This document shows positions 1 to 48,934 of a stretch of 48,934 nucleotides of DNA, in pieces. How positions within the stretch are numbered: the stretch's first letter is position 1; every line of letters begins with the position of its first letter. This stretch comes from Elusimicrobiota bacterium (GTDB lineage Bacteria > Elusimicrobiota > Elusimicrobia > Elusimicrobiales > Elusimicrobiaceae): assembly GCA_029008615.1 (NCBI GenBank), contig JAQXJI010000024.1, positions 1-48,934 on the forward strand, read 5' to 3'. A program made the translations under genes and the position numbers. Under the pieces are notes generated by a model. The model was given only the letters and a program-made list of their open reading frames with translations, ran no database searches and was not told the origin of the DNA.

Positions 1-9
1 TATGAAGCT

Positions 10-36
10 AATTTATCAAAAAAAAAAACAAGTCAA
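10..36 (-). promoter_or_regulatory. Poly-T-spacer promoter, copy A
   Basis: On the minus strand a -35 box TTGACT (36-31) is followed by TG, a run of 11 T (28-18), GA and a -10 box TAAATT (15-10). The -10 is preceded by TGA, an extended -10 signature. The spacer is 15 nt. The same element recurs at 18782-18809 and 24572-24598, both upstream of Cys-rich secreted protein genes, so this copy probably drives another such gene just left of the window. The homopolymer spacer is the kind of tract that changes length by slippage. Confidence 0.6.
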
Positions 37-153
37 CTGTTTTGTTTTTTCGCCTTACATAAAGCGCATTAATTAATAGGAATTTATCTTTATAGATATA
101 CAGTTACGCGCCTTAACGCCGCCATACAACAACTGCTATAAACAGATTAATTA

Positions 154-184
154 AATGTAGGTTAGGCAAAGCCTGACCTACATT
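154..184. repeat. 14-bp hairpin
   Basis: AATGTAGGTTAGGC (154-167) pairs with GCCTGACCTACATT (171-184) with one T-G wobble and a 3-nt AAA loop. A truncated relative (GTAGGTTAGACTT) occurs near 24908. There is no T-run after it, so it is a repeat or processing hairpin rather than an obvious terminator. Confidence 0.65.
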
Positions 185-406
185 AATGTTTTAAAAAGTT
201 ATGGAAGTATTTTATGACCGAGTATATATAGAGATAGAGAAATATAAAAAAGAAGTGTGGAAATTTTCTATGGGGTTAGAAAAAAGCGGAAGAATTTGCG
301 AGCAAAGCTTACATTAAATTACCTTTTACATAAAGTTTAAACAGGCGAGAGTTTACGGCAAGCCTCTGGAGGACGACAAAAATTTAACTGTGCGAGTATG
401 CAACCG

Positions 407-526
407 GCGTGATTTTTCAGATTTGACGGGAATTTATGTTTTATTCTGAGTGCCGCGTAGCTAGAAAAACAGAAGCAAATCGACCTCGCCACGCTCACAA
501 AGAAAAAACTTAAATGTACCAAATAC
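407..526. repeat. Dispersed palindromic repeat, copy 1
   Basis: The left part (GCGTGATTTTTCAGATTTGA) and the right part (AGAAAAAACTTAAATGTACC) match the copies at 25129-25246 and 48795-48913. The arms form an imperfect stem around a variable loop. It is intergenic like the other copies. This copy has one internal mismatch in the stem and appears somewhat decayed. Confidence 0.6.
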
Positions 527-627
527 GAAAATTCGCCAACCGCGAAAGCTCAATTCAGTCTGACTTAAAAGAATCTCGCCAAGGGTGAAGAAAGCGAGCA
601 AAATCAGGTGCGAACTTATCAAAAAAA

Positions 628-1824
628 CTACTTTTCCCCCTCAAACCTAATCCATTGTAGCCCCAAAAGCCCGGCCAACATCAATCCGATAAGGACCCAA
701 TATCCGCCCGTAACTTTCCAAGAGTCCATAATCAACCCGATTAAGTAAGAAAGCAAAGCCTGCACGGCCATAGAAATCGCCATTAGAAGCGATAAAGTTC
801 TGCCTAAATATTCGCTTTTTACGACTTCCATAAAACTCGTATTTAAAAGCACTCTAAGCCCGGCAATAGCCACCCCTGTTATAAAAATATTTATAAGGAA
901 AAAGTATATGTTTTTATTTATCACAAACAAAGCCAAACTGAGCGCGCCGACGGCAAATAAAATATTCTGCCAAATCGGCCTTTGGGTAGGAGATATAAAT
1001 CTGTGCGCTAAAAATCCTGCGAACATCGCGCCGACGGCGAACACCATATCCCCAAAGCCGTACACAAGCGGGCCGCCGCCCAAATACTGCTCCACATATC
1101 CCGGTATCACCGTATTGGAAGCGGAAATAACAACCGTCGGAACAAATACAACCAATCCGTAAAAGAAAATATCCTTTCTGCCGCGCAAATAGGCAATTCC
1201 GCGTTTGATATTAAGCAAAAAGCCTTCCTTCTCGGGCAGTTCATAATCAAACGAGTATTTGGAGAAACATAAAATCAAGTAAGCGCCAAGCGTCAAGACC
1301 GCGCCTACGAATATAAGCAGACTGAAGCCGAATGCGTGATATAAAAACCCCGTCAGCAGAGCGGCGAACATCGCGCCGACCTGAATTGTTATTTCTATTA
1401 TTGAATTGCCTTTTGAAAGTTCGCTCTTATCCCATACCGCCGGTATCGCTCCGCGCGAAACCGTTGTAAATATAACCATACAAGGCATATTGAGCAAAGC
1501 CAAAGCGTAAATTATGTAAATTGCCGGCACGCCCAAAAGGCAGGAAGCTGCGGTAAGGAAAAATAACAAAGCCTGCCCCAAACAACAATACTTCATTATG
1601 GCGACTTTATTATATTTATCGGTAAAAGTGCCGGCGAAAATCAAAGTAAGGAATGCCACCGCCAACGAAAGCGCGCCGTAAATGCCCAGCACCTCGTTTT
1701 GGCCCGTACTGCTGATAATGAACCAATTTACGCCGACAATCCCTATATTCAGCCCTATGCTCGCCAAGGCGTTTACCGTAAAGAAAAGCCCCGCTTTGCC
1801 TTTTAAAAGTTCAGTAATCTTCAT
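628..1824 (-). CDS. MFS exporter of the NRPS operon
   Basis: A 398-residue major facilitator superfamily protein with about 12 hydrophobic segments and the length usual for MFS drug or siderophore exporters. The loop after helix 2 carries the motif-A-like stretch GTFTDKYNK, and the two halves are joined by a charged loop near residues 190-215. It begins four bases inside the end of the synthetase gene (ATGA overlap), so the two are translationally coupled. The likely role is export of the peptide made by the upstream synthetase through the inner membrane. MFS proteins with this layout resemble the EntS/macrolide-efflux (MFS_3) group; the substrate cannot be read from the sequence. No terminator is evident downstream. 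Confidence 0.85.
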   Translation of the reverse strand: MKITELLKGKAGLFFTVNALASIGLNIGIVGVNWFIISSTGQNEVLGIYGALSLAVAFLTLIFAGTFTDKYNKVAIMKYCCLGQALLFFLTAASCLLGVPAIYIIYALALLNMPCMVIFTTVSRGAIPAVWDKSELSKGNSIIEITIQVGAMFAALLTGFLYHAFGFSLLIFVGAVLTLGAYLILCFSKYSFDYELPEKEGFLLNIKRGIAYLRGRKDIFFYGLVVFVPTVVISASNTVIPGYVEQYLGGGPLVYGFGDMVFAVGAMFAGFLAHRFISPTQRPIWQNILFAVGALSLALFVINKNIYFFLINIFITGVAIAGLRVLLNTSFMEVVKSEYLGRTLSLLMAISMAVQALLSYLIGLIMDSWKVTGGYWVLIGLMLAGLLGLQWIRFEGEK

Positions 1825-4800
1825 TTTTTATTTTTTCGTTTGCCGGATATTTCCGAAGCGATAACTTCCAGAGCGTTGCCGCGCATAAGATAATTATGTA
1901 CGGCGTTGATTCTTATCGTTTTAAGACGTTTTGCATACTTTTCAAAACCGTTATCGGGTTTATCTCTGTGCATAATTTGGAATTTGCGCAAAGCCGAGGC
2001 CAAAGTTTTATCCACGTCGCCGGGAACGGCCTCCAACCTGACGGCTTTAAAAAGCGTAACCTTGCCGCCGTATTTGCCGGGCTTATAATCAAACATATCT
2101 TCCAAAACATTTTTATTGTTTTCTATCAGCTTATCCATAAAGCCAAGCTGTTTAAAACGACCGAAAAGCGGATCATTATTTAAGTAAGCTTGGAAGAAAG
2201 AGGTTTCCATAAGCTTACGCGTAAGTTCTTTTTCCTCTTCGGGGTGTTCTATAATTGGGTCAAGCAGGTAAAGATTTTCCACCTTTTCCCCGGCTTTTTC
2301 CAAAATAGCGGCCATTTCGTAAGCGACTACCGCGCCAAAGCTCCACCCGCCCAAAATATAAGGGCCGAAAGGTTTTACCTTCTTTATATATTTTATATAG
2401 CAGCGCGCAAGATTCTTTACTCCGCGGACAGGGGCCTCCTCGCTGAAGATATTATGCGGCTCTACGGCGTAAAATGGTTGGTCTTTAGGCAGTTTCACCG
2501 CCAAAGGCACATAAGCTTCCGCACCCGTATTTGCCGTATGAACAAAGAATATCGGCGTTTTTTTGCCGTTCTCGTTAAAGGCGTACACCATAGAAAATCT
2601 ATTTTTGCTGTTAAGATAGGCCGCCTGATCTTTAAGTTTCGGGAACTTAAATATCGTAGCCGGCGGCATATTTTCTTTAAAAACTTCCCTTACTCTTAAG
2701 GAAAGCTCCGTTGACCTTAAAGACGTTCCGCCCAAATCAAAAAAGCCGTCGTCGCGCCCTATGGTTTGTACGTCCATATTCAAAATATCGGCCCAAATTA
2801 AAGCCAACTGACGTTCCGTACGGCCTTTGGGTGCGGAGTATTCTTCGGTTTTTACGATATTTTCCAAAGGATTGGGCAAAGAGGCTTTATCCACTTTACC
2901 GTTGGGGTTAAGCGGAATGGAATCAATCTGCATAATAAAATCGGGTATCATATAAGGCGGAAGGGCGTCTTCCATAAAACGCTTAAGCGCGTTTACATCG
3001 ATTTTTTTGTCCGAAGTTATATAAGCCGCCACATAAACGCCGCCCGACTTATCGTTTTTGGCAATTACGGTGGTATCGCGTACGGAATGATACTTCCTGA
3101 TTACCGTTTCAATTTCGCCAAGTTCTATGCGGAATCCGCGCACTTTGACTTGGGAATCTTTCCTGCCCAAAAAGTCTATCCAACCGTGAGGCGTAAAACG
3201 GGCGACGTCACCCGTCTTATACATAAGTTCAAAACCGGGCTCGTCGGAAAAGGGATTTTTTACAAATCGTTCCCGCGTAAGTTCCGGCAAATTCAAATAG
3301 CCTTTCGCCAAATTTGAGCCTGAAATGCACAACTCGCCGAAAGTCCCCACAGGGGCCAAGCTTCCGTCTTTGCTTACTATATAAACGGAGCAGTTGTTGA
3401 CGGGCTTGCCCAAAGGCACGCGCTCATAATATTTTTTGACGAACCAATAAGAAGTGTATACAGTCGCTTCCGTAGGGCCGTAAGCGTTATAAAGCTTGTA
3501 GGAGCGCGGCGGATGAACCGGAGTAAGAGTTTCCCCTCCCACCAGCAAACATCTTAAAGAATTATTTTTTACACCCGTTACAAACTGCCTGCCAAGCTGG
3601 GTGGTAAGCAAAGCCAAAGTTACTTTGTTGGCTTCAAAATAATCGTTAAGAGCGGGCAAATCTATGCGCATATCTTCGGATATGACGTGCAGACATCCGC
3701 CCGCCGCCAAAGTGGGATAAAAATCCGAAAGGCAGGCGTCAAAACCAAAGCCGGCGCAAGTGGCGGCATTGTCCTTTTCGGAAAGATTAAAATATTCCTT
3801 TGCGCCTTCGCACAAACCTAAAATATTTTTATGCGTAAGCATAACGCCCTTAGGCTTGCCCGTAGTGCCGGAAGTATATAAAATAACGAATAAATCTTCC
3901 GCCGCGGGTTTAAATGCGCTTAAATCGGCATTGCATTCTTTTTTGCTTAAAGAGCGTATTTCGTTCGTATCCGTAACCGCAGCCGTATTGCCGGGTATCA
4001 TATTAAGCAAATCTTTATCAGCTATAACGGCTTTTGCCCCGGTATCTTTAAGTATATATTCAAGCCTTTCCGAGGGGTGGGAAGCGTCCAGCGGAACATA
4101 AGCGCAGCCGGCTTTTAAAACCGCCAAAGCGCAGACGGGCATAAGCTCCCCGCGTTTAATCAAAACGGCGGCGCGCTCGCCTTTTTTAAGGCCTTTTTTT
4201 ATAAGCAAATCCGCCAAATTGCCGGAAAGAGCGTCAAGTTCCTTATAGGACAATTTGTTTTCAAGAAACTTAACGGCAGGACGCGAAGGCCGCTTTTTTA
4301 CATTGGCGGCGAAAGCGTCCAAAAAGGTTTTGGAAAAATCATAATTTACGCGTCTGCCTGCAAAATCCTTTAAAATGGCTTCGCGCTGGCGGTGCGTCAA
4401 AAGAGTGATTGCGGAAACTTTCTCCAAAGCCGCACCCGTTTTTGCCATACGGTCTATAATTTTTTCCATAAGTTCAAGCATACCGTCTATAACCGCTTCG
4501 TGATAAAGGTCTTTGGAGTAAGATATTGATACGTTTATATTGGATATGCTTCTGACGATTTCAAACTGTAAATCAATCTGCGTAGCCTGGCGCATTTGCA
4601 CCGAACTTATTTTAAGGCCGTCGGATTCAAAAGGACGTATTTCCCCTCTGTAATTGATAATGACGTCAAAAACAGGTTTTCTGGAAAGATTCCTCTGCGG
4701 GGCCAAAATCGGGGCCAAAAGTTCAAAAGGACAGGTTTGATTTATAACCGCGCCGCGGAACATTTTTGAACTTTCTTTCATATAGTCGCCAAGCGTCATA

Positions 4801-7370
4801 TCCCTCTTCGGTTTGAAGCGCAAAGGTACGGCGTTGACGAACATTCCGAAAAGCTCTTTGGTCTGCGGGTGCGAACGCCCGTTCATAATGGAACCTACGG
4901 CGATATCCTCGCTGCCGCAGTATTTGGCCAAAGTCAAAGAGGAAGCCGTCATCATAAAAAGCGCGGGTGAAACGCCCATTCTTTTTGCGGCGGCGTCTAT
5001 TTTTGCTACGTCCAAAAGGACTTCGCGGCTGACGTCGGAAGCGTGCGGCAGGATTTCCGGGCGGGAAGTGCGCGTAGGCATTTCGTTTTCGGGCACGCCG
5101 TCCTTAAACAAATCAAGGAAGAAAGTCTTTTTGGTTTCGGAATCTTCATTCTCACTTTGCCAAACGGCATAATCAAGGAAGTCTTCCTTTTCCAAACGAA
5201 ATTTTTTGGCTCTTTTGTTTTTATAAAGTTTCCAAAGTTCCTCTATTATACTGATAAGGCTGGTTCCGTCCGCGATGATATGATGTATATTAATATGGAA
5301 CAAATGTTCCCCCGCACCGGTTTTAAACAAAGCAAACCTGTAAAGAGGGCCTTGGGTTATGTCATAAGGTTTGTTAAGTTCTTCTATAAGCTGCAAAGCT
5401 TCATTGAAAGTGCATTTGTATTTATTGATTTCAACCGGAAAGCTTTTTGCCAATTTATGAACGAATTTGCCGTTTATCGCCGGATAATAAGAACGGAATA
5501 TGCGGTATCGGCTTATCCATATTTTTAAAGCTTCTTCCAAACGCGGAACATCCAACTTGCCTTGCAGACGGAAAGTGAACTTGGCGTTATAAGCGTTGGA
5601 ATCGGGCGCCATTTGCTGTTCGGCCACCATTTGCCTTTCCGTATAGGTAAGAGGCCAAATTTCCCTTGCTAAAGCCGGCCCGAAAGAAGACGTAAGCGCA
5701 CCCGTTTTTTTATCAATAAAGAACAAAACTCCGTCCTCGCCGACTTTGGCTTCCTCGCCGGTTTTGTAAAGGAAAGGATAAATAAATTCCCTGTCGGAAG
5801 CAGTCGTATAAAAAGGATTCGTAAGGAAGTTTTCCTTTTTTACGCAGGGCATATCATAAGGTTTTTTTGCCAAATAAGCCCCTGCGACGTAAATTACGCC
5901 CGTTTCGCCCGGCAGGCAAGGAGTAAGATTGTCCTTAAGCACATATAAAACGGAGTTTTTAAAGTTTTTATAGGCCATATTATAGCCGTATAAAAGCCGT
6001 TCTATTTTTTCTTCCGGATAGATTTTGTTTTTAAGATTGTCCAAAACTCGTTTTTCTTCGGCGGGATTGCCGGGCTTGTCGGCCCTGCGCCATAAAAGAG
6101 AATTATGACAGATTTCAAGATAACGGCAAATATTATAATCGCGGATAAGGGAATGTTCATTATCGGCAGTCAAAAAGCATTCCCCCGGTTTTGAGGGAAT
6201 ATCCACCGTCTTTTTAAGCCTTTTGGTAATTTTAAGGGTATTGAAATTTGCACCCGCGAAAGATTCCAGCAAAGGCAAAGTTTTTTCGGCGGAAACTTCC
6301 GTAATGTCAGCTTCCTGCGAGGATATAAAAAACTTGGCCATAAAATGCTTTTTGGGAGCATACTTCTTCGCCGCGTTCTTTTTGTGCGCCGAATCGGAAA
6401 GATATGCGTCCAAAGAAAGGTCTATAAGGCTGTACCCCAAAGCGTCATAATAAATTTCCGGGGTGCTACCCATTACCCTTGCGCCGGTTTCCACAAGGAC
6501 AGGCCCTTTTTCCGTAAGTTTAACCTCGCTGTGGGATGACCCGCAACTTATCCCCAAAGCGTCCAAAACTTTAAATATATATTCCACGGCTTCGCGGTAG
6601 CGGCCTTCAACTTTGGTTATAAGCTTGCTTGCTTCATATATCGGAACTCCGTAAGAAGTAAGAATTTTATTATATACCAAAATATCCGTCAGTACGTGTT
6701 TGCCCGCGCGCGAAACGCAGTTTACAACCATTTCGTCGCCGAAGATATACTCCTGAAGCAAAAGCTGCCCGTTAAAATTGCCCGCCTTATCGGTTTTGTT
6801 AAGGTGTTCTTCAAAATATTTTTTTATTTCTTCTTCATTATCACAGGCACGCACTCCGTCGGTGCCCGCGCTCTTGGGCGGCTTTATGATTATCTTTTTG
6901 CCGCCGTTTTTATTAAACCAATCCAAAGCCTCGTTTATATCGCCGGTAAGAAGAGAATTTATATGATTAAGCCCCGCCGCTTTTAAAGCGTTTTGCATAA
7001 GGTATTTATCGCGCCGAGCGTGCAAAAGCGCAGGGTCGTTTACAGGCAGGCCGAAATATCCCGCCAAAGTTTCCGCGGCTATAACCCCGGTTTCCGTACC
7101 CGGTATAACCGCGCGGAAATTATATTTTTTAAGTTCTTCCGCGGTTTCTTTTATGTCCTCGGCCATACGGAAACACTTTTCATAAGGACGCCCGCCGATT
7201 TGGGATTCTATGTACTTTTCCATAAAATCCGCCGGGAAGGAAGAGTTCCGCTCCGTGCCGGAAGTTACGTGATAAGGAACCATACCGCGAGCGCGGATTC
7301 TTTCCGCATACTGCGAGCCTGTTGCAAAGCCGTCCACTACCAAGACGTTAAAAGGTTTAGATGCAGCCAC
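1821..7370 (-). CDS. ATP-grasp / NRPS hybrid synthetase (ATP-grasp, relic A, C, A, T, TE)
   Basis: A 1849-residue peptide synthetase. Residues 1-430 form an ATP-grasp ligase (IIKPPKSAGTDG at 161-172, LLLQEYIFGDE from 203, ETGARVMGS from 294). Residues about 480-560 match only the second half of an adenylation domain (PGETGVIYVAGAYLAK, LYKTGEE) and look like a relic. A condensation domain follows from about 572 with HHIIADG at 696-702. A complete adenylation domain spans about 1010-1500 (YTSGTTGKPKG 1165, NAYGPTE 1295, YKTGD 1384, NPNGKVDK 1488). A carrier domain has DLGGTS with phosphopantetheine Ser1550. A thioesterase has GWSFG (Ser1677), Asp1704 and His1825. My hand-aligned specificity code is D-A-S-L-L-G-A-V-Y-K, suggesting a hydrophobic residue, with low certainty. 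No carrier domain precedes the C domain. It sits between a GNAT gene and an exporter. The product is probably a short peptide of two or three units; identity unknown. Confidence 0.92.
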   Translation of the reverse strand: MAASKPFNVLVVDGFATGSQYAERIRARGMVPYHVTSGTERNSSFPADFMEKYIESQIGGRPYEKCFRMAEDIKETAEELKKYNFRAVIPGTETGVIAAETLAGYFGLPVNDPALLHARRDKYLMQNALKAAGLNHINSLLTGDINEALDWFNKNGGKKIIIKPPKSAGTDGVRACDNEEEIKKYFEEHLNKTDKAGNFNGQLLLQEYIFGDEMVVNCVSRAGKHVLTDILVYNKILTSYGVPIYEASKLITKVEGRYREAVEYIFKVLDALGISCGSSHSEVKLTEKGPVLVETGARVMGSTPEIYYDALGYSLIDLSLDAYLSDSAHKKNAAKKYAPKKHFMAKFFISSQEADITEVSAEKTLPLLESFAGANFNTLKITKRLKKTVDIPSKPGECFLTADNEHSLIRDYNICRYLEICHNSLLWRRADKPGNPAEEKRVLDNLKNKIYPEEKIERLLYGYNMAYKNFKNSVLYVLKDNLTPCLPGETGVIYVAGAYLAKKPYDMPCVKKENFLTNPFYTTASDREFIYPFLYKTGEEAKVGEDGVLFFIDKKTGALTSSFGPALAREIWPLTYTERQMVAEQQMAPDSNAYNAKFTFRLQGKLDVPRLEEALKIWISRYRIFRSYYPAINGKFVHKLAKSFPVEINKYKCTFNEALQLIEELNKPYDITQGPLYRFALFKTGAGEHLFHINIHHIIADGTSLISIIEELWKLYKNKRAKKFRLEKEDFLDYAVWQSENEDSETKKTFFLDLFKDGVPENEMPTRTSRPEILPHASDVSREVLLDVAKIDAAAKRMGVSPALFMMTASSLTLAKYCGSEDIAVGSIMNGRSHPQTKELFGMFVNAVPLRFKPKRDMTLGDYMKESSKMFRGAVINQTCPFELLAPILAPQRNLSRKPVFDVIINYRGEIRPFESDGLKISSVQMRQATQIDLQFEIVRSISNINVSISYSKDLYHEAVIDGMLELMEKIIDRMAKTGAALEKVSAITLLTHRQREAILKDFAGRRVNYDFSKTFLDAFAANVKKRPSRPAVKFLENKLSYKELDALSGNLADLLIKKGLKKGERAAVLIKRGELMPVCALAVLKAGCAYVPLDASHPSERLEYILKDTGAKAVIADKDLLNMIPGNTAAVTDTNEIRSLSKKECNADLSAFKPAAEDLFVILYTSGTTGKPKGVMLTHKNILGLCEGAKEYFNLSEKDNAATCAGFGFDACLSDFYPTLAAGGCLHVISEDMRIDLPALNDYFEANKVTLALLTTQLGRQFVTGVKNNSLRCLLVGGETLTPVHPPRSYKLYNAYGPTEATVYTSYWFVKKYYERVPLGKPVNNCSVYIVSKDGSLAPVGTFGELCISGSNLAKGYLNLPELTRERFVKNPFSDEPGFELMYKTGDVARFTPHGWIDFLGRKDSQVKVRGFRIELGEIETVIRKYHSVRDTTVIAKNDKSGGVYVAAYITSDKKIDVNALKRFMEDALPPYMIPDFIMQIDSIPLNPNGKVDKASLPNPLENIVKTEEYSAPKGRTERQLALIWADILNMDVQTIGRDDGFFDLGGTSLRSTELSLRVREVFKENMPPATIFKFPKLKDQAAYLNSKNRFSMVYAFNENGKKTPIFFVHTANTGAEAYVPLAVKLPKDQPFYAVEPHNIFSEEAPVRGVKNLARCYIKYIKKVKPFGPYILGGWSFGAVVAYEMAAILEKAGEKVENLYLLDPIIEHPEEEKELTRKLMETSFFQAYLNNDPLFGRFKQLGFMDKLIENNKNVLEDMFDYKPGKYGGKVTLFKAVRLEAVPGDVDKTLASALRKFQIMHRDKPDNGFEKYAKRLKTIRINAVHNYLMRGNALEVIASEISGKRKNKK

Positions 7371-7842
7371 TTTTCTTAATCTCCCACAAATCGTAGTTGG
7401 ATTCCTTCCAGCCGACTTTTTTATAAATAGGCACTACGGACGTATTGGTTTTATCGACGTAAAAGCGCAAGCCCAAAACGGAAGGATTTTCCTCATAAAG
7501 GCGCATTACATACTGATAAATCACTTTAAACAAACCGCGCTTTCTGTGCTCGGGCTTAATGTACAAATCCGTAAGCCACATATAATTTGCGTTGCGCCAG
7601 GTGCTCCATTCGTAGACGTATGCGATTTGGCCCAAAGGCTCATCGCCTTCAAAAAGTATAAGATATACCCCCTTGCGTTCGTCCTCAAAAATGGCTTTCA
7701 TACTTTTGGTAAGAGTTTCAAGATTTAATGGTCTGTTTTCGGTTTCAAGGGCAAGCTTCATATTAAAATCAATCAAGATATCAAGATGTTCTTTGCCGGC
7801 TCTTTTGATTTGGAATTTATTTTCGCGGTCGGTTTTAGTCAT
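7357..7842 (-). CDS. GNAT family N-acetyltransferase
   Basis: A 161-residue GNAT-fold acetyltransferase, first gene of the NRPS operon. The acetyl-CoA binding motif A is visible as LYIKPEHRKRGLFKVI, and the C-terminal half has the FYVDKTN..VVPIYKKVGW pattern typical of the family. I placed the start at the ATG at 7842, which has AAGGGG about ten bases upstream; an upstream in-frame start would add 48 residues that do not look like the family. The 3' end overlaps the synthetase start by 14 bases. Its target is unknown; by context it may acylate the peptide product or give self-protection. Confidence 0.8.
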   Translation of the reverse strand: MTKTDRENKFQIKRAGKEHLDILIDFNMKLALETENRPLNLETLTKSMKAIFEDERKGVYLILFEGDEPLGQIAYVYEWSTWRNANYMWLTDLYIKPEHRKRGLFKVIYQYVMRLYEENPSVLGLRFYVDKTNTSVVPIYKKVGWKESNYDLWEIKKSGCI

Positions 7843-7993
7843 AGGGTTATACCCCTTCGTCGGAATTTTGGCGGCAAAATACAAAGCCCGCCACTTAATA
7901 TAAACAATAATATTATTATATATTTTTAGGCGGGTCAAGACATATTTCAGAGGAAAAACGGTGTTTGTATTTTTATTTTTTACCAATTATTTC

Positions 7994-7999
7994 TATAAT
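7994..7999 (+). promoter_or_regulatory. -10 box of ogt
   Basis: TATAAT lies 52 bases before the ogt start codon in the AT-rich divergent region between the GNAT and ogt genes. No convincing -35 box stands at 17 nt. The ribosome binding site is AAGGAG at about 8038-8043. Confidence 0.45.
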
Positions 8000-8051
8000 A
8001 TTCTTTTAGAAAATACCGGTAAAAACAAAGGCATTATAAGGAGTATTTAAA

Positions 8052-8567
8052 ATGATTTTTATCAGTGAGCATAATTCCCCGATAGGCAAAATAACTTTAG
8101 CTTCCGACGGAGAAAATCTAACAGGCCTTTGGCTGGAAGGGCAAAAATATTTTTGGGCCTCGGTAAAAGAACCCCCCGTTAAAAATGACAATCTTAATAT
8201 TTTTGAAGCGGCTAAAACCTGGCTTAACGCCTATTTTGCGGGCAAGAACCCCGCCCCGATAGGAATTCCCCTCGCCCCGGAAGGCACCGATTTCAGAAAA
8301 AAGGTTTGGAGGCTTCTCCTAAAAATACCTTACGGCGAAACAGTTTCCTACGGGGAACTGGCAAAACAAATATCCAAGCAAAACGGCGGACGGAGAACTT
8401 CCGCCCGCGCCGTAGGCGGGGCCGTGGGTCATAACCCCATATCAATAATAATCCCCTGCCACAGGGTAATAGGCGCCGACGGCGGCCTTACGGGATATGC
8501 CGGCGGAACGAATAAAAAAATCCACCTCCTCAAGCTTGAAGGCGCTGTTTTGCGGAAAGCGAATTAA
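8052..8567 (+). CDS. ogt: Methylated-DNA--protein-cysteine methyltransferase
   Basis: A 171-residue O6-alkylguanine DNA alkyltransferase, which removes alkyl groups from guanine O6 by suicidal transfer to its own cysteine. The active-site signature IIPCHRV is at residues 133-139 with Cys136. The helix-turn-helix segment (VSYGELAKQI) and the Asn/Arg hinge region (ARAVGGAVGHNP) are intact, and the short N-terminal domain is normal for Ogt. The ATG follows a good AAGGAG site. The gene is monocistronic, and its last four bases overlap the end of the convergent hydrolase gene. Confidence 0.95.
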   Translation: MIFISEHNSPIGKITLASDGENLTGLWLEGQKYFWASVKEPPVKNDNLNIFEAAKTWLNAYFAGKNPAPIGIPLAPEGTDFRKKVWRLLLKIPYGETVSYGELAKQISKQNGGRRTSARAVGGAVGHNPISIIIPCHRVIGADGGLTGYAGGTNKKIHLLKLEGAVLRKAN

Positions 8568-9367
8568 ATTATTTGTATTTTTTCCAAATCTTCCGGGATA
8601 TAAAGCCCGCCGGAGTAATAAGCCGAACCTTCCTTTAAGTAAAGTTCTTTACGATTGGGGGCGGAAGAATCTTCCGTATGATATAAAACAAGGTTTTTAA
8701 CATTCAGCTTTCGGGCGGCTTCGCAGGCGTCTTTTACCGTGGAATGGTTCTTTTCGTAAGGTTTAAAAATATCCGCCTGTGAAAACAGGCAAAAAGCCTC
8801 GTGCACAAGCCAGTCGGCGTTTAAAACATACGGAGCGCAAAAAGCGTTACAGGGTTCGTCGCCGCAGGAAACAAGTTTTTTGCCCGGAGCATATTCAAAA
8901 GAAAATCCGAACTGCTTGGCTTTGGTGGAATGAATGTCAAAAAAAGTAATTTTACGGCCGATAACCGTTTTGCTTTCGCCGTCGACTACGGGTATTAAAT
9001 AAAGCCCGTTCCCGATAAATTTACTTTCCTTTTCCTGAAGAAGAGCGCAAGCAATATCTTTTATCAAAGCGCAAAGTTCTTTATGGGCGTAAATCCTGGC
9101 TTCGCCTTTATAAGTTCCCTTTTTAAGGGAGTTGCATATCAGGCGGATAAGCCATATTATCCCAAGAAGATGATCTATATGCTTATGTGTAACGAATATA
9201 TCCTTTATATCCGCCCAGTCGGCCCCGGCGGATTTAATGTTTTTTAAAAGTTCATTTCCGCCACCGCCGTCAACAAGCAAATACCGCCCGCCGTCTTCCA
9301 ACAAAAAGCAGGTATTGTAATAGTTTAAAGAAAGGGCCGCGCCCGTGCCAAGCATTGTAAGTTTCAT
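8564..9367 (-). CDS. Metallo-beta-lactamase fold hydrolase, RNase Z-like
   Basis: A 267-residue MBL-fold protein. The metal motif THKHIDHL (His61, His63, Asp65, His66) is complete, and later ligand candidates are HSTKAKQFG, SCGDEP, NHSTVKDA and LYHTED. The order of motifs and the PGKKLVSCGDEP strand resemble ribonuclease Z and related hydrolases, but it is shorter than RNase Z of about 300 residues and may have another substrate. It is the second gene after the nucleotidyltransferase at 9375-10049, separated by seven bases, with only a weak AGG before the ATG, so co-transcription is likely. It converges on ogt with a 4-base overlap. Confidence 0.8.
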   Translation of the reverse strand: MKLTMLGTGAALSLNYYNTCFLLEDGGRYLLVDGGGGNELLKNIKSAGADWADIKDIFVTHKHIDHLLGIIWLIRLICNSLKKGTYKGEARIYAHKELCALIKDIACALLQEKESKFIGNGLYLIPVVDGESKTVIGRKITFFDIHSTKAKQFGFSFEYAPGKKLVSCGDEPCNAFCAPYVLNADWLVHEAFCLFSQADIFKPYEKNHSTVKDACEAARKLNVKNLVLYHTEDSSAPNRKELYLKEGSAYYSGGLYIPEDLEKIQII

Positions 9368-9374
9368 CTTAAGC

Positions 9375-10049
9375 CTAAATGCGCGGGCCTTTTATGCGCC
9401 CGCGACAAAATTCCATAAGTTTTTTACAGCAATATTTTACCTTTTCCGGCGGATAAGAAGGAATTTCTTTCCGCGCCGAGCATATTTGCAAAACCTCTTT
9501 TTCCGCTCCTTCAAGCTTTGAAAGCAGTTCGCTTTTATTTAATATATATTCGCCGGAACGGACATAATATTCCGCCTGCAAAATAAAAAATACGCCTTTA
9601 TAAAGTTCCCGAAGAGCAAAAGGCAAATCCCGCGCGTACAAAAAAGAGTGCACCGCTCCGTGATAAAGCGCCTGAGCCCCGCTTTTTACGGCCGCCACCG
9701 CGTCTTTTGCACCCAAAGGCGGAATCAAATCGTCCAAGTCGCCATATACGGCTTTAGTGTCATAATAAAGCTGAAACAGCTCATTCCCCGCCCAGGCTTC
9801 TATTTCCGCCGCGCCGCTTATGAAACCGCAGGCTTTTTCCCCCTCCGGCATACCCGAAACGACCGATTTATATTTTTCCAAATCTTCAAAGCCGATTTCG
9901 TCTAAAATTACTACGGCGTCTATATCGCTGTTTTCGTCCGCCTCGCCGCGGCGGTAGCTGCCCTGATAGCCCACAAAAAGCAATCTGTGGGCGAAAACAG
10001 CTTTAAGTTTTTCCGTAAAAACGAAGAACCAATGTTCGGGATTTATCAT
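9375..10049 (-). CDS. MNT-type nucleotidyltransferase domain protein
   Basis: A 224-residue protein with the polymerase-beta-like minimal nucleotidyltransferase signature: GSYRRGEADENSDIDAVV, i.e. Gly30-Ser31 and the metal-binding Asp42/Asp44. The C-terminal half is helical and Cys/Lys rich. Such proteins transfer nucleotides to small molecules or proteins; some act as antitoxins with a HEPN partner, but no separate HEPN gene is next to it. The start is supported by GGAG eight bases before the ATG. The downstream neighbour is the MBL hydrolase, probably in the same transcript. Substrate unknown. Confidence 0.7.
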   Translation of the reverse strand: MINPEHWFFVFTEKLKAVFAHRLLFVGYQGSYRRGEADENSDIDAVVILDEIGFEDLEKYKSVVSGMPEGEKACGFISGAAEIEAWAGNELFQLYYDTKAVYGDLDDLIPPLGAKDAVAAVKSGAQALYHGAVHSFLYARDLPFALRELYKGVFFILQAEYYVRSGEYILNKSELLSKLEGAEKEVLQICSARKEIPSYPPEKVKYCCKKLMEFCRGRIKGPRI

Positions 10050-10221
10050 AATTTCTCCAAGGTATTGAAATTTATCGGTTTTGGCGTATTATTATAAATA
10101 CAGGCCTCTTAAGGGCATAAAGTTCGGGGTTATGCGAAAGCATAAACATTTTTCCTTAAGTCCCGCCTGACGGGCTTTGACCGCGTTTCAAAACCAACAG
10201 AACCCTTACGCGGGCAAATAT

Positions 10222-10245
10222 CAAAAACCTCCGCTTTTGCGGGGG
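10222..10245 (-). terminator. Intrinsic terminator of the SDR gene
   Basis: On the minus strand CCCCCGC, an AAAA loop and GCGGAGG are followed by TTTTTGA, directly downstream of the SDR stop codon. The stem has one wobble pair. Confidence 0.75.
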
Positions 10246-10253
10246 TTTACCCG

Positions 10254-11003
10254 TTATATTTTGTTATAAATAAAATCGGGAATGATTTTTAAAAGCCAAG
10301 CTATCAAACGCCATCTGCGCGTTATATACACGATACTTTTACCGCGCTTCAACGCCGAAGCTATTTGACCGGCGGCTTTATTAACCGGGGCAACCCAAAA
10401 AAGTCCGTCCTTGCCGCCGACGCCTTGCGCCAAAGCCGTATCCACAAAACCGGGAATAATCGTACAGACATTAAGTTTAAGTTTATTTTTGACGGCCTTT
10501 TTGCGAAGGCCCTCAAGATAATTGCTTACATAAGCCTTGCTCGCGTAATAAGAGGGAGCCAAATCAGAACCCCTGAAAGACGCTATGCTTGATATTGCGG
10601 CAAGCGTTCCTCCTCCGCAGGACTGCGGAAGAGCCTTTTCAAAATAATTATAAGCCGCGACGGCAAAATCCGTAAAACCCAATACATTTGTTTTGACGGT
10701 TTCAGTTTCCGGCCCGGCGGAAAGTTCCGCGTTTATATGGCCAACGCCGCTGCATATTATTATAGTTCCGATACCGCCCATATCCTGTGCGGCTTGCTTA
10801 ATAACTGCGGCGGATTTTAAAGACGTAATATCCGAAACATAAGTAAAAACTTTTTCAGGAGATAAAGCCTTTAACTCCTCAAGCAAGGCTTTTCTTCGCC
10901 CGGTAACGGCCACTTTGCGGTCTTCTTTAAGATAAAACAAGCATAAAGCCCTGCCTATCCCGGAAGTCGCACCGACTATAAGAACATTCCCGTTATTTTT
11001 CAT
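10254..11003 (-). CDS. Short-chain dehydrogenase/reductase
   Basis: A 249-residue SDR with a Rossmann fold. The cofactor motif is GATSGIG near residues 11-17, TGRRK at 34-38 suggests NADP(H) preference, the structural motif appears as CSGVG, and the catalytic residues are a serine near 138 and Tyr152/Lys156 in SYYASK. The C-terminus (WLLKIIPDFIYNKI) is hydrophobic and may touch the membrane, as in lipid-related SDRs. The ATG lies seven bases after a perfect TATAAT with no ribosome binding site, suggesting a leaderless message. It is a single gene with its own terminator. Substrate unknown. Confidence 0.88.
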   Translation of the reverse strand: MKNNGNVLIVGATSGIGRALCLFYLKEDRKVAVTGRRKALLEELKALSPEKVFTYVSDITSLKSAAVIKQAAQDMGGIGTIIICSGVGHINAELSAGPETETVKTNVLGFTDFAVAAYNYFEKALPQSCGGGTLAAISSIASFRGSDLAPSYYASKAYVSNYLEGLRKKAVKNKLKLNVCTIIPGFVDTALAQGVGGKDGLFWVAPVNKAAGQIASALKRGKSIVYITRRWRLIAWLLKIIPDFIYNKI

Positions 11004-11010
11004 ATTTTAA

Positions 11011-11016
11011 ATTATA
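11011..11016 (-). promoter_or_regulatory. -10 box of the SDR gene (leaderless arrangement)
   Basis: TATAAT on the minus strand, with exactly seven bases between it and the SDR ATG. Transcription from this box would begin at or next to the start codon. No recognisable -35 box. Confidence 0.55.
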
Positions 11017-11060
11017 TAAAACATTGGCAAACCCGGGCTGTACAAGGCCGCCGATATCGG

Positions 11061-11066
11061 TATAAT
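11061..11066 (+). promoter_or_regulatory. Possible -10 box of the flavin reductase gene
   Basis: TATAAT lies 22 bases before the ATG at 11088, just upstream of a strong AAGGGGG ribosome binding site (11071-11077). A start seven bases after it would leave a very short leader that cuts close to the binding site, so the assignment is tentative. Confidence 0.35.
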
Positions 11067-11087
11067 ATATAAGGGGGCGATAAAAAT

Positions 11088-11576
11088 ATGAAATATAATG
11101 AAAACGCAAAAGAAAACCTTAATATCCTGGCAAAAGGGGCTTTTATAACAAGCCAGTACGCCGGGCAAACAAATATAATGACGATAGGCTGGGGCGCGAT
11201 AGGCAATATTTGGGCAAAGCCCGTATTTATAGCTATGGTGCGTAAAAGCCGTTTTACTCACGATTTGTTGGATAAATCCAATGAGTTTACGATTACAATC
11301 CCGCACGAGGATATGAGCGAAGCATTGGCCCTTTGCGGCACGAAATCCGGCAGAAGCGTTGACAAAATAGATGCTTTAGGATTGAAAATGACGGAAAGCA
11401 AAGAAGTAAACGCTCCTACGATTGACTGCAAAGGAACGCATTACGAATGTATGGTTCTTTACAAAACCGATATGAAGCCCGCCGCTTTGGACGAAATCAC
11501 CAAAGAACGCTGGTATGCGGACGACGACTATCACACGATATATTTTGCGGAGATAGTAAATACGGTAGAAAAATAA
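11088..11576 (+). CDS. Flavin reductase-like FMN-binding protein (flavoredoxin type)
   Basis: A 162-residue protein of the flavin-reductase-like split-barrel family. Typical segments are the N-terminal AFITSQYAGQTNIMTIGWGAIG, the RKSRFTHDLL loop and the FTITIPHE strand followed by ALCGTKSGR, which occur in flavoredoxins of anaerobes. It would bind FMN and carry electrons between NAD(P)H or iron-sulphur proteins and an unknown acceptor. AAGGGGG precedes the ATG by 11 bases. The gene stands alone, divergent from the SDR gene, and ends before a bidirectional terminator. Confidence 0.82.
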   Translation: MKYNENAKENLNILAKGAFITSQYAGQTNIMTIGWGAIGNIWAKPVFIAMVRKSRFTHDLLDKSNEFTITIPHEDMSEALALCGTKSGRSVDKIDALGLKMTESKEVNAPTIDCKGTHYECMVLYKTDMKPAALDEITKERWYADDDYHTIYFAEIVNTVEK

Positions 11577-11650
11577 TTGTAAAGACCTTTATTTCCTCCG
11601 CCGTAAAAGCAATTCTCCGCGCCTGCGGCGGCAATTCGATTCATACAAAA

Positions 11651-11680
11651 AAGGCCCCTTTTAAAGGGGCCTTATAAATT
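11651..11680. terminator. Bidirectional terminator
   Basis: AAGGCCCCTT and AAAGGGGCCTT form a stem flanked by an A-run on the left and TTATAAATTT on the right. It separates the convergent flavin reductase gene and the secreted protein gene at 11696. Confidence 0.75.
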
Positions 11681-11695
11681 TATATTCGCGGCAAA

Positions 11696-12457
11696 TTATA
11701 TGCCTAGGTCTTTTGAGTTGGAAAATATATACTTAATGGAATCTTTCCTAATGTGCTTGTATAATATTTCAGAAAGTTCTGCCATCGCTCCGTAGAATAC
11801 GGGCATATCTTCCACTTTAAGAGAAGCCTCCGCAATGCTCAGCATATTATCGGCGCGGGAGGAAACCACATAAGAGCAGATTTCCAAATTCAAGGAGCGG
11901 TATACACACTGATTGGCGTAACGGTAATACTCCCTTAAGATCTTGCCTGAAGCATTCTCATCGGAAAAAATACTTCTGTATTTTTCAGGATAGGCCGAAC
12001 TTGGAGGAACAAGCTTTAATTTTGCGGTTCTGTCCCAAAATTTATTTCTTAAATTCATTAAATGCTTTACAAAAGCATCGGCCTGCGGAACCGTTCCGTA
12101 AGATGTAACTTCAAGCCTTTTATACGGAGTAGGCTTCTTTTTCAAAGCGGATAAATCCGATTGATAGGATTTGTTTTTCCCCGCAGCCTTGATTTTAGCG
12201 TCATAATCCTGCAAAAAAGATCTTACTTTATCCGCACCGGGCGCATTTTCCGGAAAGGACTGGGCCTTTTCGCTTTCAACATATTTGGCGTGCAATAAGG
12301 AATTCAGGCGGAAACTTTGCGCCGGATTCATAAAATCTTCCACGCTGAAATCATATGTATCAAACAAATACGGCGAGGCATACCTGCCGAATTTAATATT
12401 TTGAGCGTTAAGGGGAATAAACGTCAAAACCATCAAAAAAGTTAAAAAATATTTCAT
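11696..12457 (-). CDS. Secreted protein of unknown function
   Basis: I do not recognise this 253-residue protein. It begins with a signal peptide (MKYFLTFLMVLTFIPLNAQ, probable cleavage after NAQ), so it should be periplasmic or secreted. The mature part is basic and mostly helical, with a YGTVPQADAFVKHLMNLR segment and two cysteines near residues 193-202 that could form a disulphide. The start has GGAAGGTG before it. It lies 24 bases after another secreted protein gene (12482-13102) with a similar signal peptide and helical make-up, so the two probably form an operon and act together. Confidence 0.65.
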   Translation of the reverse strand: MKYFLTFLMVLTFIPLNAQNIKFGRYASPYLFDTYDFSVEDFMNPAQSFRLNSLLHAKYVESEKAQSFPENAPGADKVRSFLQDYDAKIKAAGKNKSYQSDLSALKKKPTPYKRLEVTSYGTVPQADAFVKHLMNLRNKFWDRTAKLKLVPPSSAYPEKYRSIFSDENASGKILREYYRYANQCVYRSLNLEICSYVVSSRADNMLSIAEASLKVEDMPVFYGAMAELSEILYKHIRKDSIKYIFSNSKDLGI

Positions 12458-12481
12458 AAAAGCACCTTCCGTATAATAACC

Positions 12482-13102
12482 TTATTTCTCCGTAAAATTA
12501 ATGCCGGCGTTTTTCGTCAGCGAAGCAAATTCCGCCTTAGATTCTTTATAAAGTTTATCAGATTTTTTGTTAAGTGAGAATACCATAACATCTAACAAAC
12601 CGCCGGCCATTCTCAAAGTAGCGACGTCATAGGAATCAACGCCTTTTGTCTGAATTTCCTTAAAAAAGGACTTAAAGTAATCCATATCAGCCCAATATTC
12701 TTTTGCAAGCTGCGAAAATCTGTACGCATTTCTGGCGGAAGAAGGATTTGATTTATCTTTATTATATTTGTCAGCTCTGGCTTTATATTCGTTTGAAGCT
12801 ACAAACAAAGCGTAATCAAGTTCGTTGAGGTCTTTTGCAAGCTGAACTTTAAGAGCTTCGCCTTGTAAATCCGCATATTTTTTATTTGCTTTGACCGCCT
12901 TTAACAAAGCGTTTTCTTCGGAATTGCTGCGGGCGCTCTCTTCAAGAGCATTGGTAATTTTCCCGTCCTTCCCAAAACTTTTCAGCTGCTGAGTCCACTT
13001 CGCAAAATCCGCGACATCCGCAGAGTCTTTAAAAGAAAAAGTCTGCGCGCTTAACCCGCAGGATAATAAAATAAAAAGTGAAAATACGATATACTTCGAC
13101 AT
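12482..13102 (-). CDS. Secreted helical protein of unknown function
   Basis: A 206-residue protein not recognised as a known family. The N-terminus (MSKYIVFSLFILLSCGLSAQ) is a signal peptide. It may be cleaved after SAQ, or at the cysteine in LLSC as an atypical lipoprotein. The mature part is rich in Lys, Ala, Ser and Asp and predicted helical, with NALEESARSNSEENALLKAV suggesting a coiled segment. AAGGAG lies 9 bases before the ATG. It is the first gene of a two-gene unit with the secreted protein at 11696-12457. Confidence 0.65.
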   Translation of the reverse strand: MSKYIVFSLFILLSCGLSAQTFSFKDSADVADFAKWTQQLKSFGKDGKITNALEESARSNSEENALLKAVKANKKYADLQGEALKVQLAKDLNELDYALFVASNEYKARADKYNKDKSNPSSARNAYRFSQLAKEYWADMDYFKSFFKEIQTKGVDSYDVATLRMAGGLLDVMVFSLNKKSDKLYKESKAEFASLTKNAGINFTEK

Positions 13103-13226
13103 ATCATCAGCTCCTTACATATAAGGGTGCAAGGATATTCTATAAGTTATAACATATCCGCGCAAGGGTATTTGGACCTACTCTTTTATGGGCCAAAATG
13201 CCTATATATAAGATGTCTTAAAATGT

Positions 13227-13232
13227 TAAAAT
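13227..13232 (+). promoter_or_regulatory. Extended -10 box of fmt (leaderless arrangement)
   Basis: TAAAAT preceded by TGT, ending six bases before the fmt ATG. No ribosome binding site is present, so transcription would begin at the start codon. Confidence 0.5.
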
Positions 13233-13238
13233 ATTTAT

Positions 13239-14177
13239 ATGTTAAAAACAATATTCTTCGGCACACCGTCCGTAGCCGTACCTTTTTTAGAACTTTTAAA
13301 TGAACTGACCCAAGTGGTTTTGGTGGTAACACAGCCCGATAGGCCCTGCGGCAGAGGCTTAAAGCTTAAACCGTGCCCGGTAAGGGAAAAGGCTCTTGAA
13401 CTGGGGCTTAAAGTAATTTCCCCGGAAAAACTTAAGGATAATGTTGAAGCAATCAAAGCCGAAAACGCCGATTTGGGCGTGGTTGTCGCTTACGGAAAGA
13501 TTTTCCGCAAGCCCGCGCTTGAATCCACACGCTTAGGCCTTTTAAACATTCATTTTTCAAAGCTGCCTTCTTACAGAGGTGCGGCACCGGTTCAATATGC
13601 CCTATTTAACGGAGAAGAAGAAACCGGCGTAAGCGCATTTTGGATTAACGAGGGTTTGGACGACGGTCCGCTTGCCGCGCTCCTGCCCTGCGAAATTCTG
13701 CCGCAAGACGACGCAAAAACGCTTTTCCCCAAACTTATTGATTTGGGTAAAACCGCTTTACGCAAAGTAATAGCAGATGTTGAAGCGGGCAATATAATCA
13801 AAACCGAACAAAAAGGCAAAGTTACTTTGGCCCCCTCTATTGCCAAGGAACAAACCTTGCTTAGTTTTAAGCAAATGTCCGCCCGTCAAATACACAATAC
13901 GGTGCGTGGCTTGGCCGCGGCGATGCCGGCCTACGCCAAGGCAATCACCAAAGAAGGCCAGCCTATGCAGCTTATAGAAACGGAAATTTCGGACTTAAAA
14001 TCAAATATGCAGCCGGGCCAAATAGTTATGATTGAAAGGAATAAAGGCTTTTTTGTACAATGTAAAGAGGGTGTTTTGTTTATTAAAACGCTGCGCCCGT
14101 CCGGCAAAAACATTATGACGGCGGGAGCATATTTAAACGGCAGGAAGATTGCTGCCGGGGATTTCTTTTTTGAATAA
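13239..14177 (+). CDS. fmt: Methionyl-tRNA formyltransferase
   Basis: A 312-residue formyltransferase that formylates Met-tRNA(fMet) with 10-formyl-tetrahydrofolate for translation initiation. The catalytic Asn, His and Asp are present in the segments NIHFSKLPSYRGAAPVQYA and GLDDGPL, and the C-terminal tRNA-binding domain (APSIAKEQTLLSFKQ onward) is complete. It opens a run of plus-strand housekeeping genes. There is no ribosome binding site; a -10-like TAAAAT ends six bases before the ATG. The PASTA gene starts four bases after its stop. Confidence 0.96.
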   Translation: MLKTIFFGTPSVAVPFLELLNELTQVVLVVTQPDRPCGRGLKLKPCPVREKALELGLKVISPEKLKDNVEAIKAENADLGVVVAYGKIFRKPALESTRLGLLNIHFSKLPSYRGAAPVQYALFNGEEETGVSAFWINEGLDDGPLAALLPCEILPQDDAKTLFPKLIDLGKTALRKVIADVEAGNIIKTEQKGKVTLAPSIAKEQTLLSFKQMSARQIHNTVRGLAAAMPAYAKAITKEGQPMQLIETEISDLKSNMQPGQIVMIERNKGFFVQCKEGVLFIKTLRPSGKNIMTAGAYLNGRKIAAGDFFFE

Positions 14178-14180
14178 TTT

Positions 14181-15188
14181 ATGAGAAACGACAAAAATTT
14201 GGAAGAAGATTTTTTAGACGATAAGCCGATAGTTTTCGCTTCGGTTTTTAAAGCTTTGGCCGTTTTGTGCATAATAGGCGTTTTTTTAGCCGTAGTGGCC
14301 TTTTTTTCCTTTGACTGGGCATTTTCGGCCATAGTTCACAGCCGGGCTGAAACAACCGTCCCCGATTTAACAAAGAAGTCCGTTGACGTCGCCATAGACG
14401 TTTTGGCCAACGCAAATTTATCTTTAAGAAAAGCAGGGGAAGAATACCAGCCGGAGATACCTTCCGGCCATATTATAAGGCAAGTCCCCCCCGCCGGCAC
14501 GATTGTGCGCGAAGGCAAAGTCGTCCGCGTTTGGATAAGCCAGGGCAATGAAAACATCGAAGTGCCCGACGTAACCGGCATATTGCAGAGAAACGCCGAA
14601 CTGCTTTTGCGTCAAAGTCATCTTATGGCAGGCAGCAAGCTGACTTCTTCTTCTTTAACGGTCGAAAAGGGTTATGTAATAAGCCAAAAACCGGCCGCCG
14701 GGGAATTGGCAGCAAAGGGCCAAACCGTAGATCTTGTAATATCAAGCGGAAAACCTCTTTCAACTCAGATTTTAATGCCGGACTTCAGGCAGAAGCAGCT
14801 GCGCGAGGCGAACCGTTGGGCTTCCGAGCATAATATTGAAATCAATTTGACCGAAGATAAACATTCTATGTTCCCCAACAGCACCATAATAAGGCAGTAT
14901 CCCGAACCCGACAGCGAAATCGCGCCGAAGTCTTCCATAGACATTACGGTAAGCGCGAGGCCGGTTTCGGAAAACGAAAAGACGCACCGCATTTATTATG
15001 AATTGCCGCAGGGCAAGAACCAAAACAGAGTCAAAATAGTTTTAATTGATTCAATCGGCGAAAGAGAAGTTTTAAACGATCTTAAACAGCCGGGCTCCAA
15101 GATAGATATAACGGTGCCTTACGGCGGAGAAGCCAAATTCAGGATTTATGTGGACGGCGTTTTGGTCCGCGAAAAAGAGATGAAATGA
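14181..15188 (+). CDS. Membrane-anchored PASTA-domain protein without kinase
   Basis: A 335-residue protein with a cytoplasmic N-terminus (1-20), one membrane helix at about residues 21-47, and three PASTA domains outside: about 57-125 (VPDLTKKSVDVAIDVL), 127-194 (VPDVTGILQRNAELLL) and 199-268 (MPDFRQKQLREANRWA). A further beta-type domain runs to the end. PASTA domains bind peptidoglycan fragments in PrkC/Stk kinases and some penicillin-binding proteins, but no kinase or transpeptidase domain is present. It starts four bases after fmt and overlaps rpe by four bases. In Firmicutes prkC lies between fmt and rpe, so this may be the kinase-less equivalent; that is inference. Confidence 0.85.
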   Translation: MRNDKNLEEDFLDDKPIVFASVFKALAVLCIIGVFLAVVAFFSFDWAFSAIVHSRAETTVPDLTKKSVDVAIDVLANANLSLRKAGEEYQPEIPSGHIIRQVPPAGTIVREGKVVRVWISQGNENIEVPDVTGILQRNAELLLRQSHLMAGSKLTSSSLTVEKGYVISQKPAAGELAAKGQTVDLVISSGKPLSTQILMPDFRQKQLREANRWASEHNIEINLTEDKHSMFPNSTIIRQYPEPDSEIAPKSSIDITVSARPVSENEKTHRIYYELPQGKNQNRVKIVLIDSIGEREVLNDLKQPGSKIDITVPYGGEAKFRIYVDGVLVREKEMK

Positions 15189-15886
15189 TAAATTTACATC
15201 TTCCGGCAAAATACCCGTCTGACAAAACGGCGATTGCGCCCTCGATATTATCGGCTGATTTGCTGAACTTGGGCGAGCGTATAAAGCAGGCGCAGGAAGC
15301 CGGGGCGGATTGGCTCCATATTGATATTATGGACGGGCATTTCGTACCGAATTTAAGCTTTGGCCCGGCAACGGTAAAAGCGATAGACGGCTTCACCGAT
15401 TTGGCGCAGGATGTACATTTGATGGTGGAAAACCCGGCGGATTTCATTGAGCCTTTTATAAAAGCCGGGGCAAGTTCTTTGACTTTGCACATAGAAAGCA
15501 AAGGCAATTTAAAAAAGCTTTTAGAAGGCATTAAAGCGTGCGGTTTAAAGTGCGGGATATCAATAAAGCCCGATACCAAGCCGGAAGCTCTTTTGCCTTT
15601 TGCTGATTTGATTGATTTAATTTTGGTTATGAGCGTTTATCCCGGCTTCGGCGGGCAAAAGTTTTTGCCCTCAAGCCCCGCTCAAATAGCGGCTGTAAGG
15701 GATATAATAACCAAAACGGGCCGGCCGATTTGGCTTGAAGTTGACGGCGGCATCAATGCCGAGACGGCCCCAAAAGCCGTAAAAGCCGGCGCGGACGCCT
15801 TAGTGGCGGGCAACGCCGTATTCGGGCAGAGCGACATAAAAAAGGCTCTCTCGGATATACGCGCTGCGGCCGACGTAAAGATTTAA
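15185..15886 (+). CDS. rpe: Ribulose-phosphate 3-epimerase
   Basis: A 233-residue TIM-barrel epimerase interconverting ribulose 5-phosphate and xylulose 5-phosphate in the pentose phosphate pathway. Family motifs are APSILSADLLNLG, HIDIMDGHFVPNLSFGP (metal ligands and catalytic Asp), DVHLMV, VMSVYPGFGGQKF and EVDGGINAETAPK followed by AGNAVFG. It has about ten extra N-terminal residues before the barrel. It overlaps the PASTA gene by ATGA and lies 52 bases before rpsP. Confidence 0.97.
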   Translation: MINLHLPAKYPSDKTAIAPSILSADLLNLGERIKQAQEAGADWLHIDIMDGHFVPNLSFGPATVKAIDGFTDLAQDVHLMVENPADFIEPFIKAGASSLTLHIESKGNLKKLLEGIKACGLKCGISIKPDTKPEALLPFADLIDLILVMSVYPGFGGQKFLPSSPAQIAAVRDIITKTGRPIWLEVDGGINAETAPKAVKAGADALVAGNAVFGQSDIKKALSDIRAAADVKI

Positions 15887-15894
15887 ACAAAACA

Positions 15895-15927
15895 AAATTT
15901 GCCGTTTTTATTTAAACGGCAAATAAA
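15895..15927 (+). promoter_or_regulatory. Hairpin before rpsP
   Basis: TTTGCCGTTT and AAACGGCAAA flank a short TTTATTT loop between rpe and rpsP, immediately before the AAGGAG site of rpsP. There is no T-run after it, so it may be an mRNA processing site or translational control element rather than a terminator. Confidence 0.5.
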
Positions 15928-15938
15928 AGGAGATAAAA

Positions 15939-16181
15939 ATGGCAGTAGTAATCAGACTCCAGAGAACCGGGAAACGCACCCAGCCCCAATACAGAATCGT
16001 GGCTGCGGAAAAAAGAAGCGCGGTAGGTTCTCAGGCTAAAGAAGTGCTTGGGACGTTCAATCCCTGCGTAAAAGAAAGCGAGCAGATTAAGCTCGACCTT
16101 GAAAGAGTAAACCATTGGGTAAAAGTCGGTGCGATACCGTCCAAAACCGTGGCCTCTTTAATCAAAAAAGCAAGCAAATAA
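15939..16181 (+). CDS. rpsP: Ribosomal protein bS16
   Basis: An 80-residue 30S subunit protein of normal length. The start MAVVIRLQRTGKRTQPQYRIV is diagnostic, and LGTFNP and WVKVGAIPSKTVASLIKKA match the family. A strong AAGGAG precedes the ATG. It heads the conserved block rpsP-khpA-trmD-rplS, preceded by a hairpin that may set its translation. Confidence 0.97.
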   Translation: MAVVIRLQRTGKRTQPQYRIVAAEKRSAVGSQAKEVLGTFNPCVKESEQIKLDLERVNHWVKVGAIPSKTVASLIKKASK

Positions 16182-16210
16182 TTGCCTGCCTTTAATATAA
16201 AGGTGTTCTT

Positions 16211-16441
16211 ATGAAAGAAATGGCAATATTCCTGCTTACTTCCCTCGCTACGAAGAAAGACAGCGTAGTGGTGGAAGCGAAAGAAGAACAAAACAATGTT
16301 TATCTTACGGCCAAAGTCGATCCTTCCGATAAAGGCAAGGTTATAGGCAAAGACGGCTGTATCATAAAAGCGGTAAGGACGGTGCTGAGCGCCGCGGCCG
16401 CAAAAGCGAATAAAAAGGTTTCCCTTAAACTGGAAGACTAA
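16211..16441 (+). CDS. khpA: KH-domain RNA-binding protein KhpA
   Basis: A 76-residue single KH-domain protein (YlqC/KhpA family) with the RNA-binding GxxG loop in VIGKDG. KhpA pairs with KhpB/Jag in other bacteria and influences translation and cell division. The position between rpsP and trmD is the family's usual one. The stop codon TAA shares its last base with the trmD ATG (TAATG), giving tight coupling; rimM, normally between khpA and trmD, is not there. Confidence 0.92.
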   Translation: MKEMAIFLLTSLATKKDSVVVEAKEEQNNVYLTAKVDPSDKGKVIGKDGCIIKAVRTVLSAAAAKANKKVSLKLED

Positions 16442-17172
16442 TGAAAGTTGACATTATTACACTTTTCCCGGAAGTTATGGAACCTTACCTTTCAAGCAGC
16501 ATACTTGGCAGGACAAGGCGGAAAGGAGTAATAGAAATAGGGTATTTAAACCCAAGAATATTCGCTAAAGATAAGCATAAGACTGTCGACGACAGGCCAT
16601 ACGGCGGCGGGGCCGGAATGTTAATGAAAGCCGAACCGCTATACAAGGCCATAAAACAATTAAAGAAGCAAGCCCCGGAAGGGACGAATCCTTTAGTTGT
16701 TATGACAAGCCCGCGCGGCAAAACGTTTAACCAAAAGCTAGCTAAAGAACTGGCTAAGGAAAAACATATTATCTTTGTTTGCGGGCATTACGAAGGCGTA
16801 GACGCGAGAATCTACCCTGAAATTGACTTGGAAATCTCTCTGGGCGATTTTATCCTTACCGGCGGCGAACTTGCCGCTTGCGCAGTGATAGACGCCGTAA
16901 CCAGGCTTCAGCCGGGCACTTTCGTCAAAGACGACGTAACGGCGAAAGAAAGTTTTGAGGATAACCTCCTTGAAGCGCCGCAGTACACCAGGCCGGAAGT
17001 CTGGAGAAGAAGAAAAGTCCCCGCCGTACTCTTAAGCGGGAATCATAAAGAAATTGAAGAGTGGAAGTTAAAAGAGGCTTTAAAAATTACAAAAAAATTA
17101 AGGCCTGATTTGCTTGATAATAGACCTCTCAAAACAAGCGAAACCAAGAAAAAAAGACTCAAGAGGAGATAA
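16441..17172 (+). CDS. trmD: tRNA (guanine-N1-)-methyltransferase
   Basis: A 243-residue SPOUT methyltransferase that makes m1G37 in tRNAs reading CNN and some other codons, preventing frameshifts. The motifs [29 protein letters not shown] and the knot segment [20 protein letters not shown] are all present, and QYTRPEVW lies in the C-terminal domain. It overlaps khpA by one base and ends seven bases before rplS; the ribosome binding site of rplS (GAGGAG) lies in its last codons. Confidence 0.97.
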
Positions 17173-17179
17173 CAGCAGT

Positions 17180-17602
17180 ATGAATATGAATGAAATTGCC
17201 GCAGCGCAATTAAAGAAAGACCTGCCTACCTTCAAAGCGGGCGATACGGTAAGAGTATCGGTAAAAGTAGTAGAAGGCGATAATGAAAGAATCCAGCTTT
17301 TTGACGGCGTAGTAATCGCCAGAAGAGGCAAAGGCGTAAGCGAAAGCTTTACCGTAAGGAAAGTTTCCTTCGGCGTAGGCGTGGAACGCATTTTCCCCCT
17401 TCATTCCCCCAGGATTGAAAAAATCGAAGTATTGAAAATCGGCAAAGTAAGAAGAGCAAAACTCAATTACTTAAAAGCCTTGTCCGGCAAAGCGGCCAGA
17501 CTGCAGGAAAAAGCCAAAGTAGTACCCGGCGCGCAGACCGCTAAAGAAACCGTAACGGAAGAGAATGTAGCTCCCGCCAAAACGGAAGAAAAAGCCGCTT
17601 AA
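17180..17602 (+). CDS. rplS: Ribosomal protein bL19
   Basis: A 140-residue 50S protein at the subunit interface. [30 protein letters not shown] and [13 protein letters not shown] are the standard segments. I chose the ATG at 17180 because GAGGAG stands just before it and because the upstream extension would lie inside trmD. The final 30 residues (Ala, Glu, Lys and Thr rich, ending AKTEEKAA) extend beyond the usual length of about 115. A clear terminator follows at 17625. Confidence 0.96.
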
Positions 17603-17624
17603 GGTTAAAAACATTTAGTAAAAG

Positions 17625-17652
17625 ACCCCGGTTATAAAAGCCGGGGTTTTTT
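17625..17652 (+). terminator. Intrinsic terminator after rplS
   Basis: CCCCGG and CCGGGG form a stem around a short loop, followed by TTTTTT. It ends the fmt-rplS run of genes. Confidence 0.85.
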
Positions 17653-17712
17653 GTTTATGCCCTAAAACCCTTGTTAGCAGAAAGCAAACAAGGATATTAT
17701 TATTCTAATTTA

Positions 17713-18438
17713 TTACCAGCAAGTTGATGTTGCTCCATAAGCCCTGCACACGACGTCAACACTGAAACCGCTACGTCCATAGTTACAGAACTGATCAAAT
17801 TTATAATTGAAGTCACTGCTGTTGGCAGGTTCTACCACTCCAGCCGAATATGATGTAACGCAATAATCCGACACTTTGCTTTTTTTGTATCCACTATAAC
17901 ATTTTGTCGCGGAATTAAACCAAGACGCAACCTCATTGGCGCAAATACTGTTATAAGTTGAATACCAACCGTTGCATAGGGATCTATCATTTAAACTAAT
18001 TGTTATTGTTTTTACATCATAAACAACAGTACCACTGTAACAGGATAAATCAGGACAGCTGAAACTATCGTTTTTATAAACTTGCTTTGTGGTACCGTCA
18101 CTTTTACATACGCAATAATATAAATAGCCTTTTCCTTCTACACAGTTGGAATAAACCATATTGGCTTGATCACCGCATTTACTGCTTATCTGTGCTTCAC
18201 AGGTCGAGCCGTTCCAACAAGTGCCTGAAGTGCAACAACCTGCTCCAGTGCAACATTCTTTATCCCAGTCGCTCCAAGTGCCGTTTGAACAGCAGGTTCT
18301 TGTCGACGTAGTGTAACTGCACCCGCTTGCTGTATATTTATACTGCTTACTCCCTGCGCTGCTGCAGCTTTCCGCATAAGCATATACGCCCATACTAAGC
18401 GCAATTATTACTCCAAATATTATTCTCTCTATTTTCAT
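17713..18438 (-). CDS. Cys-rich secreted protein, family member 1
   Basis: A 241-residue protein with a signal peptide (cleavage likely after AYA) and 23 cysteines, many in CC pairs. Residues 23 to about 62 form a module also found in the protein at 23975-24478: ESCSS, QYKYTASGCSYTT, TRTCCSNG and a WSDW motif. The remainder is different between the two. So many cysteines imply an exported, disulphide-stabilised protein, but the family is not one I can name; WSDW followed by Cys recalls thrombospondin type-1 repeats only superficially. GGAGAGG precedes the ATG. The likely promoter is the poly-T element 340 bases upstream, which leaves a long structured leader. Codon use is less Ala/Gly-rich than in its neighbours, hinting at fast evolution. 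Confidence 0.75.
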   Translation of the reverse strand: MKIERIIFGVIIALSMGVYAYAESCSSAGSKQYKYTASGCSYTTSTRTCCSNGTWSDWDKECCTGAGCCTSGTCWNGSTCEAQISSKCGDQANMVYSNCVEGKGYLYYCVCKSDGTTKQVYKNDSFSCPDLSCYSGTVVYDVKTITISLNDRSLCNGWYSTYNSICANEVASWFNSATKCYSGYKKSKVSDYCVTSYSAGVVEPANSSDFNYKFDQFCNYGRSGFSVDVVCRAYGATSTCW

Positions 18439-18439
18439 T

Positions 18440-18781
18440 TTCCTCTCCTCTAACCGTTTTTACTGCCTACTGCTTTTCTCCTTTTTATATGCGCGCAACA
18501 CCTCCCTCTAAAGCCGGTTCCGCTTATGCGGAACCCGGCCTCTGGTTACTTTTTGGTTAGTTGGAGTTAAACTCCCCAAAGCTTTATCACGGCTTTTACG
18601 CCGCGTTTATTTGTTTGGATTTTCTGTGATAATGATGACAGCGGATACTACCCGTATCCGCCTTTATTTGAAGTTTTCATTTTTTCCTCTCAACTTAACC
18701 TTTTTTACCTCAGGCCTTTGCTTGGAGCAAATACATCAAAGCTAACCGGGCTTCAATGTTTGCAGCCTGAAATATAAGGAA
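18440..18781 (-). promoter_or_regulatory. Long structured 5' leader of the Cys-rich gene
   Basis: Between the poly-T promoter and the start of the Cys-rich gene lie about 340 bases with several hairpins: GCGGATAC/GTATCCGC (18641-18661), a palindrome GGAGTTTAACTCC near 18563-18575, and GCCGGTTCCGC/GCGGAACCCGGC (18513-18539). A ten-codon reading frame with its own GAGAGG site lies in the first part. This is the layout of a regulated leader; neither hairpin has a T-run, so control would be of translation or stability rather than classical attenuation. Confidence 0.45.
18648..18680 (-). CDS. Possible leader peptide (10 residues)
   Basis: The frame encodes MKTSNKGGYG and stops at TAG inside the first half of a perfect 8-bp hairpin (18641-18661). 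GAGAGG stands seven bases before the ATG, in the same arrangement as the start of the real gene downstream. The peptide resembles the first residues of a prepilin leader (KTSNKG) and could also be the remnant of a lost gene. Translation is unproven. Confidence 0.3.
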   Translation of the reverse strand: MKTSNKGGYG

Positions 18782-18809
18782 AATTTATCAAAAAAAAAAA
18801 ACAAGTCAA
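18782..18809 (-). promoter_or_regulatory. Poly-T-spacer promoter, copy B
   Basis: Minus strand: -35 TTGACT (18809-18804), then TG, 12 T (18801-18790), GA, and -10 TAAATT (18787-18782) with an extended TGA. The spacer is 16 nt, one longer than in copies A and C because the T-run has one more base. It drives the leader and Cys-rich gene to its left. Confidence 0.65.
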
Positions 18810-19102
18810 CTGTTTTCCTCTTTTAACGAACCGCTCCTATGTAAAACACGGCAAAAAACACAATATGTCCCCCTGAACTTGTTTCAGGGGCTTGTTGTAA
18901 ATAGTTACGGCAGGATGATTAATCAAATTCAGCATAACGGCGAAAAAAGGTATAAGAGATTCTTATTTACGTCAGGTCGGCTAAAGAACTTAAAAGCGGC
19001 CAAATATTAAAAAGTGCTAGCGGAGAGGAGGTAAGTTCACGCGAGTTAAAAAAACGCAAAAGCCGCCCAAAAGCAAGGAACCTAAAACGAGCATATAACC
19101 CC
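18810..19102. other. Gene-free stretch between the Cys-rich gene and tRNA-Val
   Basis: No coding sequence is seen. It holds a hairpin CCCCTGAA/TTCAGGGG at 18870-18890 without a T-run, and short fragments (GCTAGCGG, CGCGAGTTAAAA) that recur in the repeat region near 48735-48775. Confidence 0.5.
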
Positions 19103-19132
19103 AACAAAAAAGACACCCGTTACGGGTGCCTT
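19103..19132 (-). terminator. Terminator after tRNA-Val
   Basis: GGCACCCGTAACGGGTGTC followed by TTTTTTG on the minus strand, just downstream of the tRNA. A-rich sequence on the other side could make it work in both directions. Confidence 0.8.
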
Positions 19133-19138
19133 AAAAAA

Positions 19139-19215
19139 TGGTGGGCCGAATAGGACTCGAACCTACAACCTTCCGCGTGTAAGGCGGACGCTCTAACCAG
19201 TTGAGCTATCAGCCC
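19139..19215 (-). tRNA. tRNA-Val (anticodon TAC)
   Basis: A complete cloverleaf with encoded CCA. The acceptor stem GGGCTGA pairs with TCGGCCC, and the anticodon arm is TCCGC-CTTACAC-GCGGA with anticodon TAC. The T arm carries GGTTCGAGTCC. Upstream on the minus strand, TAGACA and TAAAAT with a 17-nt spacer and an extended TGA (about 19247-19275) form its promoter. Confidence 0.97.
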
Positions 19216-19317
19216 TTAAAAGGGGTTTTATTACTACTCAAATATTTTATCAAAAAAAGTAATTTTTGTCTACAATGCTGCGTCATAAAAACCGCATTTT
19301 ATTACTTTTTCCCCTTT

Positions 19318-20550
19318 TTACGGTCTGTTTTCTTCAGAAAAATCAACCAACATTTGCAAGGCCGTAACGGAAGCTTTGCCGATATTTCTCTCCCTTACCG
19401 AAGAAAAGCAAAACTTTTCCGCCTTTGAACCGGCCCGCCCGCTGACGGCAATCCAAACAGTACCCACAGGCTTTTCCGCACTGCCGCCGGCAGGCCCGGC
19501 TATACCCGTAGTCGCTAGGCCCCAATCTGCCCCCGTAAGGCGGCGCACGCCCTCGGCCATTTGCAAAGCAACTTCCTTACTTACCGCGCCGTGTTTTTCC
19601 AAATCGCCGCGTTTAACGCAAAGCACATTTATTTTAACTTCATTGGAATATGCCGTAATTCCGCCTAAATAATAAGCAGAAGCCCCCGCCCTTGCCGTTA
19701 TCATAGCGGAAATATTACCCCCCGTACAACTTTCCGCCGCAGACAGAGTACCTATTTGGGAAAGCTTTTCCAGTAATTCGGCATTATCCCCGCTTTTTAT
19801 AACGGAATATTTAAGCCCGCCCAAAGATTGTTTCAGCTTTTCAAAATACTCATCCAACAAGGCAAGCCCTTCCCCTTTTGCGGTAAGCCTAAGCCTTATA
19901 TAACCGGGTGACGGCAGATAAGCCAAGGAAAGTCCTTTTGGCAAAGATTCCTCAAAAGATGATAAAAACATAGCCAGTTCGGCTTCGGGCTTATCATAGA
20001 CGCCCAACATTTTATAAGCCAGTTCGGAGCATTTAAAAGTATTCTTGATTCTCGGCAAAATTGCGGAAGAAATTAAATTTTCCAACTCGAAAGGAACGCC
20101 TGGCATAGAAACCAAAACCTTCCCCCCGCGCTCAAACCACATCGCGCTGGCGGTACCTTTTTCGTTTTTTATGGGAATACAGGCGGAAGGCAAATATGCC
20201 TGGCTTTTGTTATATTCGTTCATAGCGGAAATTTTGCCGCGGAAATATTCTTTAACCCAACCGTAAACTTCTTCGTTAAAAACCAACGGCGAATTGAAAA
20301 ATTCCGCCAAAACGCCTTTTGTTATATCGTCTTTAGTGGGGCCCAACCCGCCGCTTACAAGTATTAAATCCGAAGAAGCAAATCCCTCTTCAAGAGCCTT
20401 TTTGATTTCATCTTTCTTATCCGAAACCGAAACCATTTTTACGGTTTCAACGCCTATACCTGCCAAAGCGGCCGACATAAAACGGGAATTTGTATCTAAA
20501 ATCTGGCCGAGCAAAATTTCGTCGCCTATGGTTATAATAAAAGCTTTCAT
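19318..20550 (-). CDS. cinA: CinA: molybdopterin-binding-like domain fused to NMN amidase
   Basis: A 410-residue two-domain protein. Residues 1-170 form the MoaB-like COG1058 domain (ITIGDEILLGQILDTN, VSGGLGPTKDD), associated with ADP-ribose pyrophosphatase activity. Residues about 250-405 form the PncC amidase domain with the catalytic AESCTGG at 272-278 and TTGIAGPAGGS. Together they salvage NAD by-products (nicotinamide mononucleotide deamidation). The gene is monocistronic. It has no ribosome binding site; TAAAAT ends six bases before the ATG. Confidence 0.95.
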   Translation of the reverse strand: MKAFIITIGDEILLGQILDTNSRFMSAALAGIGVETVKMVSVSDKKDEIKKALEEGFASSDLILVSGGLGPTKDDITKGVLAEFFNSPLVFNEEVYGWVKEYFRGKISAMNEYNKSQAYLPSACIPIKNEKGTASAMWFERGGKVLVSMPGVPFELENLISSAILPRIKNTFKCSELAYKMLGVYDKPEAELAMFLSSFEESLPKGLSLAYLPSPGYIRLRLTAKGEGLALLDEYFEKLKQSLGGLKYSVIKSGDNAELLEKLSQIGTLSAAESCTGGNISAMITARAGASAYYLGGITAYSNEVKINVLCVKRGDLEKHGAVSKEVALQMAEGVRRLTGADWGLATTGIAGPAGGSAEKPVGTVWIAVSGRAGSKAEKFCFSSVRERNIGKASVTALQMLVDFSEENRP

Positions 20551-20556
20551 AAGATA

Positions 20557-20586
20557 ATTTTACCAGATTATATTTATTGACGGCAA
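20557..20586 (-). promoter_or_regulatory. Promoter of cinA (leaderless arrangement)
   Basis: Minus strand: TTGCCG (20586-20581), an 18-nt spacer, and TAAAAT (20562-20557) with an extended TGG. Six bases separate the -10 from the ATG, so the message should have no leader. Confidence 0.6.
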
Positions 20587-20629
20587 CGGCTGTTTTAATA
20601 GTTGATTTAGCCCATATTTTAATCCGCCC

Positions 20630-20664
20630 AAAGAAAAGGCCGGTACGCTTTAAACGTACCGGCC
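20630..20664 (-). terminator. Terminator of the aspC-like/pckA/SWIB operon
   Basis: Minus strand: GGCCGGTACG and CGTACCGGCC form a perfect 10-bp stem followed by TTTTCTTT, 20 bases after the SWIB stop codon. Confidence 0.85.
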
Positions 20665-20684
20665 AAATCACAAAACAACTAAAC

Positions 20685-20939
20685 TTATTTCAGATGTTTG
20701 CCTACGAGGCCGGCCATCTCAAACATACTGATCTGCGTTTTGCCGCCGAAAATCGGTTTCAAAACGTCATCAGCGTTAATCATACGTTTGTTGGCTTTGT
20801 CCTGAAGGTTGTGTTTCTTAATATAGTCCCAGAGTTTTTTTACGACTTCGGTTCTCGGAAGCGGAGCCGCACCGGTAACCTTAGCGAGTTCGGCGCTGGG
20901 TGTTAAAGGCGCCATAAATTTTGCGTTTGCTTTTGCCAT
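20685..20939 (-). CDS. SWIB/MDM2-domain protein
   Basis: An 84-residue protein that is almost entirely one SWIB domain (PLTPSAELAKVTGAAPLPRTE, KKLWDYIKKHNLQD, NADDVLKPIFG). SWIB domains occur in eukaryotic chromatin remodellers and in some bacteria such as chlamydiae, where they are linked to DNA or topoisomerase functions. The ATG at 20939 follows AGGAG with good spacing; an overlapping upstream TTG would be too close. It lies 16 bases after pckA and before a strong terminator, so it is the last gene of that operon. Why it sits with gluconeogenic genes is unclear. Confidence 0.88.
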   Translation of the reverse strand: MAKANAKFMAPLTPSAELAKVTGAAPLPRTEVVKKLWDYIKKHNLQDKANKRMINADDVLKPIFGGKTQISMFEMAGLVGKHLK

Positions 20940-20955
20940 TGTCAATTCTCCTAGT

Positions 20956-22578
20956 TTATTTTACAAGCTCTTCCACTTTGGGAGCAGCGTTTAAAATCTC
21001 GTCCGAGCAGCCTTCTTTGAATTTTTCAAAGTTCTTTACGAAAGCCGCGGCGAGCTCTTTATATTTTTTGTAATATTCGTTCTTATCTGACCACGCGGCC
21101 GAAGGCTGCAATATTTCTGAAGGTACGCCTTCGCATTCCGTCGGGATTTCAAAACCGAATACGTCGTCTTTTACGAATTTAACGTTATTAAGCTTGCCGT
21201 CCAAAGCCGCGTTGAGCAAAGCTCTGGTATGCTTAATGCTGATTCTGCTGCCGACGCCGTAAGGGCCGCCTACCAAGCCGGTGTTAACCAACCAGCATTT
21301 GGCGTTGTGTTTTTCCATTTTTTCTTTCAAAAGCTCGGCATATTTGGAAGGATGCAAAGCCATAAAAGGCCCGCCGAAGCAGGTGCTGAAAGTCGGCTGA
21401 GGTTCTTTTACGCCTTTTTCCGTACCGGCTACTTTGGCGGTGTAACCGCTCATAAACTGGTACATAGCCTGTTCTTTGGAAAGCCTTGAAATCGGAGGCA
21501 ATACGCCGAAAGCATCATAAGTAAGGAAGATGATGTTCTTCGGGTGAGGTCCGCGTTCGCTGGGAACTGCGTTGTCAATGAAAGTAAGCGGATAGGAAGC
21601 GCGCGTATTTTCCGTGATTGCGGCGCTGTCCAAGTCCAGCTTTCTGGTGTTGTCGTCAAAAACGACGTTTTCCAAAATCGTACCGAAGCGGTGCGTCGTG
21701 GAATAAATTTTGGGTTCGGCTTCTTGGGAAAGTTTGATTACTTTAGCATAGCAACCGCCTTCAAAGTTAAATACGCCGTCATTATCCCAACCGTGTTCAT
21801 CGTCGCCGATAAGGCCGCGTTTCGGATCGGCGGAAAGGGTGGTTTTACCCGTGCCGGAAAGACCGAAGAACAAAGCGCTGTCACCGTCGGAACCGACGTT
21901 GGCGGAGCAGTGCATCGTCATAATGCCTTTAAGCGGCAAGAGGTAGTTCATTACCGTAAATACGGATTTTTTGGATTCGCCGGCATAAGCGCTGCCCGCG
22001 ATTAAAACTACTTTCTTTTTAAAGTTGATGAGGATTGCCGTTTCAGAAGCGGTGCCGTCGGTAGCCGGATCGGCTTTGAGGCCCGGCAGGAAAATTACCG
22101 TAAATTCCGGTACGAAAGAATCTCTTTCTTCGGCTTTAGGCTCAATGAACATATTTTTGGCGAAAATATTGTGCCAAGCGCGTTCGTTGATTACGCGGAT
22201 AGCCATTCTGGAAGCTTCGGCGGAACCGACATAAGCGTCGCGGACGAAAAGATCAATATCTTCCATATATTTCAAAGCTTTGTTAAAAAGGCTGTCAAAA
22301 TGCGCTTCGCTGATGCCTTTATTGCCTTTGTGCCACCAAAGCGTATTTTTTACGTCTTCGGTTTCGACAAAAAATCTGTCGTTGGGGGCGCGGCCCGTAA
22401 GTTTGCCCGTTTCAACGCATAAGGGGCCGCCGTAAGTGATATTACCTTCTTTCTTTTCAAGGGCTTTTTCATAAAGCTCTTCTACTGGAAGGTTCCAAAA
22501 TACGGTTTTATTCGTTTTTATGCCTAAATTATCAAGACCGTATTTGCTCTGATAAGCGGTAGGGTTTATCTTTTTCAT
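20956..22578 (-). CDS. pckA: Phosphoenolpyruvate carboxykinase (ATP)
   Basis: A 540-residue ATP-type PEPCK that interconverts oxaloacetate plus ATP with PEP, CO2 and ADP. The P-loop GLSGTGKTTLS is at residues 239-249 and the kinase-2 motif GDDEHGW at 258-264; GRAPNDRF near 62 and NTGLVGGPYGVG in the C-terminal part are normal. It starts one base after the stop codon of the aminotransferase gene, so the two are coupled. Aspartate transamination would supply or consume oxaloacetate, linking amino-acid and glycolytic carbon in this likely fermentative organism. Confidence 0.97.
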   Translation of the reverse strand: MKKINPTAYQSKYGLDNLGIKTNKTVFWNLPVEELYEKALEKKEGNITYGGPLCVETGKLTGRAPNDRFFVETEDVKNTLWWHKGNKGISEAHFDSLFNKALKYMEDIDLFVRDAYVGSAEASRMAIRVINERAWHNIFAKNMFIEPKAEERDSFVPEFTVIFLPGLKADPATDGTASETAILINFKKKVVLIAGSAYAGESKKSVFTVMNYLLPLKGIMTMHCSANVGSDGDSALFFGLSGTGKTTLSADPKRGLIGDDEHGWDNDGVFNFEGGCYAKVIKLSQEAEPKIYSTTHRFGTILENVVFDDNTRKLDLDSAAITENTRASYPLTFIDNAVPSERGPHPKNIIFLTYDAFGVLPPISRLSKEQAMYQFMSGYTAKVAGTEKGVKEPQPTFSTCFGGPFMALHPSKYAELLKEKMEKHNAKCWLVNTGLVGGPYGVGSRISIKHTRALLNAALDGKLNNVKFVKDDVFGFEIPTECEGVPSEILQPSAAWSDKNEYYKKYKELAAAFVKNFEKFKEGCSDEILNAAPKVEELVK

Positions 22579-22579
22579 T

Positions 22580-23785
22580 TTACCAATCCTTTTTTACAAT
22601 TTTATCGCCGATTTTAATTTCGGCAGGCGCGGCTTTGTCCAAAGCCCACCTTATCCTTCTTAAACCTTCTATAATATTTTCCCTGGCGGCGCAGTAACTT
22701 ATCCGCAGGTAACCTTCAAGGCCGAACGACACCCCAGGCACCGTGGCCACCATAACTTTATCAAGCAAAAACGCCGATAAAGCCAGAGAGTCTTTATTAT
22801 AGCGGCTGAAATCAACAAAACAATAGAACGTACCTTTAGGCGCGGTTACTTTCAAACCTTCTATTTTTGAAAGTTCGCTTAAAAGCGCGTTTCTATTATT
22901 TTCTAAAATTTTGCGCAATTCGTCTACAACTTCTTGCGGGCCCGTAAGCGCGGCAAGCGCGCCCGCCTCCGACAATGCGCTGTTGCAGGAGGTCGTCTGG
23001 GCCTGCATTCTGCCCATAGCGGCGATAACTTCTTTATTGGTTGATACGGCCCAGCCTATCCTTAACCCAGTAAGGCCGTAAAGCTTTGATACGCCGTTAA
23101 CCGCCACTATATTATCGGGATTTTTGGCGTATTTAAAAGGGCTTGGGGCTTTAGCGCCGTCAAAAACCAACTGATGATAAATATCATCAGTCATAAGCCA
23201 AATGTTTTTGCTCTCGCAAAGCTCAACCGTCTTTTTTACGAAATATTCGTCAAACAGTACTCCGGCCGGATTACTGGGGCTGTTAAGCATTATCGCCTTT
23301 GTTTTGGAAGTAACCGCCGAAGCGAGTTCATCAAAAGTTATCTGTATCCCCTCTCTAGGTTTTACCGGCACAGGAATACCGCCGACAAGTTTTATCATTT
23401 CGGGGTAGCTGACCCAGTAAGGCACCGGGAAAATGACTTCGTCGCCTTTGTTTACGACGCTTAAAAGAAAATTATATATGGCCTGCTTCGCGCCTGAAGA
23501 AACTATTACGTTTTTATTTTCTAAACTTACGCCGTAATGTTTTTTAGTATATTCAACCACGGCCGATTTAAGTTCCTGCGAACCGGTGGAAGGAGAATAT
23601 TTTATTTTACGGCTTTGCGCTTTTTTTACTATCGCGTCTACCGCACTCAACGGAGCCGGTATTTCAGGCTCGCCGCCGCCCAAATGAATGACGGGCAAGC
23701 CTTCCTTTTTCAAAGCGGCCGTCTTTGCGTTTAATTTAAGAGTAGGCGAATCGCCTATAACAGAAGATAAATCGCTGAGTTTCAT
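22580..23785 (-). CDS. Class I aminotransferase, aspartate type
   Basis: A 401-residue fold-type I PLP enzyme. The lysine that binds PLP is in NGVSKLYGLTGLRIGW; NSPSNPAG, DDIYHQLVF and the C-terminal arginine in YLRISYC match the AspC family. The most likely reaction is aspartate and 2-oxoglutarate to oxaloacetate and glutamate, although broad or alanine specificity is possible. It is the first gene of the operon with pckA and SWIB, behind TTAACT-17-TATAAT (23810-23838), and has AAGAGG before the ATG. Confidence 0.9.
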   Translation of the reverse strand: MKLSDLSSVIGDSPTLKLNAKTAALKKEGLPVIHLGGGEPEIPAPLSAVDAIVKKAQSRKIKYSPSTGSQELKSAVVEYTKKHYGVSLENKNVIVSSGAKQAIYNFLLSVVNKGDEVIFPVPYWVSYPEMIKLVGGIPVPVKPREGIQITFDELASAVTSKTKAIMLNSPSNPAGVLFDEYFVKKTVELCESKNIWLMTDDIYHQLVFDGAKAPSPFKYAKNPDNIVAVNGVSKLYGLTGLRIGWAVSTNKEVIAAMGRMQAQTTSCNSALSEAGALAALTGPQEVVDELRKILENNRNALLSELSKIEGLKVTAPKGTFYCFVDFSRYNKDSLALSAFLLDKVMVATVPGVSFGLEGYLRISYCAARENIIEGLRRIRWALDKAAPAEIKIGDKIVKKDW

Positions 23786-23809
23786 ATTTGGATTAAACCT
23801 CTTTATTAC

Positions 23810-23838
23810 ATTATACCTTTATTCTCCCCCCAAGTTAA
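23810..23838 (-). promoter_or_regulatory. Promoter of the aspC-like/pckA/SWIB operon
   Basis: Minus strand: TTAACT (23838-23833), a 17-nt spacer and a perfect TATAAT (23815-23810), leaving an untranslated leader of under 20 bases that contains the AAGAGG site. Confidence 0.7.
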
Positions 23839-23900
23839 TCCCCTATAAAATTATTTCCAAAAAAATTTGACTTAATAAAATATCTTTAACCTTTAAGTTT

Positions 23901-23933
23901 AAAAACCCCGCCTTTGCTTGCGCTTAGGCGGGG
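23901..23933 (-). terminator. Terminator of the second Cys-rich gene
   Basis: Minus strand: CCCCGCCT and AGGCGGGG form a stem followed by TTTTTAAAC. Confidence 0.85.
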
Positions 23934-23974
23934 CGGTTAGTTGAGAGCCGGGCTTTGCCTCGGTTCAAAATATT

Positions 23975-24478
23975 CTAAATGTCTAGGGCTGCTATCGGTT
24001 CTTTTATAAATTGATCTTCACACCCCTGGTAAGTTTCGGAATTTCCTCCACAAGCTATCCTATTATTCCAAGAACAGCTAGCCTTACACACAGTATATCC
24101 GCTAGTGCCATTGCAGCATATTGTATGCAATTTATACGCTCTTGTAGCACTTCCCCAAGAGCCTGTTTCCCAAAGCCCGGTGGACGTATTGCAAGTTACT
24201 GTTCTTTTTCTTTGACAGCAATCTCCGTAATCTTCAACTGTATTAGGTTTAGAAGTGGTATTGCATGTTTTGACAGTCGGGCAGCTTCCGCCCCAATCGC
24301 TCCAAGATCCGTTTGAACAGCAGGTTCTTGTTTGAGTAGTATAAGAACATCCGCTTGCAGTATATTTATATTGGACTGATCCGCTTGAAGAACAGCTTTC
24401 GGCATGGCCTAAACTTACGCAGGCGAAAAGACAAAATACAGCAAAAAATACATTTTTAACCGTTTTATTTTTTGGCAT
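23975..24478 (-). CDS. Cys-rich secreted protein, family member 2
   Basis: A 167-residue exported protein with 15 cysteines. The signal peptide ends at GHA. The first 40 mature residues repeat the module of the protein at 17713-18438: ESCSS, QYKYTASGCSYTT, TRTCCSNG and WSDWGGSC. The rest is a separate Cys-rich stretch (KTCNTTSKPN, DCCQRKRTVTC, CSWNNRIAC). I chose the ATG at 24478 because GGAGAGG lies just before it; an in-frame start eight codons earlier lacks a site. The poly-T promoter copy C lies about 90 bases upstream. Function unknown; by context a surface-exposed, possibly phase-variable protein. Confidence 0.75.
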   Translation of the reverse strand: MPKNKTVKNVFFAVFCLFACVSLGHAESCSSSGSVQYKYTASGCSYTTQTRTCCSNGSWSDWGGSCPTVKTCNTTSKPNTVEDYGDCCQRKRTVTCNTSTGLWETGSWGSATRAYKLHTICCNGTSGYTVCKASCSWNNRIACGGNSETYQGCEDQFIKEPIAALDI

Positions 24479-24571
24479 CTTTTTCCTCTCCTTTATAGTC
24501 AATCGGCCCGCTTAAACTAACCTAAGCTAAAACATAGATATCTCACTTTTAGCAGGCCGATTTATGAGCTA

Positions 24572-24598
24572 AATTTATCAAAAAAAAAAACAAGTCAA
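24572..24598 (-). promoter_or_regulatory. Poly-T-spacer promoter, copy C
   Basis: Minus strand: TTGACT (24598-24593), TG, 11 T (24590-24580), GA, TAAATT (24577-24572). The spacer is 15 nt as in copy A. About 50 bases upstream of the -35 are also shared with copy A. The leader that follows contains a stem ATCGGCC..GGCCGAT before the ribosome binding site. Confidence 0.65.
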
Positions 24599-24721
24599 CT
24601 GTTTTGTTTTTTCGCCTTACATAAAGCGCATTTATTAATAGGAATTTCTTTATTTTACCCTCATATTCCGGCCTGACGAGCCGGCGTACTTTTCTCATCG
24701 CTGAAAAGTAAGCAAAACGCT

Positions 24722-24878
24722 AGCCCCCTACGTCTCATAAAGCTTGATTTTTATCACACAGGCACAACTCATAAAAAAGAGTCAACTACCGTATGTAACA
24801 GCCGACTCTTTTTTATTCGGACAAATGCCCGTGATTTACGATAAAAATCAAGCTTTATAAACGCTCCTAATGGGGGCT
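24722..24878. repeat. Nested palindrome, rod-like when folded
   Basis: Three concentric stems: AGCCCCC/GGGGGCT (24722-24728 with 24872-24878), a perfect 19-bp stem beginning ATAAAGCTTGATTTT (24737-24755 with 24840-24858), and a perfect 13-bp stem ATAAAAAAGAGTC/GACTCTTTTTTAT (24771-24783 with 24804-24816). AGGCA/TGCC and ATCAC/GTGAT add weaker pairs between the second and third. The inner stem with its T-run could stop transcription in both directions. It may be a small non-autonomous mobile element or a structured RNA. Confidence 0.7.
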
Positions 24879-25128
24879 TTAACTGCTTGCAAATAGGTCA
24901 AATAAACGTAGGTTAGACTTAAAAAGTTGTAGAAGTATTTTATGACCGAGTATATATAGAAGTCGTAATTAAAAAAGAAAGGAAATTATATTTTAGAGGT
25001 GTATGTAAAAAATATTTGAAGACTTATGCGAACTGATATTTAGCTATTATAGAGTTTTACCGGCGTGATTTTTAGCAGTGCGGGTATAAAAGTGGCGTGA
25101 AAAAATTAGCGTGAGGAAATATTGGCAG

Positions 25129-25246
25129 CGTGATTTTTCAAATTTGACGGAAATTTAAGTTTTATTCTGATTGAGGTATACTTGCAGCTATGCCGCCGAA
25201 GGCGGCGAGGTATCCGAATGAAGAAAAAACTTAAATTTACCCAAAT
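25129..25246. repeat. Dispersed palindromic repeat, copy 2
   Basis: Arms AAATTTAAGTTTT (25151-25163) and AAAACTTAAATTT (25226-25238) pair perfectly over 13 bp around a loop that differs completely from the other copies and holds its own GCCGCC/GGCGGC hairpin. The flanks GCGTGATTTTTCA and TTTGACGG are shared. Confidence 0.75.
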
Positions 25247-25249
25247 AAC

Positions 25250-25333
25250 GGTTAAGCAAAGCCTTATAATACGCCTTGCGTTGGGCTTAAAAGACTGACA
25301 ATGCAAGGCGTATTATAAGGCTTGGTTTAACCT
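25250..25333. repeat. 21-bp perfect inverted repeat
   Basis: AAGCCTTATAATACGCC (from 25259) and its complement ending at 25323 form a 21-bp perfect stem, extended by GGTTAA/TTAACC outside, with a 23-nt loop. A diverged, interrupted copy lies at 48461-48733, again directly after a copy of the dispersed repeat, and both are followed by CTAAG and GCTAGC. Confidence 0.75.
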
Positions 25334-25388
25334 AAGTCTGCTAGCAAAAATAACCCAACAACTCACTAGTAAAGATATAATTGCCAAC

Positions 25389-27428
25389 TCAAAATGGCCG
25401 CTTGTACTGTTTGCAAATCTTCCGCATCTGTTTTAAAAAGCTCCCCCCCTTATCATCAAACTCTATAGAGTGATTACAGCGGTAGCCGTTGCGCTGTTCC
25501 TCATAATGAATATGCTTCTTGCCCTTTGCGCCGTGGCCGCCTTTCTCGTGAGTGGTGTTCCTTAAACTGCATCTGTTGCCAAGGTCGATTTCTTCCTTTT
25601 TACCGCTAAGAAAAGCTTCATCTGCGCAAATCTTCTTTAAGATCCTTCTTGAAAATATATCTTTCAACTCAATATTATTCGGTTTCAAATCAACGCTTAT
25701 CTCAACTTCCGGCATATATCCGCCGCCTTTCTCATTCTTGAAAGCCTTGACAAAAGCCCCGTTCTCAGCCCCCGGCATTTTACTGTTAGAATACTGATTG
25801 CATTTATTATTTAAAAGTTCAAGTATTATCCTATAATTTCCGCTGAACCTGTAACCTAAAATATCTCTTATTGTCGTGCTGGAAGAATAAGGTATGCCTT
25901 GATGAGTCAAATACTCTTTCAAACGCTTTACAAAATCCCTAGACATTGATACGCGCCCATCCAAATCATTCAGCCTGATATCCCCGCAGGGGTCATTAGG
26001 CTGAGGATTTTGGCGACACGTTGCCGTATTCGAGGCGGAAGCTTCCCTTGCTCCGTATTTTGCGAAACTGCTTTCCCACGCGATTGACGAGGCGTTTAAA
26101 GTACACTCGGCGATTTCGTCATTTACGGGGAATTCCTCCACCGACGGGGAGGTTTCTTCCGGAGTTGAGACATAAGAATCAAAATTCCTCATTAAATTTT
26201 GTATAGGCGTAGGATAAATATAAGCATCATTTAAAGCGTATATAAAAAGCCCGAATCCCGCACATACGACTAAAAGCGGAGCCGCGGCCACCACTGCACC
26301 GGCCACCCCTGCACCGGCCGCGCCTTCGGCTGCATAAGGCAGAGCAAGCACCATTGCCCCCGCCAAATATGAGGCTCCATTTTCCCCGCCCGAACATATA
26401 AGGAAATTAGCGGCATTTGCAAACATATCCTCGCCGGAGCCAAGTTCATAAACGCGTGCCAAATCGCTTACCACGGTTACATAAAGGAGTTTTTCATTTT
26501 CTTTGTTAATATCAAACCCGCATACTGCTTTGCCCAACACTTCGGCAATATGAGCGCGATGTTCATTCCTAAGCCAAAATTTGCCTGCGGGGGCATTATC
26601 AATTTCTTCTCCCGTTGAAACATTCAATCTGTCTGCGGAGTAAAGAGCAACCGCCCTTGCCGCGGCAAAGCGTATGACTTCGTCATAAGAAGAACCCGTA
26701 TATTTGTAAATTTCGTTCAAACCTTGCTCGGGGCCGCCGCCGGGCAAACTTTCGGCGTAAAGCATAAAAGCCGAAGTTATGAAAGAAGGCGTTATATCTC
26801 TATGGTTCGCGGCGAGTTTAGCTATAAATTTGCTTATATCTTTTCTATTTTTAACTGCGTAATATATCTTAAGCAAAGCGTTTTTTTCTTCCTGATCTCT
26901 TGATTTCCCCAAAGGAATATTTTCAACCAAAGATAAATAATAGGCGGCTTCTTTTTCTTTAGCCTCCGTTTCCTGTACCCGCCGCTGTTGTTCAAGAGCG
27001 GAAAGCAGCCTTTCGCCATCGGTGCTACTCATTTTGTCGTCGCAAGGCACTCTGTTGCCTACTCTGTCAAAACATACTAGCCTTAATTTTTCAGAATACA
27101 TATAAGATATTGCGTTGACACTGGCGAAAAAGTTGTTAGTCTCATCAAAATCTTGGGCCACATAATTTGCTATTTGACTTACATAATATTGCTTCATAGT
27201 TATCCAAAAATCACGACTAGAAATTAAAGACTTATCACTTTTTATACACGAAACTATTTTTTTGTAACGCGCAGATAATTCCCAAATATCTCCTCTTGTC
27301 CATCTTAAATCTTTTGAGTTGTTTTTCATTTGTCGTACGTCGGCGCAGGTAAAAGCTGGCGCGGCCGAGGCGAAATTCGGCAGCAATAAAGCAAAAGATA
27401 AAAACAGAGAGAATATTTTTAAGTGCAT
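25389..27428 (-). CDS. Large secreted protein, unknown, with His-rich C-terminal domain
   Basis: A 679-residue protein I do not recognise. It starts with a signal peptide (MHLKIFSLFLSFALLLPNFASA); the ATG at 27428 has GGAGG before it, better than a start 19 codons earlier. Residues about 30-340 look helical. A strongly hydrophobic Ala/Gly/Val stretch in the middle (AGAAGAGVAGAVVAAAPLL to LFIYALNDAYIY) could cross a membrane. The last 100 residues are different: KGGHGAKGKKHIHYEEQ and YRCNHSIEF give a compact, basic, His-containing end reminiscent of nuclease-type toxin tails. No immunity-like gene follows. The toxin reading is inference only. Confidence 0.65.
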   Translation of the reverse strand: MHLKIFSLFLSFALLLPNFASAAPAFTCADVRQMKNNSKDLRWTRGDIWELSARYKKIVSCIKSDKSLISSRDFWITMKQYYVSQIANYVAQDFDETNNFFASVNAISYMYSEKLRLVCFDRVGNRVPCDDKMSSTDGERLLSALEQQRRVQETEAKEKEAAYYLSLVENIPLGKSRDQEEKNALLKIYYAVKNRKDISKFIAKLAANHRDITPSFITSAFMLYAESLPGGGPEQGLNEIYKYTGSSYDEVIRFAAARAVALYSADRLNVSTGEEIDNAPAGKFWLRNEHRAHIAEVLGKAVCGFDINKENEKLLYVTVVSDLARVYELGSGEDMFANAANFLICSGGENGASYLAGAMVLALPYAAEGAAGAGVAGAVVAAAPLLVVCAGFGLFIYALNDAYIYPTPIQNLMRNFDSYVSTPEETSPSVEEFPVNDEIAECTLNASSIAWESSFAKYGAREASASNTATCRQNPQPNDPCGDIRLNDLDGRVSMSRDFVKRLKEYLTHQGIPYSSSTTIRDILGYRFSGNYRIILELLNNKCNQYSNSKMPGAENGAFVKAFKNEKGGGYMPEVEISVDLKPNNIELKDIFSRRILKKICADEAFLSGKKEEIDLGNRCSLRNTTHEKGGHGAKGKKHIHYEEQRNGYRCNHSIEFDDKGGSFLKQMRKICKQYKRPF

Positions 27429-27456
27429 AAGAACCTCCGATAGGTTTGCCCTCAAT

Positions 27457-27485
27457 ATTATATTCTTTTCTTTCCGGGCGGGCAA
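27457..27485 (-). promoter_or_regulatory. Promoter of the large secreted protein gene
   Basis: Minus strand: TTGCCC, a 17-nt spacer and TATAAT (27462-27457), 28 bases before the ATG with GGAGG between. Confidence 0.7.
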
Positions 27486-27596
27486 GGGCCTTTGGCCCCA
27501 GATTTAAAAAGGTCTTTTGTCCCATAAAGACAAAAAACGGCGCGGCAAATTAAAGCCTTGTTTAAAGAAGTGAAAAATATTATCATTTATGTAATT

Positions 27597-28451
27597 ATGA
27601 AAAAGTATATCTTCTCCTTGGCTGCGTTTATAGTATTGTATATCGGCGCAATGTACTTTGTGCAGGAAAACACCTCTATCAAGCCGGCGGGCCAGCCCAA
27701 AGCCGGAATGAGCGATTTTTTTGCAGAACTCAAACAGCCTTCATCAACAGCTGTTGCCCAGGCCGAAACTCAGCACATTATGACCCCGCAGGAAGAAGAA
27801 GCCCTTAAACTTAAAGCCGAGCGGGAACGCTTGGCGCGCGAACAGGCCCAAGCCGAAGCCGCCCGCTTAAAAGCGGAAACGGAAAAACGCGATGCGCTTT
27901 TTGCGTCAAAAGGTTTGGTTAATGCGGAAAGCCTCCCCGTAAAATTATTTCTTGATATCCGTTACGCTACGGAAAACAACTTCGCCGGGCAAAAAATGTA
28001 TACTTCCGATAAATGCTATCTTCAGCAAGACGCGGCAGAAGCTTTGGCTAAGGCCGCACAATACGCCGCGCAGGAAGATTCCCCTTTTTATCTTTGCCTT
28101 TACGATTGTTACAGGCCGCTTTCCGCCCAAAAAACTATGTGGGATATACACCCGGTTCCGGGCCAAGTCGCAAATCCAAAGACAGGCTCCAACCATAACA
28201 GAGGTACCGCCATTGATTTAGGGCCTTGCGACGCAAACGGCTACCCGCTTGAAGTTCCTACGCAATTTGACGATTTCTCCGAACAAGCCTACGCTTACGC
28301 AAGGGAAGGCGTCAGCCCCGCCGCCCAAAATAACCGCGCCGCACTGCAAAAAGTAATGAGAAAGGCCGGCTTCACCACAATTAGGAAAGAATGGTGGCAC
28401 TTCAACTATAAAAACGCGAATAAATACCCCATAGTGGATTTGGAATTTTAA
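27597..28451 (+). CDS. Membrane-anchored D-alanyl-D-alanine dipeptidase (VanX/DdpX type)
   Basis: A 284-residue peptidase of family M15D. An N-terminal helix (residues 4-22) anchors it in the inner membrane, a Glu/Ala-rich coiled segment follows (about 65-105), and the catalytic domain has LYDCYRPLSAQ, the zinc motif SNHNRGTAIDLG and EWWHFNY with the catalytic Glu and third zinc ligand. The enzyme cleaves D-Ala-D-Ala. With no van genes nearby, a role in recycling or limiting cell-wall dipeptide is more likely than vancomycin resistance. I start it at ATG 27597; an upstream TTG would add 13 residues. No good ribosome binding site is seen. Confidence 0.88.
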   Translation: MKKYIFSLAAFIVLYIGAMYFVQENTSIKPAGQPKAGMSDFFAELKQPSSTAVAQAETQHIMTPQEEEALKLKAERERLAREQAQAEAARLKAETEKRDALFASKGLVNAESLPVKLFLDIRYATENNFAGQKMYTSDKCYLQQDAAEALAKAAQYAAQEDSPFYLCLYDCYRPLSAQKTMWDIHPVPGQVANPKTGSNHNRGTAIDLGPCDANGYPLEVPTQFDDFSEQAYAYAREGVSPAAQNNRAALQKVMRKAGFTTIRKEWWHFNYKNANKYPIVDLEF

Positions 28452-28582
28452 AAAAGCGTTTTGTCATTCTTTAAACCCAACAATATAATTTTTAACTTTG
28501 AAGCAAGCAGAATCATACCATGCATTAAACGCACTCTGCCAAAAAATCAACTTAAACAACGCCCGCACCATTCTTAATTTAC

Positions 28583-28588
28583 TATAAT
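28583..28588 (+). promoter_or_regulatory. -10 box of glyQ (leaderless arrangement)
   Basis: A perfect TATAAT ends seven bases before the glyQ ATG. There is no ribosome binding site in between and no clear -35 box. Confidence 0.55.
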
Positions 28589-28595
28589 TATATAT

Positions 28596-29456
28596 ATGAA
28601 TTTCCAAGATATTATACACGAACTCCAAACCTATTGGAAGAAACAAGGCTGTATAGTTATACAACCTTATGACGTTGAAAAGGGCGCGGGCACTTTCAAC
28701 CCCGCAACCTTCTTCGGCTCGCTTACAAGCAAACCGACAAAAGCCTGTTATGTAGAACCCTGCAGAAGGCCCGCAGACGGCAGATACGGGGAAAACCCAA
28801 ACAGACTCGGCAAATATTATCAGTTTCAAGTAATACTCAAACCCGCGCCGGAAAATGTGCAGGAACTCTACTTAAATTCTTTAAAAGCCATCGGCTTAGA
28901 CCCTAAAATTCACGACGTGCGTTGGATTGAAGACGATTGGCAATCCCCCACACTCGGAGCAAGCGGAGTAGGTTGGGAAATTTGGCTTGACGGTATGGAA
29001 ATCACCCAGTTTACATACTTCCAAATTATGGCCGGCAATACTTTAAAACCCATTACGGCGGAAATAACTTACGGGCTTGAGCGCATTGCGATGTACTGCC
29101 AAAAGAAAGATACCATTTTTGACATTATGTGGAATGACGACACCACCTACGGCGAACTCGTAAAAGAGAGCGAAAAGCAATTTTCCCACTATAATTTTGA
29201 AGAAGCCGACGTGGAAAATTTAAGGCGTTACGTTCTGGAAAACGAAGAAGAATGCAAAAAACTTTGCAAGAAAGGGCTTTATCTGCCGGCTTACGACTGC
29301 GCGATGAAAGTTTCCCACTACTTCAACACATTGGAAGCACGCGGGGCGATTTCCGTTTCGGACAGAACAAATATCATAGCCAAAATCAGAGGCTTGGCAA
29401 AACTTTGCGCCGCGGAATACATCAAAGCCAACGAGCCTAAGGAAGAAAATTTATGA
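28596..29456 (+). CDS. glyQ: Glycyl-tRNA synthetase alpha subunit
   Basis: A 286-residue catalytic alpha subunit of the alpha2-beta2 glycyl-tRNA synthetase. [47 protein letters not shown] and the core [20 protein letters not shown] are diagnostic. It overlaps glyS by ATGA. The message appears leaderless, with TATAAT seven bases before the ATG. Confidence 0.97.
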
Positions 29457-31537
29457 ACAACGCACTTTTAGAAATTGGAACAGAACATCTGCCGGCCCGT
29501 TTTTTACTGCCGACTTTAGAACAGCTTAAAAACAACGCCGCCGAAATTTTGCGGGAGCACAGGCTTAAATACGTAAGCCTGCGAACTTTCGGCACATACA
29601 GAAAATTAGTCTTGGAAATAAAAGATTTGGCTTCCGTATCGGAAGACATCCAAAAAGAAGTCAAAGGGCCACCGGCGAAACTTTTAAAAGACGCCGAAGG
29701 CAATTATACCCCCCAAGCCGCGGGTTTCGCCGCTAGAAACGGCATTCAACCCGCCCAACTTGTTACGGTGGAAACGGAAAAAGGCCCTTTTATTTATGCG
29801 AAAGTGAAAATCAAAGGCGAAAAAACTCAAAAACTTTTGCCGGGTATTTTTACGGAAATCATAAAAAGTTTGAACTTCCCCAAAAATATGGTTTGGGAAG
29901 ACAGCGGCTTTCACTTCGCCCGCCCGATAAGGAGCATTTTGGCGCTTTACGGGGATAAAGTGGTGAAATTTGAAATCGCGGGCGTAAAATCCAACCGCTT
30001 TACTTATCCGCTGATATCCTTCGGCAGGAAACCTATAAAAATCAATACGCCGCAGGACTATACTGAAACCTTAAAAAATCAGCCTCAGCCGATACTCGCA
30101 GATATCGAAGAGAGAAAAACGGCTTTGATAAAAACCGTACAATCTTGCGCCAAAGCTTTGGGCTATAAAGCCGATTTGGACGAATCTTTGCTGACGGAAA
30201 CGCTTTCTTTTACGGAACACCCGGTAGCTTTAAGCGGCGATTTGGACATAAAATTTCTAACTCTGCCGCGCGAACTTATCACAACCGTGCTTAAAACGCA
30301 GTTAAGAATGTTCCCCGTACTTAACGACGCGGATGAACTTCAGCCGCATTTTATAGCGGTGCGCGACGGTATAAGCGTAAACCAAGATGAAGTAAGAAAC
30401 GGTTTTAAAAACGTTATGACCGCCCGCCTTACCGACGCGGTATTCTTCTACGAAAACGACCTTAAAACAGGTTTGGACGCTATGCGCGAAAAGCTTTCCA
30501 CCGTCAATTTTATAGACGGTATGGGCAATATGCTTGAAAAGACCGAAAGGGTGGAAAAACTTTCCGAACAAATCGCTCAAGCCTTAAATTTAACCTCCGA
30601 ACAAAAATCCGCCGTTAAGGAAGCGGCGCATTACGCTTATGCGGATTTAACCGGCGGAGTGGTTTACGAGTTCAGCGAACTTCAAGGATATATGGGCGGC
30701 GTTTACGCCGAAAAGACCGGCAAAAACAAACAAGCCGCAAAAGCCATAGGGGAATTTTACTATCCGCTTACGGCTTCTTCCGCTCTGCCTTCGACTTTGG
30801 AAGGAGCGGTAGTTTCCCTGGCGGGTAAAATCGATTCCTTGGCTGCGAACTTCGCTATGGGGCAAATCCCCAGCGGAAGCGAAGACCCTTACGCTTTAAG
30901 GCGTCAGGCTATGGGCGCGGTAAGGATAATGGCGGAGAACAATTTTAATCTTTCCGTTAAAGAAATTATAGCCAAAGCAAATTCGCTCCTGCCCAAAGCA
31001 AACGAGCATACCGCAGAACTGGAAAACTTCCTTTGGCAGCGTCTTGCCAACATTTTGGAAACGAACGGCTCCTCCGCGGACGAAATAGCCGCGCTTGAAG
31101 ACGTTTCCAAAACGCCGGCAAAAATTATCGCCGCCGCGGAAGCTTTGAAAGAATCCAGAAGCGGAGAAAGCTTGGTAAGCGTAGGGCAATCGGCAAAACG
31201 CGTGGGCAATATCTTAAAGAAAGCCGGCGTTAAAGAAACCGGATCGATAAACCCCGCATTGTTTGAACAGCCGGAAGAAAACGCCTTATTTAAGGCTTTA
31301 GAGGATATTCAAAATCAAATAAAGCCGGATTTGGGCTTGGAAACCAAAGAAGCTTACTGTGCAATTTTAAAGGCTTTATCAGCTTTTGAGTTGCCTCTTA
31401 ACAACTTCTTTGATAAAGTAATGGTAAACGCCGAAAACGCGGCGGTCAAAAACAACCGTATAAATCTGCTCAGCGCGATTTATAAAGTTTTAACCGGCTC
31501 CGCGGCGGATATAAGCAAACTGCAAAAGAGAGGGTAA
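29453..31537 (+). CDS. glyS: Glycyl-tRNA synthetase beta subunit
   Basis: A 694-residue beta subunit that binds tRNA(Gly) and works with GlyQ. The start [21 protein letters not shown], the [20 protein letters not shown] core, [19 protein letters not shown] (HD-like region) and [11 protein letters not shown] are typical, as is the length. It overlaps glyQ by four bases, and a prepilin gene begins one base after its stop, so all three share a message. Confidence 0.97.
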
Positions 31538-31538
31538 T

Positions 31539-32003
31539 ATGGCAAAATTAAACAAAAAAGGTATGACTCTTCTGGAAGTTATGGTAGTTGTTCTTTTGAT
31601 AGCGGGTTTGGCCTCTATGGCTTATCCTTCATTTTTAACTTCGGTCGAGAAAGGCAAAGCGCTTGAAGCTATAAGAGTAGTTTCCCATACGGTCGCCGCA
31701 CAAAGGCAATATTATGAAGAAAACGAATCCTACGCAGCGGCTTTCCCGGATTTAGCTTTTGACATCACGGGCAAAAACGTGAGCGTAAGCGGCTCTACGG
31801 CAACTACGGAAAACTTTACTTACACATTGGGTGAGAGTTCCGCTACGGCCTCCCATAAGGCCGGTTCTTCCTACACTTACACGATAACCGGCAATTATAC
31901 CGACGATTACCTTACCTGCACTGTGGGCGAAAACGCCAACAACGATAAAAAAATCTGTTCCACTTTAGGCAAGCAAAACGGCAACGCTTACAGAATAGAG
32001 TAA
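31539..32003 (+). CDS. Type IV pilin-like protein
   Basis: A 154-residue prepilin. The short basic leader MAKLNKKG is followed by the methylated N-terminal motif MTLLEVMVVVLLIAGLASMA, with cleavage expected between Gly8 and Met9 and Glu at +5. The C-terminal part has two cysteines (TCTVGEN and KICST) that may close the usual pilin D-loop. It resembles major or minor pilins and type II secretion pseudopilins. It follows glyS by one base and ends at a strong terminator, so it is co-transcribed with the tRNA synthetase. No assembly genes are nearby. Confidence 0.9.
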   Translation: MAKLNKKGMTLLEVMVVVLLIAGLASMAYPSFLTSVEKGKALEAIRVVSHTVAAQRQYYEENESYAAAFPDLAFDITGKNVSVSGSTATTENFTYTLGESSATASHKAGSSYTYTITGNYTDDYLTCTVGENANNDKKICSTLGKQNGNAYRIE

Positions 32004-32020
32004 GTAAAAATCATTTAACA

Positions 32021-32053
32021 AAACTCCCCGTTTTTTAAGCGGGGAGTTTTTTA
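32021..32053 (+). terminator. Terminator after the pilin gene
   Basis: ACTCCCCG and CGGGGAGT form an 8-bp stem followed by TTTTTT. Confidence 0.85.
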
Positions 32054-32054
32054 T

Positions 32055-32103
32055 TTGTATCTAAGAAAAACACCGGTTAAGCCGTTGGTTTTCTTAGATA
32101 CAA
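32055..32103. repeat. 15-bp perfect inverted repeat between convergent genes
   Basis: TTGTATCTAAGAAAA (32055-32069) pairs with TTTTCTTAGATACAA (32089-32103). The 19-nt loop holds CCGG..CCG. It lies between the terminators of the pilin gene and asnS, so it is not needed as a terminator. Confidence 0.7.
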
Positions 32104-32106
32104 TAA

Positions 32107-32133
32107 AGGCGGAGATTTTATATCCCCGCCTTC
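32107..32133 (-). terminator. Terminator after asnS
   Basis: Minus strand: AAGGCGGGGAT and ATCTCCGCCTT form a stem with one mismatch, followed by TATTG. Moderately convincing. Confidence 0.6.
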
Positions 32134-32157
32134 ATTAAAACATAACACCTTAAAAGC

Positions 32158-33453
32158 TTACGGTTTTATCCTGTCCATAAGCCTCGGGAAAGGTATCGTT
32201 TCCCTAACGTGCGGCAAGCCGCATATCCACGCCACGGCCCTCTCTATGCCCATACCGAAGCCGCTGTGAGGTACGCTTCCGTATTTGCGCAAATCAAGGT
32301 ACCAATCAAAGGCGCTTTCTTCAAGGCCTTGCTCGTGTATGCGTTTTATAAGAGTGTCATAATCCTCTTCCCTTTGACTGCCGCCGATAATTTCCCCATA
32401 GCCTTCGGGGCCGATTACGTCTACGGCCAAAGCCAGTTTTTCGTCCTTGGGGTCGCGCTTCATATAAAAAGCTTTTATCGCCGCGGGATAGCGGTGTATC
32501 ATTACCGGGCGGTCAAAGTTCTTGGATATAATTGTTTCCTCGTCGCCGCCGATGTCGCCGCCCCATTCCGTCGGGTTGCCGTTTTTATTTAAAATTTCAA
32601 TGGCTTCCGTATAAGAAATGCGCGGGAAAGGTTTTTTGATATTCTCAAGTTTGCTGATGTCGCGGCCCAAAACTTCAAGTTCGGCGCGGCGGTTTTTTAA
32701 GACCTTTTCAACTATATAGCAGATAAAATCTTCCGCCAAATCCATATTGTCGTCCAAATCGTTGAAGGCGACTTCCGGCTCCACCATCCAAAACTCGGTA
32801 AGGTGGCGGCGCGTTTTTGATTTTTCCGCTCTGAAAGTAGGCCCGAAGCAGTAAATTTTGCCCAAGGCCATAGCGGAAGCTTCCCCGTAAAGCTGACCGC
32901 TTTGGGAAAGCAAAGCCTTTTGCCCGAAGTAATCGGTTTCAAAAAGGGTGCTTGTCCCCTCGCAGGCCGCCGGGGTTAAAATAGGCGAATCCACCAAAGT
33001 AAAACCGTTGTTTTTAAAATATTCGCGTATGGCAAAAATAATTTCGTCCCTGATTTTAAGTATGGCTACCTGCCTGCTTGAGCGCAGCCACAAATGGCGG
33101 TTGTCCATTAAAAAAGCCGTGCCGTGTTCCTTGGGAGAAATGGGGTAATCTTTAGCCATTTGCAAAACTTTTATATCTTTAACGCCAAGTTCAAAGCCGA
33201 GCGGAGAGCGTTTATCTTCCCTTACCGTGCCGGTAACTTCTATTGAAGATTCCTGTGTAATTTTATCGGCCAGTTCAAAAACTTCCGCGGTAACGTCGCC
33301 TTTAAAAACGACGCATTGTATAATGCCGCTGCCGTCGCGCAACTGTAAAAAGTGCAATTTTCCGCTTGAACGTTTATTGTAAAGCCAACCCTTTAAAGTT
33401 ATTTCTTGGCCGACGTATCCGCCGACGTCCTCAACGCGAATTTTATGTAACAT
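32158..33453 (-). CDS. asnS: Asparaginyl-tRNA synthetase
   Basis: A 431-residue class IIb synthetase. The N-terminal OB-fold anticodon domain ([22 protein letters not shown]) precedes the catalytic core with [14 protein letters not shown] (motif 2 region) and [15 protein letters not shown] followed by IPFPR (motif 3). These features and length favour AsnRS, although archaeal-type AspRS is close. The gene is alone, has GAGGT before the ATG, and an extended -10 TGCTAAAAT upstream (33492-33500). Confidence 0.93.
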
Positions 33454-33491
33454 AAGTTTTACCTCGTAAATATACTTCGTCTATATATTAA

Positions 33492-33500
33492 ATTTTAGCA
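33492..33500 (-). promoter_or_regulatory. Extended -10 of asnS
   Basis: Minus strand TGCTAAAAT, the same extended -10 form (TTGCTANAAT) seen before the ECF sigma gene, the structured RNA and the ankyrin gene. Confidence 0.55.
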
Positions 33501-33538
33501 AAATAAATAAGGCCGGGCTATATGCCGGCCGTTAAATC

Positions 33539-33614
33539 TGGTGGACGTGATGGGAGTCGAACCCACGACCTCCTCGTTGCGAACGAGGCGCTCTCCCAAC
33601 TGAGCTACACGCCC
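33539..33614 (-). tRNA. tRNA-Ala (anticodon CGC)
   Basis: A complete cloverleaf with encoded CCA. Acceptor GGGCGTG pairs with CACGTCC, giving the G3-U70 identity pair of alanine tRNAs. The anticodon arm is CCTCG-TTCGCAA-CGAGG with anticodon CGC. Upstream on the minus strand TGTTATAAT (33629-33637) is its extended -10 box. Confidence 0.97.
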
Positions 33615-33678
33615 TTGAACTTTTAATTATTATAACATTTTTCGATAAGATATTAAAAGTTTTTTGATAAAAATAAAT

Positions 33679-33687
33679 TGCTATAAT
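33679..33687 (+). promoter_or_regulatory. Extended -10 of the ECF sigma operon
   Basis: TGCTATAAT is an ideal extended -10, about 50 bases before the sigma start. A TTTTTTGATAAA stretch lies at the -35 distance, without a clean TTGACA. Confidence 0.6.
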
Positions 33688-33736
33688 TTTTTTGTGATAC
33701 TTTTCCCCCTCAAGCATATACAGGGTGGAGGCCGAT

Positions 33737-34228
33737 ATGAACTTTGAAGAAGTTTACAACTCCTATTTCGGACGGATATATTCTTATATAAGGGCCAGGG
33801 TTTCCAACGAAACCGCGGCCGACGACATCTGTTCCGACATTTGGGAAACGGTATTTGAAAAACAAAACGCTTACGATGAAACCAAAGGCAATATCGAACA
33901 ATGGCTGTTCACGATAGCCAGAAACAAAGTAAACGCCTATTTCCGTCTTTATTATATAAGAAATATATTTTCCTTAACCGATAAAGAAGAGATTTTGCCT
34001 TCGGGCGAAAGCGTAAACGAAGAACTTGATAAACAGGAAGACGTAAAACAGTTAAACGCGGCGTTAAGCGCGCTTAACGCGAAAGAGCGGGATTTGATTT
34101 CGCTCAAGTTTTTCTCTTCTATGACTAACAGGGAAATATCCGCGGTATCTTCCCTCAGCGAGAGTAATGTCGGCACCATATTAAACAGAGCAATGCAAAA
34201 AGTAAGAACTATATTGGAGGATTTATGA
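33737..34228 (+). CDS. ECF-type RNA polymerase sigma factor
   Basis: A 163-residue sigma-70 family protein with only regions 2 and 4. Region 2 is visible as YSYIRARVSNETAADDICSDIWETVF and QWLFTIARNKVNAYFR. Region 4 is ALNAKERDLISLKFFSSMTNREISAV with SESNVGTILNRAMQKVR as the DNA-binding helix-turn-helix. The ATG at 33737 has GGAGG just before it. It overlaps the membrane VWA gene by four bases; sigma genes in such pairs are normally restrained by the partner, which here has an N-terminal segment and one membrane helix like an anti-sigma factor. Confidence 0.92.
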   Translation: MNFEEVYNSYFGRIYSYIRARVSNETAADDICSDIWETVFEKQNAYDETKGNIEQWLFTIARNKVNAYFRLYYIRNIFSLTDKEEILPSGESVNEELDKQEDVKQLNAALSALNAKERDLISLKFFSSMTNREISAVSSLSESNVGTILNRAMQKVRTILEDL

Positions 34229-36264
34229 AATATACTGACGAGGAAATAAAAAATAAATTTTCCAATGTTAACTTTGACAAAACCGGCTGGAAAAAGCAGG
34301 CCGTCTTTAATAAGATAGTCGCCAAGCAAGCCGGAAGGAGTTTTAATATGAGGAAAAGATATCTTAAACTTACCGCTGCGGCTTCGTTGGTTGTACTGAT
34401 AGCCGCCGTCAGCGCGCCGTTTTTTATAAACCAGATAAAAAATGGCAACAACGCAGTTTATTCAGACGCTACGGAAAACTACACGGAAACCGAAAACATT
34501 GCGGAAGATACAATATCTTCGGCCCCCCAATCAGCGCCCGCGCAGGTGCATTACAAAGCCAGGAAAACAGAAAACCAAGCCCCTGCCGGATATGCACGCA
34601 GCAGCCAAATTAAAGCGGAAGCTGAGGTTTTACAGGCTGATTTCGCCCCGATAAAACACGAAGGGGCGCTTTTGGGCGCTAATGTTTACTCAAAAAGAGC
34701 TGTGCGTATGCCCTCGCCAACACCTATAACTGCGCCTATAAGGCCTGCTTATCCCACCCAAACTTCGGAGCAGCCTTTATCAAAAGAAAGTAAAGACTAT
34801 AAGGAAAACTCTTTTAAAAAAGCCGCTTTGGAACCGCTTTCCACATTCTCGGCCGATGTAGATACGGCTTCCTACTCAATGCTGAAAGAACAAATTAACA
34901 GAGGCTGGGACGTACAAAAAGAATCCGTAAGAATTGAAGCTTTAATAAATAATTTTTCCTACAATTACGCCGAACCTAAAGGAGCTGAGCCCTTGGGTGT
35001 TGATATTGAATATTCCGATGCGCCTTGGAACAAAAACAATAAACTTGTAAAAATAGGCGTCAAGGCCAAAAATTTACCGAAAGAAAACCGTCCACAAAGC
35101 AATTTGGTGTTTTTAATGGACGTTTCGGGTTCAATGCAGGGTTCAAACAGGCTTCCGCTGGCCAAGAAAGCCATAAAAATGCTGCTTGACCAACTTGACG
35201 CGGAAGATTTGGTTTCCGTAGTAACCTATGCTTCCGGCGTAGACGTAAAACTTGACGGAGTAAAAGCTAAGAACAAAAAACAAATTATTCAAGCGATAGA
35301 TTCCCTCCGGGCCAGCGGAGCGACTTACGGGGAAGAAGGCCTCAAAAAAGCCTATGAAACCGCCAAGAAAAACTTTCTGCGCAAAGGCAACAACCGCATT
35401 ATTATAGCCAGCGACGGAGATTTTAACGTCGGCAATTCAAGCTCGAAAAGCATAGAAGATCAAGTTTCCGAAGCAAAAGAAAGCGGAGTATTTATAAGTG
35501 CGCTCGGCTTCGGTATGGGCAATTACCGCGACGCCCTTATGGAAACTATCGCCGATAAAGGCAACGGCAACTATGCTTATATAAATGATTTAAAAACCGC
35601 TCAAAAAGCCTTAGTAAGGGAATTTTCCGGCACGATGTTTACGGTTGCGAAAGACGTTAAATTCCAGGTTGAATTTAACCCGGCAAAAGTGGAAGATTAC
35701 CGCCTTATCGGATACGAAAAACGCGCCCTTAACAACGAGGACTTCAACGACGACAAAAAAGACGCGGGCGAAGTCGGTGCGGGCCACACCGTAACGGTGC
35801 TTTACGAAATACGCCCCAAAGGCGGGAAAGAAGCTTTGGATATTGACGAACTTAAATATTCCAAAACGAAATACGGAAATTCCGACGAGCTTTTGACCGT
35901 AAAAATAAGGTACAAAGCCACCGACGGCGACGAAAGCAAACTTATGAGCAAAACTCTTAAAGAAAAGGACTATAAACCCTTTAAGCAAGCCTCGGAAGAT
36001 TTCCGTTTCGCTTCGGCGGCGGCCGCATTCGGCCAGGCGGTTAAAAACAGCGATTTTAAAGGCGATATATCTTTAAAAGAAATAGCGGACATCGCTTCCG
36101 CCGCAAAAGGCATTGACGAAAACGGCGACAGAGCGGAATTTGTACAATTAATCCGCACTTATGACGCTTCCGAAGAGAACAATCAGGCGGATGACAAAGC
36201 CCCTTCCGCCGTTAAAGACTTAGACGAATTTGATTACGACTCGCCTCTGCTGCTTCCGTATTAA
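34225..36264 (+). CDS. Membrane-anchored VWA protein (YfbK type), putative anti-sigma fusion
   Basis: A 679-residue protein. Residues 1-48 are cytoplasmic and basic, 49-69 a membrane helix, and 70-195 a Pro/Ala-rich linker. The extracytoplasmic part is a YfbK-like unit: a VWA N-terminal segment (STFSADVDTASYSMLKEQIN, 206-225), a VWA domain with the metal site DVSGSM at 299-304, and the C-terminal domain ending near 675. Such domains bind ligands through a divalent metal. It overlaps the ECF sigma gene by ATGA, so the N-terminal segment may hold the sigma factor; that role is inferred from position and topology. A terminator follows. Confidence 0.87.
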   Translation: MKYTDEEIKNKFSNVNFDKTGWKKQAVFNKIVAKQAGRSFNMRKRYLKLTAAASLVVLIAAVSAPFFINQIKNGNNAVYSDATENYTETENIAEDTISSAPQSAPAQVHYKARKTENQAPAGYARSSQIKAEAEVLQADFAPIKHEGALLGANVYSKRAVRMPSPTPITAPIRPAYPTQTSEQPLSKESKDYKENSFKKAALEPLSTFSADVDTASYSMLKEQINRGWDVQKESVRIEALINNFSYNYAEPKGAEPLGVDIEYSDAPWNKNNKLVKIGVKAKNLPKENRPQSNLVFLMDVSGSMQGSNRLPLAKKAIKMLLDQLDAEDLVSVVTYASGVDVKLDGVKAKNKKQIIQAIDSLRASGATYGEEGLKKAYETAKKNFLRKGNNRIIIASDGDFNVGNSSSKSIEDQVSEAKESGVFISALGFGMGNYRDALMETIADKGNGNYAYINDLKTAQKALVREFSGTMFTVAKDVKFQVEFNPAKVEDYRLIGYEKRALNNEDFNDDKKDAGEVGAGHTVTVLYEIRPKGGKEALDIDELKYSKTKYGNSDELLTVKIRYKATDGDESKLMSKTLKEKDYKPFKQASEDFRFASAAAAFGQAVKNSDFKGDISLKEIADIASAAKGIDENGDRAEFVQLIRTYDASEENNQADDKAPSAVKDLDEFDYDSPLLLPY

Positions 36265-36289
36265 GACAGACTAAAACCTTACGAAGTTT

Positions 36290-36322
36290 CCCCCGGGCCG
36301 TTTATGCCCGGGGGTTTTAATA
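36290..36322 (+). terminator. Terminator after the VWA gene
   Basis: CCCCCGGGC and GCCCGGGGG form a 9-bp stem followed by TTTTAATAAT. Confidence 0.85.
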
Positions 36323-36374
36323 ATATCCGTAAATTTTATGAAATAAGACTTTCCGAAAATCTCAAATAATACGG

Positions 36375-37016
36375 CTAAAACAACCAAATAAGTTCAATAT
36401 TTGTAGGCTTCGCACCCATACGGGAACAAAATTTTCCGCCTTTTTTGATATCATCTTCGGCCTTATCGGCATTTTGTATCGTTACGTTACACTGCTTCAG
36501 CAGTTCTTGGCCAGCGGGATAGTATCCGTCGTAAAAACGGCGTATTGAATAAGAAGCCCGCAAAGTTTTGAACTTAGGGAAAGCGTGGATTTCCAAGAGT
36601 GAATATGTGGAAGTTTTCCCCTCTTCCGTATAATTAAGTTCTTTGATAACTTCAACCAAAAAAGAATCGCCGTTTCCCAAAGTAAAAGTAAAAGTGTCGG
36701 GCGTCAGCACTTCCTCCCCAGCGTCATGGACGTATCTGCTTGCGGAATAGTTCACTTCGGAAGAGGAGGGCGGCAGCTCAAAATCCAAAAGACGCAAATC
36801 GGCCGTATAATCCCCTTTCTTTGCGAAATATTTTTCTTCCGCCGCAAAAATATCATCGGCAATACTCTTAAGCTCTTTATAATGCGATTTTTGCTTAGAC
36901 GTCCCAATAAACGCAAATATCAAAACCGATAGAAAGAAAGCCACAGTCAAGAGTTTAAATTTATAAGAGATACCAGGCATCAATCCAAATTTAACGCCTA
37001 ATGAATAGCCGCTCAT
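36375..37016 (-). CDS. Pilin-like membrane protein without a prepilin leader
   Basis: A 213-residue protein with one N-terminal helix (about residues 19-38) followed by KSIADDIFAAEEKYFAKKGDYTADL, a pattern typical of the long helix of pilins, then a beta-rich domain with two cysteines near the end (KQCNVTI, KFCSRMG). The usual leader (KG followed by FTLIE) is absent, so the prepilin peptidase should not process it. It starts on the last base of the ankyrin gene's stop codon, so the two are translationally coupled. Function unknown; it may be a derived pseudopilin or a partner of the ankyrin protein. Confidence 0.6.
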   Translation of the reverse strand: MSGYSLGVKFGLMPGISYKFKLLTVAFFLSVLIFAFIGTSKQKSHYKELKSIADDIFAAEEKYFAKKGDYTADLRLLDFELPPSSSEVNYSASRYVHDAGEEVLTPDTFTFTLGNGDSFLVEVIKELNYTEEGKTSTYSLLEIHAFPKFKTLRASYSIRRFYDGYYPAGQELLKQCNVTIQNADKAEDDIKKGGKFCSRMGAKPTNIELIWLF

Positions 37017-39805
37017 TATTTTGCCCCCGCGCTCTTAAGCATGTCCGCTATTTCTTCAAAGCCGCCGGTTTCCGCTATTTTAAGCGCGTTTAAGCCGGTA
37101 TCCTGCCCGTTAATAATGAGGGACGCGTTAAAGTCGGCGCCGGCCTCAAGAAGAAGAGCGACAAAATCTTTATTGCCCGTTTGCGCCGCCATCATAAGCG
37201 GCGTATAGCCGCTGTCGCCTGCTGCGTTTAAATCGGCTTTCGCCCGTATTAAAACCTTTGCGGCTTCTAGATTGCCTGAAGTGCAGGCAAAAAGCAAAGG
37301 AGAACCGACCGCCGGAGCCTTAACATTTACATCGGCGCCGAGGGAGATTATAGCCTCTAACCGTTCATTATCCCCGGCCATTAAAGCGTGGAATAAAGGC
37401 GTAAAACCGGCTGCGTCGGGCGTATTTACGTTCTCCGCGGAAGGTAAAGGCTGAGGCTCAAAATCAACCGGCGAAGTTGCCGCCTCAACCGCGCCGTGTT
37501 CGCGTAAGATTTCGGCCACAGCGGTATTGCCGTTTTCAAGAGCAAGGCTCAAAGCCGTCATACCGGAATCCAAACCGTTTACCAACCAAGAAACGTTCAC
37601 ATCCGCACCAGCTTCCAAAAGCAGTTTGGCAATTTTTTCATTACCCTCAAATGAAGCCAACATTAAAGGCGTTTTCCCGCTTGAATCAGTCATATTGACG
37701 TCCGCGCCCGCCGCAATAAGAGCTTTTAAGAAATCAAAATTCCCGGTGGAAGCCGCCAAAGCCAAAGGAGTATCGCCGGCTTCGGTTTTCAAATTAACGT
37801 CCGCGCCCGCGGTAAGCAAAGCTTTAAAGGTATTTTCATCATAAGTTCTTACGGCTTTAAACAGAGGGGTTTCGCCGTCGGAATCCAGAAGGTTTAAAGC
37901 TTCTTTCGGCAGAGGAACGGCTGCTTCTTCCGCTTGAGGTTTTTCTCCTTTCCAAAAACTGTGCGGCTGATAGTAAACCGGGGTGCGGTAAGCTTCAAAT
38001 TTATTGCGGAAACGTATTTCCTCAAAAGGCAGCAAGGCCGTATTTTCTCCGGAAGAAACTTTAATATCCCAAGGTTCTTTTATGCCGTTAAAAGTGAAAT
38101 TTATTTCTCCTTCAGCTTCAGGGGAAGCGGAAAACGCCTGCATATAGGCTTCTTCGGACGCGCGATTATCGGCCGCAGTTTTATAAGAAACGTATAAATA
38201 AGACGTATTTTCGTTTTTACCGTCTTTAAAGCTGATTTCAATTTCTTTGGGTTTTGCACGCATTGCCGCTTTGCCGAAATCGGCCGGAGTCAATGTTTCA
38301 TTTTCGCCGTTAAAATAGCGCACGGTAAAAGATTCCGCTTCGGGCGTGCTTCCCCCGTTTTCCGCCGGTGCGTTAAACCGTACATTGAAAGCGGTATTAT
38401 ATTTTTTGTTAAACTGATTAAAAAGATCTTTATCCGGCAAGCCGTTTTCTTTAAGATTTTCCGCCGCTTCTTTATTTTCTTGTAAAACGTTTGTTCTGAA
38501 CTCATCCCAATCGGAACCCGCTATCAACGCAGACGAAGCAAAATCGGCAAAATCCAAAGCGACTTCCTTACCTTTCAGCCAAGCTATAAGTTCCGTTTGG
38601 CGGGTATCGCCGCGCTGAGTCCACAGAGCCACACCGCCGTAAGGGGCCGCCCCGATGATAATATCGGTATATAAAGGGCCGCCATCTGCGTCCTTTTTAG
38701 AGAACATTTCTTTTAATTTTTCATAAGGAAGAATCTCTTCCAGCGAATAAGCTTTGTTTTCAACCACGGAATAATATACCATATCAAGCTTACGCGGCAA
38801 AGGGCGCGCGCCGCCTGCGCTTATATGGGAAGATCCCCCCGCAGGGTAACCCCACACATTATTCGGAAGCGGAAACACCTCCGCAGCGCGTTTTCCTTCT
38901 TCATCCAAATAAAGTACGGTAAAAAACGGCTGAATGGGATATAAAGGGTGCATAGTAAGGCCAAGTTCATACTCGACTATGCCGTTTTTAGCCTTTTCCT
39001 CGGCGACGGCATCTTCAAAACTTTGACCGGGCTTAAGAGCGCGCAGGATTTTAAGGTCTCCTTCAAAAATTTCCAATACCTTTTGGCGGGCTTTTGCGAA
39101 ATCCTCTTCGGAAATATTTTTAAGAGGATTATCCTCGTCTTCTCCGGCAAAACGCAATGCACCCTCTTTATACTTTTTAAAGTTGAAAGGCTTTTGTTTT
39201 TCATAGCGGATAATGTCCTCAAAAATATCGGACGTTATTTTAGGGTCGTCGGTTTTCAAATTCTGCTTTACGCCTTCGGTAAATTCCTCTATAATCCAGG
39301 ATTCTTCCCCAAAACTTAAATCCGCGTGTAAAGAAGCCAACATCATATAGCGCATACGTTCGACATAGAACCAAAAAAACAGTTCTTCCGGCGTAAAAAC
39401 ATTTGTCAAGTTGTTGCCAGAATTAATAAATACGTCCATTATGAGTGTCGGGGAAGCGGTTTCAAAAAAATCCGCCGGCATAGGCGCGTATTTTTTATGT
39501 AAATCAAGGATAGCTTGCTCCGCCTGAGCGATTGTTTTTTTGAGGCTTTCTTCGTCTATATCAGGCTTGACGCCTTTATATTTTTCAGCCAGGGCCGCGT
39601 ATTCTTTTTCCATATTTTGTTTAACGTCATCAGGCAGATTGTCAACAAGCATATCTGTAAATAAAGGATACATCTTTTCCCTTATTTCCTGCGTGTCATA
39701 AACTATCGGTTCGGCAGGGGTTTTTTCCCCGCCCATACAGCCGAAATTGGCCGCCTGAGCGCACAAAACTGAAGAAAATACAGATAATTTAATAAATTTA
39801 TTCAT
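37016..39805 (-). CDS. Exported ankyrin-repeat protein
   Basis: A 929-residue protein. The N-terminus (MNKFIKLSVFSSVLCAQAANFGC) is an export signal, cleaved after AQA or perhaps at an atypical lipobox NFGC. Residues about 30-640 are of unknown fold, with an acidic helical start. The last 290 residues hold about eight ankyrin repeats in two groups joined by a Pro-rich linker; consensus pieces are GDTPLALAASTGN, AGADVNMTDSSGKTPLMLAS, GFTPLFHALMAGDN and SGYTPLMMAAQTGN. Ankyrin repeats bind proteins. An extended -10 (TTGCTACAAT, 39838-39847 on the minus strand) and AAGGGG precede the start. The downstream pilin-like gene is coupled to it. Because it is exported it may act at the surface or in the periplasm. 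Confidence 0.85.
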   Translation of the reverse strand: MNKFIKLSVFSSVLCAQAANFGCMGGEKTPAEPIVYDTQEIREKMYPLFTDMLVDNLPDDVKQNMEKEYAALAEKYKGVKPDIDEESLKKTIAQAEQAILDLHKKYAPMPADFFETASPTLIMDVFINSGNNLTNVFTPEELFFWFYVERMRYMMLASLHADLSFGEESWIIEEFTEGVKQNLKTDDPKITSDIFEDIIRYEKQKPFNFKKYKEGALRFAGEDEDNPLKNISEEDFAKARQKVLEIFEGDLKILRALKPGQSFEDAVAEEKAKNGIVEYELGLTMHPLYPIQPFFTVLYLDEEGKRAAEVFPLPNNVWGYPAGGSSHISAGGARPLPRKLDMVYYSVVENKAYSLEEILPYEKLKEMFSKKDADGGPLYTDIIIGAAPYGGVALWTQRGDTRQTELIAWLKGKEVALDFADFASSALIAGSDWDEFRTNVLQENKEAAENLKENGLPDKDLFNQFNKKYNTAFNVRFNAPAENGGSTPEAESFTVRYFNGENETLTPADFGKAAMRAKPKEIEISFKDGKNENTSYLYVSYKTAADNRASEEAYMQAFSASPEAEGEINFTFNGIKEPWDIKVSSGENTALLPFEEIRFRNKFEAYRTPVYYQPHSFWKGEKPQAEEAAVPLPKEALNLLDSDGETPLFKAVRTYDENTFKALLTAGADVNLKTEAGDTPLALAASTGNFDFLKALIAAGADVNMTDSSGKTPLMLASFEGNEKIAKLLLEAGADVNVSWLVNGLDSGMTALSLALENGNTAVAEILREHGAVEAATSPVDFEPQPLPSAENVNTPDAAGFTPLFHALMAGDNERLEAIISLGADVNVKAPAVGSPLLFACTSGNLEAAKVLIRAKADLNAAGDSGYTPLMMAAQTGNKDFVALLLEAGADFNASLIINGQDTGLNALKIAETGGFEEIADMLKSAGAK

Positions 39806-39837
39806 AAATCCCCTTAATTAATAAAAAAGATTATTTA

Positions 39838-39846
39838 ATTGTAGCA
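39838..39846 (-). promoter_or_regulatory. Extended -10 of the ankyrin operon
   Basis: Minus strand TGCTACAAT, about 30 bases before the ankyrin ATG, with AAGGGG between. Confidence 0.55.
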
Positions 39847-39932
39847 AATTTGGGAATATCCCCCCTCTATAATGGTTCTCCCTATTTTAAAGAAAGGGCC
39901 TCAACGCATATAAAAACTAAAGGATAATTTTT

Positions 39933-39941
39933 TGCTATAAT
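39933..39941 (+). promoter_or_regulatory. Extended -10 of the structured RNA
   Basis: TGCTATAAT, identical to the box before the ECF sigma gene. A start about seven bases downstream would give an RNA beginning near 39948. Confidence 0.55.
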
Positions 39942-39947
39942 AAAAAA

Positions 39948-40215
39948 GGAATAGAACATTCCGTAAGTCGTTATAACGGCTTATTTACAATTTAATCTGT
40001 TTTTGGAACCGTATGCGGAATACGGTGCGCTATGAGGATACTCATGGCATAGTTAGGATCCAAAAACAGCTCGTTATCAAGCACAAGATAAAGGGAAGTC
40101 ATGAGCCCTTTGTCTTGTGCTGAGTGCTTTCTGCCATATTTTATATGGTAGAAAGCCACGGCTGTTATTATTTGGGTTATCCTAACTAGCTCAGATATAA
40201 CAGCCGTTTTTATTT
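39948..40215 (+). ncRNA. Putative structured RNA of about 265 nt with its own promoter and terminator
   Basis: Almost every base can be paired. In order: GGAAT/ATTCC (39948-39962); TAAG-CGTT/AACG-CTTA (39964-39982); an 11-bp stem CTGTTTTTGGA/TCCAAAAACAG (39997-40007 with 40059-40069) enclosing ACCGTAT/ATACGGT and ATGAG/CTCAT hairpins; a 16-bp stem from AGCACAAGATAAAGGG (40080-40095 with 40106-40121); a 14-bp stem from GCTTTCTGCCATAT (40126-40139 with 40143-40156); and a final 10-bp stem CGGCTGTTAT/ATAACAGCCG (40159-40206) followed by TTTTTATTT, an intrinsic terminator. TAGTTAGGAT (40050-40059) can also pair with ATCCTAACTA (40179-40188) in the last loop. It matches no RNA class I know. The next gene has a separate -10, so this may be a free RNA or a terminating leader. 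Confidence 0.6.
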
Positions 40216-40267
40216 CCCCGCTTTTGCTCCTTGTTATACGTATGAGCTCGGTCAACTTATATAAAAA

Positions 40268-40287
40268 TATAATCCATATTAAGGAGG
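40268..40287 (+). promoter_or_regulatory. -10 box and ribosome binding site of the Slam substrate gene
   Basis: TATAAT at 40268-40273 and AAGGAGG at 40281-40287, just before the ATG at 40297. A start from this box would give a very short leader close to the binding site, so read-through from the structured RNA remains possible. Confidence 0.45.
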
Positions 40288-40296
40288 AAGTATTTT

Positions 40297-41424
40297 ATGA
40301 CAGCACTTATCATAGGATTAATAGCCGCGCTGGGAATCGGCGGAGGTATCGCCGTAGCTAATAACAGCGGCGGCGGTGGTGGAGGAGGAACAGAAATATC
40401 CGGGCCTGCTGTACCGGGTAATGACGGAGGTTCCGGCAATGAAGGCGGAGATAATCAAGGTGGAAACCAAGGCTCCGGCAATGAAGGTGGAAACCAAGGC
40501 GGAGATAACCCCGGTGGCGACAATACTGGCGGCAATGAAGGCGGAAACCAAGGCGGCGACAATACTGGCGGAAACAACCCGGGAAATCCCGCTTCCAAGT
40601 TAAATCCCGACTATAATCTTATCAGTGCATTGACGGATAATACGCAGTATAAAAACATCGTATCTTCAAAGGATTTGAGCCCAGCAGAATACCATTTGAT
40701 CAACGATGGAACAGGAATCAATTACCGCAAAATTTATTTAGGAACAGATGGTGAATCAATCTTGGTAGACACCGGCGTACTTCGCGAAGAAAATGGCTAT
40801 TTTGTCCCCGGTTCCAACGGATATATGGAAGACAAGCAAACCTTACGTTTTACCGCAGAAGATAAAGCGGAAGATGGAGCTAGTTATAACTTGTACCAGA
40901 AGGACACTTCTTCATCTAATGGCTCCGTTCGACATCTGCATAAGTTATATTTGGGCGGGAGTAAAATGGAACTCAGTACGGCGGACTTTGGCTTCTGGAT
41001 TGAATGGCGCAATGGGGCTAACCAGTATAACCGTTACACCGAAATATATTGGTATGATAAAGACTATTTGTATACCGGCGTCCGTTCGGACACGGTTAAC
41101 TTTGCCGGTAATGCGCTGATGGTATCCGAGGATATGAATAGTGCTGAAGGACGGGTGGTAAAGCCAGGCTCCTTTGCCATGACGTTAGATATGGCAGACG
41201 CAAAATTAACGGGAAAAATAGACATGGGCATTTCCAAATATAATGTAGATTTTTCCGGGACTTTGAGCGATAAAAACCAATTAAAGTTTGAAGGAAATAA
41301 TGTCGTGCATGAATACAGTCACGGATATTTACTGCAAGGCAAAGATGGTTTGGAAACGATAGGAAATATCTATACCTCTGAAGGAACAAATGATTATACC
41401 TTCGGTGCCAAAGAAGTAAAATAA
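40297..41424 (+). CDS. Glycine-rich secreted protein with TbpB-like barrel, putative Slam substrate
   Basis: A 375-residue protein. The N-terminus (MTALIIGLIAALGIGGGIAVA) is a hydrophobic export signal with no lysine and no lipobox cysteine. Residues 25-98 are a Gly/Asn/Asp/Glu linker with imperfect repeats such as GGNQGGDNTGG. Residues 105-260 form a handle-like region. Residues 265-375 have the pattern of the small barrel of TbpB-like Slam substrates: an NFAGNA strand followed by GSFAMTLDMADAKLTGKIDM and DFSGTLSDKNQLKFEG. The next gene encodes a Slam-type translocon, which supports the assignment. Without a lipobox it would be secreted or held otherwise, as known for hemophilin-type substrates. 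Ligand unknown; metal, haem or host protein are possible. Confidence 0.7.
   Translation: MTALIIGLIAALGIGGGIAVANNSGGGGGGGTEISGPAVPGNDGGSGNEGGDNQGGNQGSGNEGGNQGGDNPGGDNTGGNEGGNQGGDNTGGNNPGNPASKLNPDYNLISALTDNTQYKNIVSSKDLSPAEYHLINDGTGINYRKIYLGTDGESILVDTGVLREENGYFVPGSNGYMEDKQTLRFTAEDKAEDGASYNLYQKDTSSSNGSVRHLHKLYLGGSKMELSTADFGFWIEWRNGANQYNRYTEIYWYDKDYLYTGVRSDTVNFAGNALMVSEDMNSAEGRVVKPGSFAMTLDMADAKLTGKIDMGISKYNVDFSGTLSDKNQLKFEGNNVVHEYSHGYLLQGKDGLETIGNIYTSEGTNDYTFGAKEVK
40430..40580. repeat. Imperfect tandem repeats in the Gly-rich linker
   Basis: Units such as GGCGACAATACTGGCGG and GGCGGAAACCAAGGCGG recur, coding for GGDNTGG and GGNQGG. Such direct repeats can change in number by recombination and would lengthen or shorten the linker in frame. 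Confidence 0.6.
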
Positions 41425-41431
41425 ATTATGT

Positions 41432-41458
41432 GGGGCCCGGTTTTCGGGCCCCTTTTTC
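41432..41458 (+). terminator. Intrinsic terminator between Slam substrate and Slam genes
   Basis: GGGGCCCG and CGGGCCCC form a perfect 8-bp GC stem around a GTTTT loop, followed by TTTTTC. It ends six bases before the Slam ATG, leaving no room for a separate promoter. Slam is therefore expressed by read-through, or its start lies upstream. Confidence 0.85.
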
Positions 41459-41463
41459 TATTT

Positions 41464-42774
41464 ATGAGAATTTTTTTATCTCTCGTATTATTATTTTTGT
41501 CCGTAGGCATTTCGGCTTTGGATTTAACCCGGGCTGAAACGTTATTGGCACTCCAAAACCCGGAAGGGGCCAAGCGCGTGTTGGCGGAGCAATACTCCCA
41601 AACAACCGACAAAGCCGAAAAAGAACAAATCCAGTTTATTTTAGCCCAAATTGCACTCCGTCAAGGCAAGCAGGACGAAGCTATTGATATTTACCGCCGT
41701 ATGCTTGCCGGTAACCCTTCCCTTTCGCGCGTGCGTTTTGAACTGGGGTATCTCTACTTTCTGCAAAAAAAAGATGATTTTGCCCGCTACCATTTGCGTT
41801 TAGTCTTAGCGGAAAAAGAATTGCCTAACGTCATTCGCCAAAACGTCCAACATATGCTGGAGGCAATCCGCAGACGCAGGGCGTGGCAGTTATACGTCAG
41901 CGTGGGAATGGCGCCTGACTCCAACGTCAATACTATGTCCGGCAGAAGGCTGGAATGTTTTACGATTATGGGCTTCCCGTTTTGCCGGGAACTGGACGGT
42001 ATAGAATCTGATGTCGGTTTCCAAGGCTATGCGTCTTTATCCTATATCCAAAAATTAACGAATAACTGGAAAATAAAAGGACGTTTGATGATAGACGCTT
42101 TAGATTACAACGATGACCGATACTCATTTTGGGGCATAGGCGGAGAGGTGGGGCCGCGTTATGTATCCGGCAAGGCCGAATACGGCTTAGGTATATCTTA
42201 CCGCCAACAATGGAATGACGAACACCGCTACAGCCACAGCAAAGGGTTATTTGGGGAATTTGCGTCTGATTTATCCAATCGCCTCTATTTGTACAGCCGC
42301 CTAAGTGCGGATAAAGTGGCTTATAACGACAAATTGTATCAAGGCTATAACTCCAATAATTACGGGATATTTAACCGTTTAAGTTATGCGCTCACTAACC
42401 ACAGTTACTTTACATTGTCGGCTTCATTCATTTACGAAGACAGCGAAACGGACTGGAACAGCAGCTTGCGCCAACGCTACGGCTTGGGCTATGGCCGGGA
42501 ACTGCCTTGGGGATTTAATATCTATGCGGAACCTAACATTACGCTGACCGATTATCAAGAACCCCGGTATTTTATCGGGCCGAAGTGGAGTTTGGAAGAA
42601 GTAAAACGGAAAGATACGACATACGGCGTTTATGTATCATTAAGCAATAAACACCTTAAATTATGGGATATTATGCCGACGGTAAACTTCATCTATAACA
42701 AGCGCAGTTCCAACGTGTACAACTATGATTATGAGCGCACGCGGTGGGAGATTGGCCTCAGCAAAAGTTTTTAA
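41464..42774 (+). CDS. Slam-type outer-membrane translocon (surface lipoprotein assembly modifier, DUF560)
   Basis: A 436-residue outer-membrane protein. The signal peptide is MRIFLSLVLLFLSVGISA. Residues about 20-145 are tetratricopeptide-like helices (AIDIYRRMLAGNPSLSRVRFELG). From about 150 a beta-barrel begins with RRAWQLYVSVGMAPDSNVN, the segment that marks Slam proteins, and ends in a strand with terminal Phe (WEIGLSKSF), as outer-membrane barrels do. Slams move TbpB-like substrates across the outer membrane (type XI secretion). The substrate gene lies just upstream behind a terminator. No ribosome binding site precedes the ATG; an in-frame ATG at 41428 would add 12 residues encoded by the terminator hairpin. 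Slam systems are known mainly from Proteobacteria, so transfer is likely. Confidence 0.85.
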   Translation: MRIFLSLVLLFLSVGISALDLTRAETLLALQNPEGAKRVLAEQYSQTTDKAEKEQIQFILAQIALRQGKQDEAIDIYRRMLAGNPSLSRVRFELGYLYFLQKKDDFARYHLRLVLAEKELPNVIRQNVQHMLEAIRRRRAWQLYVSVGMAPDSNVNTMSGRRLECFTIMGFPFCRELDGIESDVGFQGYASLSYIQKLTNNWKIKGRLMIDALDYNDDRYSFWGIGGEVGPRYVSGKAEYGLGISYRQQWNDEHRYSHSKGLFGEFASDLSNRLYLYSRLSADKVAYNDKLYQGYNSNNYGIFNRLSYALTNHSYFTLSASFIYEDSETDWNSSLRQRYGLGYGRELPWGFNIYAEPNITLTDYQEPRYFIGPKWSLEEVKRKDTTYGVYVSLSNKHLKLWDIMPTVNFIYNKRSSNVYNYDYERTRWEIGLSKSF

Positions 42775-42824
42775 CCAATATAAAACTTTCCACAAGTCAG
42801 CCTATAAGCACACCAAGAAACGGC

Positions 42825-43751
42825 TTAATTGCCGCGCAAAACCTTGACTCTTTCCTCTATCGGCGGATGCGTGGAAAATAAGCCGGAAAGGAACTTTTTG
42901 GGGCTGACGGCTTTTTCTATGCAGGCGGCCGAAACAAGCGTATTATCTTTTAAAGCTTCGACCTCACTGCGTCCGCTGATTTTTTCAAGAGCGGAAGCAA
43001 GGGCAAGAGGATTTCTGGTAAGATATGCCGAAGTGGCGTCCGCCTGAAATTCCCGCCTTCTTGAAAGTGCCAACATTATTATCGGCGCAAGGAAAGCCCC
43101 GTAAAACAAAAATACCAAACCCGCTATGTTCATAACCAAAGCGGCCTGACCGTTCTTGCCGCGGGCGCGCACTCTTATCAAAATCTGCCCCAAAAGCGTA
43201 AGCACGCCTATCCCCGTACTTACAAGCATAGTCAGCCTTATGTCGCGGTTGACTATATGCCCCATTTCGTGGGCTATGACGGCTTCAAGCTCAGGCCTGT
43301 TAAGTTTATTGATTATGCCTATCGTTAAGGCTATTGCGGAATGTTCGGGGTCGCGCCCGGTGGCAAAAGCGTTTAAAGTTTGGGTATTCATAATAAAAAC
43401 CCTCGGCGTAGGCGCGCCGGCGGTGGCGGCGATATTTTCCACAAGACTGTAAATTTCCGGCGAATCTTTGCGTTTTATTTCCACCGCGCCGGCCGCGCGC
43501 ATCATCATATCCCCGCCTTTATAGTAGCTTATCAACATCCATAAAATCGATATCACGGCCACTATCGGCAAAACCAACGAGGCCCAATAGTTTACGTGAC
43601 TGTAAACCGGGACGGAAGAGTTTGCCGGCTGCGCAAAAGAAAACAAAGCCCACAAAGAAGCGTAAAATAAAACGCCCAAAACCAAAGGAAAAAGCAAAAT
43701 AATCAAAAATGTTTTGATTTTATTGGCTTTTAATTCTTTGTGAATATTCAT
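42825..43751 (-). CDS. htpX: HtpX-type membrane metalloprotease (M48)
   Basis: A 308-residue inner-membrane zinc protease. Two N-terminal helices are followed by the catalytic motif VIAHEMGHIVNRD (HExxH), another helix pair, and the third zinc ligand region SRRREFQADATSAYLT. HtpX degrades damaged membrane proteins. It overlaps lemA by four bases. lemA-htpX pairing is common in bacteria. It is the last gene of a run that starts with the sulfatase at 47802; no clear terminator follows. Confidence 0.94.
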   Translation of the reverse strand: MNIHKELKANKIKTFLIILLFPLVLGVLFYASLWALFSFAQPANSSVPVYSHVNYWASLVLPIVAVISILWMLISYYKGGDMMMRAAGAVEIKRKDSPEIYSLVENIAATAGAPTPRVFIMNTQTLNAFATGRDPEHSAIALTIGIINKLNRPELEAVIAHEMGHIVNRDIRLTMLVSTGIGVLTLLGQILIRVRARGKNGQAALVMNIAGLVFLFYGAFLAPIIMLALSRRREFQADATSAYLTRNPLALASALEKISGRSEVEALKDNTLVSAACIEKAVSPKKFLSGLFSTHPPIEERVKVLRGN

Positions 43752-44314
43752 TTAAATTTTACCTCCGTTTTATCGGCCGCGGCGTATTCCTCATGCGGAA
43801 GTTCAAAAAAATCCGCCCGTTTAAACTTAAAATGTTTGGCTATTATATTACACGGGAACTGCTCCATACGCGTATTAAAATCCATTACATTGGTATTATA
43901 AAACCGACGGGAAGCTTTTATTCTGTCTTCTATATCGGTAAGTTCAAACTGGAGTTTTAAAAAATTTTCGCTGGCTTTAAGTTCGGGATATTTTTCCGAT
44001 ACGGCGACAAGGCTTTTTAAAGCTTTGCTTAAATTATTTTCGGCGGAATAATGCTCGTCCGCGCCGCCTTGTGCCGACATCGCCGCAGTACGGGCTTTAA
44101 CGGCGTTTTCAATTACGGAGGCTTCATGCTCCGCATAGGCTTTAACCGCGCTTACCAAATTGGGAACTAAATCATATCGGCGTTTTACCTGTACTTCCAC
44201 GTCGCTCCAAGCCGCGTTTACGGTGTTTTTGGCGGCCACCAAAAGATTGTAAGCCACTGCCGCATATACGGAAGCCGCAACTATCAAAGCCCCCAAAATA
44301 TATAAAATAATCAT
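43748..44314 (-). CDS. lemA: LemA family protein
   Basis: A 188-residue LemA protein of usual length. One N-terminal helix (LYILGALIVAASVYAAVAYN) is followed by NAAWSDVEVQVKRRYDLVPNLV and ENNLSKALKSLVAVSEKYPELKA, both typical; the mature part is a helical bundle. Role is poorly known but linked to membrane quality control with HtpX. GGGAGG precedes the start. It lies 12 bases after the antiporter gene and overlaps htpX. Confidence 0.94.
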   Translation of the reverse strand: MIILYILGALIVAASVYAAVAYNLLVAAKNTVNAAWSDVEVQVKRRYDLVPNLVSAVKAYAEHEASVIENAVKARTAAMSAQGGADEHYSAENNLSKALKSLVAVSEKYPELKASENFLKLQFELTDIEDRIKASRRFYNTNVMDFNTRMEQFPCNIIAKHFKFKRADFFELPHEEYAAADKTEVKFK

Positions 44315-44326
44315 AAATAATCCTCC

Positions 44327-45823
44327 CTAACTGTTGTATATGGCGTATTTTTCTATGCCGGCCTTTGTGCAAAAATCTTGCAATTCTTCTTCCTTTGAAC
44401 CTATCAAAAGCAATTTATCGCCGTTTTCCAAAACTGTATGACTGTTCGGGATAAAGAACTTACCCTCCCGTTTTATCATCATAACCATAACGCCGTCGGT
44501 AAGGCCGATTTCCCCCACGGTTTTATGCTCTTCCAAAAAAGCTTCGTCGGGTTTAAATTCCGCCGTTACGGCAATATCTTCCGGCATTTCCACGGCAAAA
44601 TCTTTGGTATTTTCAGGTTCGCTTATAAGGCCCAAAAGGCGCGCGGAATAAGGTACCGTCGTCCCCTGCACAACCAATGATATTATCGTTATAAAAAACA
44701 CTATATTGAAAATTTCCCTTGAATGCGGAACACCCGCAACAAAAGGATATGTGGCAAAAATTATCGGAACCGCCCCGCGCAGGCCCACCCAGGAAATAAA
44801 AGCTTTGCCCTTGCGCGTCATTTTTTTAAACGGCCACAAGCACAAAAATACGCTTATAGGCCTGGCCGCTACAATCATAAATACGCTTATCCCGACGGCC
44901 GGGGCCCAAACTTTCAAAAGTTCGCTCGGATTAACCAAAAGCCCCAGTATAAGGAACATTATTATCTGGAAAAGCCAAGTAAGCCCGTCAAAAAAAGTTA
45001 TTACGCTTTTTTTGTATATCATTTTATTGTTGCCGACTACCAAACCCGCTATATAAACCGCAAGATAACCGTTTCCGCCCAACAAATCCGTAAAAGAAAA
45101 TGTGAAGAATACAAAAGCCAATAAAAGTATCGCGTAAAGCGCGGAATAATCCAGATTGATTACGTTCATTATAAATACGGATAATCGCCCCAAAAGATAA
45201 CCGAACACTATGCCAAGCACAAATTGTATTACCAAAGTCCACAGCATTACGTCAATATTCAGGCTGCTGGAAAGCACAACCTGTATAAGCATAATAGTAA
45301 GCATATAAGCCATAGGGTCGTTTGAACCGCTTTCAAGCTCCAAAAGCGGCCTCATATTCTGCGCCAAATACAGATTTTTAGATCTTAAAATGGAAAATAC
45401 CGAAGCCGAATCGGTGGAGGACATCACCGCCGCCAAAAGCATACAGCCCGCAAAACTAAGCGATAAATACCCGGGGAATAATTTAGCCATAGCGTAGATA
45501 AACCCGCCTGTTATAAGCGCGGTCAGCAATACCCCCAAAGTGGAAAGAATAACGCCCTCCACGGCTATGGGTTTTATGTCGGAAGATTTCGTATCCATAC
45601 CGCCCGAAAACAAAATTACGCTTAAGGCGGCCATACCTATAAACTGAGCCTGTTTGAAACTGGAAAACTGCAAGCCGAAGCCCTCGCTGCCGAAAATCAT
45701 TCCCACAAGCAAAAACAGCAGCAAAGCCGGCACGCCGAAGCGGTACCCCGTTTTGCCCGCAAGAATGCTGACAAACAGCAATACAGATGCTATCAAAAGG
45801 AAATTTTCCCCGCTGATTATCAT
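44327..45823 (-). CDS. K+/H+ antiporter of the CPA1 family with RCK_C domain
   Basis: A 498-residue antiporter similar to NhaP2/CvrA. About 12-13 membrane helices span residues 1-400, with GGMDTK, MSSTDSASVFSILR and SGSNDPMAYML as the ion-binding region and SWVGLRGAVPIIFATYPF near the end of the membrane part. Residues about 410-495 form a cytoplasmic RCK_C (TrkA_C) domain for nucleotide or ligand control. It would exchange K+ (or Na+) for protons. GGAGG precedes the ATG, and it lies between the sulfatase and lemA genes in one operon. Confidence 0.9.
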   Translation of the reverse strand: MIISGENFLLIASVLLFVSILAGKTGYRFGVPALLLFLLVGMIFGSEGFGLQFSSFKQAQFIGMAALSVILFSGGMDTKSSDIKPIAVEGVILSTLGVLLTALITGGFIYAMAKLFPGYLSLSFAGCMLLAAVMSSTDSASVFSILRSKNLYLAQNMRPLLELESGSNDPMAYMLTIMLIQVVLSSSLNIDVMLWTLVIQFVLGIVFGYLLGRLSVFIMNVINLDYSALYAILLLAFVFFTFSFTDLLGGNGYLAVYIAGLVVGNNKMIYKKSVITFFDGLTWLFQIIMFLILGLLVNPSELLKVWAPAVGISVFMIVAARPISVFLCLWPFKKMTRKGKAFISWVGLRGAVPIIFATYPFVAGVPHSREIFNIVFFITIISLVVQGTTVPYSARLLGLISEPENTKDFAVEMPEDIAVTAEFKPDEAFLEEHKTVGEIGLTDGVMVMMIKREGKFFIPNSHTVLENGDKLLLIGSKEEELQDFCTKAGIEKYAIYNS

Positions 45824-45846
45824 CAGTCCTCCAAAATTAAACGGCT

Positions 45847-47802
45847 TTATTTATTGTGGAATGTTATATATTTAGCCGTTTCGTAAAGGCCTTGGGCGAG
45901 GGTTTTCATTCTCTCGCATTTTTTGGGATATTCACCGCAGTAATCTTTTTCGTCATCTTTGGAGCGGTACTTGAACATTCCCTCTTTTGAAGGCCAAATT
46001 ACATAATAAAAACCGTCTTCTATAAAACCTATTCTCAAAGGCGCGCCGGATGAAGCCAATATAAAAGCCCCGCGGCTTATGGAATCGTCAAATAAATTGC
46101 GGCCCAAAGCCGTTTCCCTGTAAGGCTTGCCCAATAAGCCCGAAAACGTGGCGGTTATATCAGCCTGGCTAGCGGGTTTATCGTCCACGGAAGGAGCTAT
46201 GCCCGGGCCTAAAACTATCAAAGGCGTATTATTGGTGGTAAGCTCTAAATTGATTATACCCTTGGGCGTATTTTTGGAACTGCTTACGGTAAGGCCGTGA
46301 TCGCCGTAAATAAGAAAATACGTATCTTTATAAAAGGGCTGATTTTCTATAAGTTTAAAAAATTCCCCCATAGAATAATCCTGAAACCGCATAGAGTTAT
46401 ATTCGGCGTTACCGCTGAACCCGTATTCTTTAAGCAAATCTTCGTCTTGCTTGATTTCTTTAAAATCGCCGTGCTCTTCCGGGATAGTATAAGGGCGGTG
46501 AAAACCGGAAGTCTGTATAAAAGCGAAAAAAGGCTCTTTCGTTCGGGAAAGTTCCTTTGCGGCATAGCGGAACATATCCAAATCGGAAAGGCCCCAAACG
46601 TCATTGCGTTCCACATTCTCGTATGTGCCTTCTTCAAAAATTTTAAGGCCTTCTATGTTATAAGACAAAAGCCCGCGTATATTGCCCCAGTTTGTGCTTC
46701 CGCCGATAAAATAGAATTTTTGATAATTTTTGAGATCGTTTATCAAAGTATGTTGGCTGACTATCATCGGGTTGCGGGAAGAAGTCTTTACCGTTGACGT
46801 ATCGGGCAGCCCGGTTACGGAGGTAAACACGCCTTTGGCCGTACCGGCGGTAGGCGTAAAAAAGTTGGTAAACAGACGCCCCTTTTCCGCCAAAGCGGCC
46901 ATCATCGGCGTGGTTTGAAGTTCTGGATTGTTGAAAGAAGATTTATCGTAAGCGAAAGACTCCGTCAAAATAACAACCACGTTATAATCCTTTTCTTTGG
47001 CCGGCGGGGTTATTATACGCTCAAAATTAAGTTTTTGGGCATCCTTTTCCTTAACGCCCAGGTAATCGGCCACGGTATCATAATAAAGCCTGGTTTTAGC
47101 TTCGTCGAAAGTAACGCCGCCTTTAGCAAATTTATAAGTGTCAAAAAGATTTTGCATAGGGTTTAAAGCCAATGCGGAAATAAAAGCGTTCTTGCTGAAA
47201 TAAGCATTGCTCCACCTTAAAGGATATTGGGAAAATCTGCCGTGTATAAAAGCCGCGGCTATTATAAGGCCTATAAGCGCAAACCAATAATCCCTTTTTT
47301 TGCCCTGTTTTGAATACGCGAAGTTTAACAAAGCCCTAAAAGCAAAGTAAAACGCCGCGCAAAGAGCAATAAGAGCCAATGCCAAAGTAACGACGGGGTA
47401 ACTCTGCCAAACCATTTCCGCAGAAGTAACAGTATTGGCGGCAAGCTCAAAAATATAAGCGTTAAGCCTTTCCGTAAGATATGCGTAATAACCGAAATCC
47501 ACAAAATAAATCAGCATTATCGCGGCAAAAGCCAAAGTGTAAAGCCAAAGCGTAAGTTTTTTAAGCCATTTTTTATACGGAAAAAGGAAAACAATTCCAA
47601 GCGGCAATGCAAAAATAAAAGCCGCCCTTAAATCAAAACGGGCTCCTATAAAAAAGGCCTTTGTAATAGGGGCCGAGCCCAAAATTTCAGCGGGTTTATT
47701 TGCAAAATAGAAAGCAATCCGCAGTAAGCTGAAAAATGCGGCATTGCATAAAGAAAAAATTAAAAAAGCGCCGAACCGGCGCGGCATAGTAAAATTCCTC
47801 AT
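45847..47802 (-). CDS. LTA synthase-like membrane sulfatase (phosphoglycerol transferase family)
   Basis: A 651-residue protein with five membrane helices (residues about 8-215) and a large extracytoplasmic sulfatase-fold domain. VVILTESFAYDKSSF supplies a metal ligand, PTAGTAKGVFTSVTG includes the likely nucleophilic threonine, and IYGDHGLTVSS carries the Asp-His metal pair. Relatives transfer phosphoglycerol or phosphoethanolamine to envelope glycans or lipids. In a Gram-negative cell the target could be periplasmic glucans, lipid A or surface polysaccharide. It is the first gene of the operon with the antiporter, lemA and htpX. The ATG has no ribosome binding site and follows TAAAAT (47814-47809) by six bases. 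Confidence 0.9.
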   Translation of the reverse strand: MRNFTMPRRFGAFLIFSLCNAAFFSLLRIAFYFANKPAEILGSAPITKAFFIGARFDLRAAFIFALPLGIVFLFPYKKWLKKLTLWLYTLAFAAIMLIYFVDFGYYAYLTERLNAYIFELAANTVTSAEMVWQSYPVVTLALALIALCAAFYFAFRALLNFAYSKQGKKRDYWFALIGLIIAAAFIHGRFSQYPLRWSNAYFSKNAFISALALNPMQNLFDTYKFAKGGVTFDEAKTRLYYDTVADYLGVKEKDAQKLNFERIITPPAKEKDYNVVVILTESFAYDKSSFNNPELQTTPMMAALAEKGRLFTNFFTPTAGTAKGVFTSVTGLPDTSTVKTSSRNPMIVSQHTLINDLKNYQKFYFIGGSTNWGNIRGLLSYNIEGLKIFEEGTYENVERNDVWGLSDLDMFRYAAKELSRTKEPFFAFIQTSGFHRPYTIPEEHGDFKEIKQDEDLLKEYGFSGNAEYNSMRFQDYSMGEFFKLIENQPFYKDTYFLIYGDHGLTVSSSKNTPKGIINLELTTNNTPLIVLGPGIAPSVDDKPASQADITATFSGLLGKPYRETALGRNLFDDSISRGAFILASSGAPLRIGFIEDGFYYVIWPSKEGMFKYRSKDDEKDYCGEYPKKCERMKTLAQGLYETAKYITFHNK

Positions 47803-47808
47803 AGCTAT

Positions 47809-47814
47809 ATTTTA
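47809..47814 (-). promoter_or_regulatory. -10 box of the sulfatase operon (leaderless arrangement)
   Basis: Minus strand TAAAAT with six bases to the ATG; no ribosome binding site. A TTGATA lies 21 nt upstream, too far for a standard -35. Confidence 0.45.
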
Positions 47815-47902
47815 CATTATTTGACTTCGGAATATTATCAAACGGCCTGCATTAAAATACTAACGGTAAAACGCCCGTTTTTCCAGTCCGTTTTTAAAGG
47901 AC

Positions 47903-47930
47903 TTGCAAGAGTTAAAAATCCGGCTATTAT
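47903..47930 (+). promoter_or_regulatory. Promoter of the NlpE-like lipoprotein gene
   Basis: TTGCAA (47903-47908), a 16-nt spacer and TATTAT (47925-47930), followed by AAGGAGG before the ATG at 47962. Confidence 0.55.
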
Positions 47931-47961
47931 ATAAAATACGTCTGAATTTAAGGAGGTTTCA

Positions 47962-48336
47962 ATGAAAAAAACCGCCAACTTGCTTGCCGCCGTCGCGGTC
48001 TGTTTGATGTTGGGCTGCTCTCAAAACGCCATTCCCGGGGAATATCAGGGAACTCTGCCCGCGGCTGACGCGCCTGGTATATTAACCACGCTCACCTTAA
48101 ACCCGGATAACACATTTATTCTTACAAGCGTTTATTTGGGAAAAAACGAAAACGCTTTCACGGAAACAGGCAGTTATGCCGTAAATGCCCAAGGCATTAT
48201 AGAATTGGGCGGAGAAGGTTTAAGATATCTTAAACAGGAAAAGGACGGTAGCCTAAGCGTACTTACTTTGGATAAAGAAGAACCCGAAGGCCCGCTTAAA
48301 AGCTATTACAAACTTGAAAAAACAAAAAATTTATAA
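47962..48336 (+). CDS. NlpE-like lipoprotein lacking the CXXC motif
   Basis: A 124-residue lipoprotein. The signal peptide ends in the lipobox LMLGC, so Cys19 should be acylated. The mature part resembles the N-terminal barrel of NlpE/CutF: GEYQGTLPAADAPGILTTLT, then TLNPDNTFILTSVYLG and ETGSYAV. NlpE has a CXXC in the position that here reads AADA, so the metal- or thiol-sensing site is missing. A strong AAGGAGG precedes the ATG. It stands alone, divergent from the sulfatase operon. Likely an envelope lipoprotein; a sensor role in the absence of the cysteines is doubtful. Confidence 0.75.
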   Translation: MKKTANLLAAVAVCLMLGCSQNAIPGEYQGTLPAADAPGILTTLTLNPDNTFILTSVYLGKNENAFTETGSYAVNAQGIIELGGEGLRYLKQEKDGSLSVLTLDKEEPEGPLKSYYKLEKTKNL

Positions 48337-48375
48337 GGTGTTATGAACTAAAACAAGCTGTGCAAGTATGCAACC

Positions 48376-48465
48376 GACGTGAACTTTAAGATTTAGAGAA
48401 AATTTTGTTTTTCTTATGAACGCGGTATCCAAGTGAGTAAAAAATCAAAATTTGCCTAAATAACG
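48376..48465. repeat. Dispersed palindromic repeat, copy 3 (variant stem)
   Basis: Arms AAATTTTG (48400-48407) and CAAAATTT (48446-48453) pair perfectly and continue with a T5/A-run. Compared with copies 2 and 4, both arms have changed together (TTTAAG to TTTTG and CTTAAA to CAAAA), so the stem is kept. The preceding GCAAGTATGCAACCGACGTG matches copy 1 surroundings. Confidence 0.65.
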
Positions 48466-48733
48466 GTTAAACAAAACCTTATAATACGACTTGCGTTGGG
48501 CTTTAAAAGCTGGCAATGCAAGGCAAAAAAACGCAATAAGGCAAACGCCTTGCAAGTTTTTTTAACAAAGCAGTGGCGTTTTTTAAGCCCACCTCTACGG
48601 GCCGCGCCGCTTTTTGAGTGTATTTATATTTTTTCCCTCCGGCTGTGTTTAACAGCCGTTCACGAAAAGAAACATAAATCTACTTTAAAAATCCTAGCGG
48701 CGCAAGGTGCAGTATAAGGCTTTGCTTAACCTA
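48461..48733. repeat. Interrupted copy of the 21-bp inverted repeat
   Basis: The left half with loop (CTTATAATACGACTTGCGTT, then GGGCTTTAAAAGCTGGCAAT) at 48479-48516 and the right half (GTATAAGGCTTTGCTTAACC) at 48712-48731 correspond to 25250-25333. About 175 bases lie between them that are absent from the other copy. Confidence 0.55.
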
Positions 48734-48794
48734 AGCTTGCTAGCCGCGAGAACCTAGCGTCCCGCGAGTTAAAACCGTGAGAGCGTTTAACCTG

Positions 48795-48913
48795 CGTGAT
48801 TTTTCAGATTTGACGGAAATTTAAGTTTTATTCTGAGTGCCGCGTAGCTAGAAGAACGGGAGCAAAGCGACTCTCGCTACGCTAACGAAGAAAAAACTTA
48901 AATTTACCCAAAT
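48795..48913. repeat. Dispersed palindromic repeat, copy 4
   Basis: Arms AAATTTAAGTTTT (48817-48829) and AAAACTTAAATTT (48893-48905) are identical to copy 2. The loop (GAGTGCCGCGTAGCTAGAA) resembles copy 1 instead, so loops and arms have different histories. Confidence 0.75.
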
Positions 48914-48934
48914 ATGGAAAATTGCTAGCCGCGA

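Follow-up and report, generated by a model that had tools for sequence, protein, structure and literature searches.

A probable type XI (Slam) secretion pair in gut Elusimicrobiaceae whose cargo carries a conserved, charge-free leader

A stretch of 48,934 nucleotides from an Elusimicrobiaceae chromosome (the window; source genome 99.6% complete, contamination estimate 0.13%) carries at positions 40297-42774 two co-directional plus-strand genes that very probably form a type XI (Slam) secretion pair: the gene at 40297-41424 encodes the cargo and the one at 41464-42774, 39 bases further downstream, encodes the Slam protein (Table 1). This assessment is for the pair and leaves aside any tethering of the cargo, which we propose more tentatively below. 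Genome profile searches found a single copy of each gene in the source genome. The earlier note on this DNA, made from its letters without database searches, had read the host as Elusimicrobiota-like and the two genes as a Slam (DUF560) translocon with its substrate, and both readings are borne out, the second by the family searches, structure predictions and adjacent-gene survey described here.

Table 1. Features of the cargo-Slam locus, with positions in the window
Feature	Position	Strand	Basis or remark
Shine-Dalgarno sequence of cargo gene	40281..40288	+	AAGGAGGA, eight bases before ATG
T11SS/Slam cargo gene, 375 aa	40297..41424	+	Fold matches and BLASTP to lobe 2 of the L029 cargo
Charge-free N-terminal leader, residues 1-21	40297..40359	+	MTALIIGLIAALGIGGGIAVA, conserved putative sorting/anchor signal
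Gly/Asn-rich flexible linker, residues 22-100	40360..40596	+	Sequence; pLDDT mostly <50
Handle and pedestal region with LxxADFGFW motif, residues 101-265	40597..41091	+	Alignment with L029 and L110 cargo
C-terminal 8-stranded barrel ending FGAKE, residues 266-373	41092..41415	+	AlphaFold2 model, PDB matches
Intrinsic terminator between cargo and Slam	41432..41457	+	GGGGCCCG GTTTT CGGGCCCC TTTTT; fold -19.3 kcal/mol
Slam/T11SS outer-membrane protein, 436 aa	41464..42774	+	SlipAM PF04575 and TPR_Slam PF24575
Sec signal peptide of Slam	41464..41517	+	MRIFLSLVLLFLSVGISA; aligns with homologues' signal peptides
Periplasmic TPR helices, Slam residues 33-138	41560..41877	+	TPR_Slam/TPR matches; six helices in model
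14-stranded outer-membrane barrel, Slam residues 141-434	41884..42765	+	Model, 14 long strands

The downstream protein matches SlipAM over its whole barrel with 119.4 bits against a cut-off of 22 (E=2.9e-34), and TPR_Slam with 38.8 bits against 35.2 (E=1.4e-9). Its structural model, built from ten homologues and no templates, has a mean pLDDT of 80.9, and the RRAWQLYVSVGMAPDSNVN segment that had been noticed after the TPR helices is indeed the start of the barrel (the SlipAM match covers residues 153-448 of the long ORF). PDB matches of the model in Foldseek are outer-membrane barrels, including OmpG, a 14-strand porin, the TPR-barrel protein BcsC, and also PelB; there is no solved Slam among the matches listed. 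BcsC and PelB in that list might suggest that the second gene encodes an unrelated TPR-containing porin or polysaccharide channel, with a barrel protein as its neighbour by coincidence, the very outcome that the earlier note had said would overturn its proposal. Given the full-length SlipAM match, the TPR_Slam match, the 14 strands and a pairing with cargo that recurs in several loci, we regard this explanation as very improbable. By every feature that could be tested the protein belongs to the Slam/T11SS family, and it would be expected to translocate its cargo. We place its start at 41464, where homologues agree and an ordinary signal peptide begins. The start at 41428 chosen by the ORF caller was rejected, as it lies just before a perfect intrinsic terminator and a reading frame from there would run through it.

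For the upstream protein, AlphaFold2 predicted three strands at residues 211-254 and eight at residues 266-373, with a block-mean pLDDT of 73-96 in the barrel and low confidence over residues 1-209 (101-209 included). The best PDB match of this model is the N-lobe of LbpB (Foldseek E=1.6e-5), the C-terminal domain of NHBA is matched with a target-normalised TM of 0.64-0.71, and TbpB, HphA and, slightly lower, HpuA are further top matches, with an unrelated entry at rank 10. We take all five to be known or accepted Slam cargo. Since the SlipAM and LbpB matches have such E-values and the top cargo matches nearly all belong to one functional class, the finding is not due to chance. The small TbpB-like barrel behind a Gly linker, whose absence would have counted against the earlier note, is therefore present. 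Its suggestion of a search with TbpB barrel families succeeded in part: the window cargo has no Pfam family match at E<=1, but a two-lobed homologue at a related locus (L029) passes TbpB_B_D with 29.1 bits against a cut-off of 26. Homology of the window cargo consequently runs through structure and through the L029 protein, with whose lobe 2 it aligns over 316 residues (BLASTP E=7e-18). PDB sequence-profile searches were swamped by the Gly linker when the whole cargo was used and gave nothing credible for the C-terminal domain, so that structure comparison alone yielded matches. The pattern G....E..G....FGAKK is conserved in the C-terminal barrel, which is likely the Slam-targeting domain; a ligand-binding role of the cargo is a guess. 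In the linker, the DNA contains imperfect 27- and 12-base repeats.

The ribosome-binding site of the window cargo gene is strong. A purine run resembling a Shine-Dalgarno sequence precedes the MT start in all listed homologues, mostly as AGGAG and weakest in one copy. An upstream start that would add an in-frame RRKYF to the window cargo was dropped, because the homologues' Shine-Dalgarno sequence sits just before MT; such charges are moreover missing from the upstream frames of most homologues. At the other end of the gene, the intrinsic terminator is made up of a hairpin (41432-41452) and a T-run (41453-41457). A hairpin of different sequence occupies the same position, between the last cargo and Slam, in L029, L030, L031, L032 and L033, and terminator-like hairpins also lie between most tandem cargos. 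The inter-gene terminator would hold Slam expression below that of the cargo, which we infer is made in excess over Slam.

SlipAM is patchily distributed. It occurs in 5 of 18 genomes of the genus, and closely related same-genus genomes are without it; it was detected in 13 of 60 near relatives and 38 of 295 genomes of a phylum sample, two counts that include weak matches which are probably not Slam. Records matching Slam are MAGs assigned to Elusimicrobiaceae or Elusimicrobiales, and some of these stem from goat abomasum and sheep rumen; the nearest Slams outside the phylum belong to Alphaproteobacteria of rumen and gut. Relatives of the window cargo lie directly upstream of Slam in L029/L030, L110, L031, L032 and L033, and all of them, like the window cargo, have a charge-free leader. 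Two to six cargos stand in tandem in L031, L032 and L033; L033 has the six, and its genome encodes a seventh charge-free cargo elsewhere. When we searched the 60 relatives with a cargo C-domain profile, eight genomes matched, all of them Slam-bearing, and none of the 47 Slam-free genomes did. Four of the eight (G018, G023, G025 and G026) had not contributed to the profile; by a simple count that assumes independence of genomes, which does not hold, the chance that these four would all be among the nine remaining genomes with SlipAM, out of 56, is about 3e-4. In three of the four, G018, G023 and G025, the cargo is a lipoprotein unlinked to Slam, and lipoprotein cargo adjoins Slam in G026, G245, G119 and G016.

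Weak SlipAM matches in a sister family (G040, G043, G051 and G264; E 1e-5 to 1e-10) were discarded as Slam pairs, since they have other neighbours and no recognisable cargo. At such loci of the sister family (L024, L025, L027, L117 and L118), the weakly matching gene is followed by one for a protein of 435-600 aa that starts like RIGVAGGVSGMIKA and looks FecR-like by eye, and a membrane protein of about 760 aa precedes the unit in three cases; this is a recurrent, different barrel unit. Slam remnants in L023/L034 (G035) and L115 (G249) consist of the 3' half of the barrel alone with no adjacent cargo, are interrupted by stops in G249, and are consistent with repeated loss. A first alignment made for a Slam pattern search was too diverse to serve.

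In a tree built by maximum likelihood, the Slams whose cargo is charge-free come together in one clade (support 100/99). Its sister group (93/93) comprises the Slams that have unlinked lipoprotein cargo, and the Slams of G026, G245 and G119 group with those of gut Alphaproteobacteria (100/100). Most simply, Elusimicrobiota would have gained Slam on more than one occasion and the leader would have a single origin; there is precedent (PMC11257099) for genes being exchanged between this phylum and gut Alphaproteobacteria. The nesting of those three Slams might also suggest that the window pair comes from a Proteobacterium binned with Elusimicrobia. Such contamination is hardly credible, however, as the pair adjoins an antiporter-LemA-M48 block common to same-genus genomes (M48 up to 78% identical), the contamination estimate is low and every one of the nearest Slams comes from an Elusimicrobial record. 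Movement within the family is also evident. The window Slam groups with Slams of another genus (97/96), although monophyly of the genus on the Slam tree is not firmly rejected by the AU test (marginal, p=0.057). L029 and L030, from two species, share 8,929 bases containing the pair and a HamB-like helicase gene at 99.65% identity, against 79% in the flanks, which shows that this 8.9 kb block moves horizontally and was recently transferred between species. Within the block, the DEAD helicase (L029 1628-3961, L030 2029-4362; PADLOC E=7.5e-57) is preceded by a 243-aa protein without a family match, and the two may together make up a Hachiman-like defence pair that moves along with the cargo and Slam genes. 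In G026 and G245, genes for serine recombinases are found close to the pair. We looked in same-genus genomes for the exact site without the insertion, but no clean boundary emerged, because the sequence after M48 differs between them.

Just upstream of the window cargo and facing away from it lies a repeated structured RNA element of 270 nt (39961-40237, minus strand) with a fold z-score of -10. Its 28 aligned copies support 75 pairs (90.6% paired), 54 of them with compensatory changes, compared with 0 of 500 shuffles. The element occurs in 31 of the 60 relatives, in the same family only, with eight copies in the source genome and about 30 or more in some. Rfam contains no family for it (the best match, RF04315 manA-II, has E=0.26 and is far below the cut-off), and nothing in Rfam matched the pair region at E<=1. 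Copies stand directly upstream of three separate Slam/cargo loci (window 39961-40237, L029 4343-4615 and L018 4446-4708), and in L122 (4917-5181) a copy occupies the 5' end of a restriction-modification pair of type II; the element may mark or drive accessory-gene insertion. In it, AACGGCUGUU is repeated, has two potential ways of pairing with AACAGCCGU and might act as a switch. The neighbouring minus-strand gene (37016-39805) encodes an ankyrin-repeat protein of 929 aa that has a DUF2931 domain and whose N terminus is lipobox-like.

The most distinctive feature of the cargo is its leader, which has the consensus MT..GIGGG, no K or R, and no lipobox. Cysteine is absent from both leader and linker of the window cargo, ruling out a lipobox with an acylated cysteine. 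The earlier note had remarked on a substrate without lipobox or positively charged signal, and both traits prove conserved in 13 cargos, across which T2, A11 and G13-I14-G15-G16-G17 are invariant. Between clades, the first 21 residues are on average 58% identical (range 48-86) and the C-terminal domains 24% (range 19-31); the leader is the more conserved of the two in all 33 pairs, which are non-independent because a single clade supplies ten of the 13 cargos. Of the 370 codons for shared residues, 278 (75%) differ synonymously, so the conservation is not a product of recent DNA exchange. Lipoprotein cargos show no such leader excess, with one clear exception (G026-L036). Among 60 genomes, matches to a leader profile (E<1e-3) were confined to those already holding charge-free cargo, a result that speaks for absence elsewhere and not for presence, as the profile was built from rows of those same genomes. 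Residue-level conservation of this degree exceeds the usual needs of a Sec signal and points to selection on the leader for a specific role.

What that role may be depends on the fate of the N terminus. We tentatively propose that the leader pattern MT[AT]-x-[ILV]-rich-[AC]A-x-GIGGG serves type XI secretion as a signal of a new kind, sorting proteins to the surface or anchoring them there without lipid. In one Slam lineage, a hydrophobic segment free of charge would have taken the place of the lipobox; it would remain part of the protein and either hold it at the cell surface or be read by a dedicated partner, and tandem arrays of diversifying cargo would have been built on it. A competing account of the tether step alone, to which we give a real but somewhat less than even chance, is that the leader is a Sec signal peptide of the ordinary sort, though uncharged, which signal peptidase I removes, and that Slam releases the protein to the medium, as with hemophilin-type TXISS-1B cargo. 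Residues 19-23 fit a signal peptidase I site in the window (AVA|NN) and in L110 (AIA|NN), and soluble Slam cargo is established (PMC8406197). Several cargos have poorer cleavage sites, however (e.g., MIAS|N), and the residue-by-residue conservation of the leader, with GIGGG invariant, goes further than a cleaved signal requires and is not seen in lipoprotein cargo signals. It is also more hydrophobic (KD 2.2-2.4) than two lipoprotein signals (1.3-1.7), and with the N terminus free, a long Gly linker would tether nothing; the linker would make best sense if the N terminus were held.

In our working model, the pair has been acquired by gut Elusimicrobiaceae, which pass it on among themselves. 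The cargo would cross the inner membrane by Sec via its charge-free hydrophobic leader and remain unfolded in the periplasm, until Slam recognises its C-terminal barrel and threads it through the 14-strand barrel to fold outside. The leader, having replaced the lipobox of an ancestral lipoprotein cargo, may well still tether the protein without lipid, since the long flexible Gly linker has been retained behind it, with cleavage by signal peptidase I and release as a near-equal alternative. The complete two-gene secretion unit envisaged in the earlier note therefore stands at the level of sequence; export and surface retention would be its expected outcome.

The fold matches of the cargo include binders of transferrin, lactoferrin and haem, which might suggest a haem or iron capture pair like TbpB, HpuA or hemophilin. 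Cargo of the TbpB and hemophilin types works with a TonB-dependent receptor. By contrast, no TonB Plug domain was detected in the nearly complete source genome, three control genomes being positive, and only one of the 12 Slam-bearing genomes searched has one. The likeness also lies in the barrel shared by Slam cargos, which is an export domain and not a ligand site (PMC12282271). As no TonB receptor was detected, an iron or haem role is unlikely, and we consider adhesion or surface display the likelier function. A glycosyltransferase-9 gene lies directly downstream of Slam in L031-L033 (the family was tested for L032), and this gene together with the tandem divergent cargos would fit surface adhesins or display proteins.

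Compared with known Slam/T11SS proteins, the window protein has the same TPR helices, 14-strand barrel, full-length family match and adjacent TbpB-like cargo, but it occurs in Elusimicrobiota, belongs to a distinct clade and has a terminator in front. Its cargo shares the C-terminal 8-strand barrel and handle with Slam-dependent surface lipoproteins (TbpB, LbpB, HpuA, NHBA and fHbp), some of which also have a Gly linker after the N terminus, and the L029 relative is two-lobed like TbpB. Unlike them, it has a conserved charge-free leader and no detected TonB receptor partner, and its lack of a lipobox excludes the pair from the Slam-dependent lipoprotein systems. Soluble TXISS-1B cargo (hemophilin, HrpC and HphA) is likewise non-lipidated with a single barrel, and HphA is among the best fold matches; the window cargo differs from this group in its sequence-conserved, uncharged leader and long Gly linker, again with no TonB receptor detected. 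The pair may export soluble cargo, or it may represent a third form, in which the tether is something other than lipid. Slams of rumen and gut Alphaproteobacteria (L035-L038) are 28-31% identical to the window Slam, and in L036-L038 the cargo gene is directly upstream and has an [SA]D[FL]G motif, but the cargo proteins of these bacteria are lipoproteins whose signals carry the usual charges.

Work on Slam export has dealt with Proteobacteria, for the most part pathogens, and Elusimicrobiota is a little-studied phylum with few cultured members. Published surveys place Slam in Proteobacteria only or predominantly (PMC5449769, PMC8406197, PMC12282271): one searched on proteobacterial clades and found it there and not in Bacteroides, Borrelia or Campylobacter (PMC5449769), and another, according to which T11SS 'predominantly occurs' in Proteobacteria, includes 27 cargo clusters for which no signal peptide was predicted (PMC12282271). 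Within a literature search of limited reach, we found no publication treating T11SS and Elusimicrobiota jointly. The Slam of gut Elusimicrobia is an independent lineage in which lipidated and non-lipidated cargo exist side by side in close relatives, so that the contribution of the N terminus to Slam export becomes directly testable there. Our findings also suggest a surface-protein export route for Elusimicrobiota and indicate that, in the rumen and gut, genes underlying cell-surface traits cross between phyla.
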